Notes under the pieces: model-generated
Databases searched by the model: none
What the model was told of the DNA's origin: nothing
Seen by the model: only the letters and a program-made list of their open reading frames with translations
Position numbers and translations under genes: made by a program
Assembly: GCF_900156495.1 (NCBI RefSeq)
Contig: NZ_FTNT01000008.1
Coordinates: 1 to 64,000 of the forward strand
Direction of reading: 5' to 3'
DNA from: Williamsia sterculiae
GTDB taxonomy: Bacteria > Actinomycetota > Actinomycetes > Mycobacteriales > Mycobacteriaceae
DNA length: 64,000 nt
Shown here: positions 1 through 64,000 of the stretch, one piece after another
How the letters are laid out: each line of letters begins with the position of its first letter
How positions within the stretch are numbered: the stretch's first letter is position 1

Positions 1-1176
1 GCCGGCGACCACCGACAGGGTCAGTGGGATCACGGCCAGGCCGACTCCGGCGCCGATGACGACGACGGTCAGTCCGATCTGCGGGAAGTAGCTCGGCGAC
101 GACGTGGCCACACTCGCGGCGTACAGGCATCCTGCGAGGATCACCGCCCCACCGGCCACCACCAGCCAGCGCGGTTGGATCCTCAACGCCAACTTGGAGG
201 CGACCCCGGCGGCCACGCCCAGGCCGAAGGCGAACGGCACCACCGAGAGTCCGCTCTGGATCGGTGAGTATTTCAGTACGCCCTGGAGGTAGAGCGAGAT
301 GAACACCGCCATACACATGATGATCGCGCCGGCCAGCAGGATGGCCAGCAGGGCCGCGACGCGACTGCTGTTGCTGAACAGGCGCAGCGGCAGGATGGGG
401 TTGTGCGCCCGCCGCTCCACCCATACGAAGGTGACCGCCGCGACCAGCGCCAACGCGAACGCCGCGACCACCTGAAGACTGCTCCATCCCACCGACGGCC
501 CCTCGTTCACCGCCAGCACGAACAGCGTGCAGGCCGCGGTCGCGAGTACCGCACCCTTCACGTCGAGGGACAGTCGCGCGCCCTGCGACTCGAACAACCA
601 GATGACACCGCCGACGGCGACCAGCGCGCCGATCGGCACGTTGATGAGGAACACCAGTCGCCAGCTGACCTCGGTGAGCACGCCACCGGCGATGAGACCG
701 GCCACCGAGCCGATACCGGTCATCGCGGCGTAGATGGCGAACGCCTGACTCCGCGCCTTCCCCGGCGCATACGTGGTCGCCACCAGGGCCATCGCCGTCG
801 GTGCGGCGATCGCGGCGGCCGCGCCCTGCATCGCGCGACCGACGATCAGGCTGTAGGGGTCCCACGCCAGGCCGCACAGCAGGGAGGTCGCGGTGAAGGC
901 CGCGACACCACCGACGAACATCCGTTTGCGTCCGAAGGTGTCACCGAGGCGACCGCCGAGCAGCATCAACCCACCGAAGGCGAGTACGTAGGCGGTGATG
1001 ATCCAGTTGCCACCGGACTCGTTGAGGGTGAGCGCGTGCCGGATGCGCGGCAGCGCCAGCGCCACGACCGTCCCGTCGAGCACCACGAGCAGCTGCATCC
1101 CGCCGAGGACGAAGATGGGCGCGCCGAAGACGCGGGTCAGCCCGGTGGTGACCGGCGGATGTTCGGTGGCGGACAT
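1..1176 (-). CDS. MFS multidrug exporter, EfpA/DHA2-like (3' end outside window)
   Basis: Proton-driven efflux permease of the inner membrane. The 392 codons visible encode successive hydrophobic helices. The MFS motif A (GRLGDTFGRKR, residues 75-85) and the early LDGTVV motif typical of 14-helix DHA2 exporters can be read. It starts at an ATG (1174-1176) and the frame is open to base 1, so the C-terminal part lies outside the window. In mycobacteria efpA sits directly beside cysG/cobB/cobO, as here, so an EfpA-type role is likely. The substrate cannot be read from sequence. Confidence 0.88.
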   Translation of the reverse strand, partial: MSATEHPPVTTGLTRVFGAPIFVLGGMQLLVVLDGTVVALALPRIRHALTLNESGGNWIITAYVLAFGGLMLLGGRLGDTFGRKRMFVGGVAAFTATSLLCGLAWDPYSLIVGRAMQGAAAAIAAPTAMALVATTYAPGKARSQAFAIYAAMTGIGSVAGLIAGGVLTEVSWRLVFLINVPIGALVAVGGVIWLFESQGARLSLDVKGAVLATAACTLFVLAVNEGPSVGWSSLQVVAAFALALVAAVTFVWVERRAHNPILPLRLFSNSSRVAALLAILLAGAIIMCMAVFISLYLQGVLKYSPIQSGLSVVPFAFGLGVAAGVASKLALRIQPRWLVVAGGAVILAGCLYAASVATSSPSYFPQIGLTVVVIGAGVGLAVIPLTLSVVAG

Positions 1177-1249
1177 GGATGTCGACGGTACCGCTCAGCG
1201 GTGGCGGCGTCACAATCCCGTGGCGCACCGATGAGCGGCCGACGTCCGG

Positions 1250-2563
1250 TCAGCCGGTGGAACCGGTCGCGGCGTCGAAGGCCGCGACGGCGCCGATCAC
1301 GACGATCGCCGGCGGGGTGAGCCCGCGCTCGCGTCCGACACGGGCGGCGTCACCGAGGACGGCCCGGATACGCCGCTGGGTGGGCAGCGACGCGTTCTCG
1401 ATCAGCGCCACCGGCGTCTGCGGGTCACGGCCCGCGGCGATCAGCGCCGCGGCGAAGGCGTCGAGCCGCTCCACCGCCATCATCAGCACCACGGTGCCGC
1501 GCAGCTTGCCGAGGGCATCCCAGTCGACGAGCGAATCCGGGTGACCGGGCGGCAGGTGTCCGGAGACGATGACCACCTCGTGGGTGACGCCGCGATGGGT
1601 CACCGGGATACCTGCGGCGGCAGGTGCGGAGATCGGGCTGGTGATACCCGGAACCACCGTCACCTGCACCCCCGCGTCCACACAGGCGGCGAGCTCCTCG
1701 AATCCGCGGCCGTAGACGTACGGGTCGCCACCCTTGAGCCGGACCACGAACTTACCCGCGCGGGCCCGGTCGATGAGGACCTGGTTGATCGCCTCCTGCT
1801 TCATCGCCCGCCCGTAGGGCACCTTGGCGGCGTCGATGATCTCGACGGTGGGGCTCAGTTCCGACAGCAGTGCCGCCGGGCCCAGCCGGTCGGCGACCAC
1901 CACGTCGGCGGCGGCCAACAACCGCCGACCGCGCACCGTGATGAGTTCGGGATCGCCCGGACCGCCACCGACCAGCGCGACCCCGGGAGGGTGAGTGGTC
2001 TCCACCGACGACTCCAGGCTGCCGTCGAGAAGTTGTCTGCTGATCTCCCTGCGGATCGCGGCCGAGAGCCGGTGGTCACCGGAGGCGAGCACCCCGACGG
2101 TGACCCCGTCGTGCCGGACGGACGCCGGGGTTGCGGCGCTGCCGAATCGGGCGTCGTCGGCCCGGACGCAGAAGATGCGGCGGGAGTCGGCCTCGGCGAC
2201 CACCTGTGCGTTGACCTCGGGATCGTCGGTGCAGGCCAGCGCATACCAGGCCTCGGCGAGGTCACCGGGACGGTAGGCCCGCCGTTGCACGGTGATGCCG
2301 GGGAACGATTCGACCGTCGGGGTGGGATCTACCGCTATGACGTGGATGTCGGCGCCGCTGGAGGCCAGCGTGCTCAGCCGTCGTTGCACCACCGAGCCAC
2401 CGCCGATGATCACCACCCGCCGACCGTGCAGGTCGAGCCCCACCATGTACTGCTCACCGGTGTGGTGACCGTCGGGATCCGGGCCACCAGGGGTCGTCGG
2501 GGTCGGTTCGGGCATGTCGTGAACGGTACCGAGCGGCAGCGACGCGCCCGACGGCAGCGTCAC
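1250..2563 (-). CDS. cysG: siroheme synthase-type fusion: precorrin-2 dehydrogenase + uroporphyrinogen-III C-methyltransferase
   Basis: Two-domain tetrapyrrole enzyme of 437 aa. Residues about 45-190 form a Rossmann NAD-binding domain (VVIIGGGSVVQRR near 50-62) like precorrin-2 dehydrogenase. Residues about 194-430 form the SAM-dependent uroporphyrinogen-III methyltransferase, with the glycine-rich GGGPGDPELIT at 199-209 and VPGITS further on. It makes precorrin-2 and sirohydrochlorin, which feed siroheme and cobalamin. It lies just downstream of cobB (21-bp gap) in a cobO-cobB-cysG run on the minus strand. The GTG at 2563 is uncertain; ATG at 2515 (MPEPTP) is an alternative start. Confidence 0.93.
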   Translation of the reverse strand: MTLPSGASLPLGTVHDMPEPTPTTPGGPDPDGHHTGEQYMVGLDLHGRRVVIIGGGSVVQRRLSTLASSGADIHVIAVDPTPTVESFPGITVQRRAYRPGDLAEAWYALACTDDPEVNAQVVAEADSRRIFCVRADDARFGSAATPASVRHDGVTVGVLASGDHRLSAAIRREISRQLLDGSLESSVETTHPPGVALVGGGPGDPELITVRGRRLLAAADVVVADRLGPAALLSELSPTVEIIDAAKVPYGRAMKQEAINQVLIDRARAGKFVVRLKGGDPYVYGRGFEELAACVDAGVQVTVVPGITSPISAPAAAGIPVTHRGVTHEVVIVSGHLPPGHPDSLVDWDALGKLRGTVVLMMAVERLDAFAAALIAAGRDPQTPVALIENASLPTQRRIRAVLGDAARVGRERGLTPPAIVVIGAVAAFDAATGSTG

Positions 2564-2584
2564 CCGTCGCGGACCGCCCGACGT

Positions 2585-3991
2585 TCAGTCGCGGATGTCG
2601 GCGGTCGCGCCGCGACCCGCCCGCACCAATCCGGCGATGAGTCCCGGATGCGCGGCCGGGTGCAGGTGCAGATACGACCCGAGCACCGACCCGCGAATCA
2701 CCCCGTCGGTGACCATTCGGGCGCCCGCACGCCATCCCCAGGCGTCGTCGGCGGTCTCCGCCGGGTCCCGCAGCACCACACTGCGGTGGAACTCGTGGCC
2801 GGTGACCCGGGTGCCCGCCCGGAAGAAGCAGGAGTCGGTCACCGCGACGGCGTCGCGGTAACCGAGCGTCAGGTGATCGCCGAACATCCCGCGCACCGGC
2901 AGCACCCCGGCCATCGGGTGGCCGTCGAGTTCGTGCGCGAGATAGAGCAGTCCCGCGCATTCGCCGTAGATCGGGCGGCCGGTGTGGGCGAGCGCACGCA
3001 GGTCGGCGCGCAGCGGTTCGTTCGCGGCGAGCTGTTCGGCGTACTCCTCGGGGAAGCCACCGCCGATGACGGCCGCGCAGGCGCCTGCGGGCAGGCGGTC
3101 GGTGAGCGGGTCGAAGGCGACCACGTCGGCGCCCGCGGCGGTGAGCAGTTCCACCTGTTCGGCGTAACCGAACGTGAACGCCGCACCACCGGCCACCGCG
3201 ACCACCGGTCGGGCGGCCTCCGGCGTGCGCGCGATGTGATGGGCGACGGCGTCGGTCGCGGACCAGGGCGCCGCGGCGACCGAGGTGCGTGCGGTCGCGA
3301 CGATGCCGGGCAGGTCCAGTCCGTCGGCGATGAGGTCGGTCATCGCGGTGACGGCGTTCTGTGCCGCGGGTCGACGTTCGGCGGCCGGGATCAGGCCGAG
3401 GTGTCGGGAGGGGACGGCCAGCGCGATGTCGCGGCGGATCACCCCGAACACGGGCAGTCCCACCCGTTGCGCGGCCTGCCGCAGCACGAACTCGTGGCGG
3501 GCCGAACCGACCCGGTTGAAGATGACACCCCCGATGGCGACGGCCGCGTCGAAGGAGACGAAGCCGTGCAGCAGCGCGGCCATCGACTGACTGTGTCCGG
3601 CGGCGTCGACGACGAGGATGACCGGTGCACCGAGCAGGGCGGCGACCCGTGCGGTCGATCCCTCGGCGGCGGACATGGCACCGTGTTCGTCGATGCGACC
3701 GTCGAAGAGTCCCATCACCCCCTCGACGACCGCGAGGTCGGCGTCGGCGGTTCCCGCGGCGTACAGCGGGCCGATGAGCTCCTCCCCGACGAGCACCGGG
3801 TCGAGGTTGCGACCGAGACGGCCCGCGGCCAGCGTGTGATATCCGGGGTCGATGTAGTCCGGGCCGATCTTGAACGGCGCGACCCGGTGACCGGCCCGGC
3901 CCAGCGCACCCATCAGACCGGTGGCCACCGTGGTCTTACCGCTACCCGACGCGGGGGCGGCGATGACCACGGCGGGTGCGGCCGTCACCAC
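2585..3991 (-). CDS. cobB: cobyrinate a,c-diamide synthase
   Basis: ATP- and glutamine-dependent amidation of the a and c side chains of cobyrinic acid in corrin synthesis. The 468-aa protein has an N-terminal dethiobiotin-synthase-like ATPase fold with P-loop APASGSGKTT (12-21). The C-terminal class I glutamine amidotransferase domain has its nucleophile Cys344 in GECAGLLY and His402 in GHEFHRS. Length and domain order match the CobB/CbiA family. Its start overlaps the end of cobO by 7 bp, which implies translational coupling. Confidence 0.96.
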   Translation of the reverse strand: MVTAAPAVVIAAPASGSGKTTVATGLMGALGRAGHRVAPFKIGPDYIDPGYHTLAAGRLGRNLDPVLVGEELIGPLYAAGTADADLAVVEGVMGLFDGRIDEHGAMSAAEGSTARVAALLGAPVILVVDAAGHSQSMAALLHGFVSFDAAVAIGGVIFNRVGSARHEFVLRQAAQRVGLPVFGVIRRDIALAVPSRHLGLIPAAERRPAAQNAVTAMTDLIADGLDLPGIVATARTSVAAAPWSATDAVAHHIARTPEAARPVVAVAGGAAFTFGYAEQVELLTAAGADVVAFDPLTDRLPAGACAAVIGGGFPEEYAEQLAANEPLRADLRALAHTGRPIYGECAGLLYLAHELDGHPMAGVLPVRGMFGDHLTLGYRDAVAVTDSCFFRAGTRVTGHEFHRSVVLRDPAETADDAWGWRAGARMVTDGVIRGSVLGSYLHLHPAAHPGLIAGLVRAGRGATADIRD

Positions 3992-4599
3992 TCGATCCCC
4001 TTCTGCCCCTTACGGCCCGCATCCATCGGGTGTTTCACCTTGTGCATCTCGGTGACCAGGTCGGCGACGTCCATCAGTTCCGGCGACGCGTCGCGACCGG
4101 TGATGATGACGTGTTGACGGCCCGGGCGCGTCGTCAACGTCTCGATCACCTCGCCGGTGTCCACCCATCCCCACTTCAGTGGGTAGGTGAACTCGTCGAG
4201 CACGTAGAAGTCGTGGACCTCGTTCGCCAGTCGGCGACGGATCTCCCGCCACCCGGCCGCGGCCTGTTCGGCGTGATCGGTGACGTCGGCGTCGTGGCGG
4301 ATCCACGACCAGCCCTGCCCCATCTTGTGCCACTCCACCGGCGCACCCTCGCCGGTCTCTTCGTGCAACCTGCCGAGTCGGGTGAGCACCGTCTCCTCGC
4401 CGACCCGCCACTTGGCGCTTTTCACGAATTGGAAGACACCGATGGACAGCCCGGAGTTCCAGGCCCGGACGGCCATCCCGAAGGCGGCCGTGGACTTGCC
4501 CTTGCCGTCGCCGGTGTGCACCGCCAACACGGGCGCGTTGCGACGTTGGCGGGTGGTCAGCCCGTCGTCGGGGATGACCGCGGGAACTCCACGGGGCAT
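3985..4599 (-). CDS. cobO: cob(I)yrinic acid a,c-diamide adenosyltransferase
   Basis: CobA/CobO-type corrinoid adenosyltransferase of 204 aa that attaches the 5'-deoxyadenosyl ligand from ATP to reduced cobalt. The atypical P-loop GDGKGKST (30-37) is clear, and family motifs such as LDEFTYPL and the terminal KGIEW tail are present. It lies between the Mg-chelatase fusion (9 bp upstream) and cobB (overlap), so the four genes are probably one operon. Confidence 0.96.
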   Translation of the reverse strand: MPRGVPAVIPDDGLTTRQRRNAPVLAVHTGDGKGKSTAAFGMAVRAWNSGLSIGVFQFVKSAKWRVGEETVLTRLGRLHEETGEGAPVEWHKMGQGWSWIRHDADVTDHAEQAAAGWREIRRRLANEVHDFYVLDEFTYPLKWGWVDTGEVIETLTTRPGRQHVIITGRDASPELMDVADLVTEMHKVKHPMDAGRKGQKGIEW

Positions 4600-4608
4600 G
4601 GCGCGACC

Positions 4609-6615
4609 CTATGCCGCGATCCGCGAGGAACGCGAGGTGGTGCCGGTGAGGTCGTCCAGACGTAACACGGTGGCGCGCAGTCGCGCGGCCAGCGCCCCGG
4701 CCAGTCCGAGGCGGACGAAACCCTCTTCGCAGTCCACCACGGCCACCGTGGCCCCGCGTTCGCGGAGCCGGTCGGCCGCGGTGTCGGCCCGGCCGCGCGG
4801 GTCGGTACCCGCGGTGGCCCGGCCGTCGGTGAGCACCACCAGGATCGGCCGTCGGTGCGGGTCGCCGACCGCGGCCCGGCGGATGACGTCGTCGGCGGCG
4901 AGCAGTCCCTCGGCCAACGGGGTACGACCACCGGTGCGCAACCCGGTCAGTCGGCGCACCGCGACGTCCACCGACCCGGTCGGTGGCACGGCCACCTCGG
5001 CCGCGTCACCACGGAACACCACCACCGCGACGCGGTCACGGCGTTGGTAGGAGTCGCGCAGCAGGTCCACGCAGGCCGCGGTGACGGCGTCGAGTCGGCG
5101 TCGCGCGGCCATCGACCCCGACAGGTCCACCGCGAAGACCACCAGGTTTCCCTCCCGGCCCACTCGTTGCGCCGACCGCAGGTCGCCGGGGGCGATCCGC
5201 ACCCGGCCGTCGGGACGCGGTACCCCCGCGGTGCGTTCCACCGCGGCCAACACCGTGGCGGGCAGATGGACGCCGGTCCCCCCGTCGACCACCCCGCGGA
5301 TGGCCCGCCCGCGACGGGTGCGAGCCGGTGAGCGCCTACCCGGGTCACCCTCCCCCAGTCCGCGGGCGCGCAGCGCCCGACCCACCCCGCCGCCGAGGCG
5401 ACCCTGTTGGTCGGGGATGCGCAACGCACCGGACGGCGCGGGCGCGCGGTCGTCGTCGGAGCTGGTGTCCGGGCTCTGTTGCGCGGTCGTCGGACCGGCC
5501 GGTGGCGGGGCCTGCGGACCGGGCGCGGGCGCACCACCGCCCGGTCCGTTCGGATCGTCATCGGGGTCGACCGGGTCGGGTGCGGCCGCGGCGTCCCCGG
5601 GTGGGTCCGCCCGGGCGGGCTCGTCGACCTGTGTGGATGCGGACTCCATCAGGTCGTCGACCTCGTCGTCCGACAACCCGGGTGCGTCGAACGGGTCGCG
5701 GCGACGACGATGCGGCAGAGCCAGTTCCACCGCGGCACGGACGTCGTCGGAGGTGACCGCGGTCGCCCCACGCCAGGCGGCGTGAGCGCGGGCGGCGCGG
5801 GCGACCACGATGTCGCCGCGCATGCCGTCGACCCCGAGATCGGCGCAGATCGCCGCGATCCGGCGGAGCTCGGTGATGCCGAGCTGCACCGCGGGTAGCG
5901 ACTCGCGCGCGGCGACGATTGCCGCGGACACCGAATCGTCTTGTGCGGCATAAGCGTTGTCGAAGGCAACCGGGTCGGCGTCGAAGGCCAGCCGCCGCGT
6001 GACCACCTCCACGCGGGTGTCCACGTCGTCGGGGGCGGACACGTCGACCGCCAGGCCGAACCGATCGAGCAACTGCGGACGCAGCTCGCCCTCTTCGGCA
6101 TTCATCGTGCCCACCAGCACGAACCGCGACGGATACGAGGCCGACACCCCGTCGCGCTCGACCACCACGTGGCCGGAGGCCGCGGCGTCGAGCAACACGT
6201 CGACGAGGTGGTCGGCGAGCAGGTTGACCTCGTCGATGTAGAGGATCCCGCCGTCGGCCTGGGCCAGCAGCCCCGGGGAGAACGTCGCCCGCCCCTCGTG
6301 CAGCGCACTTTCGAGATCAATGGACCCGACCACCCGGTCCTCGGTGGCCCCGATGGGGAGTTCCACCACCGTCGACGCGCCAGGGCGCGCTGCGGCGGTT
6401 GCGCCGGCCAGCAGCCGCCCCAGACCACGGACCGCGGTGGACTTCGCGGTGCCCTTCTCGCCGCGGATGAGCACACCACCGATGGCGGGATCGACGGCAC
6501 TGAGCACCAATGCACGCTTGAGCGCATCCTGACCGACCAGGGCGCTGAACGGGAACCGTACCGGGGCGGAGCTTTCCGGATGACCGGCGGGATTCGGGTG
6601 GTCCGTCGTCGTCAC
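4609..6615 (-). CDS. Mg-chelatase-type ChlI-ChlD fusion (AAA+ / VWA), putative metal-chelatase motor
   Basis: Single 668-aa polypeptide joining a ChlI-like AAA+ ATPase to a ChlD-like VWA domain. The P-loop GEKGTAKST lies at 52-60 and the Walker B text ILYIDEVNLL follows. A Pro/Asp-rich linker in the middle is followed by the VWA metal site DLSGSM near residue 497. The GTG start at 6615 overlaps the upstream GNAT stop (GTGA); longer upstream extension reads as antisense noise. Mycobacteria have the same fusion beside cobO (Rv2850c). Its likely job is to power cobalt insertion with CobN or a related chelatase, but no CobN gene is in the window. Confidence 0.9.
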   Translation of the reverse strand: MTTTDHPNPAGHPESSAPVRFPFSALVGQDALKRALVLSAVDPAIGGVLIRGEKGTAKSTAVRGLGRLLAGATAAARPGASTVVELPIGATEDRVVGSIDLESALHEGRATFSPGLLAQADGGILYIDEVNLLADHLVDVLLDAAASGHVVVERDGVSASYPSRFVLVGTMNAEEGELRPQLLDRFGLAVDVSAPDDVDTRVEVVTRRLAFDADPVAFDNAYAAQDDSVSAAIVAARESLPAVQLGITELRRIAAICADLGVDGMRGDIVVARAARAHAAWRGATAVTSDDVRAAVELALPHRRRRDPFDAPGLSDDEVDDLMESASTQVDEPARADPPGDAAAAPDPVDPDDDPNGPGGGAPAPGPQAPPPAGPTTAQQSPDTSSDDDRAPAPSGALRIPDQQGRLGGGVGRALRARGLGEGDPGRRSPARTRRGRAIRGVVDGGTGVHLPATVLAAVERTAGVPRPDGRVRIAPGDLRSAQRVGREGNLVVFAVDLSGSMAARRRLDAVTAACVDLLRDSYQRRDRVAVVVFRGDAAEVAVPPTGSVDVAVRRLTGLRTGGRTPLAEGLLAADDVIRRAAVGDPHRRPILVVLTDGRATAGTDPRGRADTAADRLRERGATVAVVDCEEGFVRLGLAGALAARLRATVLRLDDLTGTTSRSSRIAA

Positions 6616-7079
6616 GACTGCCAGGGCTTGCCGCCGCCACGGCGCATCGGCACATGCGGGATGCCGTCGAGCACGTACTCCGGCCCCTCCGGCGCGAACC
6701 CGTGTTTGGCGTACATGTCCACCAGATACGTCTGGGCGTCGATGAGACAGGGATCCGAACCGACCTCGGCCAGAGCGGTCTGCAACAGCCTGGTGGTGTG
6801 ACCCTGGCCGCGTTCGGACCGCTCGGTGCACAGCCGCCCGATGCGGAATGTCTTGCCCTGCTGGTGTTCTTCGAGCAGTCGCAAGGTGCAGATGACCCGC
6901 CCGTCGTGCTCCAACCACAGGTGCCGGGTGTCCCCCAGCAGGTCCTTGCCGTCGAGTTCGGCGTAGGGGCAGGCCTGTTCGACCACGAACACGTCGACCC
7001 GCAGCTGCAGGATGTCGTAGAGCGTGGTGGTGTCCAGGTCGCGGGCCCAGCTGCGGTGCAGCGTTGCGGTGGCGGTCAT
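6612..7079 (-). CDS. ElaA-like GNAT N-acetyltransferase
   Basis: Small acyl-CoA-dependent acetyltransferase of 155 aa from the ElaA branch. The N-terminal core (LYDILQLRVDVFVVEQ) and the acetyl-CoA loop around RGQGHTTRLLQ are the recognisable parts. The ATG at 7079 is chosen because residues upstream of it in the longer frame are Arg/Pro-rich antisense-like sequence. Its stop overlaps the chelatase GTG start. The substrate is unknown. Confidence 0.85.
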   Translation of the reverse strand: MTATATLHRSWARDLDTTTLYDILQLRVDVFVVEQACPYAELDGKDLLGDTRHLWLEHDGRVICTLRLLEEHQQGKTFRIGRLCTERSERGQGHTTRLLQTALAEVGSDPCLIDAQTYLVDMYAKHGFAPEGPEYVLDGIPHVPMRRGGGKPWQS

Positions 7080-7092
7080 GACCTTGTGACTA

Positions 7093-8682
7093 TCACACCG
7101 TGGTGGGCGACGCCACGTGCGCGCTGTGATCCACGGGCTGGTCGGCGGGAGTGCCGCCGAGCTCCAGCACCTTCGACGTATGCGACCAGATCTCACCGAA
7201 CAACCGCGGGTTGTCCGACAGCTTCTGTCCGAACGACGGGATCATCTCGGTCAACGCCGGCCGCCACGACTCGAAGTGCTTGGGGAAGCACTTCTTCAGC
7301 ACGTCGATCATCGCGGGAACCGCGGTGGAGGCACCGGGTGAGGCCCCCAGCAGACCGGAGATGGTGCCATCGGCCGCGTTGACCACCTCGGTGCCGAACT
7401 GCAGACTGCCACCCCTGCCGTCCTTCTTGATGATCTGCACGCGCTGACCCGCGGTGATGAGCTCCCAGTCCGTACCGTCGGCGAGCGGCACGAACTCCGA
7501 GAGCGTGGTGACCCGGTCGTGCTCGTTCGCGGCCAGCTCGGAGATCAGGTACTTGAGCAGTCCGAACTCCTTGGGGGCGATGGACATCATCGGCACCACG
7601 TTCCCCGGCTTCACCGAGGTGATCAGATCGCTCCACTTACCCGACTTGAGGAACTTGGGCGACCAGCCGGCGTACGGACCGAACAGCAGACCTGGTTTGT
7701 GGTTGATGACGCGGGTGTCGAGGTGCGGCACCGACATCGGTGGGGCTCCGACCGCGGCGCGGCCGTAGACCTTGGCGTGGTGTTCGTTGACGAGGTCGGG
7801 ATTGGTGCATCGGAAGAACGCGCCGCTGACGGGGAACCCGCCGGACCCCTTGATCTCCTCGATGCCCGATTTCTGCAACAGGTGCAGCGCACCGCCCCCT
7901 GCGCCGACGAAGACGAAGGCGGCGTGCACGGTGAGCTTCTCGTGGGTGCGCAGGTTGACCACCTTGAGCACCCAGCTGCCGTCGGACTGCTTGGACAACC
8001 CGGTGACCGCGTGACCGAAATAGATGTCGCTGCTCTTGCCGACGTAGTTGAGCAACTCCTGGGTGAGAGCACCGAAGTCGACGTCGGTGCCGCCGTCATA
8101 CCAGTTGAGGGCGACCGGGTCGGCATAGTTGCGTCCTGCCGCCATCAACGGCAGCCTGCGGGCGAACTCGTCGTCGTCGTCGATGAACTCCATCCCGGCG
8201 AACAACGGGTTCGCCGCGAGCGCCGCCTGCCGCTTGCGCAGGTACTCCACGCCGTCGGCTCCGTGGCAGAAGCTGACGTGCGGGATGGGGTTGATGAACT
8301 CGCTGGCCGAGCTGAGTACGCCGTGTTCCAGCGCGTGTGACCAGAACTGGCGCGACACCTGGAACTGCTCGTTGATGGTGACGGCCTTGGCGATGTCGAC
8401 CGAGCCGTCGGCGGCCTGCGGGGTGTAGTTCAGTTCGCAGAGCGCCGAGTGTCCGGTTCCCGCGTTGTTCCACGGGTCGCTGCTCTCCGCGGCCGCGGCG
8501 TCGAGTCGCTCGAACATGGTGATGGTCCAGTCCGGCTGCAACTGCCGGATGAGAGACCCCAGGGTGGCGCTCATGATGCCCGCGCCGATGAGAACCACAT
8601 CGGACTTGATGACACCCGATGTCGGCCCCGTCTTGTTCGACACCGTGCTGTTCGTGCCCGTGCCGTTCGTCCCAGCCACCAC
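7093..8682 (-). CDS. mqo: malate:quinone oxidoreductase
   Basis: FAD-dependent membrane-associated enzyme that oxidises malate to oxaloacetate and passes electrons to the quinone pool, so it works in both the TCA cycle and the respiratory chain. The N-terminal FAD motif [14 protein letters not shown] is present, as are family blocks such as [19 protein letters not shown] and [23 protein letters not shown] ribosome-binding site seven bases ahead of the GTG at 8682 supports this start; a GTG at 8697 is the longer alternative. Length (529 aa) fits the family. Confidence 0.95.
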
Positions 8683-8832
8683 CAGATCACTCCTCACCCA
8701 GATCCGTCGACCGTCGTTGTCAGCGGTTCACCCATTGTTCCTCATCGCCGGGCGACCGATGAAGCCCGTGTGGGCAAACGCACCGCGAGGATCGTGGTCG
8801 ACGGTCACCGCCCGCTCAGTAGAGTTGTCCGG

Positions 8833-9978
8833 GTGTCCCCCACTTCACACCCGACCGGTGACGAACAGCCCGCTGACCAGGCAGGTCCGGTTGCCGACGT
8901 GACCGCACCCGCCCTCGACGAGGTGGTCGAGGGCACCGAGCCCCCGGCAGGGCCGGCCGCAGGCACCGGCTGGCAACCCGACATCCTCGGTCCGGACTAC
9001 CGATCCCTGACCATCGACCTGGGCCGCGATCCCGACGACGAGGGCGACATCGTCGCGACCCTGGTGCGGCACACCCCGACCGGTGCGGAGCCCCCACCGG
9101 GGCCCGCGGTGCTCTACGTGCACGGGTTCACCGACTACTTCTTCCAACGCCCGCTCGCCGAGTTCTTCGACGACCGCGGGTTCACGTTCTACGCGCTGGA
9201 CCTGCGCAAATGCGGACGGTCGCTGCGCGAGGGTCAGACCCCGCACTACATCACCGATCTCGAGGCCTACGACACCGAACTCGGGGCCGCGCTGGACCGG
9301 GTGATCGCCGAGACCGGTGGACCGGTACTGGTGGCCGCGCACTCCACGGGCGGGTTGATCACCGCGCTCTGGCTCGACCGGCTGCGGCGCACCGACGCCG
9401 AACGCCATGCCCGTATCAGCGGGCTGGCGCTGAACAGCCCGTGGTTCGACCTGCAGGGCGAGGCCTATCTGCGCAGCGTGGGCACGGTGTTGGTGAACGC
9501 GGTCGGCAAGGTCGACGGCACACGCGTCGTACCCAAGGAGTTGTCGCAGGCCTATGGGGAGAGCATCCACCGGTCGGTACACGGCGAGTGGGACTACGAC
9601 CTTGCGTTCAAGCCGCTGACGGGTTTCCCGGTGACATTCGGGTTCCTCAGCGCGGTTCGGCACGGCCACGCCCGACTGCACCGCGGGCTCGACGTGGGGG
9701 TGCCGTCGCTGGTCCTGCGCTCGGACGCCACCCTGTTCACGGGGAGCTACCGTCCGGAGGTGGACCGGGCCGACGCCGTCCTCGACGTGGCGCAGATCGC
9801 CCGGTGGAGCGGCTGCGTCGGCAAGCGGGTGACCGTGGTCCCGATCCCGGGCGCCCGCCACGACGTGTTCCTCTCGCTGACCGAGCCGCGGGAGGCGGCC
9901 TACCGCGAACTCGACCGGTGGCTGTCGGCCACCACCCGGTCGGTCGGGGTCGTCGACAGCGAGGGGGCGAGCGCATGA
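8833..9978 (+). CDS. alpha/beta hydrolase (serine lipase/lysophospholipase-like)
   Basis: Predicted serine hydrolase of 381 aa. It shows the oxyanion HG dipeptide in [10 protein letters not shown] (94-103), the nucleophile elbow AHSTGG with Ser171, and a C-terminal PGARHDVF histidine. GTG at 8833 is taken as start because upstream residues in the open frame are antisense to mqo. Its stop overlaps the mtr start by four bases (ATGA). The pairing with mtr is conserved in mycobacteria (Rv2854-Rv2855). The natural substrate is not known. Confidence 0.85.
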
Positions 9979-11405
9979 CGGGCTCCGGTCCCACCTCCGA
10001 CGACACCGTCGTCGACGTCGCCGTGATCGGCACCGGCAGCGGTAACACCTTCATCGACGACCGGTACGCCGACCTGCGGGTGGCGATGTTCGAGAAGGGT
10101 GTCTTCGGTGGCACCTGCCTGAACGTCGGATGCATCCCGACCAAGATGTTCGTCTACGCGGCCGAGGTGGCCGAGACCATCCGCGAATCCGAGCGTTACG
10201 GTATCGACGCGTCGGTGAACAAGGTGCGGTGGCGCGACATCGTGAACCGGGTGTTCGGACGTATCGACCCGATCACCGCGGGCGGCGAGGACTATCGCGC
10301 CCACCGCAGTCCCAACGTCACCCTGTACCGCAGCGAGGTGCGGTTCGTGGGGTCCACAGACGATGGGTATCACCGGCTGCGGACGGAGTCCGGGGACGAG
10401 ATCACCGCCAAACAGGTGGTGATCGCCGCCGGGTCGCGGCCGGTCATCCCCGACGTCATCGCCCGCAGCGGGGTGCCATTCCACACCAACGACGATGTGA
10501 TGCGTCTCGCCGAACTCCCCGAACACCTGATCATCGTCGGCGGCGGGTACATCGCCGCCGAGTTCGCGCACGTCTTCGGGTCGTTGGGCAGCGAGGTGTC
10601 CATCATCGGACGCAGCGGGCGACTGTTGCGCACTCAGGACGAGACAATCTCCGACAGGTTCACCGAGATCGCCCGCGACCGGTTCGACGTGCATCTGGAC
10701 GCGCAGGTCACCCAGGTCTCCCAGCGCGACGAGGGGGTGATCGCGGTGAGCCTGGCCGACGGCACCGAGGTCACCGGCGACGCCCTCCTGGTGGCCGCGG
10801 GTCGGATCTCCAACGCCGACACACTCGACCTGTCGACCATCGGCGTCGAACTCGACGACCGGGGCCGGGTGCCGGTCGACGGGTACGGGCGGGTGCCGTC
10901 GTCCAATGTGTGGGCCCTGGGCGACGTCAGTTCCGACCACCAGCTCAAACACGTGGCCAACTACGAGGCCCGGGTGGTCGGCGCCAATGTGTTGCGTGGC
11001 TGGGATGCCGACGACCTCGTCGCCTTCGGTGACCGCCCGGTGCCGTCGGCGGTGTTCACGCACCCGCAGATCGCCAGCGTGGGACTGACCGAGTCTGCGG
11101 CTCACGACGCCGGATTGGACATCACCGTCAAGGTGCAGGACTACGGCGACGTGGCCTACGGCTGGGCGATGGAGGACACCACCGGTCTGTGCAAGGTGAT
11201 CGCCGACCGTCGCTCCGGCCGTCTGGTGGGTGTGCACGTCATCGGGCCGCAGGCACCGACGGTGATACAGCCCGCCATCCAGGCGATGACGTTCGGGTTG
11301 CCCGCCGAGGAGATGGCGCGCGGCCAGTACTGGATCCACCCGGCGATGCCCGAGGTGCTGGAGAACGCGCTGCTGGGGTTGGACCTCCCCAAGCCTGAGG
11401 TCTGA
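9975..11405 (+). CDS. mtr: mycothione reductase
   Basis: NADPH-dependent flavoprotein disulfide reductase that reduces oxidised mycothiol in the cytoplasm, the actinobacterial counterpart of glutathione reductase. The 476-aa protein has an N-terminal FAD motif (VIGTGSGN), the redox-active pair Cys48/Cys53 in [13 protein letters not shown], a NAD(P)-binding [13 protein letters not shown] motif and the C-terminal interface [12 protein letters not shown] with the catalytic His. It starts on the ATGA overlap with the hydrolase gene. Its presence argues for a mycothiol-making actinobacterium. Confidence 0.96.
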
Positions 11406-11413
11406 GACCGGCC

Positions 11414-12238
11414 TCAGAAGGTGGCGCTGCGCAGCGCGATCTCGCTGGCCAGTGCTTGCGGGGCGCGCTGCGGTATCCAGTGGTCGACCCCCGGCAGCGC
11501 ACAGAAGCGAAAATCGGAGAACACGAACCGGCCGCTCCGTTCGGCCTGGTCCCGGCCGAGCGCGGTGTCGTTCTCGCTCCAGATCATGGTGGTGGGTACC
11601 TCGACCGGCGGGCAGCTCATCGCGGTCTTGATCCGATCGGCGGTCAGGTTGGCCCGGTACCAGTTGAGCGCTCCCGTGAGCGCGGGGCGGTCGGTCAGCG
11701 GCAGCACCGAGTCGTCGGGTACCAGCGCGCGGAGCCGCGCGGCGTCGTCGGCGAGGAGGGTGTCCTCGGCCTCCGGGGCGATCAGCTTGGGGATGTAGGC
11801 CGAACGCTTGCGTTGGTCGGGGTCGCCCGCCACCGAGGCGAAGGCCGACGGGTGCCCGGTGCTGGCGGCCACCAACCCGGTGACCCGGTCACTGTGTCGC
11901 GCGGCGAGGTGCCAGGCGACGAGCCCGCCCCAGTCGTGGCCGACCACGTGCGCATATCCGGCGCCCACCGCGTCGAGGATCCCGACGGCGTCGGAGACGA
12001 GCAGGTCGATCCGGTAGGCCTCCACCGCCGTCGGTCGTGCACCGGGGCTGTACCCGCGTTGATCCGGGACGACGGTGCGCAGGCCCGAGTCGTGCAGTCG
12101 GGGCACCACCTCGTCGAAACACGCGCCGGTGGTGGGGAATCCGTGGAGCAGGAGCACAGTGGGGGCACGTTCGGGTCCGCTGACGCGGACGTCGAACTCG
12201 AGGTCGTCGACCGTCACCTTCTGCACGTGCTCGTCCAC
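11414..12238 (-). CDS. alpha/beta hydrolase, epoxide hydrolase-like
   Basis: Hydrolase of 274 aa with HGFPTTG for the oxyanion hole (32-38), a nucleophile elbow GHDWGG carrying Asp102 rather than Ser, and a C-terminal GVDHW histidine. An aspartate nucleophile is characteristic of epoxide hydrolases and haloalkane dehalogenases, so one of these chemistries is expected. It converges on mtr with only 8 bp between stops. Confidence 0.88.
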   Translation of the reverse strand: MDEHVQKVTVDDLEFDVRVSGPERAPTVLLLHGFPTTGACFDEVVPRLHDSGLRTVVPDQRGYSPGARPTAVEAYRIDLLVSDAVGILDAVGAGYAHVVGHDWGGLVAWHLAARHSDRVTGLVAASTGHPSAFASVAGDPDQRKRSAYIPKLIAPEAEDTLLADDAARLRALVPDDSVLPLTDRPALTGALNWYRANLTADRIKTAMSCPPVEVPTTMIWSENDTALGRDQAERSGRFVFSDFRFCALPGVDHWIPQRAPQALASEIALRSATF

Positions 12239-12548
12239 ACGGTCAGCCTACGTGGGAGCCGCACAGCGAAGCGCGCTAACCCGAGATGGCGTGGACGCCG
12301 CGACCGGCACCGACGGCTTGCGTGCCGGCCGCTCCCGGAGCGTCCGGCACCGGGGCTCGCATCGCCGCGATCAGAGCCGAACAACAGGCGCCACTCATTC
12401 GCTGGTCGGACTGCAGAACGGCGTCGATACCGATGAGTTCTCGGTACCCAGACCCATCACACCCCCCGACACGCGGATGCGAAAACCCTGACCAACGTCG
12501 ACCTTTGGCGATCCCCGCCACCGGGATGAAATTTTTCCACCACTCTCA
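12239..12548. other. intergenic stretch without a supported gene
   Basis: About 310 bp lie between the start of the epoxide-hydrolase-like gene and the end of the RDD gene. Short frames exist but none has host-like codon pattern together with a ribosome-binding site. The left end should contain the promoter for the hydrolase gene. No repeat or clear hairpin was recognised. Confidence 0.5.
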
Positions 12549-13055
12549 TCAGCGATACGCGGCGACAACGGTTGTGTCGTGAGCGGGGACGGCGATGGTG
12601 CGGGCGATCATGTCGGCGAATGTTCGACGGCGTCTGCCCCATAGGGGCCACAACCAGCCCAATCCGAGGGCGATGTTGTCGACGAAGTGCACCAGGGTGC
12701 GGTAGAGGCAGCCGATCGCGCCGATGGGTTGGCCTGTGTCGGTGTCGACGATCTGGATGTCGCACCATTGTTTGCCCAGTGACGATCCGCTACGGCCTTG
12801 CCGGATGAGACTGTTCCACACCCAGAACGCAACATCTGCGACCAACAGGATGCTGTACATCGCTGTCGACCAGGGTTGCCCAACATGCAGGGCATGGCCG
12901 ATCCAGACGGGCACGTAGATGATCAGTGTCAAGGCGTTGTCGATGATGCTGGCGCATCCCCGCCGCCACCACGGGCTGTAGGTGTCCCGCGGGTAGATCG
13001 GTGTGCCGCGACGGTCGGTCGGATACGTCGGGCGAGCATCGTCGGCTGCGGTCAT
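12549..13055 (-). CDS. RDD-family membrane protein
   Basis: Membrane protein of 168 aa. After a charged N-terminus the WWRRGCASIIDN segment carries the Arg/Asp signature of RDD proteins. Hydrophobic helices follow, then KQWCDIQIVDTDTGQPIG, the conserved soluble turn of the family, and a final helix pair. The start at ATG 13055 is supported by AGGAGGG nine bases upstream. RDD proteins are thought to be transporters or insertase-like factors, and no specific function can be assigned. Confidence 0.85.
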   Translation of the reverse strand: MTAADDARPTYPTDRRGTPIYPRDTYSPWWRRGCASIIDNALTLIIYVPVWIGHALHVGQPWSTAMYSILLVADVAFWVWNSLIRQGRSGSSLGKQWCDIQIVDTDTGQPIGAIGCLYRTLVHFVDNIALGLGWLWPLWGRRRRTFADMIARTIAVPAHDTTVVAAYR

Positions 13056-13368
13056 CGTCGGGCACCCTCCTTGTCGGGTCACCTCGGGAGCCGGGACGAT
13101 CCCGCCGCGGGCACCCCCGCCGTTGCGGAATCCGGTTCATAGTCCCACGCCCGGTTCTGATCCGGCGCCACCGTGTTCGAGCCGGTGGGGTTGAGTGGCG
13201 GAATGTTGCGCTCTGTCGATGTCCATCCGCAGGAGGCGTGGTCGACTCTGTTCGTCCTGCAACTCCCGCGTCTTGTCGAACACGGCGTCCATCCGTGGAG
13301 ACTCGACCTGGATCTCACGCTGTGGTCATCAATACGGTCACCGAGATCGGTCACCAGATCGACCTGTG
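13056..13368. other. intergenic stretch without a supported gene
   Basis: Roughly 313 bp separate the RDD gene start from the end of cobQ. Overlapping short frames occur on both strands but lack start signals or recognisable motifs. It should hold the RDD promoter. It could contain a decayed gene, but nothing identifiable remains. Confidence 0.45.
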
Positions 13369-14898
13369 TCACCCCCGTCGATCGACCCGCAGTGTGGGCA
13401 ATCCGGCGGGGGTCCCGCGGGTGATGAGTTCGCCGATAGCGTCGGTGTCGGCGTGCTGTTCGATCAGGTCGGCCAGGGTGTCGAGTTGTCGGAGTCGGGC
13501 GGCGCCGTGGTCGGTGTCGGCGGCCACCCGGAACCCATGACGACCGGCGGCGGCCGCGACCTCCGTCAACCAGTCACGCCGTAGCGCGTCGTTGGACAGC
13601 AGTCCGTGCCAGTGGGTCCCCCACACCGGGCCGCGACTGCTGCCCTCCGACCCCCGGTCGTCGTCGATGAGCCAGCCCGGATCACCATTCCGGACGACGG
13701 TGCCGTGATGGATCTCGTACCCGCGCACCGGCCGGTCGCCGACGCGTCCGGTGGCCTGGCGGACCGTCTTGTCCGCGGCGAAACGGATGTCGAGATCGAG
13801 CAACCCCAGTCCCGGCACCGTGCCTGCCACCGACTCGATGTCGTCATCGATGCGACGGCCCAGCATCTGGTAGCCGCCGCAGATGCCCAGCACCGGTCTG
13901 CCCGCCGCCACCCGGTCGCCGAGCGCGCGGGCGAGACCGCGCGCCCGCAACCACCCCAGGTCGGACATGGTGGCCTTTGTCCCCGGCACCACCACCAGAT
14001 CGGCGGTGTGCAGGGCGGCGATGTCGTCCACCCAGCGCACGTCGACACCGGGTTCGCACGCCAATGCCTCCAGGTCGGTCGAGTTCGACAACCGCGGCAA
14101 GCGGATCGCGGCCACCGACAAGCGCTCCTCACCGTGGGCCTCACCACCCGGTCCCACCGTCGACCCGACCGGCACGGACAACGAATCCTCGGCGTCGAGC
14201 CACAGGTCGGACAGGTACGGCAGCACGCCGAGGGTGGGCCGTCCGGTTCGTCGCGCGAGTTCGTCGAGCCCGGGGGTGAGCAGCGCGGGGTCCCCGCGGA
14301 ACTTGTTGACCAGGAACCCGGCGATGCGGCGTTGGTCGTCGGGCTCGAGGGCCGCGACGGTGCCCAGCAGGTGGGCGAGTACGCCGCCGCGGTCGATGTC
14401 GGCCACCACCAGCACGGGGATGTCGGCGGACGCGGCCAGACCCATGTTCGCGATGTCGGAGTCGCGCAGATTGATCTCGGCGACCGACCCGGCGCCCTCG
14501 CAGACCACGACGTCGAAGTCCGCACGCAACGCGGTCAGGTCGTCGGCGACCACCTGCGCCAACGCCGCACGCCGGCGGTGGTAGTCGGCGGCGCCGATGG
14601 TCCCGTCGGCGACACCGCGCACCACCACCTGCGATCGACGATCCGAGCCCGGTTTGAGCAACACCGGGTTGAAGCGCACCGACGGTTCCAACCCGCAGGC
14701 CAATGCCTGGGCAGCCTGCGCGCGGCCGATCTCCCCGCCGTCGAGGGTGACCACGGAGTTGTTGGACATGTTCTGCGCCTTGAACGGCGCCACCCGCACC
14801 CCACGTCGGGCCAGCAAACGGCACAATCCGGCCACCACCAGGCTCTTGCCCGCGTCGGAGGTGGTGCCGCCGATGAGCACCGCTCCCCCGGAACTCAC
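13369..14898 (-). CDS. cobQ: cobyric acid synthase
   Basis: Glutamine-dependent amidation of the b, d, e and g side chains of adenosylcobyrinic acid a,c-diamide. The 509-aa protein begins with a dethiobiotin-synthase-like ATPase domain (P-loop [10 protein letters not shown], 10-19) and ends with a class I amidotransferase domain whose nucleophile Cys lies in GICGGYQML near residue 338. Family length is about 490-510 aa. It stands apart from the cobO-cobB-cysG operon, directly downstream of map. Confidence 0.96.
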
Positions 14899-14911
14899 CG
14901 GTATGCCCGTG

Positions 14912-15775
14912 TCATTCGTCGGGGAGCGTGAGGATCTCCGCGCCGTCCTCGGTGACCACCAGGGTGTGCTCGAACTGCGCCGTCCATTGCTTGTCCTGGG
15001 TGGCGACCGTCCACCCGTCGTCCCAGATCTGGTAGGCCAACGACCCCAGGTTGATCATCGGCTCGATGGTGAACACCATGCCCGGTTCCAGCACCGTGTC
15101 GACGTTCGGCTGGTCGTAGTGCAGTACCACCAGACCGTTGTGGAAGGTCTCCCCGATCCCGTGACCGGTGAAGTCGCGCACCACGTTGTAGCCGAAGCGA
15201 TGGGCGTAGGACTCGATGACCCGGCCGACCACGTTGAGCTCGCGGCCCGCGCGCACCGCCTTGATCGCCCGCATGGTGGCGGTGTGGGTGCGCTCGACGA
15301 GGTCGGCGTGCTCCTGGCTGACGTCGCCGGCCAGGAAGGTGGCGTTGGTATCGCCGTGTACACCATCGATGTAGGCGGTGACGTCGATGTTGACGATGTC
15401 GCCGTCGGCGACCACGGTGGAGTCGGGGATGCCGTGGCAGATGATCTCGTTCAGCGAGGTGCAGCACGACTTGGGAAAACCCTTGTAACCCAACGTGGAC
15501 GGATACGCACCGTGATCGATCATGTACTGGTGCGCGATCCGGTCGAGCTCGTCGGTGGTGACGCCGGGGGCGACGGCCTTACCGGCCTCGGCGAGGGCAT
15601 TGGCCGCGATCTTGCCCGCGACGCGCATCTTCTCGATGGTCTCCGGCGTCTGTACCCACGGCTCGTGGCCCTCGTTGACCCGGGATTTCCAGGCGTATTC
15701 GGGGCGCGGGATGGTCACCGGGACCGGCAGGGTGGGCGACACCTCACCGGGCTGGAGGGCTGCACGTACGGACAT
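14912..15775 (-). CDS. map: type I methionine aminopeptidase
   Basis: Removes the initiator methionine from nascent proteins using a dinuclear metal centre. The 287-aa protein has the pita-bread fold motifs, including [11 protein letters not shown] and EPMINLGS, and a closing segment [12 protein letters not shown] that supplies the last glutamate ligand. The N-terminal extension of about 40 aa with a PxxP-rich start matches the MapB type of mycobacteria. It precedes cobQ by 13 bp. Confidence 0.95.
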
Positions 15776-15859
15776 GCCGACCAGGATAGGTCAGCTGCCG
15801 GTGGGTGAGACCGGGCACGGGTGCCGCAGGTGACACCGATGCGTCCGGCTACCGCAGCG

Positions 15860-17698
15860 TCACTGGCCGTAGCCCTCGGGCAGCCCGGCGAAGAAGTCGC
15901 GGGTGACCCCGACCGCGTAGTCGGAGCTGCCACCCAGCACGATCAGGGTGGCGAAGGCGATGTCACCGCGGTACCCGGCGAACCAGGCATGCGATCCGCC
16001 GGGCACCTCGGCCTCACCGGTCTTGCCGTACACCTCGCCCTGATCGGAGATCCGGTCGGCGGTGCCGTCGACAACCACCTGCCGCATCATCGGCCGCAGT
16101 TGGTCCAGCACTCCCGGGGCGAGGGCGGCGCGCGGTCCGGTGACCTCGGTGCGTCGGTTCAGGATCAGCTGCGGCACCGGGGTGGTGCCGTGCTGCACGG
16201 TTGCCGCGACCAGTGCCATCCCGAGCGGCGTCGCGACCACCTTGCCCTGGCCGAAACCGTCCTCGGTGCGCGACACCAATTCGGGTGCGATGGGGACGCT
16301 GCCGGACTGGGCGGGCATCCCCGGGATGGCGTACCCCGGCCCCACTCCCATGGCGGTGGCCGCGTGGGCCAGATCGGACGGACCCATCTCGCTGGCCAGT
16401 TTCGCGAAGGTGGTGTTGCAGGACCGCGCGAAGGCCGTCTGCAGCGGCACGTCACCGAGCGCGAACCCGTCGTAGTTGGGCACGCTGCGCTGTCCGATGG
16501 TGACCTCACCGGGACACCCGACCGTGGTCTGCGGGGTGACCATCTTGGCGTTGAACGCCGCCGCCGAGGTGACCATCTTGAACGTCGAGCCGGGCGGGTA
16601 CAGACCCATCGTGGCCAGCGGTCCCGCCTTGGTGGCGGCTTCGTTCTGCGCGATGGCCAACAATCGGCCGGTGGACGGCTGGATGACGACCATCATCGTC
16701 TGCAGCTTCTTCTGCACGTCCACGGCGCGTTGCGCGGCGTTCTGCACCTGTCGGGACAGTCCGACGGTCACCGCGGGGGCAGGCCGCGGGTCGGTCTGCG
16801 CCAGCACGTCGGAGACCTGCCCGTTGACCCCGAGCGTGACGACCCGCCAACCGGGGGTCCCGCCGAGCTCGCCGGCCACCACACTCTTCACCTGTCCGAC
16901 GACCTCGGGGGCGAAGGTCGGGTCGGTGGGCAGCAGGTCGCCCTGGCGCCGGGCGTCGACACCGGCGACCGCCGCGAGCTGGTCGCTGATCTTGTCGTAG
17001 TCGCCCGACTGCAGGGTGGCGACCACGTGCGGGCCCTGTTGAGCGGTGGACTCCTCGGCGATCTTCTGCGCCGACAGCGTCGGGTCGTACCGGGTGAGCA
17101 GCTCGGCGAGCGTGGTCGCGGCGTCGCCGACGGATCCGCGTTGCGCCGCCACGGACGCGTCGAACCGCACCGCGACCACCTCACCCTGCCGCAGGATCTC
17201 GGTGCCGTCGGTCTCGTTCACCGTCGCCATCGGCGCATCGAGGGTCTGGGCGGCGATCTGCTGACCGGAGCCGAGTCCCGGATGGATGTCGGCGTTGCTC
17301 CAGCGCACCTTCCACCCGCTGTCGGTACGCGCCATGGCCAGCGTCGCCTGGTAGGTCCAGACCTGTTTCGACGGCAGCGTCCAGTGGTAGGTGGCGGTGA
17401 CCGACGCGGTGTCGCCGGTGATCTTCGAGGCGGTGGTGTCCGCGGTCATGGCGGTCGCCTGGAGACCGTTCCAGACCATGTCGAGCGCGGTGCGGGCCGA
17501 CGTCGGGTCGTCGGTGTCGGCGGATGCGCGGTCGGTGTGTCGGGCGCCGACGTCGGCGAGAAACGCTCCCGCGGCGGCCCGCGGCCCGTCGTCGGGTTCG
17601 GAGCAGGAGACCACCGTGACCGTCAGCACGGCCACCGACACGACGGTGATCGCCGACCGCAGCAGCGTCCGTCGGGAAGGTCGGTGTGGCACGGTCAT
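15860..17698 (-). CDS. penicillin-binding lipoprotein (class B-like transpeptidase)
   Basis: Cell-wall DD-transpeptidase of 612 aa anchored as a lipoprotein: the N-terminus has twin Arg residues, a hydrophobic stretch and a lipobox ending VVSC (Cys32). An MecA-N/NTF2-like domain is followed by a dimerisation region. The penicillin-binding domain carries S371-T-F-K, an SxN motif in RSCNTTF, and KTG in YGKTGEAE. This layout corresponds to Rv2864c of M. tuberculosis, which sits in the same neighbourhood. Confidence 0.92.
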   Translation of the reverse strand: MTVPHRPSRRTLLRSAITVVSVAVLTVTVVSCSEPDDGPRAAAGAFLADVGARHTDRASADTDDPTSARTALDMVWNGLQATAMTADTTASKITGDTASVTATYHWTLPSKQVWTYQATLAMARTDSGWKVRWSNADIHPGLGSGQQIAAQTLDAPMATVNETDGTEILRQGEVVAVRFDASVAAQRGSVGDAATTLAELLTRYDPTLSAQKIAEESTAQQGPHVVATLQSGDYDKISDQLAAVAGVDARRQGDLLPTDPTFAPEVVGQVKSVVAGELGGTPGWRVVTLGVNGQVSDVLAQTDPRPAPAVTVGLSRQVQNAAQRAVDVQKKLQTMMVVIQPSTGRLLAIAQNEAATKAGPLATMGLYPPGSTFKMVTSAAAFNAKMVTPQTTVGCPGEVTIGQRSVPNYDGFALGDVPLQTAFARSCNTTFAKLASEMGPSDLAHAATAMGVGPGYAIPGMPAQSGSVPIAPELVSRTEDGFGQGKVVATPLGMALVAATVQHGTTPVPQLILNRRTEVTGPRAALAPGVLDQLRPMMRQVVVDGTADRISDQGEVYGKTGEAEVPGGSHAWFAGYRGDIAFATLIVLGGSSDYAVGVTRDFFAGLPEGYGQ

Positions 17699-17792
17699 CG
17701 ACTGCAGAGTCTACGAGCGCGCACGGTGCTGATCGGTTTGCCACGCAGTGGTTTCGCCGGATCCGGTGGGATCCGCGACAGGGCTCGGCGAC

Positions 17793-18629
17793 TCAGTCGA
17801 CGAGGATGGTGGCGAAGGTCCCGACCTCCGCGAACCCGACGCGTCGGTAGGCGCCGCGGGCCGGGTCGTTGAACCCGTTCACGTACAGGCTCGCGATGCG
17901 CCCCCGTGCGACCACCGAACGGACCACAGCAGCGGTACCTGCCGCACCGAGCCCCTCGCCGCGGCGGTGCGGGGCCACCCAGACGCCCTGGATCTGACCG
18001 ACTCGACGCGACATCGACCCGACCTCGGCCTTGAAGACCACCTCACCGCGGTCGAACCGGGCGTAGGCGCGCCCGGCGGCGATGAGGGAGGTGATCCGGC
18101 GTCGGTAGGACCGTCCACCGTCGGTGCCGCAGGGGTCCACGCCCACCTCGTTGACGAACATGTCGATGGCCGCGGGCAGGTAGGCGTCGAGGTCGTCGAG
18201 GCCCACCCGCCGGACCCGTTCGTCGGGAGCGCACGCGGGGTCACCCGACATGGCCAGCAACGGTTGGTGATCGCGGATCTCGCGGGCCGGGCCCCAGTGG
18301 TCGCTCGCCTGCTCCCAGAACGGCAACACCAGATCCGACCGGCCGACGATCGACGAACAGATCCGAGCCGCCCGGACCGCACGTTCGACGAAGGCGTCGA
18401 TGTCACGCGGACCGCCGAGCATCGGGATGAGATTGGCGCCGGAGAAGCAGAGCGCCGCGGCCGGGTCACCGTTGCTCCACATCTCACCGCCGAGCAGACG
18501 CGGGGTCAGTCCGTGTTCCTCGAAGCGCGCGGCCACCATGCACATGGCGACGGGGTCGAGGTCGAGCGCCCGCGCCACGGCTTCGCTGTCGCGTGCCCCG
18601 AGGGGGCGGTCGCCCAGCAACTTCAGCAC
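17793..18629 (-). CDS. GNAT acetyltransferase with DUF4081-like N-terminus
   Basis: A 278-aa protein of the Rv2867c type. The N-terminal half (MLKLLGDRPLGARDSEAV) matches the DUF4081 partner domain found before GNAT domains in actinobacteria. The C-terminal half holds the acetyl-CoA site GVWVAPHRRGEGLGAAG and the closing helix NDPARGAYRRVGF. It lies between the PBP gene and ispG as in mycobacteria. Its substrate is unknown. Confidence 0.85.
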   Translation of the reverse strand: MLKLLGDRPLGARDSEAVARALDLDPVAMCMVAARFEEHGLTPRLLGGEMWSNGDPAAALCFSGANLIPMLGGPRDIDAFVERAVRAARICSSIVGRSDLVLPFWEQASDHWGPAREIRDHQPLLAMSGDPACAPDERVRRVGLDDLDAYLPAAIDMFVNEVGVDPCGTDGGRSYRRRITSLIAAGRAYARFDRGEVVFKAEVGSMSRRVGQIQGVWVAPHRRGEGLGAAGTAAVVRSVVARGRIASLYVNGFNDPARGAYRRVGFAEVGTFATILVD

Positions 18630-18668
18630 GGTGGCGCTCCCTCGCGTCGGTCCTGTCGGCTTGTCGGA

Positions 18669-19835
18669 CTACCCGACGGTGACGACGGGCGAACCGGGGG
18701 TGGTCTCCCCCTCAGTGTCCCCCGATTCCTCCGCGATGCGCAGCGCTTCTTCGATCAGTGTCTCCACGATCTGCGCTTCGGGGACCGTCTTGATGACCTC
18801 ACCCTTGACGAAGATCTGCCCACGACCGTTCCCCGAGGCGACACCGAGGTCGGCTTCACGGGCCTCACCGGGCCCGTTGACCACGCAACCCATCACGGCA
18901 ACCCGCAGCGGGACCTCCATACCCTCGAGCCCCGCGGTCACCTCGTCGGCGAGTTTGTACACGTCCACCTGCGCACGTCCACACGACGGGCAGGAGACGA
19001 TCTCCAGCTTCCGGGGGCGGAGGTTCAGCGACTGCAGGATCTGACTGCCGACCTTGACCTCCTCGGCCGGAGGGGCCGACAGCGACACCCGGATGGTGTC
19101 GCCGATGCCGTCGGCGAGCAACGACCCGAAGGCCACCGCGGACTTGATGGTGCCCTGGAAAGCGGGTCCGGCCTCGGTGACACCGAGGTGCAGGGGGTAG
19201 TCACACTGGGCGGCGAGCTGGCGGTAGGCCTCGACCATGACCACCGGGTCGTTGTGCTTGACCGAGATCTTGATGTCGCCGAACCCGTGTTCCTCGAACA
19301 GTCCGGCCTCCCACAGCGCCGACTCGACGAGCGCCTCGGGGGTGGCCTTGCCGTACTTCTGCAGCAGCCGGGGGTCGAGCGACCCGGCGTTGACGCCGAT
19401 CCGGATGGGGATGCCCGCCGCGCCCGCCGCCTGGGCGACCTCTTTGACCCGGCCGTCGAACTCCTTGATGTTGCCGGGATTGACCCGGACCGCGGCGCAC
19501 CCGGCGTCGATGGCCGCGAAGATGTAGCGCGGCTGGAAGTGGATGTCGGCGATGACCGGGATCTGACTCTTCCTGGCGATCGCGGGTAGCGCGTCGGCGT
19601 CCTCCTGGCGCGGGCAGGCCACCCGGACGATGTCACAGCCGGAGGCCGTGAGCTCGGCGATCTGCTGCAACGTGGCGTTGATGTCGTGGGTCTTGGTTGT
19701 GGTCATCGACTGCACGGAGATGGGGTGATCGCTACCCACCCCGACCGAGCCCACGCGGATCTGGCGGGTCGTGCGTCGCGGTGCCAACACGGGTGCCGGT
19801 CCGGCAGGCATTCCCAGCCCGACTGCTGTGCTCAC
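18669..19835 (-). CDS. ispG: 4-hydroxy-3-methylbut-2-enyl diphosphate synthase
   Basis: Iron-sulfur enzyme of the MEP isoprenoid pathway, converting MEcPP to HMBPP. The 388-aa protein has an N-terminal TIM barrel ([17 protein letters not shown], then VRVNPGNI) and a C-terminal Fe-S domain with CPSCGRAQ and GCVVNGPGE supplying the cluster ligands. The order ispG-rip1-dxr on one strand is conserved, and dxr of the same pathway lies just upstream. Confidence 0.97.
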
Positions 19836-19862
19836 TGGTCACATCTCTTTCGTTCGGCGTTC

Positions 19863-21077
19863 TCAGAACAGTTTGATCGGGTTGACGATGTCGGCGGTCA
19901 GGGTGAGGGCCATGTACGTACCCATGACCGCCAACACCACGTAGGTGGCAGGCATCAGCTTCATGTAGTCCACCGGTCCGCCCGCCGCACGGCCTCGCCA
20001 CCGGCGCACCGCGTCGCGTCCCTTCTCGTACCCGATCAGGGCCATGTGCCCACCATCCAAGGGTAATAGCGGCACGAGGTTGAAGAGACCGAGGAAGAAG
20101 TTGATGCTGGCCAACAAGAAGATGAACATCGGCCAGTTGCTGGTGTCGGCGGCCTCCCCGCCGATGACGGATGCGCCGTAGACACTGACCGGGGTGTCCT
20201 GGGCGCGGGGGCCGCCGGTCACCGCGGTCCACAGATCCGACACCTTGGACGGCAGCGAGAGCAACGAGTCCCAGGTCTTGTGCAACAGGTCACCGGTGAA
20301 CACCACGGCACCGGGGATCGCGGTGAGCGGGTTGTACTGCGTCGGGCCCGGCGGCTCCGGGTAGGCGATCCCGATCATCCTCACGGTCTCGGTGGTGCTG
20401 GTGCCGTTGTCGTCGGTGGTGACGGTGACCGGCTGCGGGGTGATGGTCACGGTGCGCGTCGTACCGTCGTGGCGGACGGTGAGCGTCACCGGCCCCGTGC
20501 TCTTCTTGATGATCGGGGTGAGGTCGGCCGCCTTGCTCACCGGGGTGCCGTCGGCGGCGACGATCTCGTCCCCCGGTCGTAGACCGGCGGTGGCGGCCGG
20601 ACCGGCGCCGCTACAGGGACCCATCCGACCGTCTGCGCCGACGGTCGCCGACACGCACTGCGTCTTGTCGACTGTCGCGGGAGTCGGCGGCTGGTTGAGA
20701 TCGGGCAATCCCCAGGCCACGGCCAGCACCCAGATGAGCGCGAATCCGAGAATGAAGTTCTGCACCGGGCCGGCGACCATCACGAACAGCCGTTTCCACG
20801 CCTTCTGCCGGTACATCGCGCGGGACGCCTTGGCCGGCGGCACCTCGTCGTAGGTGGTCATCCCCGCGATGTCGCAGAATCCGCCGAGCGGGATCAGCTT
20901 CAGGCCGTATTCGGTCTCACCCCTACGGACGGACCAGACCTTGGGGCCGAATCCGACGAAGTAGCGGCGTACCCACATCCCGGTGCGCTGGGCGGCCCAC
21001 ATGTGTCCGCACTCGTGCCAGGCGATCGACGCCAGCAACCCGAGCGCGAACAGCACCACGCCCACCACGAAGACCAC
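19863..21077 (-). CDS. rip1: M50 site-2 protease (RseP/Rip1 family)
   Basis: Intramembrane zinc metalloprotease of 404 aa for regulated intramembrane proteolysis of anti-sigma factors. The first helix carries the zinc motif HECGH (21-25). A PDZ domain occupies roughly residues 160-220, and a distal helix carries NLVPLLPLDGGH with the third metal ligand Asp. It sits between dxr and ispG as in mycobacteria. Length matches Rip1. Confidence 0.94.
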   Translation of the reverse strand: MVFVVGVVLFALGLLASIAWHECGHMWAAQRTGMWVRRYFVGFGPKVWSVRRGETEYGLKLIPLGGFCDIAGMTTYDEVPPAKASRAMYRQKAWKRLFVMVAGPVQNFILGFALIWVLAVAWGLPDLNQPPTPATVDKTQCVSATVGADGRMGPCSGAGPAATAGLRPGDEIVAADGTPVSKAADLTPIIKKSTGPVTLTVRHDGTTRTVTITPQPVTVTTDDNGTSTTETVRMIGIAYPEPPGPTQYNPLTAIPGAVVFTGDLLHKTWDSLLSLPSKVSDLWTAVTGGPRAQDTPVSVYGASVIGGEAADTSNWPMFIFLLASINFFLGLFNLVPLLPLDGGHMALIGYEKGRDAVRRWRGRAAGGPVDYMKLMPATYVVLAVMGTYMALTLTADIVNPIKLF

Positions 21078-21107
21078 GGTTGCCTCAGACCTCTCTCACC
21101 CGGCTGT

Positions 21108-22274
21108 TCAGACCCCGACCCGCGCCACCAGCGCACGCGCGCGTGTTCGCGCCCACGCGTCGGCGGCGAACACCTCCTCCACGGTACCGGGCGAGCCGGA
21201 CCACTGGTCTGCGGCGGCGAGTACCTCGGCGATGATCCCGGTGATCCGCGGAAAGGTGATCCTCCGGGCGAAGAAGGCCTCCGCGGCGGCCTCGTTGGCG
21301 GCGTTGTACACCGCGGTGAGGCAGCCGCCCCGGGTGCCGGCGTCCCTGGCGAGTTCGATGGCCGGGAAGACCGCGTCGTCGACGGGTTCGAAGGTCCACG
21401 TCGAGGCCGCGCGGAAGTCGCACGCGGACGACGCTCCGGGCACCCTGTCGGGCCAGCCCAGTGCCAGCGCGATGGGCAACTTCATCGACGGTGGCGACGC
21501 CTTGGCGATGGTCGCCCCGTCGACGAAGGTGACCATCGAGTGCACGATCGACTGCGGGTGCACGGTGACGTCGATGTGGTCGTAGTCGACGCCGAAGAGC
21601 AGATGCGCCTCGATCACCTCGAGTGCCTTGTTGACCAGGGTGGCCGAGTTGAGGGTGATCACCGGTCCCATCGACCAGGTGGGGTGCCTGCCGGCCTGCT
21701 CCGGGGTCACCGACTCCAGTTGTGCGGCGGTGAAACCGCGGAACGGTCCCCCAGAGGCGGTGAGCACCAGACGATCGACCTCGGCGGCCGAGCCACCGCG
21801 CAGGCATTGCGCGATCGCCGAGTGTTCGGAGTCGACCGGCACGATCTGTCCGGGCGCCGCGGCGGCGAGGACAAGCTCGCCACCTGCGACCAGCGACTCC
21901 TTGTTGGCCAGCGCCAGTCGGGCGCCCGACCGCAGGGTCGCCAACGTCGGCGCGAGTCCCAGCGACCCCACCACCGCGTTGAGGACGACGTCGGCGTCGA
22001 CGGTCTCCACGAGCGCGGTCATCGCGTCGGGGCCGCTGAGGACCGGCCCGCCGTCGAGCGCATCGGCGACCACCCCGGCGGCCGTCGCGTCGGCGACGCC
22101 GATCGACGCGGCGGGTATCCCGTGCGCCGCGGCCTGCCGTACCAACAGGTCCGCCTGGGCGCCGCCCGCGCCGAGACCGACCACCGTGAACCGATCGGGG
22201 TGGGCGGCGATCACCTCCAACGCCTGGGTTCCGATCGAACCGGTGCTGCCGAGGATCAGGACGCGGGTGCTCAC
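21108..22274 (-). CDS. dxr: 1-deoxy-D-xylulose-5-phosphate reductoisomerase
   Basis: NADPH- and metal-dependent enzyme that makes MEP, the committed step of the MEP pathway. The 388-aa protein starts with the nucleotide motif [11 protein letters not shown] (7-17) and has NKESLVAGG and the substrate loop SGGPFRGF. Its start overlaps the stop of the upstream deacetylase gene by four bases. Confidence 0.97.
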
Positions 22275-23290
22275 CGCTTCATACTGCCCGGCGGGTGGTC
22301 GGAGGCGTCACGCCCGGGTGACCAGACGTTCCCCGCGTCGGGCGGGTGTGTCTGCTGCCAGTGTCGGGCGATGTCGATGCGCCGGGTGATCCAGACCTTG
22401 TCATGCGATTGCACGTGGTCGAGAAAGCGTTCGAGGGCCGCGATGCGTGCCGGACGCCCGACGATCCGGCAGTGCAGACCGACCGAGAGCATCTTCGGCG
22501 CACCGCGTTCACCCTCGGTGTAGAGGGTGTCGAAGGCGTCGCGCAGATGCGCGAAGAACTGCTCCCCCGACGGGAAGCCGCCCGGTGACGCGAAGCGCAT
22601 GTCGTTGGTGTCCAGGGTGTACGGCACCACCAGGTGCTCGACGGTCGCGTCGGCCGGGTCGGCGGGTTGACCGCCCCCCGCGGGGACCCGCACCCAGTAG
22701 GGCAGGTCGTCGGCGTAGCTGTCGGAGTCGTAGACGAACCCACCGTGCTCGACCACCAGCCGCCGGGTGTTCGGGGAATCGCGTCCGGTGTACCAACCGA
22801 GGGGTGCGACGCCGGCCAGTTCGGTGAGGATGTCGACGGCCTCGGCCATGTGAGCCCGCTCGATCACCGGGTTGATCAGCTGATAGTTCAACCAGCGCAG
22901 ACCGTGTGCGGCGATCTCGTCTCCGCGTTCGACGAAGGCCGCCACCGCCTCGGGGTTGCGGGCCATCGCCTGGGCCACCGCGAAGATCGTCAACGGCAGT
23001 CGGCGACGGCCGAAGACGCCGAGTACCCGCCACAACCCGGCCCTCGATCCGTACTCGTAGAGCGACTCCATGCTCATGTGCCGGTTCGGGAACGACTGTG
23101 CACCGACCATCTCGGAGAGAAAGGTCTCGCTACCCCGATCCCCCTCGAGGACGTTGTTCTCCGCGCCCTCCTCGTAGTTGAGGACGAACTGCAGCGCGAT
23201 GTTGGCCCCACCCGGCCAGTGCGGGTGCGGGGGCCGCGGACCGTAACCGATCAGGTCCCGGGGGTAGGCCTCGTTGCGGTAGCGCGACAT
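22271..23290 (-). CDS. polysaccharide deacetylase-family protein, PuuE allantoinase-like
   Basis: NodB-fold hydrolase of 339 aa. It starts with [20 protein letters not shown] and continues with [10 protein letters not shown], a pattern typical of PuuE, the metal-independent allantoinase or formamidase branch of the polysaccharide deacetylase family. [31 protein letters not shown] also matches. ATG 23290 (MSRYRN) is preferred over 23305. No other purine-catabolism gene is nearby, so the substrate assignment is only by family. Confidence 0.82.
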
Positions 23291-23432
23291 CGACACGCCG
23301 TCCATCCTCTCATCGGCATCTGCCGGTCGCAGACTGCCGGCCGGTCGGCGATATGCTCATCGCATACGCACCACCGCGAACCCGCCCGAGCGGCCGGGTG
23401 GCGGATCAGCCCAACGATCAGGGAGTACCGAC

Positions 23433-23723
23433 GTGGCAAGCAACGAGGTCGAACACGCATCCCACGGGCAGGCCGTCGAGTGGCGTCACGAGCCCACCGA
23501 CGCTCCGTCGGCCCGGTTCGGCTGGCACGGCGAGGGCAGGAAGACCATGCGGATCGCCGCCGTGGTCTCGCTGGCCGCTTTGTTGTTCATGATCATCGGC
23601 AACCAGAAGGGTCACGTCGAGGACCTCTACCTCATCGGCTTCGCGGTGGTCCTCGGTCTCATCCTGCTGCGCGACTGGATCACCCATCGCGGCAAGTGGA
23701 AGAACGGCAGCTGGAAGAACTGA
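23433..23723 (+). CDS. DUF2631 small membrane protein
   Basis: Actinobacterial protein of 96 aa. A soluble N-terminal stretch with VEWRHEPTDAPSARFGWHGE is followed by two hydrophobic helices (about 40-58 and 65-82) and a basic tail. Corresponds to Rv2876 of M. tuberculosis in both sequence type and position. Function unknown. Confidence 0.85.
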   Translation: MASNEVEHASHGQAVEWRHEPTDAPSARFGWHGEGRKTMRIAAVVSLAALLFMIIGNQKGHVEDLYLIGFAVVLGLILLRDWITHRGKWKNGSWKN

Positions 23724-23742
23724 ACGCGGCGGTCCGATCGCC

Positions 23743-24927
23743 TCAGCGTTCCTCGGCGGCGAGTTGGCCGCAGGCCGCGGCGATCTCCTGACCTCGGGTG
23801 TCGCGCACCGTGCACGCGACACCCTGCGCCTGCACGCGACGCACGAATTCGCGTTCGACGGGTTTCGGGCTGGCATCCCATTCCGACCCGGGGGTGGGGT
23901 TGAGCGGGATCAGGTTCACGTGCACCAGGTTGCCCAACGCCTTGCGCAGTGTCGTACCGAGCAGCTCCGCCCGCCACGGTTGGTCGTTCACGTCGCGGAT
24001 CAGCGCGTACTCGATGGACACCCGCCGACCGGTGATGTCGGCGTAATACCGCGCGGCGTCGAGCACCTCGCGCACAGACCACCGGTTGTTGACCGGGACC
24101 AGGGTGTCGCGCAGTTCGTCGTCGGGACAGTGCAGCGACACCGCCAGCGTCACCGACATGCCCTCGTCGGCGAGTCTGCGGATCGCCGGGGCCAGACCCA
24201 CCGTCGACACGGTCACCGATCGCTGCGAGATGCCGAACCCCTCCGGTGCCGGTGCGGTGATCTTGCGAACCGCGTCGATCACCCGCCGGTAGTTGGCCAG
24301 CGGCTCGCCCATGCCCATGAACACCACATTCGACAGTCGGCCCGGTTCTCCGAGGTCACCGTCGCGGAGGGCCGCGGCCGCGGCGCGTACCTGGTCGACG
24401 ATCTCGGCGGTGGACAGGTTGCGGTCCAGGCCGCCCTGCCCGGTCGCGCAGAACGGGCAGGCCATCCCGCAGCCCGCCTGACTGGACACGCACAGGGTGT
24501 TGCGTTGCCGAACCGCGCCGAGTCCGTCCTGTTCCTCGTCGGTCTCGGCCGCCAGGTCGGTGGTCGTTCGGGTACCGGTGCCGTACCGCATCAGCACCGA
24601 CTCCAACAATGTGCCGTCATGCAGCTTCCACAGCGTCTTGCGCGTCGCGCCGTCATCGCAGGAGATGGTGCGCACCACCGTCATCAGCGGCGGGAACAGC
24701 TGGTCGGCGACCGCGCCGCGCAACCCGACGGGTAATTCGGTCATCTGGTGCGGGTCCGCGTTCAACCTGCCGTAGTACTGCCGGGCGAGTTGATCGGCCC
24801 GGAACTTCGGCAGCCCCAGGCGCTGCACCGCGTCCACCCGGCCTGCGGCGTCGAGATCGGCCAGATGGGTCGGCGGCTTACCGCGTTTGGGCGCGTCGAA
24901 CACCAGCGGGATTGCGGGACCGGGCAT
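23743..24927 (-). CDS. rlmN: dual-specificity 23S rRNA/tRNA A2 methyltransferase (radical SAM)
   Basis: Methylates C2 of A2503 in 23S rRNA and A37 in some tRNAs. The 394-aa protein has the radical-SAM triad in [12 protein letters not shown], an SAM-binding [11 protein letters not shown] and the C-terminal [12 protein letters not shown], where the Cys is the resolving catalytic residue. ATG 24927 (MPGPAIPL) is preferred over a TTG at 24963. It converges on the DUF2631 gene. Confidence 0.95.
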
Positions 24928-25059
24928 GGGTCCACGTTCTCGCACTTCGGGACGCAAATCCAATCCTCGGTCGCAATCGCACCGCGACCACGGTCACAGA
25001 ACCCGCTCGATCCCGCCTGTCGACTGTTCTCACGGCGCCGCACGCGCGATCATGAGTTC

Positions 25060-25413
25060 ATGACCAGTCATGATCGGGGCGCGCAGCACGAGTTCGAACC
25101 GGCCGAATCGGCCCCCGTCACCCCACGCCCCGAGGATCAGCACAAGCAGACCTCACCCCTTGCCGAGGTCAGACACACCCGGACCCGAGCCGTCTGGACG
25201 GGCCTGTTCGTGGTGGCGGTCATCGTCATCCTGCTGCTCGTGTTCATCGTGCAGAACCTCGACAAGACGCCAATCCACCTCTTCTTCTGGGATGTGACGC
25301 TGCCGCTGGGCGTGAGCCTGTTGATCGCCGCCATCGCCGGCGCCCTGATCGCCGGGATCATCGGTACGGCCCGGATCTTCCAGCTTCGTCGCGCGGTCAA
25401 GAAACAGCTCTGA
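25060..25413 (+). CDS. LapA/DUF1049-family membrane protein
   Basis: A 117-aa protein with a polar N-terminus of about 45 residues, then two helices (about 47-67 and 81-104) and a basic tail. FIVQNLDKTPIHLFFWDVTLPLGVSLL is the characteristic inter-helix stretch of the DUF1049/LapA family. Its 3' end overlaps the convergent LysR gene by 17 bp. Function in actinobacteria is not defined. Confidence 0.85.
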   Translation: MTSHDRGAQHEFEPAESAPVTPRPEDQHKQTSPLAEVRHTRTRAVWTGLFVVAVIVILLLVFIVQNLDKTPIHLFFWDVTLPLGVSLLIAAIAGALIAGIIGTARIFQLRRAVKKQL

Positions 25414-26296
25414 CCCGGGCCCGCCGTCCAGTCGATGATTGTTCGGCGATGTCGGCGACCGCGGCGAGCACCGCCTCGCGGGTGTCGGCGGGAAGCCGCT
25501 CTGCCACCTTCACCCGGAGGACGAACGGCGGCGGCACGGGCAGGGCGCCAATCATCCGGAGCCCCTCCGGAACGCCGTCGACGACGGGCAGCATGGTGAC
25601 CGCGACCCCTGCGCGCACCACCGATTGCAGTCCGGCGAGATCGGGTGTCTCGCAGACCACCTGGTGGTCACGGTCCGCCTGGCGCAGGACGTCGACGATG
25701 GGCTCCCGCAGCGCACAGGGGGCGTCGAACAGCGCCACCGGTAACGGCTCGTCGTCGAGCGTGAAGTCGGTGGCGCCCAGCCAGACCACCGGGATCCGCA
25801 CCGCGTCGGCGCCGGCCCGTTCGTCGGGTGGTGGCCGGTCGTCGACACCGTCGAGGTAGATCGCGACGTCGGCGTCGCCGTTGGCGTGCGCGGCGGCCAC
25901 CCGATCCGAACGGTCCAGCCGGAACCGCACCGTCTCCTCGGGCAGTCGCGCGCGTAACAAGGCCGCCAGGGCCGGAACCACGCGGTCGGCCGCGTGCTCG
26001 GTGGTGGCCACCGTGATGGTGCGCGGGACGGGCACCTGCATCCGCTCCACCGCACGGTCGTGGGCGGCGAGAATGATGCGCGCCTCACCGAGCAGCACGT
26101 CGCCGGCGTCGGTGAACCGGCTGACGCGGCCGACCCTCTCCACCAACGCGGCGCCGGTCTCGGACTCCAGGCGCCGGACGTGTTGGCTCACCGCGGATTG
26201 CGTCAGGTGGAGCGCCACCGCGGCACGATGGAACCCGCCGTAGGTGGCCACCGCAACCAGACTGCGCAGCGGGGTGATGTCCAACGTCGGGCTCAT
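25397..26296 (-). CDS. LysR-family transcriptional regulator
   Basis: A 299-aa regulator with the N-terminal winged helix (FHRAAVALHLTQSAVSQHVRRLE) and a C-terminal effector-binding domain of periplasmic-binding fold. It is transcribed divergently from an EamA-type exporter gene, the usual arrangement for a LysR protein that controls its neighbour and itself. TGATCA repeats lie in the shared 91-bp gap. Confidence 0.92.
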   Translation of the reverse strand: MSPTLDITPLRSLVAVATYGGFHRAAVALHLTQSAVSQHVRRLESETGAALVERVGRVSRFTDAGDVLLGEARIILAAHDRAVERMQVPVPRTITVATTEHAADRVVPALAALLRARLPEETVRFRLDRSDRVAAAHANGDADVAIYLDGVDDRPPPDERAGADAVRIPVVWLGATDFTLDDEPLPVALFDAPCALREPIVDVLRQADRDHQVVCETPDLAGLQSVVRAGVAVTMLPVVDGVPEGLRMIGALPVPPPFVLRVKVAERLPADTREAVLAAVADIAEQSSTGRRARVRAVS

Positions 26297-26310
26297 GGCG
26301 CCATCCTATT

Positions 26311-26348
26311 CCGATCAGTACAGCTGATCAATCACGATCAGTGATCAT
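26311..26348. promoter_or_regulatory. candidate LysR operator in divergent promoter region
   Basis: Two TGATCA palindromes (26325-26330 and 26342-26347) are separated by 11 bases, and a further imperfect inverted repeat GATCAGTACAGCTGATC overlaps to the left. This TGATCA-N11-TGATCA spacing suits binding of a LysR dimer pair. It lies between the LysR start (26296) and the exporter ATG (26388). Confidence 0.5.
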
Positions 26349-26387
26349 TGTTGGACCGTGCGGGGTTTCTGCCGTGAGGATCGGAAC

Positions 26388-27359
26388 ATGCGTATCCCCC
26401 TCGGGCTGGCCGCCGCGATCGTGGTCTTGTGGGCATTCGGGTACCCCCTCGGCGCCCTCGGACTGACCGCCATGTCGCCGATGCTCCTGCTGACGTTCCG
26501 CTTCGCCCTGTCGGCGGCGGTGGTCGGGGCGATCGTGGTCGCGCGACGGGTCGCGCTACCCCGCGGTCGCGACCTCGCACACGTCTGCGTGGCCGGGTTG
26601 CTGGCCCAGGCCGTGCAATTCGGCGCGGTGTATCTCGGACTGCAGATGGGTGTGCCGTCGGTGATCGCGGCGCTGGTCATCGCGTTGAACCCGGTGGCGA
26701 CGACGATGCTGGCCCGTCCGTTGCTGGGCGTGCGGCTGACCCGACGGTCGGTGGTCGCCATCGGGCTCGGTGTACTGGCGGTGGTGGCCGCGTGTGCGCA
26801 GCGGCTCGCCCAGGTCGGCCCGTTGGACGCCGGGGTGGCGCTCACGCTGCTGGGCCTGCTGGGACTCGCGGTGGGCGGGGTCTATCAGCAGCGGTTCTGC
26901 TCGCACATCGACGCGATGGCGTCGAATGCGGTGCAACTGGGGATCGCAACGGTCCCGACCGCGGTGATGGCGCTGGCCATCCCCCAGTCGGTGACCGACC
27001 CGGTACGCGCGGCATGGGTGATCCCGCTGATGGTGCTGTTCTCGTCGGCGCTGTGCACCACGTTGTACCTGCGGGCGGTCACCATGGTGGGCGCGGCGTC
27101 GGCGTCCATGTTGTTCACCGTCATCCCGTCGGTGTCGGCTCTGCTGTCGTGGGTGATGCTCGGGCAGCGGCCCGACGTCGGGGTGTACGCAGGCCTGGCG
27201 CTGGGGGCATCGGCACTGTTGGTCGCCCGCCGCGGCGCGGGGGCGGCGCGCGTCCCGGTGCGGACCACGGTGGCACGACGCCTGTCGGTCAGAGCAGAGC
27301 GCTCAGCACCGCCCAGACCACGAACGCCGACGGCAGCAGCGAATCGAGCCGATCCATGA
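26388..27359 (+). CDS. EamA/DMT-superfamily transporter
   Basis: Predicted ten-helix permease of 323 aa with two EamA repeats, likely an exporter of amino acids or metabolites. ATG 26388 is chosen because GAGG precedes it and the N-terminal helix MRIPLGLAAAIVVLWAFGYP starts there. The last 35 residues are Arg/Pro-rich and run 71 bp into the 3' end of cdsA on the other strand, so the stop may have drifted. Likely regulated by the adjacent LysR protein. Confidence 0.88.
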   Translation: MRIPLGLAAAIVVLWAFGYPLGALGLTAMSPMLLLTFRFALSAAVVGAIVVARRVALPRGRDLAHVCVAGLLAQAVQFGAVYLGLQMGVPSVIAALVIALNPVATTMLARPLLGVRLTRRSVVAIGLGVLAVVAACAQRLAQVGPLDAGVALTLLGLLGLAVGGVYQQRFCSHIDAMASNAVQLGIATVPTAVMALAIPQSVTDPVRAAWVIPLMVLFSSALCTTLYLRAVTMVGAASASMLFTVIPSVSALLSWVMLGQRPDVGVYAGLALGASALLVARRGAGAARVPVRTTVARRLSVRAERSAPPRPRTPTAAANRADP

Positions 27360-28230
27360 TTCCGCCGTGTCCCGGGAGCAACGTCCCCATGTCCTTGATC
27401 TTCAGGTCGCGCTTGATCTGCGACTCCACCAGATCGCCGAGGGTCCCGCAGATGACCAGCACCGGCCCGAGCACGGCGCCGACCCACCATGCCGCGTCGA
27501 CGAGATAATGGACGATGAGTACGGCTCCGACGGTGCCGAACACCAGTGAGCCGGCCATCCCCTCCCACGACTTCTTCGGCGAGATGGCGGGCACCATCGG
27601 GTGCTTGCCGAACAACACGCCCGCCGCGTAGCCCCCCACGTCCGAGCAGACCACCACGATCATCAGGGTCAGCACCCGGGCCGAGCCGTGCGGTTGCAGC
27701 ACCATCAACGTGCCGAAGGCCGCCAACAACGGCAGCCAGGCGAGCACCAGCACCGACGCGGCGAGATCCTGCAGATAGTTGATCGGCGCCGCGCTGCGAC
27801 CCTGCGACAACAGTTTCCAGATCATCATCACCAACACCGTGGTGACGAACGCGACCAGGATGCCGGTGGTCCCCCACGGCCAGCCGGACCAGATGACGGC
27901 CTGACCGCCGACCAGCAGTGGGACCAGTGCGACGTGCCTGCCGCCGTCGCGCAGCCGCTTGCTGACCTCCCAGGTGGCGACGGCGAACGAGACCGCGACC
28001 ACCACGTACCAGAGCTTGGGGACGAAGACGACGACCAGGATGACCAGGATGCCCAACGACGCCCCGACTGCGATCGCAGCGGGAAGGTTGCGCCCGGCCC
28101 GCGACTTCGCGGGCGCCGGCCCGTCGGGGGCATCGACCGCTGCCGGAGCCACCTCGTCCTCTGCTGCCACTACCGCCTTCTTCTCCTCAGTACACTTCCC
28201 GATCCCGGCTCCGCCGGGCGCCACGGTCAC
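27289..28230 (-). CDS. cdsA: phosphatidate cytidylyltransferase
   Basis: Integral membrane enzyme forming CDP-diacylglycerol from CTP and phosphatidic acid, the entry to phospholipid synthesis. The 313-aa protein has multiple helices and the family signature near its C-terminus (KRDLKIKDMGTLLPGHGGIMDRLDSL). It is downstream of frr in the conserved pyrH-frr-cdsA order. Confidence 0.96.
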   Translation of the reverse strand: MTVAPGGAGIGKCTEEKKAVVAAEDEVAPAAVDAPDGPAPAKSRAGRNLPAAIAVGASLGILVILVVVFVPKLWYVVVAVSFAVATWEVSKRLRDGGRHVALVPLLVGGQAVIWSGWPWGTTGILVAFVTTVLVMMIWKLLSQGRSAAPINYLQDLAASVLVLAWLPLLAAFGTLMVLQPHGSARVLTLMIVVVCSDVGGYAAGVLFGKHPMVPAISPKKSWEGMAGSLVFGTVGAVLIVHYLVDAAWWVGAVLGPVLVICGTLGDLVESQIKRDLKIKDMGTLLPGHGGIMDRLDSLLPSAFVVWAVLSALL

Positions 28231-28235
28231 CGCAC

Positions 28236-28793
28236 TCAGACCTCGAGAAGGTCCTCTTCCTTGTGCTTGACGAGTTCGTCGATCTGGCCGACATATCCGG
28301 CGGTGGTCTTGTCGAGTTCCTTCTCGGCACGGGTCACCTCGTCCTCGCCGGCCTCACCGTCGCGCTGGATGCGCTTGAGCTCGTCGAGAGCCTTGCGGCG
28401 CACGTTCCGGATCGAGATCTTGGCGTCCTCACCCTTCGCCTTGGCCTGTTTGACCAGTTCCCGACGTCGTTCCTCGGTGAGCTGCGGCACCGCGACGCGG
28501 ATGATGTTGCCGTCGTTGGTGGGGTTGACACCGAGGTCGGAGTTGCGGATCGCCGTCTCGATGTTCCCCAGTTGCGAGGTCTCGTAGGGCTTGATCACCA
28601 CCAACCGCGCCTCGGGAGTGTTGATCGACGACAGCTGGGTGATGGGTGTCATCGCGCCGTAGTAGTCGATGGCGATCCGGTTGAACATGCCCGCGTTGGC
28701 CCGGCCGGTACGGATGGACCCGAGGTCGTCACGGGCCACCGTGACCGCCTTCTCCATACGCTCCTCGGCGTCGAACATCGCTTCGTCGATCAC
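28236..28793 (-). CDS. frr: ribosome recycling factor
   Basis: A 185-aa factor that splits post-termination ribosomes with EF-G. Family blocks include [27 protein letters not shown] and the C-terminal three-helix bundle [21 protein letters not shown]. The GTG at 28793 is the start: it gives the family length and follows a GGAG-containing leader. Upstream residues in the longer open frame are not family-like. Confidence 0.97.
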
Positions 28794-28863
28794 GGCCCTG
28801 CCTCCGTCTCCTCGTTGTGCCTGTTCCTGAACCCCGGTTGGGTTGATCGACCCCCTGGTCGGT

Positions 28864-29631
28864 TCAGGTCGACACCAGTGTCCCGATCTTCTCACCCGCC
28901 ACCGCACGGGCGATGTTGCCCTCCTGCAGCAGGTTGAAGACCAACATCGGCATCTTGTTGTCCATACAGAGACTGAACGCGGTGGCGTCGGCCACCTTGA
29001 GGTCCTGTTCGAGCACGTCGCGATGGGTGATCTCGCGGTACAGCACCGCCTCGGGATTGGTCCGCGGATCGTCGGAGTACACCCCGTCGACCGCCTTCGC
29101 CATCAGCACGACCTCGGCGCCGATCTCCAGCGCGCGCTGGGCCGCGGTGGTGTCGGTGGAGAAGTACGGCAGCCCCATGCCGGCACCGAAGATGACCACG
29201 CGACCCTTCTCGAGATGACGCCGGGCGCGCAGCGGGAGATAGGGCTCGGCCACCTGACCCATGGTGATCGCGGTCTGCACCCGGGTGGCGATACCGCGTT
29301 TCTCCAGGAAATCCTGTAGGGCCAGGCAGTTCATCACCGTGCCGAGCATGCCCATGTAGTCCGACCGGGAGCGTTCGAGACCGCGTTGTTGCAGCTCCGC
29401 GCCGCGGAAGTAGTTGCCACCGCCGATGACCACCGCGACCTGCACGCCGGATTCGACCACCTCGGCGATCTGGTCGGCAACGGTGGAGACGACGTCGGGA
29501 TCGAGACCCACCTGACCGCCACCGAACATCTCGCCACCGAGTTTCAGCAGCACCCGACCGAATCCGGGACGAAACGGTTGCGCGGCGGTTTCGGTCGACT
29601 CCCCGGTCTCGGCTCCAACACTGTCGGTCAT
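28864..29631 (-). CDS. pyrH: UMP kinase
   Basis: Phosphorylates UMP to UDP. The 255-aa protein of the amino acid kinase fold shows [22 protein letters not shown] and [19 protein letters not shown]. The ATG at 29631 gives a short N-terminal extension ahead of the core, as in other actinobacteria. It lies upstream of frr with a 70-bp gap. Confidence 0.97.
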
Positions 29632-29718
29632 CGAATCTCCCTCATCGGCGGTTGGCGCGGTCCGGCGGGACACGGATCGCCGAGGGCGACCGGTCCGGTC
29701 AATCTTATGCACTGCAGA

Positions 29719-29760
29719 CGCGAATCCCGGTACGACCTGGAGGGTCGTACCGGGATCGCG
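29719..29760 (-). terminator. strong hairpin downstream of tsf
   Basis: A perfect 14-bp stem (29724-29737 with 29743-29756) and a 5-base loop lie 21 bp past the tsf stop. There is no clear U-run, which is common for actinobacterial terminators. It should separate rpsB-tsf transcription from pyrH-frr-cdsA. Confidence 0.7.
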
Positions 29761-29776
29761 AGAAACGAACGGCAGA

Positions 29777-30601
29777 TCAGGCCTGACCGACCTCGAATCG
29801 GCTGAAGGCCGCCACGGTGACGCCGGCCTCGTCCAGGATCTTCTGGACGGACTTCTTGTTGTCCTGCACCGACGGCTGATCGACGAGCACGACGTCCTTG
29901 TAGAAGCCGGTGACGCGACCCTCGACGATCTTCGGCAGTGCCTGCTCCGGCTTGCCCTCTTCCTTGGCCGTCTGCTCGGCGATGCGGCGCTCGTTGTCGA
30001 CGATGTCGGCAGGCACCTCGGCGCGGGTGACGTAGCGGGCGCGCAGCGCGGCCACCTGCATGGCGGCACCGTGTGCGGCCTCGGCGGCCCCGGCACCGTC
30101 ACCGGTGTACTGCACCAGGACACCCACCGCGGGCGGCAGGTCGGAGGCGCGCTTGTGCAAGTAGTGGGCCACCGGGCCGTCGTAGTACACCACCCGTCGC
30201 AACTCCAGCTTCTCGCCGATCTTCGCGCTCAGCGACTGCACGGCGTCGGCGACGGTCCCGCCGTCGAGGGCGGCGGCGTTCAGGGCGTCGAGGTCCGACG
30301 TCTTGGCCTCCAGGGCGGCGCCGACGATCTTGTCGGCCAGCTCCTGGAATTCGGCGTTCTTGGCGACGAAGTCGGTCTCGGAGTTGAGCTCGATCATGAC
30401 ACCGTCGCGGGCCGCGACCAGACCCTCGGCCGTGGAGCGCTCGGCGCGCTTGCCCACGTCCTTGGCGCCCTTGATGCGCAGTTCCTCGACGGCCTTGTCG
30501 AAGTCGCCGTCGCTGTTGACCAGCGCGTTCTTGCAGTCCAGCATTCCAGAGCCGGTGAGCTCGCGGAGACGCTTCACATCGGCTGCGGTGTAGTTCGCCA
30601 T
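29777..30601 (-). CDS. tsf: elongation factor Ts
   Basis: Guanine nucleotide exchange factor for EF-Tu, 274 aa. N-terminal UBA-like helix [27 protein letters not shown] and the core [10 protein letters not shown] are canonical. ATG 30601 follows a GGAGGG ribosome-binding site. Downstream of rpsB in the conserved ribosomal operon. Confidence 0.98.
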
Positions 30602-30741
30602 CGTCGGCGACCCTCCTCGATTCAAGGTGTGAATGGGATCGGTGAGTTGTCGGTGGGCACGGATGAGCTCGGGACGCGCTCCTCGGACCAGCGCAGAACG
30701 CGCCGGTCCGAGGCGATCGTGCGAACCGTCGAACCCGGTGA

Positions 30742-31611
30742 TCAGGCCTGCGGTGCGGTTTCCTCCGCGCCACTGGCCGGCGGGACCGTGGCTGCCTCGG
30801 CAGCGGCCGGGGCCTCCGCAGCGGCGGCCGGGGCCGCGGCCTCGGTCAGCAGCTCTTGCTCCCACTCGGCAAGCGGCTCACCGCCGCCGGCCTCCGGCTT
30901 GGTGTCACCGGCGGCGTTCTGGCCCGCGCGGGCCTGCACACCCTCGGCGACGGCTGCGGCGACCACATGGGTCAGCAGCGCGGCGCTGCGGATCGCGTCG
31001 TCGTTACCCGGGATCGGGTAGTCGACCTGATCGGGATCGCAGTTGGTGTCCAGGATCGCGATGACCGGGATGTTGAGCTTGCGTGCCTCACCGACAGCAA
31101 TGTGCTCCTTGTTGGTGTCCACAACCCAAATTGCGGATGGCACCTTGGACATGTCTCGGATACCACCGAGGGTCCGGTCGAGCTTGGTCATCTCACGCGT
31201 GAGCATGAGGATTTCCTTCTTGGTGCGTCCCTCGAACCCACCGGTCTGCTCCATGGTCTCGAGTTCCTTCAGGCGCTGCAGGCGCTTGTGGACGGTCGAG
31301 AAGTTGGTGAGCATGCCACCGAGCCAGCGCTGGTTCACGTACGGCATCCCGACCCGGGTCGCCTCCGCGGCGATGGACTCCTGGGCCTGCTTCTTGGTGC
31401 CGACGAACAGGATGGTGCCGCCGTGGGCGACGGTCTCCTTGACGAACTCGAACGCCTTGTCGATGTAGGTCAGCGTCTGCTGCAGGTCGATGATGTAGAT
31501 GCCGTTGCGGTCGGTGAAGATGAACCGCTTCATCTTCGGGTTCCAGCGACGGGTCTGATGACCGAAATGAGCGCCGCTGTCGAGCAGCTGCTTCATGGTC
31601 ACGACAGCCAT
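30742..31611 (-). CDS. rpsB: 30S ribosomal protein S2
   Basis: A 289-aa S2 protein with [20 protein letters not shown] at the start, [13 protein letters not shown] in the core and an Ala/Pro/Glu-rich C-terminal extension typical of high-GC actinobacteria. First gene of the rpsB-tsf operon, divergent from an M23 peptidase gene. Confidence 0.98.
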
Positions 31612-31895
31612 GAGTACTTCCTTTTGTTGTGCAGTTGATGTCGACGTCCGTGTGGTCGCCGACCCTGACGCCTGACACCGTGATGGAACCCGGACCGGCC
31701 GGGACCGCCCACACGGTCGGATCGTGGTGCACCGATGACGATGCGATCCGCTCGCAGACGTGCGAAGTCACTCCACCCGGCGGGTGAAATGCGTTGACGA
31801 GTCTACGCCGACCGCTCGCAACCACGAAATTGCGGGGTGAGCTGGATTTTCACCGAGCCGGGATCCGCCGGTGGAGCCGGTGCGTCCGATGATCG

Positions 31896-32492
31896 ATGAG
31901 AACCCCGCCGAACACGACCCCGACCGTCCACCGCGCCGGGTCGCACCCGCGCGACCGTCCGTGGCGACCGGTCGCGGTGGTGACCGTGCTCGAGATCGCC
32001 GTGCTGGTCGTGGGCCTGTGGGTCGCGCCGTCACCGGCGTCGGCCACGCCGATCAGCGCGTCGACCGGCGGCTACGGCTGGCCGATCCAACCGCGTCCCA
32101 GGGTGGTGACCCCGTTCTCACCGGGTGAGCACCGGTGGCAGCCGGGCCATCGCGGCGTGGATCTGGCCGCCGCGCCGGGGACGGTGGTGGTCGCCGCCGG
32201 AGCGGGGACCGTCCACCACGTGGGCGTCGTCGCCGGACGGCCGGTGGTGTCGATCCTGCACCCGGATGGTCTGCTGACCACCTACGAACCGGTGGACCCC
32301 GGCGTCCGTGCGGGTCAATCCGTCGCCCGTGGGGATCCGATCGGCACGTTGCTCGCCGGCCACCCTGGCTGTCCGACCGCGGGGTGTCTGCACTGGGGCG
32401 CGCGCCGGGGGGCGGGGCATGCGGCGACGTACCTCAACCCGCTGGGCCTGGTGAGCGCGTTGCGGGTGCGGTTGCTGCCGCTGGAGCGGTGA
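31896..32492 (+). CDS. M23-family (LytM) peptidase, secreted
   Basis: A 198-aa cell-wall peptidase or LytM-like regulator. After a basic N-terminus there is one hydrophobic segment (about 26-46) and a signal-cleavage-like APSPASA. The LytM domain shows the metal ligands in GHRGVDLA and the closing HWGARR. It corresponds in position to Rv2891. The first zinc-site histidine motif and the last HxH variant (LHWG) look usable, so activity is plausible. Confidence 0.88.
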   Translation: MRTPPNTTPTVHRAGSHPRDRPWRPVAVVTVLEIAVLVVGLWVAPSPASATPISASTGGYGWPIQPRPRVVTPFSPGEHRWQPGHRGVDLAAAPGTVVVAAGAGTVHHVGVVAGRPVVSILHPDGLLTTYEPVDPGVRAGQSVARGDPIGTLLAGHPGCPTAGCLHWGARRGAGHAATYLNPLGLVSALRVRLLPLER

Positions 32493-32496
32493 TCGC

Positions 32497-33417
32497 TCAC
32501 GCCCGCGGGTGCGCCTGGGCGTGGACCGCCCGCAGTCGTTCCACGCCGACGTGGGTGTAGAGCTGGGTGGTCGCCAGCGACGCGTGACCGAGCAGTTCCT
32601 GCACCACCCGCAGATCGGCACCACCTTCGAGCAGATGCGTGGCGGCGGAGTGCCGGAATCCGTGCGGCCCGATGTCGGGAGCGTCGGGACGGGTCGCGAC
32701 CACCCGATGCACCACCGTCCGCGCGGCCCGCTGATCGAGCCGTCGCCCCCGTACCCCCAGGAGCAGAGCGTCACCGGATGCGGCGGTGGCGAGGTCACCG
32801 CGCCCGCCGCGCAGCCAGGTCTGCACCGCGTCGCGGGCCGGGGCGCCGAACGGGACGGTGCGCTCCTTGTTGCCCTTGCCGAGCACTCGCAGCACCGACC
32901 GGGAGAAGTCGACGTCGCCGACGTCGAGCCCGCACAACTCCCCCACCCGGATGCCCGTGGCGTACAGCACCTCGACGATGACCCGGTCACGCTGGGCCAC
33001 CGGATCACCGGTGCCGTCGGACGGGTCGGTGCGCAGGGAGTCGAGCACGTCGGAGACCTGATCGGTGCCGAGTACCGACGGCAGCACGCGGTGCGCCTTC
33101 GGTGCCTCCAGTCGTGTCGACGGGTCAGTACCCAGCAGGCCGTCGCGCGTGGCCCAGGCGCAGAACGACTTCACCGACGACACCCGGCGCGCGACCGTCG
33201 TGCGCGCGGAACCGCGGCGTGCGGTCTCGGCCAGCCAGGCCCGGAGCACCGCGAGATCGATGTCACCGACACCCACACCCCGTGCCCCCGCGAAACTGAC
33301 CAGCGACCGGACGTCGCCGAGGTATGCGCGCACGGTGTGGGCGCTGCGCCCTTGTTCGAGGCGCAGAAAGGCCGCGTAGTCGTCGAAGACGTCACCGGAG
33401 GACACGTCCACCACCAC
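32497..33417 (-). CDS. xerC: tyrosine recombinase XerC
   Basis: Chromosome dimer resolution recombinase acting at dif with XerD. The catalytic domain shows [13 protein letters not shown] (first Arg), [17 protein letters not shown] (HxxR) and [15 protein letters not shown] (His and the nucleophilic Tyr). The N-terminal SAM-like domain starts at [23 protein letters not shown] at 33417 is taken as start; a TTG at 33441 would lengthen it by eight residues. Confidence 0.93.
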
Positions 33418-33465
33418 AGTCGGCGTTCGCCGCCCGCGCAAGCCGACGCACCGGAGTCGGTCGGA

Positions 33466-34314
33466 TCACCCCGCGGGCTGGGCGGCCTCCTCCTCACGCC
33501 GGAGGTCGCTCTTCCACTCGCGGAAGCCCTCCTCGGTGCGACCGCGGCGCCAGTATCCCGAGATCGAGGCGTTGGCCGCGCTCACCGACCGCTCCCTGCG
33601 GATGTACTTGCGCAGGTTGTGCATGACCGCGGCGGCCTCCCCGTGGATGAACACCTGCGGGTCGCCGTCGAGCCATTCGGAGGATCGGACCGCGGCGACC
33701 AGGGGCGCGTTGTCTCCCGCCCCCTCGTCGTCGACCTCGAAGGAACTCGCGCCCCGATGTACCCAGGTGATGTCAGCCCCGCTGGGCGCGGTCAGTTCGA
33801 TCTCGTCGTCGGGACCGGAGACCTCGATGAACGCCTTGACCCGAGCGGTGTCGGGCATGCCTTCGAGCGCCGCCGCCAACGCGGGCAACCCGGACTCGTC
33901 GGCGGCGAGCAGGTGCCAGGATGCCTCGGGGTCGGGTCGGTATCCGCTACCCGGGCCGACCAAGGCGATCTCGTCACCCGCCTCGGCGTCTGCCGCCCAC
34001 GGACCCGCGACACCCTCGGAGCCGTGGACGACGAAGTCGATGGCGAGCTCACCGCGGCCGGAGTCCACGGATCGGACGGTGTAGGTCCGCAACGTCGGCT
34101 GCGCGTCCGCCGGGAGTTCCGCTCGGATCCGTTGCAGATCGAACGGATCCGGATACTCGGCGCCGGCCACCGGGAAGATCAGTTTGACGTAGGCGTCGGT
34201 GTCCTCGGTCGCCTCGAACTGGGCGAACCCCGGACCGCCGAGGAACACCCGCACCATGTGTGGGGTCAGCCATTGCTTCCGCTGGACCGTCAGCGTGATC
34301 GCAGTTCTCGCCAT
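33466..34314 (-). CDS. siderophore-interacting FAD-binding protein (ViuB-like)
   Basis: Flavin reductase-like protein of 282 aa that releases iron from ferric siderophores. It contains the FAD-binding beta barrel (LRTYTVRSVD), the VGPGSGYRPDP turn and the C-terminal SIP domain (VFIHGEAAAVMHNLRKYIRRE). It corresponds to Rv2895c. A palindromic IdeR-like site lies 45 bp upstream of the ATG, consistent with iron control. Confidence 0.92.
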   Translation of the reverse strand: MARTAITLTVQRKQWLTPHMVRVFLGGPGFAQFEATEDTDAYVKLIFPVAGAEYPDPFDLQRIRAELPADAQPTLRTYTVRSVDSGRGELAIDFVVHGSEGVAGPWAADAEAGDEIALVGPGSGYRPDPEASWHLLAADESGLPALAAALEGMPDTARVKAFIEVSGPDDEIELTAPSGADITWVHRGASSFEVDDEGAGDNAPLVAAVRSSEWLDGDPQVFIHGEAAAVMHNLRKYIRRERSVSAANASISGYWRRGRTEEGFREWKSDLRREEEAAQPAG

Positions 34315-34358
34315 GTCGCCTCCCGACTCGCAGTTCCGACTCGACCATACACTTCGAT

Positions 34359-34372
34359 TTAGGGGACCCTAA
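34359..34372. promoter_or_regulatory. IdeR/DtxR-like iron box
   Basis: TTAGGGGACCCTAA is a 6-2-6 inverted repeat whose TTAGG/CCTAA arms match the ends of the IdeR consensus. It sits in the 54-bp gap between dprA and the siderophore-interacting protein gene, in the promoter position of the latter. It is shorter than the full 19-bp box, so binding strength is uncertain. Confidence 0.55.
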
Positions 34373-35538
34373 TTCGACGTATCCCGCTCGGCGGCCAGGC
34401 GCCAGGTGGAGCCGTCGCCGACCACCAGACCGTGGGCCTCCATCATCGCCAGGGCCGGCCGGACCTCCGCGGCCGTGAGACCGCTGGTCACCGCGATCTC
34501 GGTGACGGTAACCGCGCCGTGACGCGGGATCGCGTCGTGGGCACGACGTCCGGTCTCGTCGAGGATGTCGGTCACCCGATCGGTGACGACCGGCCGGCCA
34601 CCCAGGGCAGAGTCGCCGACCCGACCGCCGTCGGGCGCGACCAGACGCGACACCGCCCCGGCGTCGACCACCAGGTGCGCCTGTCCGTCGGCGATCATCC
34701 GGTGACACCCCAGCGACGTTGCGGAGGTGACCGGCCCCGGCACCGCGCCGAGGGGGACGTCGAGTTTGCGAGCCCACGCAGCGGTGTTGGCGGCGCCACT
34801 TCGCGCACCCGCCTCCACCACGATCACCGCTGACGAGAGGGCGGCGACCAGACGGTTGCGGGTGAGGAACCGGTGCTTGGCCGCCGTGGTCCCGGGCGCG
34901 TACTCGGTGATCACGAGCCCGGTGGACGCGATCTCGGAGAGCAGGCGGGCGTGGCCCGCCGGGTAGTCACGGTCGATGCCGCAGGCCAACACGGCCACCG
35001 TGGTCCCGCCCGAGGCGAGCGTCGCCCGATGGGCCACCCCGTCGATACCGTAGGCACCGCCGGACACCGTCGACCACCCGTCCAGGACCAGATCGGAACT
35101 CAGCCGCGCGGTGACGTGTTCGCCGTAACTCGAGGCGGCCCGAGACCCGACCAGAGCCACCGACCGGCCCACCACGTCGCTGAGCGGTGCCTGCCCACGC
35201 ACCCACAGCGCCAACGGCGGACCGCCTCGCGTCGCGGTGTCGGCGACGGACAGGCGCAACAGTTGCCAGGCCGGCCACTCGGCGTCGTCGGGGGTGATCA
35301 ACCGAGCGTCCACCGCCTCGGCGACGCGCAGGTGGTCGACGGCGCAGTCGAGGTGATGACGCGCCTCGGTCGCAGCGCGGACGTCACGATGACGCCCGGG
35401 AAGCGGGGTTCGATCGCGGATGGCCCCGGCGGCCTCCACGGGACCGACCTCGGCGACCAGGTTCGCGACCGCCGCACAGGGTGGTTCGGCGACGGCGGCC
35501 AGGTAGGCCCAGGCCGATCGGACGGTGTCGTCGGTCAT
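34369..35538 (-). CDS. dprA: DNA processing protein DprA/Smf
   Basis: A 389-aa single-strand DNA-binding protein that loads RecA onto incoming DNA. The Rossmann core shows VALVGSRAASSYGEH, SGGAYGIDGVAHRATLASGGTTVAVLACG and VVEAGARSGAANTA, and the C-terminus has a winged-helix domain. It starts on an ATGA overlap with the comM stop, so the two are translationally coupled. Confidence 0.95.
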   Translation of the reverse strand: MTDDTVRSAWAYLAAVAEPPCAAVANLVAEVGPVEAAGAIRDRTPLPGRHRDVRAATEARHHLDCAVDHLRVAEAVDARLITPDDAEWPAWQLLRLSVADTATRGGPPLALWVRGQAPLSDVVGRSVALVGSRAASSYGEHVTARLSSDLVLDGWSTVSGGAYGIDGVAHRATLASGGTTVAVLACGIDRDYPAGHARLLSEIASTGLVITEYAPGTTAAKHRFLTRNRLVAALSSAVIVVEAGARSGAANTAAWARKLDVPLGAVPGPVTSATSLGCHRMIADGQAHLVVDAGAVSRLVAPDGGRVGDSALGGRPVVTDRVTDILDETGRRAHDAIPRHGAVTVTEIAVTSGLTAAEVRPALAMMEAHGLVVGDGSTWRLAAERDTSN

Positions 35539-36137
35539 GCGTACCCCCGATCCCGGAACAACAATGCCTGTGCGACCTCGGACTCGGTCGGGGACTCACC
35601 GCCGCGTAGATCGCACAACGTCCATGCCAACCGCAGCGCGCGGTCGGCTCCTCGCGCGGTGACGCGACCGTCGCGCAGGAACAACTCGATCGGACGGGTC
35701 ACCGTGGGCGATAGTCGGAACCGTTGCCGTAGAGCCGATCCCGGCACCTCCGAGTTGGTGAGCCAACCGTGGTCGGACCAGCGGTCGATGGCCGCCGCGC
35801 GCGCTGCCATCACCCGTGCCCGAACCAGCGCGCTCGACTCCCCCACGGGGTTCATCAGCGCCGCGTTACCGGGTGGATCCATGCGTACCCGGATATCGAC
35901 CCGATCCATCAGCGGGCCGGACAGGCGACCGAGGTAGCGCCTGCGGGTGGTCGCCGAGCAGATGCAGTCGACGTCGTTGGCCGGTGCGCAGGGGCACGGA
36001 TTGGCGGCCAGGATCAGCTGGAACCGCGCAGGGTAGGCGGCGGTCCCATCCCGCCGCGGGACGCGGATCTCGCCCTCCTCCAGCGGTGTTCGCAACGTGT
36101 CGAGCACCTTCGGACTCAGTTCGGCACATTCGTCGGA
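35535..36137 (-). pseudogene. comM: comM (YifB, Mg-chelatase-like AAA+) 3' fragment, truncated by element insertion
   Basis: Only the C-terminal ~200 residues remain. Host-type reading resumes at DECAELSPKVLDTLRTPLEEG, within the Walker B/post-Walker region, and continues through FQLILAANPCPC, the zinc-like CXXC cluster and the C-terminal lid to the stop. Upstream of the Asp codon (36132-36134) the frame enters foreign sequence and meets a TAG. The P-loop half of the protein is missing from the window and is expected beyond the right end of the element. Confidence 0.93.
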
Positions 36138-36160
36138 TGAAACAGAAGGACACCCAACCT
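36125..36160. other. attL junction of the integrated element (approximate)
   Basis: The change from comM coding sequence to element sequence falls about 36132-36145, some 45 bp upstream of the integrase ATG. A short core is expected for a serine integrase, so its exact edges cannot be fixed without the other junction or an uninterrupted comM. Confidence 0.75.
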
Positions 36161-36168
36161 GCTATAAT
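36160..36168 (+). promoter_or_regulatory. extended -10 promoter of the integrase
   Basis: TGCTATAAT is a perfect extended -10 element. It predicts a transcript start around 36175, leaving only about ten bases of leader before the ATG at 36186. No good -35 is visible in the attL sequence. Because the promoter lies right by the junction, integration may change its activity. Confidence 0.65.
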
Positions 36169-36185
36169 TAGGTTAGGTAACGACA

Positions 36186-37664
36186 ATGTACGACAGTCCA
36201 CACCCCCACCAGCGCAACATCATTCAGCCTTCAGCTGCAATCTACTCCCGCATCTCGTCGGACAAGACGGGAGCTGGGTTGGGGGTCGAGCGACAGGAGG
36301 CGGACTGTCGGGAACTTGCCGAACGGCTCGGAGTGAGCGTTGATCATGTACTCGTCGACAACGACCTCAGCGCCTACTCCGGGAAGCCGCGCCCTGCGTA
36401 CGAGGAACTGGTCGAACTGATCAAGACCGGGGGAATCGACTATGTGCTCGCGTGGCACACCGACCGGCTGCATCGCTCAACGACGGAGCTTGAGGACTAT
36501 GTGACGTACTCCGAACAGGGCCACGTCGCGACGCACACGGTCAAGGCCGGCCACCTCGACCTGGCTACCTCCTCCGGTCGATTCCAAGCGCGCATCATCG
36601 GGGCGGCAGCACGCTACGAGGTCGAGCACATGGTGGAGCGACAGAAGGCGGCAAAGCTCCAGGCAGCGCGTGAGGGGAAGTACCTCGGTGGTCAGCGCCC
36701 GTTCGGTTTCGAGCCTCGGCGTGTGTCCCTCCGCGAAACCGAAGCCGCCTTGATCCGCGAGATGGCCACGGCGGTCATCGCTGGCGGCTCGTACTGGTCC
36801 GTCGCGGTCGACCTGAACCGCCGCGGCGTCACCACACAGCACGGCAAGGAGTGGAACGCGTTGAAGGTGCGCAACGTGCTCATCCGCCCCATCAACGCCG
36901 GCATCGTTCGACACGAGGGAGTCGACCACCTTGCCCAGTCCCCCGCCATCCTGACTAAGACGGAGTGGCAGCAGCTGCACGTGGCCATCGAGCGCAATCG
37001 TCGAAAGTCGTCACACCCAGGGGTTTATCGAAAGCATCTACTGACAGGCTTCCTCTACTGCGGTGAGTGCGGCCAAGCCCTGCGTCATAAGAGCAAACAG
37101 CAACGTGACGGGTCATACCGAACCTGCGTCGCCTGCGGGACCACCGACAGTGAAACCGGACTAATGCGGGGGTGCGGGCGTGTATCCCGAATGTCAGACC
37201 CCATCCTCGACCTCGTTACCGACGCCGTGGTGTACCGCCTGAGCACGCCAGAACTCGTACAGGCGATGCGGGAAGCCGAAGGCACCTCGGACACAATCGA
37301 AGAGTTGCGGACTCGTCAGGCGACGATCGATGCGCGGATCGCGGAGGCTACGTCCGACTACTACATCAATCGGTTGCTGACGCGGGACCAGTTCGAAGCG
37401 ACCAAGGCCCAGCTCGACGCCGAGTTACAGTCCATCAGTCGTGCGCTCGGGCGGGAGACATCGCTGCTGGCCAACGCGGAGACCGAAGCTGACTTCCCCG
37501 CGACGTGGGACAACGCGACGCTGCAGTGGAGACGCACCATCCTTGCGGAACTGATCAATCAGATCATCGTGCATCGACGACCACGCGTGCCCGGCTACAC
37601 CTACCCCGGCTACAAGCAATGGCGGTTTGATCCGGACCTGATCGAGATCAGGTGGCGGGTGTAG
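36186..37664 (+). CDS. large serine recombinase (phage integrase)
   Basis: A 492-aa site-specific recombinase that joins attP and attB. The N-terminal resolvase domain holds the catalytic Ser24 in YSRIS and the conserved DNDLSAYSGK and HTDRLHRS blocks. The recombinase domain (about 165-265) is followed by a zinc ribbon with CGECG and CVACG, then a coiled-coil region and C-terminal basic segment. Size and order match phiC31/Bxb1-type integrases. It is the first gene after the comM junction, so it very probably directs integration there. No recombination directionality factor was recognised. Confidence 0.96.
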   Translation: MYDSPHPHQRNIIQPSAAIYSRISSDKTGAGLGVERQEADCRELAERLGVSVDHVLVDNDLSAYSGKPRPAYEELVELIKTGGIDYVLAWHTDRLHRSTTELEDYVTYSEQGHVATHTVKAGHLDLATSSGRFQARIIGAAARYEVEHMVERQKAAKLQAAREGKYLGGQRPFGFEPRRVSLRETEAALIREMATAVIAGGSYWSVAVDLNRRGVTTQHGKEWNALKVRNVLIRPINAGIVRHEGVDHLAQSPAILTKTEWQQLHVAIERNRRKSSHPGVYRKHLLTGFLYCGECGQALRHKSKQQRDGSYRTCVACGTTDSETGLMRGCGRVSRMSDPILDLVTDAVVYRLSTPELVQAMREAEGTSDTIEELRTRQATIDARIAEATSDYYINRLLTRDQFEATKAQLDAELQSISRALGRETSLLANAETEADFPATWDNATLQWRRTILAELINQIIVHRRPRVPGYTYPGYKQWRFDPDLIEIRWRV

Positions 37665-37672
37665 TAACCCCC

Positions 37673-38317
37673 TCACACCGAATCGCGTAGTCGCTTCATG
37701 ATTTCGGTCGCACGCAGGAACATCTGGGTTCCATTCTCGTTCGCGGCCTCGATCTTGTTGTTGAGGTGCGGCAGCAGCCCACTCGCCTTCACGATTTGCA
37801 AGACGTTGATGACCTGAAAGTGGTCTTCAACTAGCTCTGACACCATGTCGACGAGCTCATGGATGTCATTCTTAACATCCGGGCTGGCGTTGGTCGCTTC
37901 GATCTTGCGGACAACCACGTTCTCGGCTTCGTGAACGGTTTCGGACACCAAGTCCTTAGCGTAGCCGATGTCATGGCTAATGCCGTAGTCAAGAATTACA
38001 GCTGCAAGCTGCGCGAGTCCCTTGTTGCGGTATCGGTAGAAGGTTGACGTAGCGACCACTTCACGGACTCGTCCGGCTGATTCGTTGACGGGCACTCCTA
38101 GGGCCTGCTGTGCAGCGTTAGCGTTGTTGCTTGATCCAAGTTGGGCGACCAGATTCGACAACACATCGACTGTCTCGGCGAGTGAACCATCACCGAGGCA
38201 CTTTCTGATGATCTCTGGGTTTACGAGACCCAAGTTTCCAACCTCTAGGTCACCACCAGCACACAGCTGTTTCAATTCCGTAACTATTCGATCCTGCGGC
38301 GTCTTAGGCGACGTCAT
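37673..38317 (-). CDS. unknown protein, accessory gene next to integrase
   Basis: A 214-aa mostly helical protein without a recognised domain. GGAGGTGG precedes the ATG at 38317. Its base composition is clearly AT-richer than the host genes and than the phage structural genes. The sequence is rich in Val, Glu and Asn with several amphipathic helices and no membrane segment. The position beside the integrase, opposite to it and convergent, suits a lysogeny-expressed cargo gene such as a superinfection or defence factor, but this is inference. Confidence 0.7.
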   Translation of the reverse strand: MTSPKTPQDRIVTELKQLCAGGDLEVGNLGLVNPEIIRKCLGDGSLAETVDVLSNLVAQLGSSNNANAAQQALGVPVNESAGRVREVVATSTFYRYRNKGLAQLAAVILDYGISHDIGYAKDLVSETVHEAENVVVRKIEATNASPDVKNDIHELVDMVSELVEDHFQVINVLQIVKASGLLPHLNNKIEAANENGTQMFLRATEIMKRLRDSV

Positions 38318-38320
38318 CAA

Positions 38321-38661
38321 CCACCTCCGAGTAGAACAACTTGAAACTACCTGAGAATTATTGGGAACACTTGGTACGGATCGCCACAGTTACGGATTCT
38401 CAAAAATTCGCGCGATCAGACTACTTGTGCCCAATGCTTCTCACACGCTGGACCTGTCTGGTTTGCCGGTTTACGGTGAAGGAGCAATCAGGTCTGACCT
38501 GGGGGTATGTGTTCCTCGACAACTTCATACGAGCCGAAAGGCTCCTTCGTCCTCATCGCCAGGGCGGCACGAGCACCCAGAGCGTGGTGCCCGCCCAAGG
38601 CGACGAGCTCTTGTGTGAGATGTCCTGCTAGGTCACTTCGGTTCAAGAAAGGAGGAACCTT
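38321..38661. other. AT-rich intergenic region, probable divergent promoters
   Basis: About 340 bp between the orphan gene and the small membrane protein gene. Short frames are present on both strands but none has a ribosome-binding site or recognisable content. It probably holds the promoters of both flanking genes and could hold operators. Confidence 0.5.
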
Positions 38662-38820
38662 ATGAAAAACTCAACTGGTTTGCTGTGGGCGCTTGCCGCC
38701 TTGCTTATCGCTGCGTCATACTTCGGACCCATTCTGGTCCAGTCGTACGGCGTGATTGTGCTGATCGGCATCATCATTTTGGTGCTCTTGTTGATCTCCG
38801 GCTTCTTCCGACGGCGTTAG
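38662..38820 (+). CDS. 52-aa two-helix membrane peptide upstream of VirD4-like ATPase
   Basis: A strong AAAGGAGG ribosome-binding site sits seven bases ahead of the ATG. The peptide is almost entirely hydrophobic, with one helix about residues 6-22 and a second about 27-46, and ends in FFRRR. It lies 37 bp ahead of the ATPase gene on the same strand, so it may be a membrane partner of that ATPase. Its size escapes standard ORF cut-offs. Confidence 0.8.
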   Translation: MKNSTGLLWALAALLIAASYFGPILVQSYGVIVLIGIIILVLLLISGFFRRR

Positions 38821-38857
38821 TACGAACAGTTGATTATTCGCCCAAAAGTTAGCGAAT

Positions 38858-41230
38858 GTGCGAAGCTTGGTGTATATGGAAGGAGATTTCATATACACCT
38901 TGCTTTCTACATTGACCATCGCGCTTCTCTGCGCGATTCCTTGGATAGGATTGAAGTACACGATGGGTATTCAGGGTCAACGAAGTCGCGATCTGGGTCG
39001 GAAGACCTACCGGATCGTCTTTCCACCAAACGTCAAGCAAGAGCAAGTGGCGGCGTGGGTACGATCCGCCGGTGGCGGCCTGGACAACAAGCTCGGCGCG
39101 ATGGTGTCCCGGCCAACGATCGTGTTCGAGCTGCATGGGAAGAACTTCGCGCTCGAACACCGCATCCGCATCCCGCTCTCGGGTAAGCAGCTCGACTCGC
39201 AAGACGGGATGGACGTCGGCGCGCTTGACTCCTATCTCATCCAACAGCTGCGGGCCACCATCCCGAACATCGTCATCACCCCCGTGCGCGACGACAAGGA
39301 CGAGCCGCTCGAGATGATGTACGGCGTCGAGATCAACATGACCGACACCACCAGGATGCTGCGCATGGCGAGCGTCGCCGACCACGCGAACCGGGTGCTC
39401 GCGTCTGCAGGCCCGCTGCGAGAGGGCGAGCATGTCGTACTCAGCTGGGTCGTGTCTCACCCGCGCCAACCTAAGGCTCCCGAAGCCGACGGTTCGACCC
39501 GCAGTTCGAAGTCCTCGTGGTTGAGCATGTTGCTCGGAAGTCCTGCCGCGGGTCGCGACGAGCTCCAGGATCGACGCAGCAAGGTGGTCGAGCCGTCGTT
39601 CAACGCCATCGCCCGTATCGGAGCGGTCGCCGTTGATGACAAGCGTGCTCGCGACATCGTGTCCAGAATCGAACAGGCACTGAAGTCGGAGAACAACAGC
39701 CACGCGTATTTCGTCTCCCACAAGAAGTCACCACGGACCATCAGCGCTCGAATCAACGAGGGCACCACCCCCGCGATGTTCAAGACAATGCTGAACACGT
39801 CGGAGCTGATCGGGGTGCTCGGGTGGCCAATCAACGGTCCCCAGGTTGCAGGTTTGGTGTCGGGCGCGGTGCGACAGCTGCCGCCGTCGGGCGCGATTCC
39901 GATTCAAGGATTTCCCATCGGCGAAGCGAACTTCGCCGGCGCGGAGCGACCGTTGGCCTATGACGCCGAGCAGGCCTGCCGCCACACCTGGGTGCCAGGT
40001 ATCAGCACGATGGGTAAGACGACCTGGATGTTGAATCTATTCAAGTCGGTCGTCGATGCGGGACATGGTGCGGTCATCCTCGACATGAAGAAGGATATGG
40101 CCGAAGGAGCAATCGAGTACGTCCCGCGACATCGCCTCGGAGACGTGATCTACATGGACTTCACCGACGCCGAGCGCGCCATCGGTTACAACCCGATGGA
40201 GTTCGGCAAGCCCTCGGTTGTCGCCGACACGATCACCGAACTGATCCACAATGTGTACAAGGACGAATCAGGTGTCCACATGCGCCAGCAGCTGTACTAC
40301 GCAATCACGGCGCTGATGGAGGCTGGGCGCGCGACCGGAAAGACCTATACCCTCCTCGATGTCCAGCCGCTGCTCAATCCGCGCGGGAGAGATGAAGTCG
40401 CCTGGCGCGATGAGATCGTCAATAACATCGCCGATCGCCGGACCGCACGCTGGTTCACTGAATGGAAAGCCATGAGCGATCGTGAGAGGTCGACCAACCT
40501 TACGGCCCTCCTCAATCGCTATTGGCAGTTCGAACGGTCGGAACTGGCAAACATGATCGATCAGAGCAAATCCGCCTTCTCGATGCACGACCTGATCGCG
40601 AACAACAAGATTTTGATCGTCAACATGCGAGGCATGGACCAGTCGACGACGGCCGTACTTGCGGCCGTACTGCTCATCAACGGTGCATGGCAGGCGGTTC
40701 AAGCGTTCACCCCGGAGCGCGCCAACTTCCTGTTTCTCGATGAGTTCCACGACATCATGCGAATTCCAATCGGTTTCGAGTCCATGCTGGCTAAAGCACG
40801 CGCCGCGAAGTTCGGGATGATCTTGGCCAATCAGGAGATGAACCAGCTCACCCGCGACATGCAGGCAGCTGTACTGGCGAATGCGACGACCAAAGTGGCC
40901 TTTAAGGTCAAGCACGACGACGGCCGTACGCTGAGCCGCGAGGCCAGCCACAACATGGTCACGGCAGAGGACTTCGCGAATCTGCAGAGCTACCACGCCA
41001 TCGCGACCATCGCCACGCCCAACAGTGGAATCGCGCCGCCGGTCACGCTGACCACCTACCCCCCGGCAGCCACGTACGGCATGGGTGGCGAGATCGTCCG
41101 GCGCGCGCACCGGATGTCGCAGTCGGCCGGGTTTACCGAGACTGAGTCTCTTAAGCGCCGTACAGCGAATAAGCGGCCGCGTGACTGGGTAACCGACACC
41201 CCCGGCGAGAAAGACATCGACGATGTATAG
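38858..41230 (+). CDS. VirD4/TraG/TraD-type DNA-translocating ATPase (HerA-FtsK superfamily)
   Basis: A 790-aa protein with an N-terminal membrane helix (about 11-30), a long soluble region and a RecA-like motor. Walker A is GISTMGKT (381-388), Walker B is FLFLDE with Asp628-Glu629, and the following ILANQEMNQLTRDMQAAVLANA block is typical of type IV coupling proteins. Such proteins pump DNA or protein-DNA through conjugation pores. The GTG at 38858 is weakly supported; ATG 38876 is an alternative and neither has a good ribosome-binding site. No relaxase, VirB4 or other conjugation gene is seen in the window, and the surroundings are phage genes. It could serve mobilisation or DNA packaging. 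Confidence 0.85.
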   Translation: MRSLVYMEGDFIYTLLSTLTIALLCAIPWIGLKYTMGIQGQRSRDLGRKTYRIVFPPNVKQEQVAAWVRSAGGGLDNKLGAMVSRPTIVFELHGKNFALEHRIRIPLSGKQLDSQDGMDVGALDSYLIQQLRATIPNIVITPVRDDKDEPLEMMYGVEINMTDTTRMLRMASVADHANRVLASAGPLREGEHVVLSWVVSHPRQPKAPEADGSTRSSKSSWLSMLLGSPAAGRDELQDRRSKVVEPSFNAIARIGAVAVDDKRARDIVSRIEQALKSENNSHAYFVSHKKSPRTISARINEGTTPAMFKTMLNTSELIGVLGWPINGPQVAGLVSGAVRQLPPSGAIPIQGFPIGEANFAGAERPLAYDAEQACRHTWVPGISTMGKTTWMLNLFKSVVDAGHGAVILDMKKDMAEGAIEYVPRHRLGDVIYMDFTDAERAIGYNPMEFGKPSVVADTITELIHNVYKDESGVHMRQQLYYAITALMEAGRATGKTYTLLDVQPLLNPRGRDEVAWRDEIVNNIADRRTARWFTEWKAMSDRERSTNLTALLNRYWQFERSELANMIDQSKSAFSMHDLIANNKILIVNMRGMDQSTTAVLAAVLLINGAWQAVQAFTPERANFLFLDEFHDIMRIPIGFESMLAKARAAKFGMILANQEMNQLTRDMQAAVLANATTKVAFKVKHDDGRTLSREASHNMVTAEDFANLQSYHAIATIATPNSGIAPPVTLTTYPPAATYGMGGEIVRRAHRMSQSAGFTETESLKRRTANKRPRDWVTDTPGEKDIDDV

Positions 41231-41299
41231 CCCTGAATACAAGCAAGTTTGGTGCGACGGCGTCCACCCCGTCCTCGACTCCGACCACCACAGACTGGT

Positions 41300-41668
41300 T
41301 CAGTGTGCGGCGTCAAAAGCATCCAAGATCTCAGCGCGAATCCGCCCTCTGGGTGAGACGTCGTAGTTGTTCTTCCCGGCCCACTCCCTGATAGCCGCCA
41401 ACTGATCCTTGCTGCGCCCGGAGCCGGTGTTGGATCGACCGTCGCTCGCGGCCTTCCTTCCACGTCCGCGCTGACCCTTCACCTCGGCGGCGGCGTCGAC
41501 GAACGGCTGGATCGCTTTGTCGAACTTCGCCGCATTCTTGTCTGTCAGGTCGATCTCATACGACTTGCCGTTGTAGCTAAACGCCACAGTGTTGATGTCA
41601 CCCTCGTCGACAACCGTGCCATCGAGATCATCGACGAACTCGATGATGGTCTGTACGTTGCGCGCCAT
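41300..41668 (-). CDS. phage-encoded Lsr2-family nucleoid protein
   Basis: A 122-aa Lsr2 homologue, a DNA-bridging xenogeneic silencer that prefers AT-rich DNA. The N-terminal oligomerisation domain (TIIEFVDDLDGTVVDEG) and the C-terminal DNA-binding helix pair with the RGR hook (SPRGRIRAEILDAF) are both present, separated by a basic linker slightly longer than in chromosomal copies. It lies between the ATPase gene and the lysis genes. It may repress element genes, antagonise host Lsr2, or both. Confidence 0.93.
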   Translation of the reverse strand: MARNVQTIIEFVDDLDGTVVDEGDINTVAFSYNGKSYEIDLTDKNAAKFDKAIQPFVDAAAEVKGQRGRGRKAASDGRSNTGSGRSKDQLAAIREWAGKNNYDVSPRGRIRAEILDAFDAAH

Positions 41669-41754
41669 GATTGCCCCTTTTTGTTCTTAGACTCAAATCG
41701 ACAGTAGCATATGACGCGTTTAGAGCCGTCGTGACAGCCGAACCAGCCCTACAT

Positions 41755-41790
41755 GCACAAAGAGCGCCGATCTATAGTCACGGCGCTCAC
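41755..41790 (-). terminator. terminator of the late (lysis) operon
   Basis: GAGCGCCG (41762-41769) pairs with CGGCGCTC (41781-41788), and on the minus strand the stem is followed by TTTGTG. It lies just beyond the stop of the holin-like gene at 41818, at the end of the long minus-strand operon. Confidence 0.65.
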
Positions 41791-41817
41791 AGTGGCTCTC
41801 ACGAAGCTGAGGGGGTG

Positions 41818-42099
41818 CTAACCGACGGTTCCGGTAGTCGTATTAACCAGCTTGCTCGCGAACTGGTTATACGATACCGCCGCGACCACGGCGATGAGCA
41901 GCGCGGTGCCAGCCGTACCGGCGACGTCCGCTACGTCGAAGCTGGGCTTTACCACGATGATCGCCGCGATGGTTGACAGGATTCCATTCACCCACGCGGG
42001 GTACTTGCTGGTGAACTCCACCGGCACGAGTTTAAGCAGCTCAGTGATGATCAGCACGGCTGCCGCGCTTAATGCTGTTGCTTGTGTAAATATATCCAT
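41818..42099 (-). CDS. holin-like small membrane protein
   Basis: A 93-aa protein with hydrophobic segments at about 8-27, 36-50 and 62-77 and few charges. GGAGGTCAT directly precedes the ATG. It is the last gene of the late operon, right after the predicted lysin, the usual place for a holin that opens the membrane at lysis. Confidence 0.75.
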   Translation of the reverse strand: MDIFTQATALSAAAVLIITELLKLVPVEFTSKYPAWVNGILSTIAAIIVVKPSFDVADVAGTAGTALLIAVVAAVSYNQFASKLVNTTTGTVG

Positions 42100-42122
42100 A
42101 TGACCTCCAAGAATTACCTTAT

Positions 42123-42770
42123 TTACTGCACGGCGGACGCTACGGCCTTGATCGCGCCCTTTAAGGCATTCAACTGCGCGAGGACTTCATCGTCTCCAGC
42201 AGGTACAGCCTTAAGCGCCTGATCTTGACCGCGCCACTCCCCCGAGTTCCTGACCGCATTCAGCGCCGCGTCGGCCTTCAAGCCAACCAGCGAGTTGATT
42301 GCCGCGTCGCTCTCAGGCTCCCTGTGCAGTACCGCGCGGTACAGTGCCACAACATCGTTTCTATCCATAACATCTCCTTTCTGTGGTTCCTGACTGATTA
42401 CGTAGAAACCGTTTAAATCTTCGCTCCATCCCCGCAGCGTGAGCCGTCCCCCGTAATACGAGTAGAGCGCCTGCAGGCTCGAATGATGAACGGGCGTATT
42501 TGCCGTCGGGTGGGACGTCGAGTAGATGCTGCCGTCCGGCTCGCGAATCACAATGTGCCCGTCTGCGACACCTGCCATTGCGAAGTACACCGGGACCGCC
42601 ACCCCATCGGGAAAGTTGGCATCACCATGCTTGCTGCGCGCTCGGTTCCACGCGTCAGTGGCTGATGACCCAGCCCAGGGCGCGCGGAAGGCCGTTTGCA
42701 CATACGTCAGGCACCATCCGGGCATACACGCGATGATCGGGTTTGGTGCTATGACCTGCTGCCAGCTCAT
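42123..42770 (-). CDS. CHAP-like endolysin with C-terminal DUF4214-like segment
   Basis: A 215-aa predicted peptidoglycan hydrolase. Residues about 15-125 resemble a CHAP/NlpC amidase: GWCLTYVQ provides the likely nucleophile Cys20, and ADGHIVIR the likely catalytic His. Then DRNDVVALYRAVLHREP matches the DUF4214 repeat, a possible wall- or envelope-binding part. It starts on an ATGA overlap with the upstream membrane-anchored gene and is followed by the holin-like gene. Confidence 0.8.
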   Translation of the reverse strand: MSWQQVIAPNPIIACMPGWCLTYVQTAFRAPWAGSSATDAWNRARSKHGDANFPDGVAVPVYFAMAGVADGHIVIREPDGSIYSTSHPTANTPVHHSSLQALYSYYGGRLTLRGWSEDLNGFYVISQEPQKGDVMDRNDVVALYRAVLHREPESDAAINSLVGLKADAALNAVRNSGEWRGQDQALKAVPAGDDEVLAQLNALKGAIKAVASAVQ

Positions 42771-43585
42771 AGCCCGAACCCCTTGAGAAGTCCGTTGACC
42801 CCATCTATCAGCGGCGTGATGATCGGGACACCCTGCGCCTGTGACTGCGCTGGCGTGGTCGGTGAGGCACTTGGTGACGCACTCGTCACCGGTTCGGTCG
42901 CCGTGTTCTGATGAACAGGTTCCGTCTCGCCTGACGCCGGTGCACTTGCCTGTCCTGCACCCGGCGTTGCCGTCACAGTGACGCCAAGTCGCCGCTCCAG
43001 CGCCTCAACCCGCTGCGTGAGCGCCTTGATCTGCCCCTGCAGGTCACTGCTTCCCACCGGTTGGGGATAAACGGTGAAGATGTTGGTCTTGAAGTATGCC
43101 GACTTCTCGATGTCGTACTTGACCTTGAAGGATAGGTTCAGCGTCAACTGGTAGCGGCCCGGCGTGAAGTGGTGCTCGGAGTCTTTGATGAGGTAGGACT
43201 GGCACTTGTCGTTAACGACTCCCTGGATGCTTTTGTTGTAGAGGAAGATGCGGTCCTTGTCCGTCTTTCCCTCCGGTATGGCGAAGACAGAGCGCACACC
43301 CGTCACCGGGTAGTTCTGATCGTGGTCGCGGCAAAGGGTGTACGTGATGTCTTCACCCTCGCGTGAGTTGTTGACTATGGCGCTGGTGTAGTTCAGGAAG
43401 TTTGACGACGGCGCGTTGACGACGTTTCTCTTGTCGACCTCGGCGAGCACGTACGAGACGCTGAACCAGATCAAAGCTAGTGACACCGTAGCGACGGCGA
43501 TCTGCGGCAACCGTTCAATGATCGCCCTGGGTACCGCAGCGATGTACCCGAGTGTGTTCACTGCCAGGAGTCTATGTCCTCTCAT
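42767..43585 (-). CDS. membrane-anchored phage protein with coiled coil, in lysis cassette
   Basis: A 272-aa protein with a single N-terminal transmembrane anchor (about 28-48). A beta-rich external domain with a few Cys follows (about 55-180), then a short coiled coil (DLQGQIKALTQRVEALERRLG) and a Pro/Ser/Thr/Ala-rich tail. ATG 43585 follows AGGGGGTGG. Orientation suggests the bulk is outside the cytoplasmic membrane. It might be a spanin-like or envelope-disrupting factor for the mycolic layer, or a superinfection factor; no family was recognised. Confidence 0.72.
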   Translation of the reverse strand: MRGHRLLAVNTLGYIAAVPRAIIERLPQIAVATVSLALIWFSVSYVLAEVDKRNVVNAPSSNFLNYTSAIVNNSREGEDITYTLCRDHDQNYPVTGVRSVFAIPEGKTDKDRIFLYNKSIQGVVNDKCQSYLIKDSEHHFTPGRYQLTLNLSFKVKYDIEKSAYFKTNIFTVYPQPVGSSDLQGQIKALTQRVEALERRLGVTVTATPGAGQASAPASGETEPVHQNTATEPVTSASPSASPTTPAQSQAQGVPIITPLIDGVNGLLKGFGL

Positions 43586-43763
43586 CACCACCCCCTAACA
43601 ACTTCCTGATGTCACGGACACCCAACGCGATCCCACCCAAAATCCAGTACGCCACTTGTGGCACGTCGAAGCTTGGCTGGGCATCAACCCAGGCCAAGAC
43701 GACCACCGCAATGATGCACACGATTTGTGTGATCTCTTTAGCTCTCTCATCACGATCCGCCAT
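43572..43763 (-). CDS. small two-helix membrane protein (second holin candidate)
   Basis: A 63-aa protein with hydrophobic segments at about 12-26 and 37-48 flanked by charged ends. It overlaps the next gene by 14 bp. Together with the 93-aa protein it makes a pair of small membrane proteins around the lysin, a common holin/antiholin layout in actinophages. Confidence 0.7.
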   Translation of the reverse strand: MADRDERAKEITQIVCIIAVVVLAWVDAQPSFDVPQVAYWILGGIALGVRDIRKLLGGGDERT

Positions 43764-43884
43764 GCCTGGTCTTCCGGCTAAAAATGAGACATGAAGCCAA
43801 TCGCTCGACTATGGCTGTTGTCGGCAATTCGCGACTGTGGATTATGATCCATTTTTCTTGCTCACGCTGCGTCATTCTCAGCTC

Positions 43885-45189
43885 CTAGCTCGTCGAAACG
43901 AGATATCCCCCGAAGTAAGTCGCAAACTGTCCGGTGCCAGTCGTAGCGTTGCTTCCCTGATTCTGGAATCCATATAGTTCGACGTAGTCGCCAATACTCA
44001 AGGAAATGAGCGGTGGTGATACCGTCCGCGTAGAATTTGAATTTGACCCCTGAGTCGACGGACCCTCATGACCCCGATAGTACTCGACACCATTCCTGTA
44101 GATCGACACAAACATGTGCGTATTCGCCAAAACCGTCATCTCAATGGCACCGCTGAACTGGTAGTAACCAGTTGCTGGCGCGACGAATCGGTAACTCGTG
44201 ATCGCATCGAAGTTGGATCCGGTATCGAAGGTTTTGCTGTCGAATGGGATCTTCGTGGCTGTCCCCGATGGGAACGCATACGAAGCGTTTCGGAAGACGG
44301 CGAATTTGAAAGGGTTTGCTGCAACGGGTGCAGTTAGCCGCAAGTCTGCAACGCCGGTGACGGCACTGCCGCCCGTCACGATCTTCGCCAACCAGATGCT
44401 GTTCGCAGGAACTGTCGGCAATGCACCCCCGTTCGCTACCGGCAAGTAGCCCAACGTGCCTGCCAAGTTGGCGTACACGTACGTGTCCTGGCTTGCAGTG
44501 AAGGTCTGCGACGACACTGCGGAGAGCACCACAGGGACGAACGTTCCAGCGACGTTCAGATAGACCGTTCCCGCAGTCATCGACGCGTTCAGGCCCGAGG
44601 TCGCCGACCAGAGGCACCCACTGTCCACGTACGAGGGTCGCGTCATGGCCTTGACCATTGCCGGTGCAGAAAATACCCGCAGGTCGGTGATGTTCGGGTT
44701 CGTGATTGATGTGACGCTGGCAGCGACGGCCACCTGCGCCAGGACCACGTACGGGTTCGTTGAGCCGATAGTGCTTTGTATCTGGCTCACTGTCGGTGGA
44801 TTTGGCGAACCAGCTGGCGTGCCGGCGACCGAAGCCAGCTTGAGCACGTTGTTGGTGTTGTTGACGTAGGAGCCGGACGTCGAGCCACTGACGCCCTTGT
44901 CGACGTACATGACCACGTAATCGATCCGCGGAGACGCCGCCGCGGTGGCGATGGTGACCGACTCTCCACCTGAGGTGTCGATACCAACGCGGTAGTTGTA
45001 GTTGCTGGGGCTAGTACCTGTCGGGATCAGTCCGACGCCGGGTTGCACCACCACGGTCATGTTTGGCGAGCTGTTGGCGACGACGTTCAGGCCCTGGATG
45101 ATGTTCCCCGACATGGCGCGATCGAACGCCAGCATCGTCCCGTACTCGTCGGTTGTTCCGCCCCCGTAGTTCTGAACGATTTTCGCCAA
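43885..45189 (-). CDS. tail tip / receptor-binding protein with C1q-like C-terminal domain
   Basis: A 434-aa protein. Residues 1-175 resemble baseplate/tip attachment domains (PGVGLIPTG, IDYVVMYVDKG, LAQVAVAASVTSITNPNITDLR). Residues about 290-434 have the jelly-roll pattern of the C1q/TNF family: RFVAPATGYYQFSGA and the alternating strands to the C-terminus. This is a frequent receptor-binding module in phages of Gram-positive hosts. The start is a TTG with AGGA upstream. Likely the host-range determinant. Confidence 0.82.
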   Translation of the reverse strand: MAKIVQNYGGGTTDEYGTMLAFDRAMSGNIIQGLNVVANSSPNMTVVVQPGVGLIPTGTSPSNYNYRVGIDTSGGESVTIATAAASPRIDYVVMYVDKGVSGSTSGSYVNNTNNVLKLASVAGTPAGSPNPPTVSQIQSTIGSTNPYVVLAQVAVAASVTSITNPNITDLRVFSAPAMVKAMTRPSYVDSGCLWSATSGLNASMTAGTVYLNVAGTFVPVVLSAVSSQTFTASQDTYVYANLAGTLGYLPVANGGALPTVPANSIWLAKIVTGGSAVTGVADLRLTAPVAANPFKFAVFRNASYAFPSGTATKIPFDSKTFDTGSNFDAITSYRFVAPATGYYQFSGAIEMTVLANTHMFVSIYRNGVEYYRGHEGPSTQGSNSNSTRTVSPPLISLSIGDYVELYGFQNQGSNATTGTGQFATYFGGYLVSTS

Positions 45190-45221
45190 AGTGGTTAGTT
45201 CCTATTTACGTTTATGTCCGC

Positions 45222-45233
45222 AATATAAAACAA
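45222..45233 (-). promoter_or_regulatory. 12-bp repeated motif, copy 1
   Basis: TTGTTTTATATT on the minus strand, 33 bases ahead of the C1q-like gene start. Identical copies stand upstream of the connector and protease genes. The TATATT end could be a -10 element. Confidence 0.5.
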
Positions 45234-45257
45234 CGTGCGCGAATTTGATAGACCGAA

Positions 45258-45707
45258 TTAGACGGCGACCTGCTCGACGGTGTACGTCCCGTCCGAGATG
45301 GTCCAGAAAGACGCGGCGATCGACAGGTCGGGGAAGGATGCGCCTGGCGACGCGATCAGGTAGAGCCGAAACTTCTGAACGCCGTTCACTGGCACGAGCG
45401 GCGCATGGGTGGAGTAGAGCGTCCCCGTGCCGGACACGGTCGTGTACTGAAAGCCGAAGTCGAACACGATAGTTGGATTCAACACCTTGCCCTTCGGCGT
45501 CACGGTGAACTCAACGCACTGCGGCGTGGAGGTGGTGAGGTTCATCAGGTTGATGTCGTTGTTGCTGGTCGTGTTGTACAGGCGGTACGTACGCACGGTG
45601 TTCGCCCCGAAGGGTTGGTTCTTCGAGCGGGCTTCGTCGGTGGCGGTCTGCAGATCCGAGATGGTTTGCACTAACGCGCTTCCGCTTTGTCGACCGAGGC
45701 GGCTCAT
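45258..45707 (-). CDS. small tail protein, third of three tandem
   Basis: A 149-aa protein with an N-terminal helix (VQTISDLQTATDEARS) and a beta-rich remainder. Starts on an ATGA overlap with the preceding gene. It shares architecture with the two genes before it: short helical N-terminus, a conserved-looking transition segment, then a beta sandwich. Probably a tail-fibre or tip accessory protein. Confidence 0.75.
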   Translation of the reverse strand: MSRLGRQSGSALVQTISDLQTATDEARSKNQPFGANTVRTYRLYNTTSNNDINLMNLTTSTPQCVEFTVTPKGKVLNPTIVFDFGFQYTTVSGTGTLYSTHAPLVPVNGVQKFRLYLIASPGASFPDLSIAASFWTISDGTYTVEQVAV

Positions 45708-46174
45708 AGGTTCCTCTCGAACGTCACCGTCATCGGCACCGTGCTGTAGATGTGTGCCTTGAAGTAGAACGACTGGCTGCTCACCGCCTTGCGTGCGCTG
45801 ATGGACAGCCAGTACTGCGTCTTCGTGGGGTCGTCAGTGATGATCTGGTTGAAGGTCACCAGATAGTCGGTGTTGAGCTTGTCGATGTAAGGCGTCGATA
45901 GGTTCGGGATCCATAGCTCAGGCGTGAACGTGGACAAGAACGTGCCGTTGTCGACTGAAGTGGCGGTGACGATCAACAGGGCCAACGTTTGGTTCGATCC
46001 CGACGATGAGCTCAGCGTTCCCGTCATGTCGTAGGTACCCGCGCTCGAGTACTCGTAGAGCTTGGCCTCGACGAACTGGGTGGAGGTGCGGAGCTCGCGC
46101 AGGTTGTCCGCCATCGTGTTGACGGTCTCGACCAGTTGGTTCTCCGGAAGTAAGCCGACGCGAGTCTTCACCAT
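45704..46174 (-). CDS. small tail protein, second of three tandem
   Basis: A 156-aa protein. ATG 46174 is chosen since it gives a 7-bp overlap with the preceding stop; a longer frame to 46198 exists. The N-terminal helix (LPENQLVETVNTMADNLRELRT) is followed by a beta-rich domain. No database-level family was recognised. Likely structural. Confidence 0.75.
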   Translation of the reverse strand: MVKTRVGLLPENQLVETVNTMADNLRELRTSTQFVEAKLYEYSSAGTYDMTGTLSSSSGSNQTLALLIVTATSVDNGTFLSTFTPELWIPNLSTPYIDKLNTDYLVTFNQIITDDPTKTQYWLSISARKAVSSQSFYFKAHIYSTVPMTVTFERNL

Positions 46175-46638
46175 GTCATCGTCCACCCGCCCGGGCACGT
46201 CGTCATGGTTCGTACCTTCATGTAGACCGTCGCCCCGCTGCTGCCGGCCTCGATGGCGATGATCCAGCCGACCTTGTTCGGACCGAAGTAGGTGCCGTTA
46301 ATTTCCCACGAGTAGCCCGTGCCGGTTGAGTCGACCTGCAAGTAGTCCGATAGCCGATGTGCCGAGTCGGTGCCACCGTTGTAGACCGCGACGTAGGGCA
46401 CCCCGTAGGGGAACGCCTGGGTGTTGTTGCCCGTGAACAGCAGGTAGAAGAACGCTGCTTGGTTGGCGGGGACCGAATACCCGTTGACATCAAACGCGTT
46501 GGCGGTCTGAGAGATGAACGAACGCTTTACCAGCGCCCGCCCCACCGGCTGTCGGCTGCGCAGCGTCTCGATGTTTGTCGAGATGTCACCGATGACGGTG
46601 GCCGCCATGTTGTCGATGGTGCCGCCCAGCCTATTCAC
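46168..46638 (-). CDS. small tail protein, first of three tandem
   Basis: A 156-aa protein starting at a GTG with GGAG upstream and overlapping the preceding Tal-like gene by 8 bp. Helical N-terminus (IGDISTNIETLRSRQ), then a beta-rich domain with Gly/Asn loops. Context places it in the tail tip or fibre complex. Confidence 0.75.
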   Translation of the reverse strand: MNRLGGTIDNMAATVIGDISTNIETLRSRQPVGRALVKRSFISQTANAFDVNGYSVPANQAAFFYLLFTGNNTQAFPYGVPYVAVYNGGTDSAHRLSDYLQVDSTGTGYSWEINGTYFGPNKVGWIIAIEAGSSGATVYMKVRTMTTCPGGWTMTW

Positions 46639-47764
46639 TCTGATTGACTCCGTAGTTGTCGAAGGTCAACACGATCTCGCGCTCGAAGTCGTTCTCATCT
46701 ATGGACACGTCCATCTGCTCGATGCGGTAGAGCCCGCTGACGCTCTTGAGCCAGCTGTGGGCCTGCACCTGCAGCGGGATCCGGTCGCCGATACTCAGGA
46801 AGTTCTTGCCGACCATCTGGCCGGTGATGGTCACCTTTGGCAGCTCCAGTACATCCTTGGCCAGGCTCAGGGCCGTCATGGTGTTCTGGTCGAGTGTCGG
46901 TTGCAGCACGACACTGTTGAACTGCGAGATGGTTTCGCGCAGGTAGTAGTTGAGCTGACTGGCCGTGTCCCCTTGCGTGCTGGTCAGCTGGTCGGTTCCG
47001 TACCCCGAGCCGATGCCATAGACCTTGTTGAACAGGTTGATACCGCTGCGCGACATGGTGAAGCCGGCGACGTTGCCGAGCGGGCCGCCATAGATGAAGT
47101 TCAGGTCTTGCCGTCTGGCTCCGAGCTTCTGGTAGGTCTTGAACTGCTTGTCCCAGGTGAAGGCGAAGTCAAACGGGGAGTCCGACAGCGCCGCCAACTC
47201 CTGGATCTTCAGCTTGATGTTGTCGCGCTGGTATGTCCGGTCGGTCAGCAACCCCGTGGCGTATTGGCCTGCGGGTACCGTGACTCCGACGCTGCCATTG
47301 GTCTGTGCCTGCGTGGTGGTGATGAGGTCGGTGGCGATCGCCGTTCGCTCGACCTGCGTGTACAGGTTCGATGTGTAGCGATCCTTGAAGAGGTTGAGGT
47401 AGCCGGTGCAGGTGATGTTGACCATAAAGTCCGTCCCCCTGCCACCCTGCCCGGGTGAACTTGAGTCGGCCGACATCGTGAACGACACGTCGACCACTTG
47501 AACTCCAAACAGGTACTGGCCCGCTCGCTTGACCTTGACGTCGGTGACGTAGGGCGCAAGCAGCGTCGCGGGATCGACTCCGCCGAGGTGCTTGGCACAG
47601 AAGCTTTCAAACTTGAACAGACCGACACTGAAGGTGAGCGTCTCGGCCTCGTTGCGCTGCAACGTGTAGCGCCGATTGACGCACAACTGGCTGATGTCAG
47701 CGATGCGGCTGCCGCTGGGGCTCCACAGCTCGATCTCGTACAAGCGGGGTGAACCGAAGTCCAT
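46631..47764 (-). CDS. tail tip protein (Tal/gp27-like hub)
   Basis: A 377-aa protein directly after Dit. The N-terminus (MDFGSPRLYEIELWSPSGSR) and central segments such as TCTGYLNLFKDRYT and RQDLNFIYGG resemble hub proteins of siphovirus tails that cap the Dit ring. No peptidase motif is seen, so a pure structural role is likely. Confidence 0.8.
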   Translation of the reverse strand: MDFGSPRLYEIELWSPSGSRIADISQLCVNRRYTLQRNEAETLTFSVGLFKFESFCAKHLGGVDPATLLAPYVTDVKVKRAGQYLFGVQVVDVSFTMSADSSSPGQGGRGTDFMVNITCTGYLNLFKDRYTSNLYTQVERTAIATDLITTTQAQTNGSVGVTVPAGQYATGLLTDRTYQRDNIKLKIQELAALSDSPFDFAFTWDKQFKTYQKLGARRQDLNFIYGGPLGNVAGFTMSRSGINLFNKVYGIGSGYGTDQLTSTQGDTASQLNYYLRETISQFNSVVLQPTLDQNTMTALSLAKDVLELPKVTITGQMVGKNFLSIGDRIPLQVQAHSWLKSVSGLYRIEQMDVSIDENDFEREIVLTFDNYGVNQSE

Positions 47765-48607
47765 TCAGATCCCCTGGTACCCCGTCCGATAGGAGACGGT
47801 GGCCACGACGGTGTCAGTGCTGTTATTCGTGCTCAAGGCGACGCTGTTGTTGCCGGGAACAAGCGACCACCAGGTGCTGGCAGACGTCATGTAAGGCAGT
47901 ATCGAGCCGCCGTTGAGCAGAACCGTCCTGTTCTTCATGTCGATGACGACAATGTCCCCAGCGGCCGTCGTGAGGCCGCTGAGCGTGAAGAACTGCCCCG
48001 TGGTCTTGTTCATGATCATCGGGCTGCTCATTTGGTTGGTGAGCGTGATGACCGGATAGGTGGGGACGGTGCCGGTGTTGTTGATCGTGGTCGGTTGCGC
48101 TCCCGGTGCCCAGACGACTGGTGTCCAGGCAATCGGCCACGTCACGCCGCCCCCGATGGACAAGTTGACCGTAGCTGTGTTCGCCCCGCCAGTTGAGTTG
48201 TCGTAGATGGTCGGGTCAGGGGCAATGAGTGTCAGCTTGAATGGGGCGTAGTTGATGGACTTGCGCACCGGGATATCGAGCGAGTCGATGTAGCAGTTGA
48301 TCAGGTAGGAGTTGCCCGCCTTGGTCACGATCGTGAGGGCGATGGCTGATGCGGACGCGGCCGCGATCAGTGCCCGCCGGTTGGCTTCGACGCCGGCAGC
48401 ACCCGCCGAACTGAACAGACTCCCGGTGAAGGTAATGAGTCGCATGCCGTAGAACTGCGCGCCGACATACCCGCCGTCGCGTCCACTGTAGGTGCCGGTA
48501 CTGGTACGAATGGGCGCGAGGCCAAGCCCATCGATCGGCTCGTCGAGGTAGATGCCAAGCCCGCTGTTTGGGTCGTTCAAAGTCAGGCCGTTCAGGGTGA
48601 CGATCAT
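47765..48607 (-). CDS. distal tail protein (Dit-like)
   Basis: A 280-aa protein. It starts on an ATGA overlap with the tape-measure stop (ATG 48607); a longer frame to 48625 would overlap more. MIVTLNGLTLNDPNSGLGIYLDE and YGMRLITFTGSLF fit the N-terminal ring domain of Dit proteins. Forms the hexameric hub linking tail tube and tip. Confidence 0.82.
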   Translation of the reverse strand: MIVTLNGLTLNDPNSGLGIYLDEPIDGLGLAPIRTSTGTYSGRDGGYVGAQFYGMRLITFTGSLFSSAGAAGVEANRRALIAAASASAIALTIVTKAGNSYLINCYIDSLDIPVRKSINYAPFKLTLIAPDPTIYDNSTGGANTATVNLSIGGGVTWPIAWTPVVWAPGAQPTTINNTGTVPTYPVITLTNQMSSPMIMNKTTGQFFTLSGLTTAAGDIVVIDMKNRTVLLNGGSILPYMTSASTWWSLVPGNNSVALSTNNSTDTVVATVSYRTGYQGI

Positions 48608-50712
48608 GGCAGTGCCAACCTCCACCCGATATCAGCGAGAAATCGCTGAACGTCCAGTTCGTTGTGCACGTGCAGGTTTGCGATGCTGAGCGAGGCGTTG
48701 CCGCCGCCACTTCCACCGTCTGACAGCATGCGTCGTGTCTCACTCGCCGTGTAGACGGTCGAGCCCCGCGGAGCCCTGATGAGCTCCGGTCCTTCCTCAC
48801 CGGCGAGGAACGTGCCGCCAGGTGTGAAGTCCGTGCCGCGGGCGAAGCGCGGGATGGAGATCTTTGGTGAGCCCGGCAGGCTCTTGAGCGCGCCGTTGAT
48901 TCCACCCTCCAGGAGCGCGATGAGCGCGTTGCCGATCCCCTTGGCCGAACCCGATATTGCTGCACCCCAGTTGAAGCCCTTGACGAAGTCGAACATGCCC
49001 AGCACCGAGTTTCGTATGCCTCCAAGTCCTCCTTCGACGATGCCTTTGAGCCATGCGACCCCTCCGTCCCAACCAATCTTGATGCCCTTGACCATTACGT
49101 CACCGACGCCGGCGAAGAAGCCCTTGATAGGGGCCGTGACGAAGTCACCTACCGCCTTGAGTGAGACGAGTATCCAGTCGCCAATCGGCCCGGCGATCGG
49201 AATCTTCGCGAGTACACCTCCTAGAGCTCCGACAACTTTGGCAGGCATGAAGCCGAGCGATATGAGTAACAAGGCGAAGTCAAGGGGGTTCTGGACGGCG
49301 TAGTTGAAGATGCCCTGGATAAAACCGCTTATCAGTCCTTCCGCGATCTTGATCAGTGACGGTGTCGATTTGGCGACCAGCGCATCAGTGTTGGCCGCCA
49401 TCGCCCCAAGCATCCGCACGATGCCATTGGTGATGTTCTCCGTGTGTTGTTCCCACGGGAAACTCGCGAACTTGTCGATCCAGGAACCGAGGATGCCGTT
49501 GATGTCGAGGCCGCGAAGATCGTTCCCGATCATGTCGATAGCACCCTTGAACCCGCCACTCTTGAGAGCGTCCGAGGTGCGATCCATGTACCGGGCCACC
49601 TGACCAATCGTGCTGTCGGCCGCGGACTTGGGCTTCTCCCAGCCTGGCGTCTTGGCGAGGTCGTTGATGTGAGTGATCGAATCGTTCGTCGAGGTGATCA
49701 GCTGATCGAACAGCCGCTTGCTTGATGACTCCAGGGGCGCGAAGTTCAGGCCCAGCAGGTTGCCGAACGCATAGAGCAAGCCGCCACCACCGGCGATCAG
49801 CCCGGTCACTCCGAGAATGGCGGTCGCGAACAGTCCGAGCCCTGAGCTGATCGTGAAGACGTTGGCCATGAAGCCGAGCAGGCCACCAGCAGCGGTTGCG
49901 ACGGGACCACCGAACGCCGCGAAGTAAACTGCCATCTTGCCCAGCGGAGTGTTGGCGTCCAGTACCCGTTGCGCGACCATGAGGATCGTCTCGTTGAACC
50001 GAGTCAATACCGGAGCGGTGAGGGTGCCGACCTGAACCTTGAGCCCGTTGGCGCTGTCGGTTAGATCCTTCTGCGACTGAATATATGTCGCGATCGCCCC
50101 CGCGGTCTTGTCCGTAATCGTTAGTCCGAGCTTGGCTGCTTGATCCTCCAACTGTCGGATTCCGTCACTACCCAGGTTGAGCACCTTGATCATGTCGGTG
50201 CCCTGACGGCCGAAGAGCTTCAATGCCGCGTTGGTCTTGTCGACACCGTTAGGCATGTCTTTGAACTTGTCAGCGACGTCGAACAACACCGAAGACAAGG
50301 AACGCGTCGAGCCGTCCGCATTCTGGGTGTTGATGTGCATGTCTTTGAGCTCGTCGCTGTTCTCGGCGATCTGTTTGGCCAACATGCGAAGTGGTACTGA
50401 GGCTTGGTCGGCACCCATGCCCATACGTTGGAAGACGTAGATCAGCTTTGAGCTGTCTTCGATGGTGTCACCGCTTTGACGCGACAGTGCTCGGGCCGAC
50501 GCCACGAGCTGCGAGGTGTAGTCGATGCTCTGCTTCTCGAACGCGGTCAGCCCGACGCCGAGTGCGCCCAACGCGACCGCGGCTTGGTTCATCCCGGTCT
50601 GAACGCTGCGGGCCATCGTGCCCACGGAGCCGGTGATATTGCTGGCAACCTTGCCAAAGACCCCTGAGGTCTCATCTTTGGTCTGTAGCAGGATTGAGAT
50701 TATGTTTGCCAT
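48604..50712 (-). CDS. tape measure protein
   Basis: A 702-aa protein with long helical N-terminal region, a central hydrophobic zone (about 240-330) with membrane-like helices, and a C-terminal FARGTDFTPGGTFLAGEEGPELI segment common at the ends of tape measures. It follows the tail chaperone genes as in other siphoviruses. The length would set a moderately short tail. Confidence 0.9.
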   Translation of the reverse strand: MANIISILLQTKDETSGVFGKVASNITGSVGTMARSVQTGMNQAAVALGALGVGLTAFEKQSIDYTSQLVASARALSRQSGDTIEDSSKLIYVFQRMGMGADQASVPLRMLAKQIAENSDELKDMHINTQNADGSTRSLSSVLFDVADKFKDMPNGVDKTNAALKLFGRQGTDMIKVLNLGSDGIRQLEDQAAKLGLTITDKTAGAIATYIQSQKDLTDSANGLKVQVGTLTAPVLTRFNETILMVAQRVLDANTPLGKMAVYFAAFGGPVATAAGGLLGFMANVFTISSGLGLFATAILGVTGLIAGGGGLLYAFGNLLGLNFAPLESSSKRLFDQLITSTNDSITHINDLAKTPGWEKPKSAADSTIGQVARYMDRTSDALKSGGFKGAIDMIGNDLRGLDINGILGSWIDKFASFPWEQHTENITNGIVRMLGAMAANTDALVAKSTPSLIKIAEGLISGFIQGIFNYAVQNPLDFALLLISLGFMPAKVVGALGGVLAKIPIAGPIGDWILVSLKAVGDFVTAPIKGFFAGVGDVMVKGIKIGWDGGVAWLKGIVEGGLGGIRNSVLGMFDFVKGFNWGAAISGSAKGIGNALIALLEGGINGALKSLPGSPKISIPRFARGTDFTPGGTFLAGEEGPELIRAPRGSTVYTASETRRMLSDGGSGGGNASLSIANLHVHNELDVQRFLADIGWRLALP

Positions 50713-50730
50713 ATGGAGTTATGCCGATGA

Positions 50731-51000
50731 CTATTGCGACTGGGCCGCCTGTCGATCTGCGTTCAATTTATCACGCTCGGCGTCGAGCGACCATACGAAG
50801 AACGCGCGCTCTATCTCTTGAAATGGGTCGGCGGCCGCCTCGTTGTAAGATATGCCACGCTTATCGGCGTAACGCACTAACATGATGTCCATCTCGACAT
50901 CGTGCGGAATGTTCGCGCTCATCTCGTGGACTATCGCGTCGCGGTACTTTTCTCGTCGCCAATAGATTGCATCGAGCTCAGCGCCGCTTCGCGTAACGCT
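50731..51000 (-). CDS. tail assembly chaperone, -1 frameshift extension (GT-type)
   Basis: An 89-codon reading frame, -1 to the upstream chaperone, open from the slippery CCCAAAA at 51006-51000 to a TAG. It reads through LDAIYWRREKYRDAIVHEM into the former ATG frame (MSANIPHDVEMD). The fusion product would be 107 + 89 = 196 aa. Trp/Arg-rich transitions like WRRE are common in frameshifted chaperone extensions. It binds tape measure during tail assembly. Confidence 0.85.
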   Translation of the reverse strand, partial: SVTRSGAELDAIYWRREKYRDAIVHEMSANIPHDVEMDIMLVRYADKRGISYNEAAADPFQEIERAFFVWSLDAERDKLNADRQAAQSQ

Positions 51001-51320
51001 TTTGGGTCGAGGTCGCTCCTTATGCAGGCCGCGGCGATCTTGTCACTCAAATCCGGCAGCTCGACGACGTCGTCCACAGTCAGGTCGCCAACCGATTCCT
51101 TACCGTCATCGTCGACCACCAGGCCCCGACAGCTGACGAAATGCTCGCGAATGAGGTCGTCTTGCAACACGTCACCGTTGGCGTCCTTGGCTTGGGCACG
51201 GGTGAAGAAGCCTTTGACTTCCTCTGTAGTGCAGGGACGTACGACCGCATAGCAATCATTTCCCCAGCCCTCGTAGAGCCCGGTCAGGTCGATCTTCTTG
51301 TTCGCTACGACGCGGACCAT
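50931..51320 (-). CDS. tail assembly chaperone (G-type, unshifted product)
   Basis: A 129-aa protein between tail tube and tape measure. Start codon overlaps the tube stop (TAATG). Residues 105-107 (Asp-Pro-Lys) are encoded by GAC CCA AAA, which contains the slippery heptamer. Mixed alpha/beta with an acidic middle, as in other siphovirus chaperones. Confidence 0.87.
   Translation of the reverse strand: MVRVVANKKIDLTGLYEGWGNDCYAVVRPCTTEEVKGFFTRAQAKDANGDVLQDDLIREHFVSCRGLVVDDDGKESVGDLTVDDVVELPDLSDKIAAACIRSDLDPKALREAALSSMQSIGDEKSTATR
51000..51006 (-). promoter_or_regulatory. programmed -1 ribosomal frameshift site
   Basis: CCCAAAA read in the zero frame as C-CCA-AAA satisfies the X-XXY-YYZ rule. 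Slipping moves both codons back to CCC and AAA and opens the downstream frame without a stop. Position matches the usual shift site in tail chaperone gene pairs. Confidence 0.85.
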
Positions 51321-52312
51321 TACGCGGTGTATCCCGTCTGCGTGTTCGTCAGCACAGCACGTACGAGGTAGCCGGCGACCGTATCCAGCTCGCCGTCAAT
51401 GGTGAGCGTCTGCTCGACGTAGTTGCCAAGGTCGGTATTCATGCCGAAGTCATTCACGCGCGCCCGCGGGACGGTAAAGGTCAACGTCGGGTTGGTAGCC
51501 GTGCCGATGGTGACGTCGGTGTTGCTGGCCGTCACCTGGAACGCCTGGATTGTGTTGTTGTACCAGAGGTCTTCGTAGGTGGTGTTGCGGTAGCGCAGCA
51601 CGACTTCGCTGCTGATCTCGAACTCACCGAGGTCGAACGAGGCTGGTTCGCTTGCGTGCAGCGGTATGTACGGATCGACAGGTCGAACCAACTTGATGGT
51701 GATCGTCTTGACGTCGACTTCTGACGCGGCTGCGAGGCCCGCGACGTTGTTCGCCAGCTTGGCGAACACGTGCGTGCTCGTGAACTCGCGCTCATAGACA
51801 AAGCTGCGAGTGTCGGTGCCGGTCGCTCCCTTCTTGGCTGAGATCTTGCCGCTGACGGTCAGCCAACCACCAGTCTCGATCTTGATCTCGACGTCCGAGA
51901 TGTAGCTCATGGCGTGACGACGGTTCGTCTTGGGATCAATACGGGTGGTCGTCAGCGCTGGTGGTAAGACCGTCGAACTGATGTCGAAGGTGTGATTCTT
52001 GACCGTTCCCGAGGCGTCCGCATTGGCGGTGGTGACTGGTGCACCAATGACATTGGCCAGGATGTAGCCGATGCTGATGTCGCCGACCTTGCCTTCGAAC
52101 TTGCCGTCTGCCCAGAACGCGACGTCAGCGCTGTCGTTGTACTTCTCGTTGCGCCCCATTGCGCTCTCATTCTTGATGTTCGTCTTGCGACGCTGAAAGT
52201 CCAGCGACAAGTGCTTGAAGAAGAAGCTAGGGGCAACCGATGTGCCCGGTGTGGTCTCGACTCCAAAACCAATTGATACTCTGCGACCTAGAAACGGATC
52301 ATTTGGCGGCAT
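51320..52312 (-). CDS. major tail tube protein
   Basis: A 330-aa beta-rich protein starting MPPNDPFLGRRVSIGFGVETTPGTSVAPSFF, typical of siphovirus tube subunits. Sits between the head-tail joining genes and the chaperone pair. Polymerises to form the tail tube. Longer than the minimal tube (about 200 aa), so extra surface domains are likely. Confidence 0.88.
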   Translation of the reverse strand: MPPNDPFLGRRVSIGFGVETTPGTSVAPSFFFKHLSLDFQRRKTNIKNESAMGRNEKYNDSADVAFWADGKFEGKVGDISIGYILANVIGAPVTTANADASGTVKNHTFDISSTVLPPALTTTRIDPKTNRRHAMSYISDVEIKIETGGWLTVSGKISAKKGATGTDTRSFVYEREFTSTHVFAKLANNVAGLAAASEVDVKTITIKLVRPVDPYIPLHASEPASFDLGEFEISSEVVLRYRNTTYEDLWYNNTIQAFQVTASNTDVTIGTATNPTLTFTVPRARVNDFGMNTDLGNYVEQTLTIDGELDTVAGYLVRAVLTNTQTGYTA

Positions 52313-52478
52313 CTACTTCCTCTTGCTCTTTCTTCTTCAGCTTCTTGAGTGCCTCCTCTGATGACTCCGCCTCGACGCTGTGACCACTGTCCGGGAAGAA
52401 GTAGTGTTTCTTCTTGGCAATGACCTGATCGGCGACGTCTTTCTTTGAGTTCTCGTCTGCGCTTTTATTGCTATTCAT
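52299..52478 (-). CDS. 59-aa charged protein upstream of tail tube
   Basis: ATG 52478 opens a frame of 59 aa rich in Lys, Glu and Ser; its TGA lies inside the first codons of the tail tube gene (14-bp overlap). A helix-forming KKLKKKEQEE tail is present. Too short for common ORF cut-offs. The fully packed layout of this operon supports it being real, but there is no good ribosome-binding site and no known family. Confidence 0.65.
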   Translation of the reverse strand: MNSNKSADENSKKDVADQVIAKKKHYFFPDSGHSVEAESSEEALKKLKKKEQEEVDAAK

Positions 52479-52494
52479 AGCGATAATTTAACAC

Positions 52495-52980
52495 CTAATA
52501 TAAATCTTTTGAATAGCGAACTTCTACATCGACGTCGCACGCCAGCATTACTCCTGCCGTCGTCGATAGCGTCGACCATGTCGCACGTCGTGAATCGAGC
52601 AGCAACGTATTCAATTGAGGGTCGGCAGTATGCAGCGCGCTCGTCACGTCGCCGATGGCGATCGCGTCGATCATCTTGTCGGTCAGGTCGTACAGCCAGT
52701 CGGTGGTTTCCTGGTCAACGTCGTTCCCGTCGAGCGGCACATACACGCGCAGCACGAAGTTCACCGTGCGATCTTGCTGCGCCACCGAGCCGGGATCGGT
52801 CGGGTAATCGTTCGGCAGCACCTGGCATACCGGCACCCCATCGAACACAGTCTTGGTCGAGGCGGTGACGTGATGGAACGCCGGCGTCTCGCCGTTGCCG
52901 TCACGGTCAATGGTGATGTCGCTCATGACCACCATGAGGGCGTCTCTGATCTGGCGACTCTTGCCCTTAAACGCGGCCAT
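52495..52980 (-). CDS. tail terminator / tail completion-like protein
   Basis: A 161-aa protein in the slot of the gpU-type tail terminator, after the HK97 gp10-like gene and overlapping it by 14 bp. Helical N-terminus (SRQIRDALMVVMSDITI) and beta strands such as NFVLRVYVPLDG fit. Assignment rests mostly on position. Confidence 0.7.
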   Translation of the reverse strand: MAAFKGKSRQIRDALMVVMSDITIDRDGNGETPAFHHVTASTKTVFDGVPVCQVLPNDYPTDPGSVAQQDRTVNFVLRVYVPLDGNDVDQETTDWLYDLTDKMIDAIAIGDVTSALHTADPQLNTLLLDSRRATWSTLSTTAGVMLACDVDVEVRYSKDLY

Positions 52981-53452
52981 TGTTCATCTCCCGCACGAAC
53001 GCCGCGACGTCATCGGCCATGTCGCGCTCAACCACTGGGCGCATCGCGTCGTAGGTCGGTCGGATGAATGGGTGCGCCACCGTCCCCTTGGCCGCGATCG
53101 ACGCTTGCACGGCGTACGGATTCAACCCCTTCTGATCCGCCCAGCGGGCGAGTGGCGTTCCCGGTGCCGCGCTGACATGTCGCGGTGGACTCCCCCACTC
53201 CACGGCTTCGGCGTACGACGCCGTCGGGCGGATTTCTGCTGAGAGTCCATGCGTGTCGATCGTGTATGTGACTGAGCGACGCAGGTCTCCCGTCACGCCG
53301 ACACCCGCTCTCTCGCGCATTTCGCGTTGGATTCGGATCGCATTGCGCAGTGTCATCTTGCTGAACCGCGCCACTGCCGCTGCTGGAGCGCGTCTGAACA
53401 GGTCTGCGACCTGTTGCTGATCGATCTTGATGTTGAACTGCACTGCGTCCAT
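52967..53452 (-). CDS. HK97 gp10-like head-tail joining protein
   Basis: A 161-aa protein with FKINIDQQQVADLFRRAPAAAVARF then helical and beta segments. AYAEAVEWGS-like text (SYAEAVEWGSPPRH) is a hallmark of the HK97-gp10 family, where the domain binds the tail terminator. One-base start/stop overlap with the gene before. Confidence 0.82.
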   Translation of the reverse strand: MDAVQFNIKIDQQQVADLFRRAPAAAVARFSKMTLRNAIRIQREMRERAGVGVTGDLRRSVTYTIDTHGLSAEIRPTASYAEAVEWGSPPRHVSAAPGTPLARWADQKGLNPYAVQASIAAKGTVAHPFIRPTYDAMRPVVERDMADDVAAFVREMNNGRV

Positions 53453-53766
53453 CAGCGGCTCTCCCGCGACGCTACGACCGCCTGATGACTTACCGGCCCG
53501 AAGCCGACGAAGGGGCTGACTGACGTGACCGCGAAGGTGTCGTCGCCTTGCTTCAATGAGTCACCTTCACGCACGTCGATATCCGGAGGGAAGTAGACCC
53601 GAAACGTCTTGCCCACCTCCCAGCTGTTGCGGATCGATCGTTCGGCGTTGGCAGCGATGAACAGACAGTCAACGTCGGACGTAAGCAACGTCTTGGCACG
53701 CTGGCTCGAGCTGACGCGTTGGTTGCGCCAGATATCGCAGCTGTCTTTGAACATGGTGTTGTCCAT
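53452..53766 (-). CDS. head-tail adaptor / stopper-like protein
   Basis: A 104-aa mainly beta protein (CDIWRNQRVSSSQ, IDVREGDSLKQGDDTFAVTSVSPF) of the kind that closes the head portal before tail docking. It overlaps both neighbours by one base, as compact phage operons do. Confidence 0.75.
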   Translation of the reverse strand: MDNTMFKDSCDIWRNQRVSSSQRAKTLLTSDVDCLFIAANAERSIRNSWEVGKTFRVYFPPDIDVREGDSLKQGDDTFAVTSVSPFVGFGPVSHQAVVASRESR

Positions 53767-54353
53767 CAGAGGTGCCTCTTGGCGTAGCTCTTGATGACTG
53801 ACATGTTCAGGTCGTTCTGACTGGTCGGTGCCGCCCCACCGAGCCCGCTGCTGCGAACCGAGCCGGCGTACTGAACCCGGTACGAATCAATGGACGTGGC
53901 CACGATGTCGCGCCCACCAGCGGAGGCGTAGTTGTAAAGGCCGATCGCGATCGCGAGCGTCGCCTGCACCAGGTCGTCGGGCACCTCGGCGACGCCGTAG
54001 GTGTAACTCACCCCGACGTAGCCGGGGCCATAGCCGCCTGACGCGCCGTAGCCCAACAGGTTAATCCGGCCGGCTCCCTCGTAGTACCAGGCACTCTGGT
54101 CAACAGTGCTCTGCGGTGTGCCGGGCCGGCCGAACGTCAGCCCATCGACGCTCACCACGTCCATCTGACGGAGCCACAGGGACGTGCTCAGGTCGTAGCG
54201 CTCATTCGTGACGGTCCGTGTCTCGCCCCACACCCGGTGGGTCACCGTCTCGACGTATTGGTTGGCAGCGTTGACCGCTTGAGCAGCAATACCGTCGGAG
54301 AGCTGTTTGCCCGCATAGGTGTTGAGGTCTTCGACGGAAATAATACTGCTCAT
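53766..54353 (-). CDS. gp6/gp15-like head-tail connector
   Basis: A 195-aa helical protein with the SVEDLNTYAGKQLSDGIAAQAVNAANQYVETVTHR N-terminal helix typical of the connector family that attaches beneath the portal. The ATG is preceded not by a ribosome-binding site but by the repeated TTGTTTTATATT motif ten bases upstream. Confidence 0.8.
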   Translation of the reverse strand: MSSIISVEDLNTYAGKQLSDGIAAQAVNAANQYVETVTHRVWGETRTVTNERYDLSTSLWLRQMDVVSVDGLTFGRPGTPQSTVDQSAWYYEGAGRINLLGYGASGGYGPGYVGVSYTYGVAEVPDDLVQATLAIAIGLYNYASAGGRDIVATSIDSYRVQYAGSVRSSGLGGAAPTSQNDLNMSVIKSYAKRHL

Positions 54354-54363
54354 TGATGTGGTT

Positions 54364-54375
54364 AATATAAAACAA
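54364..54375 (-). promoter_or_regulatory. 12-bp repeated motif, copy 2
   Basis: TTGTTTTATATT lies ten bases before the connector ATG and directly after a GC-rich hairpin, so it doubles as the U-tract of a terminator. It is identical to the copies at 45222 and 57001. Confidence 0.5.
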
Positions 54376-54400
54376 ACACCGCGCCTTTGAAAGCGCGGTG
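54366..54400 (-). terminator. intrinsic terminator between head gene and connector
   Basis: CACCGCGC (54377-54384) pairs with GCGCGGTG (54393-54400) around an eight-base loop, and on the minus strand TTTGTTTTAT follows. This is a canonical rho-independent terminator located 22 bp after the 114-aa gene stop. It would attenuate transcription from head into tail genes. Confidence 0.75.
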
Positions 54401-54421
54401 CAAGTAACTTTGTGTTGCGTG

Positions 54422-54766
54422 TTATTTTTTCTTCGCGGTAGCTGCTGGTTTGTCGGCAGCAGGTGCAGGGTCGACGACCGCTTGCGGAGCGACCGGAACA
54501 TCGACGTTGTCGGTTTCGGTCTTAGTCAGGTCAACGTCAGCTACGTGAGCTGGCTCATTGTTTCTGCTTGCCTCGCGGGCGGCTTCCTCGGCCGTGACCG
54601 GGTGGTCAACGTCCGTGTGTTCGCCTTCCTTGTACAGCTTGACGCCCTCAGGGCTGCGATCTTGCAGCTTCTTCAGGTGGTCGAACTGATCACTGTCGAC
54701 GGCGATGACGTCACCGAGGCAACCGTAGCCCCAGACATCAGCGAGTAGTGTAATTGTCTTTGCCAT
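54422..54766 (-). CDS. unknown head-region protein with acidic/Lys tail
   Basis: A 114-aa protein between major capsid and connector. The N-terminal half may fold as a small beta domain (ITLLADVWGYGCLGDVIAVDS), while the second half is Pro/Ala/Asp-rich and ends in KKK, so it is probably disordered. GGAAGGAG precedes the ATG. Head decoration or capsid-stabilising roles are possible by position. Confidence 0.7.
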   Translation of the reverse strand: MAKTITLLADVWGYGCLGDVIAVDSDQFDHLKKLQDRSPEGVKLYKEGEHTDVDHPVTAEEAAREASRNNEPAHVADVDLTKTETDNVDVPVAPQAVVDPAPAADKPAATAKKK

Positions 54767-54786
54767 GTTCTATTCTCCTTCCTCAA

Positions 54787-55887
54787 TTAGCTGGCGATCA
54801 CGCCAGAAAGTTTCGCGAATGCCTGGCTCAGGATCGGCATACCGGCGACGCGTTTCACGACGCGCAAGCTGATCTGGTTGGTCGCGAAGTCGTTGGCGTT
54901 CGTGCCGTAGTCGATCGACAGGCCTTGACGGTCACCGATGATGTAGTTCTGCCCGAAGGTGCCGAACCACAGCTCGGTCGCGTTCGTACCCGCGCCCAAG
55001 TTCGATGGGATCTCGTCGACGATGTAGACCGGACGGCCGAGCAACGTTGGTGGATTGCCGTTCGCCAGTCCGTCGCGCCAGATCGGACGACCCTGCGTGT
55101 CTCGGAGGTTGGTCAATGCCAATGCCCCAGCGCTCGAAGTCACGAAGACAGCGTTGCTGCGGTAGGCGGTGCCGAGTGCGAACATCAGCTTGGTCACATC
55201 GCTGTAGCTGACAGTTGCGCCGGCTTGTGCGACTGCGGTCGGTGTGATGTACGAGCTACGGAAGCCGTATGGCTGACCGCTCCCCGTGCCGTTGGTGAAC
55301 GCCTGGTTCTCTTGCAAGGCCAGAGCGAGCGCGAAGCGTTGCTCGACCCACGTCTGGAGGTCAGGCACGACTGCCGCGTCTTGGAGCACCTGGTTTGAGA
55401 ACGTGTCGAGGCCGGCCACTTCGTATGGAGTCAGCACGTTCGGTGCGAATACTTCTTGCGACGCCGTGATCGCGCCGGCTTCGGCAACCCAGTACGCCTG
55501 GACGACTGACGCCTCACTTGGCAGTTGTAGCTGTGCCGGCATGTTCGAGATGACTTTCGAGATTTGGCGGATCGGTGACACGTAGAGCATCTGCGTGATG
55601 ATGCTGTCGGCGACAGTGGTTGGAACCAGGATTCCGCCGGCGGTACCCGCACCGGGAGTACCGATGACTTGGCCTTTGGATTCGTACTGCTTCGAGACCT
55701 GGGCGTTTACCTCGTCGCGTTGTGTGCCGTCGCGACTGGCCAATGCTTTGTAGAATGCGCTCGCAAGCTGTGCGTCCTCGTTGGACTCGTTCTTGCGTAC
55801 GCTCTGGTAGGTCGTGGTGTTGTCTTTGGCTTTTTCTTTTTGCAGCTCTTTGAGTCGAGCGTCTATATAATCTTTACGTTTTGTCAT
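54787..55887 (-). CDS. major capsid protein (HK97 fold)
   Basis: A 366-aa capsid subunit. The first ~85 residues are helical and charged (delta-domain-like, cleavable), then the sequence TAGGILVPTTVADSIITQMLYVSPIRQISKVIS starts the core, and VYIVDEIPSNLG and DRQGLSIDYG mark the P-domain and A-domain end. A ribosome-binding site GGGGGTGAT precedes the ATG. Directly follows the protease gene, as in HK97-like phages. Confidence 0.93.
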   Translation of the reverse strand: MTKRKDYIDARLKELQKEKAKDNTTTYQSVRKNESNEDAQLASAFYKALASRDGTQRDEVNAQVSKQYESKGQVIGTPGAGTAGGILVPTTVADSIITQMLYVSPIRQISKVISNMPAQLQLPSEASVVQAYWVAEAGAITASQEVFAPNVLTPYEVAGLDTFSNQVLQDAAVVPDLQTWVEQRFALALALQENQAFTNGTGSGQPYGFRSSYITPTAVAQAGATVSYSDVTKLMFALGTAYRSNAVFVTSSAGALALTNLRDTQGRPIWRDGLANGNPPTLLGRPVYIVDEIPSNLGAGTNATELWFGTFGQNYIIGDRQGLSIDYGTNANDFATNQISLRVVKRVAGMPILSQAFAKLSGVIAS

Positions 55888-55975
55888 ATCACCCCCTTTA
55901 GGGATATGTAGTTATGGCTAACATCACCTCCTTCCACTAGGTGCGTTCGGTGTAGTCTGTTAAGCCGGGTTGTTG

Positions 55976-56986
55976 TTAGTTTGCGAGTGCTTCTTCAAGC
56001 TCTCGGTCGATCTGCGCCTTTTCTTCGTCGGTGAGCTCAGCGTCTTCATCGAACTCGTCCGTGTCAGCACCGGGCTGGTCATCACTGCCGCCCTTAGCTG
56101 CCTCTTCTTCCTCGAGTCGTTTCTTCTCCGCTTCCTCAGCCGCAACACGTTCCGCCTCAGCCTTCTCTTCTGCGGCCTTCTTGTCGGCCTCGGCCTTGTC
56201 TGCGGCTTCTTTCTCCGCAGCGGCTTTGGCGTCTGCCTCTGCCTTCTCGGTCGCTTGCTTCTCAGCCTCCGCGCGAGCGGCTTCGTCGGCTTCGAACTTG
56301 GCCACGATGGCGGCGTTCTGCTCGCTCACACTGTTGACTGATTCGGCGATCTTGCCGATGGTGTCGGTGAGTGCTGCGATTTGGGTCTTGAGTTCGTCCA
56401 TGGATTCTCCTGATTCGTTATTGTCATGCTTCAGTTGCGCTTCCAGCTGATCGGCCTCCTTGCGCATGCTGTCCATCATCCAGCGGGCGTCCTTGGTGGT
56501 CAGCCCACCGTCTTTGAGCGCCAGGGCGATCGCGCGGGGGTTCGCCGGGATTGGAACGATGCTGACTTCGAGCAACTCGTTGTCACGCAGGATGGGGACG
56601 TCTTCTTCGACCTCCCAGCTGTGGTTGATGAACCCGGCGGATACGCAGCGGAGCGTGCGTCGCAGCAGCTGCTTGAAGATCATGCCGGCGCGAGGGTTGA
56701 CGTCGTCGTCGTCGAACTGAGCGGTGATGTAGCTACGCCCGTTGTTGTTCAGATCAAGCTTGACGCCCTGGCCCAGAACGTTTTCCGGCTCACTCGGGTC
56801 GTGACCCCACAGGATGACCGGGTTGGCCATGTAGTTGTCGGTCTGCCAGCTCGCCTGATCGACGACTTCGCCCTGACGGTCTTCCTTATCGTCACTGAAG
56901 CAGAACGTGATCTGGCGTTTCTCTTCATCCACCGACTTGATGTCGAGGTTGAACAGTTTGAGTCGTTTGTTCTGCGTCTTGCTCAT
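55976..56986 (-). CDS. prohead protease with C-terminal scaffold-like region
   Basis: A 336-aa protein. Residues 1-165 resemble the S78 herpes/HK97 protease fold with His62 in WGHDP and Ser116 in CVSAGF as the likely catalytic pair. Residues about 190-336 form an Ala/Glu/Lys-rich coiled coil ending in a very acidic stretch, which matches an internal scaffold fused to the protease. It works inside the prohead and should be cleaved out. Starts 14 bases after a copy of the repeated motif. Confidence 0.88.
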   Translation of the reverse strand: MSKTQNKRLKLFNLDIKSVDEEKRQITFCFSDDKEDRQGEVVDQASWQTDNYMANPVILWGHDPSEPENVLGQGVKLDLNNNGRSYITAQFDDDDVNPRAGMIFKQLLRRTLRCVSAGFINHSWEVEEDVPILRDNELLEVSIVPIPANPRAIALALKDGGLTTKDARWMMDSMRKEADQLEAQLKHDNNESGESMDELKTQIAALTDTIGKIAESVNSVSEQNAAIVAKFEADEAARAEAEKQATEKAEADAKAAAEKEAADKAEADKKAAEEKAEAERVAAEEAEKKRLEEEEAAKGGSDDQPGADTDEFDEDAELTDEEKAQIDRELEEALAN

Positions 56987-57000
56987 AGCTTTATACGCGG

Positions 57001-57012
57001 AATATAAAACAA
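57001..57012 (-). promoter_or_regulatory. 12-bp repeated motif, copy 3
   Basis: TTGTTTTATATT, 14 bases before the protease ATG, identical to the copies at 45222 and 54364. The flanking GTG and CCGCG bases partly match copy 1. Confidence 0.5.
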
Positions 57013-57060
57013 CACGGTTATAAATACAATGATAATTGTGCTGAGTAAGCCGACGAACGC

Positions 57061-59355
57061 TTAGTTCGATTGGAGCACGGGCAGAAGCGTGCAGCGGCAG
57101 TTCGGATGCAAACTTGGCCCAATGATGTCGTCGTAGCTCAAATCCAGCTTCGCAACCTTCGGCTCCCCATCTTTTCCAACGGTGTCGACGGTCTGCACGT
57201 CGCCCTTGTCAAAGAAGTTCTGGTGCAGGTCAACGATCTTGCCGTCCATCTCTTCGCAGAACGCGCATACGTGATCTTCCGCCGTGAACCACTCCTTACC
57301 TTCGACGACCTCGCTTTGTGCCCATGCTTGTTCATCGGCATATGACTGCGCCCTAGCGGTTTCCGTCCGTGCGATGCGATCAGCACGCACGGTGGACGCG
57401 TTGCCCATGATGTTCTCGATACTGGCGCTCACCTCGCTCGACGTCGCACCAGCCTGCATGCCCTGCGAGAGGGCAGCCCGCAGTTGCTTTTCGGTCTCAT
57501 CGTCGACGTCCTTGGCGATCTTGACGGAGCGAGACTTGACGTACTGCTGGATCGCGTCAGCATAGGGGTTGAACTGGGAGGGGTCGCGGCCGAGCTCACC
57601 GGTGGCCGATCGGCCGGTGTCGTTCAGTACCAGGCGCAGTATCGGCTCGATCGCGGTGGCCATCTTGCCGTCAAAGCCACCCCAGTCAACCAGGTCGTTC
57701 AGCCAGTCCTTGCGGGTATAGCCCTTGGTCGGTCGTTGCAGCTGATCCAGCCGAGTCAGCAACTCACGCTTCTGGGCGTCGAACTGCTCACGTGTCGCCC
57801 GCATCAGGTGTTCCTCGTAGACCGACGCTCGCTCGGTGTACGCCTTGGCCTTCGTGTTGCCGCGCACGTCGCGCAACTCGCGCACATGCTCTTCCACCTT
57901 CGCCTTGGTCTCGTCGAGCTTCAGCGACTTACGCAACTCGGCCCAACTCGGCCCAGGGGGCTTGGCAACTATGGCCTTGGCGGGCTCGTCATCATCATCG
58001 GGGTCATCTTCGTCCTCAGGCAATTCGTCTCTTGGTGGCTTCTTCCCGGGTTTGTCCTCCGGTGGCTCGTCCTCCGACTCCGCCATAGGTGCAACTGGCG
58101 GTTTCTCGGCCAGCACATCCTCCAGCGACATAACGGCGTTGCCGGTCACGATGATGTGTTCACCCAGTCCATCCGGCAGCGGCTTGAGCCCATACATCGC
58201 ACGCGCTTCGTCCTTGGTGATGAACTTGTCCGTCGCGCCTTCGACGTACGCGCGCTTGGCATCGGCGTCTTCCGGTACGGGGTTCACGAAATCGAGCTCA
58301 AGTGACGGATCATAGATACCGACGAGCGACGCGTTGACCTGGCGCACGAACTGGCGGACCCGCGGCACGATGTTCACCACGGCGTTGACGTAGAAGCCGG
58401 CTTCGAGGTTGGCGCGGTTGACGTTCTCGACCAGCCCGATCATGCCGGGTGACAAACGGAACATCGCCAGGATCTCGTCGCGACTGAAGCGGCGGCTGGC
58501 CAGGTAGTCCAGGTCACGCGGTGACAGCATGTTCTGCACCACCGAGCCTGCCTCGATCAAGAGCGGCTTGCCGCTGTTCATGACGCCCGTGTAGTCGTCG
58601 AAGAACTGCTTTTTCCAGCGCTCGTACACCGAGTCGTCGAGCTGCTCGTTGGTCTGGAACACCACGCTCGGTCGTGCCCCGTTCTTCATGAGCATCTCGT
58701 TGACCGTCTTCATCTGCTCTTCGAGGTTCACCGTCTGCGCCGCCGCCGCCACGATCGACTGCCCGAGCCATGGGTTCGACGGGTCGGGGTTCAGGTCGCG
58801 GATGATCGACTGGATCGGGTAGGCGTGCTCACCCAGGTGCACCGTGCTGTCGCTGTAATTGCTCCCCAGGCGGAAAGCGGTCATGTGCGCCGGGAAGATG
58901 TCGAGCGCTGCTGGCAGTTTGCCCTTGCTCGGAATGAACGGGTTGCCGTCCAAGCCGCGCATGTAGACGTAGCTCTCCCCCACGATATTCATGTAGGTGA
59001 AGTGCAGCTGCCGCAGCTGTTCGCCGGTGTGAAGCGCATTGGGACTGTTGAGCAGGTCCATGATCTCCATGGCCGGGTCACCGAACGCCACCTCGACTTT
59101 GGTGCCGTCCTTCTTCTTGCGAAACAGTTTGAGCTCAACGGCCGCGCACGGATCGGCGATGGCACCGTTGGCGGTGTAGACCCAGCCGGTCAACGCCGTG
59201 ATCTGCTCGGCCTTGGTGTCGTAGCGCTTGAGTGGGCCACCCGATCCGGGGAACATCAGGCCACCGGTCGGGTTCAGCGCTGGCACGAGGCTCTTCCCGA
59301 GCTTGAAGAAAGTGTTTGCGAGACTAACTCGGAATGATTGCCGCGGTTGTGCCAT
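57061..59355 (-). CDS. portal protein fused to MuF-like minor head domain
   Basis: A 764-aa protein. Residues 1-410 read as an HK97-type portal (TGWVYTANGAIADPCAAVELK, FRLSPGMIGL, YGLKPLPDGL). An acidic Pro-rich linker (about 425-475) follows. The last ~285 residues carry the MuF signature: RADRIARTETARAQS, a CAFCEEMDGKIV metal-like Cys pair, and HPNCRC. MuF is usually a separate protein, so this is a fusion of the DNA-entry ring with the minor head protein. Confidence 0.92.
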   Translation of the reverse strand: MAQPRQSFRVSLANTFFKLGKSLVPALNPTGGLMFPGSGGPLKRYDTKAEQITALTGWVYTANGAIADPCAAVELKLFRKKKDGTKVEVAFGDPAMEIMDLLNSPNALHTGEQLRQLHFTYMNIVGESYVYMRGLDGNPFIPSKGKLPAALDIFPAHMTAFRLGSNYSDSTVHLGEHAYPIQSIIRDLNPDPSNPWLGQSIVAAAAQTVNLEEQMKTVNEMLMKNGARPSVVFQTNEQLDDSVYERWKKQFFDDYTGVMNSGKPLLIEAGSVVQNMLSPRDLDYLASRRFSRDEILAMFRLSPGMIGLVENVNRANLEAGFYVNAVVNIVPRVRQFVRQVNASLVGIYDPSLELDFVNPVPEDADAKRAYVEGATDKFITKDEARAMYGLKPLPDGLGEHIIVTGNAVMSLEDVLAEKPPVAPMAESEDEPPEDKPGKKPPRDELPEDEDDPDDDDEPAKAIVAKPPGPSWAELRKSLKLDETKAKVEEHVRELRDVRGNTKAKAYTERASVYEEHLMRATREQFDAQKRELLTRLDQLQRPTKGYTRKDWLNDLVDWGGFDGKMATAIEPILRLVLNDTGRSATGELGRDPSQFNPYADAIQQYVKSRSVKIAKDVDDETEKQLRAALSQGMQAGATSSEVSASIENIMGNASTVRADRIARTETARAQSYADEQAWAQSEVVEGKEWFTAEDHVCAFCEEMDGKIVDLHQNFFDKGDVQTVDTVGKDGEPKVAKLDLSYDDIIGPSLHPNCRCTLLPVLQSN

Positions 59356-59409
59356 ATATGGCTTTAATATAGCACCTGGGTGATTATATACGTAGCTGTT
59401 TATACCTAA

Positions 59410-61302
59410 TTATTCTAGCGGATCGTTATATCGGTCGTGCCAGTCTTGAAACTGCGACTCAAAGCGGTTGTCAAACGTCGGACGTGCAGCGCGCATCTCC
59501 TCCGCATGTCGGCGCGCATCCTCGCGTAGCGACTCAGGCATAGCTTCGATCTGAAGTTGCGACGCGCAATTCATCAAGTATTCGAAGAAGTCCCATCCCA
59601 CGCGATGAAAATACTGGCTCATGGCGGTCGACCCAGGATAGTTCGTTTCAATGTACTCCTGCAGCGGCACCGGAAGCCGCTGGCCAACTGGCAAGATGTT
59701 ACGCCACCTATGTAACAGCGGGAATATGTTTCCACTTTTCTCTGCGTAACCCTCAAGCATCGCCAGATTGCGCCAGCTCAGTACCCCCGGCACGAACACC
59801 CGGTAGTAGCTCGGGTTGACGTTGAACCTTTTAACCAGCTCGAAAGCTCTGACGAACATGGCCGAGTCAACGGTCATATCGGTTGGCAGGCCCGCGTCCG
59901 GGGCCACGACAAAGGGAACGAACCGTGTTCGGTTCGTGACGCGAGCACCCGTCCGGTTCCACCCGTGCTTGAGCAGCAGATCGACGGTGCTTAGCAACTG
60001 CCCAAACTTAGTTTTGGTGTATCGCTCTTCGATCTGCTTCTCGAAGTCGTGATAATTGGCGGTTCCTTCGGCGAACTCTTGTGGGAGATATCGCATGTTG
60101 GCATCTACCAGGACACAGGTGTTACCGCGAAAGAGAACGAAGTCACACACGCTTGGAGGTCGGCCTTTACTTTTACCCCATGCACGCTTCATCTGTTGCT
60201 CGGTGACTAGCACGGTCTCGCCGGTGTTGTCCGCTTCACAGATCCGTTGCAGTACCTCGCCAACCCTCTGCTCAAAGATGTCGCGCATCGCGCTCGCGTA
60301 ATAGTCCGCCTTCTTCGGGTCCGTCTGTTTCAGCATGTCGTGGGACTCCATAAACAAGTGGTCGCCAAAGATGCGCTGAACCACAAACTGGAATCTGACG
60401 GGGACGAGCGTGTCGTCTTCCAAGCGCACGAAGGGGCACTGCTGGAGCTTGTATCTCGTCCACGGAGTGGTTGCCTCGTCTCCGTCCTGGTCGAGCAGGA
60501 GATCGCGTATCTCGGACAGTGACAGGCTGCAACGTTCAATCAGGAACTCGACAACCGCAGACGGAATACCCCGATCTAGCAGGAAGTCGGGATGTAACGT
60601 CTTAAATCCCTCGCGACGCCACAGATTGTAAAAGACATAGCCCAGTGCGAAATAGTCATCGAGAGATACGCCCGTGATCGCCTCCCACTGCGCTGCCGGG
60701 TCAACTTCTAAGCTGCCCCGCACTTTCTTGCTCGTTTGCTCGGACCAGCCCGCGAGCCAGGTCTCACATGCAATGGTGGCGGCAAACTCGATTGGGTCAC
60801 CTGACACCATTGAGTGTTGGGCCATGTGCGACAGAGTGATGAAGCGCACCTGCTCATCTCGATCCACACCCGTTGGTGGTGTAGACGCCACTTCGTTCTC
60901 GTCCGCCACCGAGAGCAAGAGCTGCAGCAATTGCTCGTCAGTGATCGTTGGCGCATCCTCGGATCCGCCGAACGCGATCACCTCCTTGATGGCCCCGAGT
61001 AACGACACCGGATGGAGTAGCGCGTTACCGGCTGTAATGAGTGGCTCAGTCTCGGATCGCACCTCGGCGCTGACGGTCGCCGCGAAAGCACGCTCAACGT
61101 CTGCGTAGGTATGCGAGATCACAGAGAGGTCTAGCTTCGCCAGAAGGCGGGAGACCTTGACCAGGGAAGCAGCCGTATTGACTTTAGCAAGCAACTCACG
61201 ACGCTGGCGTTGGTCGACCGCCTCGATTGACGGAACATCTCGGCTTTGGACAATTCGCGGTTCGTTGTTGTTCGAGCTGCCCATCAGGTCTTGCAAGTTC
61301 AT
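59410..61302 (-). CDS. unknown 630-aa protein, possible degenerate PD-(D/E)XK nuclease
   Basis: Large soluble protein next to the portal but not terminase-like: no Walker A is visible. SVCDFVLFRGNTCVLVDAN (about 400-418) has the D-x(n)-D-x-N spacing of a restriction-endonuclease-like core with the usual E-x-K replaced. Long helical regions surround it. Its composition is AT-richer than the host. Sits 54 bp ahead of portal and 52 bp behind a Mrr-type gene on the same strand. Likely a defence or conflict gene rather than a structural one. Confidence 0.68.
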   Translation of the reverse strand: MNLQDLMGSSNNNEPRIVQSRDVPSIEAVDQRQRRELLAKVNTAASLVKVSRLLAKLDLSVISHTYADVERAFAATVSAEVRSETEPLITAGNALLHPVSLLGAIKEVIAFGGSEDAPTITDEQLLQLLLSVADENEVASTPPTGVDRDEQVRFITLSHMAQHSMVSGDPIEFAATIACETWLAGWSEQTSKKVRGSLEVDPAAQWEAITGVSLDDYFALGYVFYNLWRREGFKTLHPDFLLDRGIPSAVVEFLIERCSLSLSEIRDLLLDQDGDEATTPWTRYKLQQCPFVRLEDDTLVPVRFQFVVQRIFGDHLFMESHDMLKQTDPKKADYYASAMRDIFEQRVGEVLQRICEADNTGETVLVTEQQMKRAWGKSKGRPPSVCDFVLFRGNTCVLVDANMRYLPQEFAEGTANYHDFEKQIEERYTKTKFGQLLSTVDLLLKHGWNRTGARVTNRTRFVPFVVAPDAGLPTDMTVDSAMFVRAFELVKRFNVNPSYYRVFVPGVLSWRNLAMLEGYAEKSGNIFPLLHRWRNILPVGQRLPVPLQEYIETNYPGSTAMSQYFHRVGWDFFEYLMNCASQLQIEAMPESLREDARRHAEEMRAARPTFDNRFESQFQDWHDRYNDPLE

Positions 61303-61354
61303 GCGCTAGATCCTGCCGTCAGACACCGACATACTTCAGACGTTGTCCGTCCCA

Positions 61355-61822
61355 CTACCCGTTCGTAGTCCAAACGAGCGACATCAATACCAGCGCCGCC
61401 AGCAGTCCGACGATGAGCAGCAGACCCGTTTGCAGCCGCTCTGAGGGTCTCCACGGCACAGACCAGCTCGTTGGTCGCGTCGCACTGCCGGACACCGCCT
61501 GGACGGCTCCAGTGGGGTCGTACGTGTACAGCGCGATGCCCATCGACTTGGCGTACTCCACCGCCTGCTTGCTGTAACCGCTGGCAGCGAAGAACATGAG
61601 TTGCTTGTCAGTGTCAGTACCGCGAGCACCCACAAGAAGCTGGAGATCGGGTCTGCCGGCGACTCCCCCGCGCCACTTCACCTGCGCCAGCGCCTTGCGC
61701 GACCGCACGTCGATACCGCCATCGGATCCGCCTGTCGTGGCAGTCGCGTCAATGAACCCCCACTCGCGCATCTTGGCGGCGGCGTTAAGCTCGGCTTGGT
61801 GGGCGGAAGTGATGTAGTTCAT
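61355..61822 (-). CDS. Mrr-type restriction endonuclease with C-terminal membrane helix
   Basis: A 155-aa protein. The Mrr-cat core shows GGSDGGIDV with catalytic Asp38 and ALAQVKW giving the Gln47-x-Lys49 pair. After the domain a hydrophobic helix (about 130-152, LQTGLLLIVGLLAALVLMSLVW) predicts membrane anchoring. Mrr-like enzymes cut modified or foreign DNA. Membrane-tied forms are unusual and suggest action at entry sites. Confidence 0.82.
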   Translation of the reverse strand: MNYITSAHQAELNAAAKMREWGFIDATATTGGSDGGIDVRSRKALAQVKWRGGVAGRPDLQLLVGARGTDTDKQLMFFAASGYSKQAVEYAKSMGIALYTYDPTGAVQAVSGSATRPTSWSVPWRPSERLQTGLLLIVGLLAALVLMSLVWTTNG

Positions 61823-61872
61823 CCTGCGTGTAATAAAGCACGAAACAACAGGTTGTTGTACCTGAATTCGCG

Positions 61873-62814
61873 TCAGGAAGAGCCTTCCTCATCTGGCGCT
61901 TCGCCCGTCAAGTGAGGAGCTCGCATCATTACGCCGCGCAAAATTGTGTTAACATACGCGACTGTATCCTTCAAAAGACGAGCGTACTCGACAGACGATA
62001 CTCGTATATCGAACTCCGGCCACCGTTGTGCGTACCCCATCATTGCTGAGATGTTCTTGGCTCCGACGTAGACTTTTACCTTATTCCTTGCATTTTCGCC
62101 ATCGCCCACTTTTACAAAGTAGAAATCTAAACCTATGCTTTCAGCATAAGCTTGCGCTGTGTAGCAGTTCCACATTGCGGCGTCGCATCGAATGTCCTCG
62201 TTGATAGCTTTCACTCGCATTAGAAGATTTCCAGGATCGTAGATTACGAGGTCACCTGCGGGATTGAACGCGCGCGAGTGCTCGATGTTCTCCGAGCTCA
62301 CTGTTTCCTCCACGAAGTCGTTCAACGCGGAAATGGCCTCGCTTAACAATTTGTACAAATGGAGAACAATTGGCCTCATATCCGTTCCGCCAATGCCGCC
62401 GCTTGCAAGAACTTGATTCATCGTGACAGCTTCTTGAAGTCTTGACCCCCGCGGAATGCCTAGCCTGTCAAACGCCAATATCAGAACGCTCTGTGTATTG
62501 ATAATCTCGATGAGCAAAAATCTCAAATTGTAGGTAACATGGTAGTCGCGAACGTTGTCTTTAACACGCCGTAGCACTAGCGTGGGAACAACGATCCCTG
62601 GTCCGATGAGAGCGAGCGTAGAAAGGATGCCGACTACAAAGTCCTGAGCGTCGTATACGAGGCCGAGTCCAATCGAAACCGCCGACATGAAGACCGCGAG
62701 GGTCCCAGCTATCAGCACAACTAAATCAATGTCTCGATTATGAAACTCACGTTCGAACTCGAGGCGAGCTGGTGAAGCAAGCATGTTGCCGAGTATGGAG
62801 CGAGGGGATCGCAT
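61873..62814 (-). CDS. unknown membrane protein with two helices, defence-cassette member
   Basis: A 313-aa protein from the ATG at 62814. Two adjacent hydrophobic helices (about 27-76) follow a charged N-terminus; the remainder is soluble and includes DLVIYDPGNLLMRVKAINEDIR and KVKVYVGAKNISAMMGY. The base composition is the lowest GC in the window. An open frame continues to 63072 but that part is GC-rich and unlike the rest, so the shorter start is preferred with moderate certainty. No family recognised. Confidence 0.62.
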   Translation of the reverse strand: MRSPRSILGNMLASPARLEFEREFHNRDIDLVVLIAGTLAVFMSAVSIGLGLVYDAQDFVVGILSTLALIGPGIVVPTLVLRRVKDNVRDYHVTYNLRFLLIEIINTQSVLILAFDRLGIPRGSRLQEAVTMNQVLASGGIGGTDMRPIVLHLYKLLSEAISALNDFVEETVSSENIEHSRAFNPAGDLVIYDPGNLLMRVKAINEDIRCDAAMWNCYTAQAYAESIGLDFYFVKVGDGENARNKVKVYVGAKNISAMMGYAQRWPEFDIRVSSVEYARLLKDTVAYVNTILRGVMMRAPHLTGEAPDEEGSS

Positions 62815-63102
62815 GAAGCGATTATTGTCCGTGCAGATCGCGGCGCAACTGTGGCGCACCCAGGCGATGTCGATCTGTACGTGTCGGTGTTGGCAACTCG
62901 GCTGGTCCAAGCATGGCCATCGCACCCCACCCAGCCCCCATCGCTGCAGCGCCAGCGTCATGAGCAGCGCGCGATGGACGTGGTCAGGCATGGCTTCGGT
63001 CTCTGTCATGGCGATCCGACGGCCCTGCGTGCCTTGCGGTTCCGACCATCGCCGGCAGTCATTCGTTCGCATGGATCAGTAACTTGAATTTACCTTCCAA
63101 TT

Positions 63103-63124
63103 ACTACACGACGCGTCGTGTAGT
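63103..63124. promoter_or_regulatory. 22-bp perfect palindrome in divergent intergenic region
   Basis: ACTACACGACG followed by its exact inverse CGTCGTGTAGT. It lies between a minus-strand gene and a plus-strand membrane protein gene, about 94 bases before the latter's ATG. It has no U-run on either side, so it is more likely an operator for a dimeric repressor than a terminator. Confidence 0.65.
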
Positions 63125-63217
63125 CCAAACGGGTGCTTTTTCGGGCGCGATTGGAGAGTTTCGAATTTCGCGTGTGAATATTTGTTCCTGAGCGTTACAG
63201 AAACTCGTGGAGGAATA

Positions 63218-64000
63218 ATGTCCGGTGGCCCATTCTCACAGCCCGTCGAACAACGCATGGCCGCTGGCGCACGCGGTGAACTGCTCAAGACCGTGCCGAT
63301 CGTGCAGCAGGGACGCAAGAACGACGTGCCATGGGTCATCGGCATCTATGCCGGCGGCGTCGTGCTCTCCATGATCCTGACCGGCGTGTTCTACGACTCG
63401 GCAGCCGCCCGCGTCGTCTCCACCCTGTTCGTCTGGGCCATGTGGATCGCCATCGCCTACCTCTTCGTCGCCATCGGCACCAAGCTCGCGCACAACATGG
63501 CCACCTGGGGCATTGCACTGGTCGCAGGAGTGTTGGCAGTGCTCAGCACGATCGGCAACGTCATCGCACTATCGACGCTGAACACCGCGAACAACCTCTT
63601 CGCCGGCACATCGGTACACCTGCCCGGAGCCGGCACCTACGGCACGCTCATGGTCGTCAACGCCGCAGTAGCGGCGATCGCGTTCACGCTCACCGTGAAG
63701 ATGAGCCGCGCCATGAAGAACCTGTCGAGCGCGCCGGCTGCGCCCGGAGCACCTGCCGCCCTCGAACCCGCTCCGCAACAGCCGAACGTCGGATACCCGA
63801 CGCAGCAGGCTCCGTCGGTTGGATACCCCACGAATGCCACGCCCGCCGCGGGCTACCCGGCGCAGTCACCTCAGCCGACGACCGGTTACCCCTCGGTCGG
63901 TTACCCGCAGCAAGCACCGGCCACCGGCTTCGCGAGCAACGCCCAATCGCAATACCCGAGTCCCCCGCGCCACGAGCCCAAGACGTACGACGACCAGGCT
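63218..64000 (+). CDS. multi-helix membrane protein with GYP-repeat tail (3' partial)
   Basis: A frame of 261 codons with no stop before the window end. GGAGG stands five bases ahead of the ATG. Four hydrophobic helices (about 41-61, 67-89, 98-116, 137-160) are followed by a Pro/Gln/Ala-rich tail with repeated GYP units. Cytoplasmic termini are likely. Function unknown; the tail could bind partner proteins. Host-like GC suggests origin from an actinobacterial genome. Confidence 0.75.
   Translation, partial: MSGGPFSQPVEQRMAAGARGELLKTVPIVQQGRKNDVPWVIGIYAGGVVLSMILTGVFYDSAAARVVSTLFVWAMWIAIAYLFVAIGTKLAHNMATWGIALVAGVLAVLSTIGNVIALSTLNTANNLFAGTSVHLPGAGTYGTLMVVNAAVAAIAFTLTVKMSRAMKNLSSAPAAPGAPAALEPAPQQPNVGYPTQQAPSVGYPTNATPAAGYPAQSPQPTTGYPSVGYPQQAPATGFASNAQSQYPSPPRHEPKTYDDQA

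Follow-up and report, generated by a model that had tools for sequence, protein, structure and literature searches.

A candidate coupling ATPase and a MOBC-type relaxase-family protein encoded by a siphovirus-like prophage of Williamsia sterculiae

Gene content of the prophage

Contig NZ_FTNT01000008.1 of Williamsia sterculiae carries a prophage that interrupts the host gene comM; its ends were placed at ~36.11 and 114.91 kb because comM is split there into two parts (Table 1). The prophage continues for ~51 kb beyond the window, i.e. the 64,000-nucleotide stretch analysed here, which begins at the first position of the contig. The siphovirus module that the original prediction saw around the ATPase gene is real, with portal, head, TerL and tail genes found using Pfam and PHROG. 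Judging from its sequence, the prophage looks like an intact siphovirus, encoding TerL, portal, protease, major head protein, tape measure and Dit. The identified neighbours of the ATPase gene are the integrase, Lsr2-like and tail-side phage genes, and the convergent Lsr2-like neighbour (cluster C2) recurs in many phage relatives.

Table 1. Features of the prophage and its borders (contig and window share the same numbering)
Feature	Position	Strand	Evidence and remarks
comM 3′ part (host, Mg-chelatase-like)	35535..36107	-	Pfam Mg_chelatase positions 122-201; left of prophage
Large serine integrase	36186..37664	+	Resolvase 1.3e-26, Recombinase 1.1e-11, Zn_ribbon_recom 6.7e-6; PHROG integrase 8.8e-91
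Two-helix membrane peptide, 52 aa	38662..38820	+	Two hydrophobic helices, Shine-Dalgarno AAAGGAGG, recurrence in relatives
VirD4/TrwB/HerA-superfamily coupling ATPase (T4CP), 790 aa	38858..41230	+	Pfam, predicted fold, family, gene context
Lsr2-like protein	41300..41668	-	Pfam Lsr2 1.5e-20; convergent with ATPase gene
Major head protein	54787..55887	-	PHROG 4.2e-67
Portal with Mu F-like domain	57061..59355	-	Pfam Phage_portal 2.9e-40, Phage_Mu_F 1.7e-13
TerL	73595-74803 (beyond window)	-	Terminase_6N 2e-8, Terminase_3C 6.7e-7; PHROG 2.6e-40
PF13814 (MOBC-type) putative relaxase	102494-103201 (beyond window)	-	Replic_Relax 9.2e-19, above cut-off
comM 5′ part	114909-116066 (beyond window)	-	Pfam Mg_chelatase positions 1-115

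The ATPase and its probable two-helix partner

The ATPase ORF is open over its full length. Its assignment to VirD4/TraG-type coupling ATPases holds, as TrwB_AAD_bind (E = 5.4e-11) and TraG-D_C (1.7e-6) score above the Pfam cut-off, whereas the HerA/DUF87 match (0.0047) remains below it, and both Walker A (GISTMGKTT) and Walker B (FLFLDEFH) are present. The two motifs are recognisable across the 32 listed ATPase sequences, including the window copy; departures in Walker A are the replacement of the first G by A in G075 and IMEa, and AK instead of GK in IMEe. Fold matches comprise DndH-C (Z 29.2), TrwB (28.3 over 367 residues), VirB4 (27.9), the Legionella pneumophila type IV coupling complex (25.7) and HerA (25.4), as well as several HerA defence complexes, and in the AF2 model helices at residues 452-581 lie between the Walker A and Walker B parts of the motor. 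A phmmer search of solved structures gave one weak, unrelated match. Taken together, the protein appears to combine a RecA-type motor with the TrwB_AAD_bind/TraG-D_C signature of type IV coupling proteins and, as is the case for these proteins, to be encoded along with a relaxase-family gene.

The predicted membrane anchor depends on the start codon, candidates for which include GTG 38858, TTG 38900 and ATG 38963. If translation starts at GTG 38858, the ATPase likely has a single N-terminal membrane helix (residues 14-32, hydropathy 1.93 versus 1.59 for the best other stretch); the helix is mostly retained with TTG 38900 and lost with ATG 38963, the position that aligns with the starts of two relatives devoid of a membrane helix (L047 and L048). 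The 52-aa ORF stops 37 bp upstream of GTG 38858, as originally described. It has no Pfam match; however, since a short two-helix ORF recurs upstream of the ATPase gene in relatives, it does not appear to be a chance ORF, and the peptide is probably a membrane partner of the ATPase.

A putative MOBC-type relaxase in the same prophage

The PF13814 gene, the sole match to this family in the host genome at E ≤ 1e-6, lies 61 kb from the ATPase gene on the opposite strand. PF13814 is taken as the canonical MobC relaxase in Coluzzi 2017 (PMC5357655), and a review describes MOBC anatomy as an N-terminal winged helix followed by a PD-(D/E)XK-related domain (PMC12857230). We modelled the fold on a relative with 30% identity (L059) instead of the prophage copy; the model matched winged helices (Z ~10) and the BstEII restriction endonuclease (Z 9.4 over 126 residues). 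The family, as seen on L059, thus seems to share the anatomy of MOBC relaxases. Residues H, E, PD, ExD, K and Y are kept in 94-100% of 32 sequences, the prophage copy included, conservation being judged within this set alone.

Search for a mating pore, an origin of transfer and replication genes

The host genome has no match to VirB4 (PF19044, E ≤ 1e-3) or PrgI (PF12666, E ≤ 0.01), the latter being a weaker test, in which the PF12666 control matched only one of 14 genomes. By these two markers the element is at most mobilisable, and self-conjugation as an ICE with its own T4SS is unsupported. The conjugation/virion hybrid put forward in the original prediction gains support from the relaxase-family gene in the same prophage. 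Of the features to be sought beyond position 64,000, a putative relaxase was found, whereas VirB4 and oriT were not. Simple insertion of a conjugation cluster, raised there as a counter-explanation, is unlikely, because no conjugation family besides the known pair was detected among 58 prophage proteins scanned together, the two genes are 61 kb apart and other phages show the same arrangement.

No origin of transfer was found among the repeats near the relaxase gene, in a tandem-repeat search or at 22 other loci. In the latter, repeat counts, which compared positions and not repeat sequences, revealed no array at a common position (best windows near the relaxase 0-5 pairs; 16 in L078). Repeats at contig 101908-102100 were rejected as an oriT, as the part translated by eye on the minus strand encodes a repeat rich in Cys.

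Neither a replication initiator nor a primase, helicase or polymerase was detected with Pfam (E ≤ 1e-5) in 58 of the 69 genes called between 61.9 and 114.8 kb. In five phage relatives, the 25 families listed (E ≤ 1e-4) for 68 proteins around the relaxase (ORFs of at least 90 aa) included no such replication family; PF13814 (5) and ERF (4) were the commonest among them. Neither the ATPase nor the PF13814 gene seems to be present in the tail relatives G305 and G308, and they too had no replication family in 10 proteins scanned (hand-chosen from 39), so that the missing replication families are not specific to carriers.

Recurrence and evolution of the gene pair

No relative was retrieved when viral and genome collections were scanned with single proteins; alignments did detect relatives. 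PF13814 is present in 10 of the 12 viral contigs found via the ATPase, the other two being fragments of 16.6 and 18.0 kb. Across 249 genomes, PF13814 follows 84 of 91 ATPase matches, at most 2.5 kb downstream and in the same orientation. In most phages carrying both genes the two are non-adjacent. A further 15 loci have the ATPase gene in the same position next to phage genes. T4SS-like neighbours are common to five loci, and in the one examined a VirB4-like gene adjoins the ATPase gene and is followed by PrgI.

In three comparisons with dS < 2, dN/dS was ~0.11, 0.14 and 0.16, i.e. purifying selection operates in the three usable pairs; G061/G064 was unusable (ATPase dS 2.8, relaxase dS returned as -1). 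The ATPase and the relaxase diverge in parallel (Mantel correlation), reflecting a shared history that joint function and common phage descent would produce alike. Of 18 viral records carrying the pair, three were omitted from the trees, namely, G065 (ATPase partial), G073 (owing to a stop) and G086 (in pieces); of the first loci, L034 and L037 were omitted, with no relaxase found beside the ATPase. Broken viral copies of the ATPase occur in G073 (one TGA) and G086 (two pieces), and those of PF13814 in G083 (one TGA) and G086 (two pieces), while the matching stretch of L081/G085 contains four stops in that frame.

By tblastn, the window ATPase had no match among 50,697 phage records, and neither had the relaxase. 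The ATPase of relative L049 matched 25 phage records at 20-23% identity, 22 of them from Bacillus and Lysinibacillus phages. Among plasmids, distant matches to the ATPase turned up in 101 records, in each case over less than 80% of the query, and 82 of these records are predicted to be non-mobilisable.

Comparison with known systems

The closest set of signature families is that of streptococcal IMEs of class 8, which combine a VirD4 coupling protein, Rel_PF13814/MobC and a serine integrase, and of which Table 2 of PMC5357655 lists only two. Mating-pore genes are absent in both cases; unlike these IMEs, however, the prophage set resides in an actinobacterial siphovirus with virion genes, its putative relaxase and coupling genes are 61 kb apart, and it includes an additional two-helix peptide. 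By sequence, the prophage appears to have what characterizes an IME, namely, an integrase and a relaxase, here along with a coupling protein, with no mating-pore family in the Pfam scan of prophage proteins and the two pore markers absent genome-wide, yet the definition of IMEs excludes virion genes, and portal, head, TerL and tail genes are all present.

An ATPase and replication-relaxation pair in a phage is already in print. Bacillus tyroviruses Thrax1-5 encode a type IV secretion protein (gp17) and a replication-relaxation protein (gp18), and are likewise temperate tailed phages; their authors term gp11-18 plasmid-like and infer its transfer into an ancestral phage, the account offering no function for the phage (PMC9703825). 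They differ in host and in possessing many replication genes of their own (PMC9703825), and gp17 is likened to our ATPase by description only. Similarly, an insertion in B. subtilis phage 268TH007, a temperate siphophage, carries a motor and a replication-relaxation gene, but the motor is described as FtsK-like and the insertion occurs in one of two sister phages (PMC9476937).

TdtA of Thermus thermophilus, a membrane-associated hexameric ATPase of the HerA/FtsK family needed for DNA donation, has its gene in an ICE-like element, adjacent to that of a NurA-type nuclease (PMC5365140). As in the prophage, an integrated element thus pairs such an ATPase with a nuclease. By contrast, the nuclease there is NurA-type rather than PF13814, TdtA works with the competence system of the recipient, and the description of its element reports no phage genes (PMC5365140). 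Finally, a relaxase gene or oriT is found in most P1-derived plasmids (30) and in two P1-like phage-plasmids, although the gain mostly followed the loss of phage function (PMC10879196); the prophage, in contrast, has virion genes that appear intact, and various other phages carry the pair as well.

Possible function of the ATPase

Sequence, gene context and predicted fold support the view that a single prophage combines the motor, the two-helix peptide, the PF13814 protein and a serine integrase with its own head, tail and terminase. We consider it about an even call that the ATPase acts as the coupling protein in a mobilisation set whose genes are split, providing a temperate siphovirus with a second, conjugation-like route through the pore of a helper. 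In this scenario, the integrase would excise the prophage, the MOBC-type relaxase would then nick a putative origin of transfer, and the peptide-anchored ATPase would engage the nicked DNA and drive the strand out through the pore of another element, as integrative mobilisable elements do. Besides spreading as virions, the phage would thus have conjugative mobilisation as another horizontal route. A broader version, somewhat less probable, is that a wide lineage of temperate actinobacterial siphoviruses forms virions and has also inherited a mobilisation set, naked DNA leaving through the pores of others or by their own pump. Speaking against mobilisation are the lack of VirB4 and PrgI matches in the host and of a recognised oriT, the non-adjacency of the two genes in most of the phages, the possible replication role of the relaxase, the listing of Replic_Relax for one published element typed MOBT, the similarities to DndH, HerA and mad8, which suit defence as well, and the broken state of some viral copies; the relaxase fold, moreover, was that of a relative with 30% identity. 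In addition, SPO1-like phages hold distant relatives of the ATPase (~22-23% identity); since these phages are virulent, mobilisation makes little sense in them.

Packaging is an unlikely use of the HerA-type motor for phage DNA handling that was originally envisaged, and the ATPase was ruled out as the packaging motor, because a separate TerL has both the ATPase and nuclease domains (Pfam). Handling of another kind heads the alternatives, although we regard it as rather unlikely: PF13814 might start replication of the excised phage (e.g. rolling-circle, yielding concatemers for the terminase) without any cell-to-cell transfer, while the ATPase, anchored in the membrane, would move or hold phage DNA there during the lytic cycle. 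Such a role of the relaxase is suggested by the missing replication families in the protein sets of the prophage and its relatives, although many phage replication proteins escape Pfam and G305/G308 lack such families equally. MobT of ICEBs1 has a role in both transfer and replication, and the tyrovirus paper considers the replication-relaxation protein essential to plasmid replication (PMC9703825). Nevertheless, a relaxase alone would suffice for replication, leaving the retention of a membrane-anchored coupling ATPase and the peptide unexplained.

It is improbable that the ATPase, peptide and nuclease export DNA independently of a T4SS, either alone, like Thermus TdtA and Streptomyces TraB, or via a type VII pore. 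The lack of host VirB4 and PrgI matches and the TdtA precedent (PMC5365140) agree with this, and type VII secretion has been suggested for relaxase-bearing plasmids of M. abscessus; however, one branch of the family adjoins VirB4 and PrgI genes, PF13814 differs from NurA, and TdtA is likened to the ATPase by description only.

Of similarly low probability is a role in defence or superinfection exclusion, whereby a HerA-like ATPase and a PD-(D/E)XK-type nuclease would attack incoming DNA at the membrane. In a PADLOC scan of three proteins, the mad8 profile does match the ATPase (4.1e-17); its fold matches include DndH-C and a number of HerA defence complexes, and its gene is beside that of the integrase, where phages often place lysogenic genes. 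Yet 61 kb separate the nuclease gene from that of the ATPase and the two are on opposite strands, the relaxase family follows the ATPase family in 84 of 91 whole-genome matches, and membrane anchoring is not a known trait of the matched defence rings. Accidental cargo, i.e. a functionless coupling gene caught by insertion, is very improbable: G305 and G308 do appear without both genes and a few viral copies have stops or breaks, but the pairs tested are under purifying selection, 15 further loci have the gene at the same place next to phage genes, and the ATPase and relaxase diverge in parallel.

A single route of transfer is the usual basis for classing phages and conjugative elements; a phage lineage keeping a relaxase and coupling protein pair would blur the line between them. 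If mobilisation is the correct reading, it suggests how prophages might reach hosts beyond the range of their virions, and one lysogen could show whether an intact phage is also mobilised by conjugation. If replication is, a phage would have adopted a VirD4-type pump together with a relaxase-type protein for replicating its DNA, which would also be unusual. Virus catalogues can conceal such exceptions: the IMG/VR entry for the same prophage spans 35.7 kb and lacks both the ATPase and PF13814 genes.

Identity of the coupling ATPase, its upstream peptide and the relaxase

Both ORFs of the original prediction, encoding proteins of 790 and 52 aa, were recovered at their predicted positions, and the shorter product indeed comprises two hydrophobic helices, its gene being preceded by a strong Shine-Dalgarno sequence. 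Assignment of the larger protein to the TraG-D/VirD4 families was likewise borne out by HMM searches, with TrwB_AAD_bind (5.4e-11) and TraG-D_C (1.7e-6) both scoring over the cut-off. The best PHROG is 5156, of unknown function (3.3e-36), and the PADLOC mad8 profile also matches (4.1e-17). Using an AlphaFold2 model built from an alignment of 16 sequences (mean pLDDT 83.2), we found the closest solved structures to be DndH-C (Z = 29.2), TrwB (28.3, 367 residues) and VirB4 (27.9), followed at Z = 25.7 by the type IV coupling complex of L. pneumophila and at 25.4 by HerA; FtsK and TcpA rank lower (near 18-19). The HerA/DUF87 match stays below the Pfam cut-off. Because each of the top three matches ties with its neighbour in rank, fold alone places the ATPase in the VirD4-VirB4-HerA group without choosing among them; the Pfam matches and the partner gene favour VirD4.

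That partner, a relaxase sought beyond position 64000, is a PF13814 (Replic_Relax) protein (9.2e-19), the sole PF13814 match in the host genome at E≤1e-6. Coluzzi et al. 2017 (PMC5357655) treat PF13814 as the canonical MobC relaxase and describe integrative mobilisable elements (IMEs) combining VirD4, PF13814/MobC and a serine integrase; against the MobC label, one paper assigns Replic_Relax to a MOBT-typed element. According to a 2025 review (PMC12857230), MOBC relaxases are kin of PD-(D/E)XK endonucleases, and TraX of pAD1 carries a winged helix at its N terminus. We modelled the fold on L059 (pLDDT 90.9), a phage relative that shares 30% identity with the prophage copy. Residues 1-85 match winged helices (Z ~10) and residues 94-233 match BstEII (Z = 9.4); Cdn1 matches as well (9.0). 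As modelled, this relative has the MOBC anatomy, with Z scores of ~9-10 per single domain being moderate. In a set of 32 sequences that includes the prophage copy, residues H, E, PD, ExD, K and Y are conserved at 94-100%.

Extent of the prophage

The contig, bases 1-64000 of which form the window, is 242,739 bases long in a genome of 4.44 Mb. Its G+C content drops at 36 kb, from ~70% to 58%, and recovers from ~114 kb onward. The host Mg-chelatase-like gene comM is split between the two ends, and the prophage is therefore ~78.8 kb long; a serine integrase is its first gene. On gene calls from a simple custom script, the prophage carries a siphovirus module with the terminase large subunit (TerL), portal, prohead protease, major head protein, tape measure, Dit and minor tail proteins. 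A non-phage Kribbella element, whose coupling protein and relaxase belong to the families seen in the prophage, also sits in comM (L056:8021-8641), at the same position 122 of the Pfam profile.

Coordinates of prophage features (positions above 64000 are contig positions beyond the window)
Feature	Position	Strand	Remark
comM part, Pfam positions 122-201	35535-36107		prophage left end; Pfam Mg-chelatase
Two-helix peptide, 52 aa	38662-38820	+	upstream of coupling gene
Coupling ATPase, 790 aa	38858-41230	+	
Lsr2-like protein	41300-41668	-	convergent to coupling gene
Mrr-type restriction endonuclease domain protein	61355-61822	-	Pfam Mrr_cat 2.2e-9
TerL	73595-74803		beyond window; Terminase_6N + Terminase_3C
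Eco57I/MmeI-type restriction-modification protein, 1029 aa	78909-81998	-	L083:8909-11998
WXG100 and toxin region	84346-87123	-	L022:4346-7123
PF13814 relaxase	102494-103201	-	
comM part, Pfam positions 1-115	114909-116066		prophage right end; Pfam Mg-chelatase

Distribution of the pair

Among 249 genomes of the order, the ATPase family (E≤1e-30, at most four candidates scored per genome) is present in 62 and PF13814 (E≤1e-6) in 76. PF13814 lies on the same strand, at most 2.5 kb downstream and at a median distance of 327 bp, for 84 of 91 ATPase matches, some of which are pieces of a single gene; of the 137 PF13814 matches, in turn, 84 are preceded by the ATPase. The window is one of the seven matches with no PF13814 nearby, its partner being 61 kb off. 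In 12 of the first 16 neighbourhoods, both genes were recovered by BLAST clustering; profile search added the relaxase in L036 and, at a distance of 32 kb, in L024. Five neighbourhoods (L032-L035 and L038) have further genes in common by BLAST clustering; L033, the one tested, has a VirB4-like ATPase (9.3e-18) and PrgI (1.4e-17) among them. Others are small elements, with no such genes within 20 kb by BLAST clustering. In the coupling ATPase of L036 (8062-10950, G054), the Walker A loop is interrupted by an insertion (alignment A1) which begins with C and ends in HN-S, a pattern typical of inteins.

Alignment-based scans of IMG/VR yielded 12 viral records with the ATPase query and 20 with the relaxase query, 14 of them new. 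The ATPase is encoded in 20 of these 26 records and PF13814 in 24. Records found by the ATPase have PF13814 in 10 of 12 cases, the two others being pieces of 16.6 and 18.0 kb, and those found by the relaxase only have the ATPase in 8 of 14. Judging from coordinates, and if gene order is as in relatives, the expected ATPase place falls off the contig end in G074, G080, G083, G084 and G085, with G081 being borderline. Broken-looking copies occur for the ATPase (G073, G086) and PF13814 (G083, G086); in G086 the two genes are side by side. Eleven records chosen by a tail protein comprise five with both genes, two with the relaxase only (G085 and G307, where the ATPase would be expected past the contig end), none with the ATPase only and four with neither. 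Among the last, G303 is the window prophage as stored in IMG/VR (100% identity, portal and tail genes), truncated so that it misses both genes, another is 15 kb in size, and G305 and G308 probably do not have the two genes. The IMG/VR record of this prophage, IMGVR_UViG_2681812929_000001 (L105, L107), is 35.7 kb long and so is without the coupling gene and relaxase. G015, a prophage-like region from the host's family, has the ATPase adjoining homologous tail genes and the relaxase 32 kb off.

Conserved gene order

Phage genes are convergent to the ATPase gene in 15 other loci (L053 and L054 covered in part), with Lsr2 (cluster C2) among them in 11 of these. The usual order is integrase, small ORFs, two-helix peptide and ATPase on the plus strand, then Lsr2, lysis and tail genes on the minus strand. 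The two-helix ORF lies ≤125 bp upstream of the ATPase in the window and in L024, L047, L048, L049, L051, L055, L058, L060 and L061, and at 662 bp in L059. The upstream ORF has one helix in L054 and only one above threshold in L062; L046, L050, L052 and L053 are truncated at or close to the ATPase gene, where the contig or locus ends. Eight phage ATPases (L047, L048, L049, L051, L055, L058, L060 and L062) have no N-terminal helix above threshold, and the two-helix peptide may therefore serve as their anchor.

In L048, L049 and L059, genes from both ends of the integrated prophage lie a few kb at most from the integrase, one group on either side; L051 shows this order around an ORF that could be an integrase. 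The likeliest explanation is that these genomes were excised or packaged at sequencing, with another attachment site or tandem copies as less likely sources. L048, L050 and L060, with a different structural gene set (clusters C21-C24), retain the coupling gene in the same position, and L048 and L060 also Lsr2; the set is therefore not confined to one virion type.

Evolution and possible function of the set

In the ATPase tree, a 100/100 branch sets the 17 phage rows and three non-phage elements (Kribbella, Kibdelosporangium and G040) apart from the rest; the window ATPase belongs to a set of four phage rows (100/97). All 17 phage rows likewise lie on one side of a 96/90 branch in the relaxase tree; roots of both trees are for drawing only. 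ATPase and relaxase distances are correlated, with r = 0.78 across all 32 pairs, 0.62 across the 17 phage pairs and 0.54 once a near-duplicate is removed (permutation p 0.0001), as would also follow from common descent of the phages. dN/dS is 0.064/0.578 and 0.19/1.44 for the ATPase and 0.20/1.26 for the relaxase. Thus, the set of peptide, ATPase and relaxase looks old and largely maintained. Its persistence through deep divergence, despite map separation, argues for a joint task.

For IMEs with the VirD4 and PF13814 pair, that task is taken as mobilisation (PMC5357655), and for the prophage ATPase and relaxase we put mobilisation at about even odds. VirB4 and PrgI have no match in the host genome; transfer would thus depend on a helper pore or on a pump that works by itself. 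What speaks most strongly against mobilisation is the lack of any replication initiator, primase, helicase or polymerase family in 58 of the 69 genes called in 61.9-114.8 kb (four of the others were scanned separately, leaving two ORFs of 1433 and 357 aa and five small ones, 34-66 aa long). Nor is there a replication family among those listed for 68 proteins from five relatives, so the relaxase may initiate phage replication. This argument is weakened by G305 and G308, two records that probably lack the pair and likewise show no replication family in 10 scanned proteins. SPO1-like phages contain distant ATPase relatives, which points to DNA handling within phages. Overall, replication is the less likely of the two readings.

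We found no description of the ATPase-relaxase arrangement in actinobacterial phages in open-access literature, represented mostly by titles and abstract beginnings. Published cases comprise type IV secretion and replication-relaxation proteins in neighbouring genes, judged plasmid-derived, in Tyroviruses Thrax1-5 (PMC9703825), an insertion with FtsK-like and replication-relaxation genes in a B. subtilis phage (PMC9476937), and a relaxase gene or oriT in two P1-like phage-plasmids (PMC10879196).

Other genes of the prophage include the restriction-modification protein listed in the table and the Mrr-type protein, which in L052 and L061 has homologues close to the coupling gene. It also encodes WXG100 proteins, a WXG100-like/GH-E nuclease polymorphic toxin and two ankyrin proteins, possibly immunity proteins; comparable toxin-immunity cassettes have been reported from M. 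abscessus prophages (PMC8092301).
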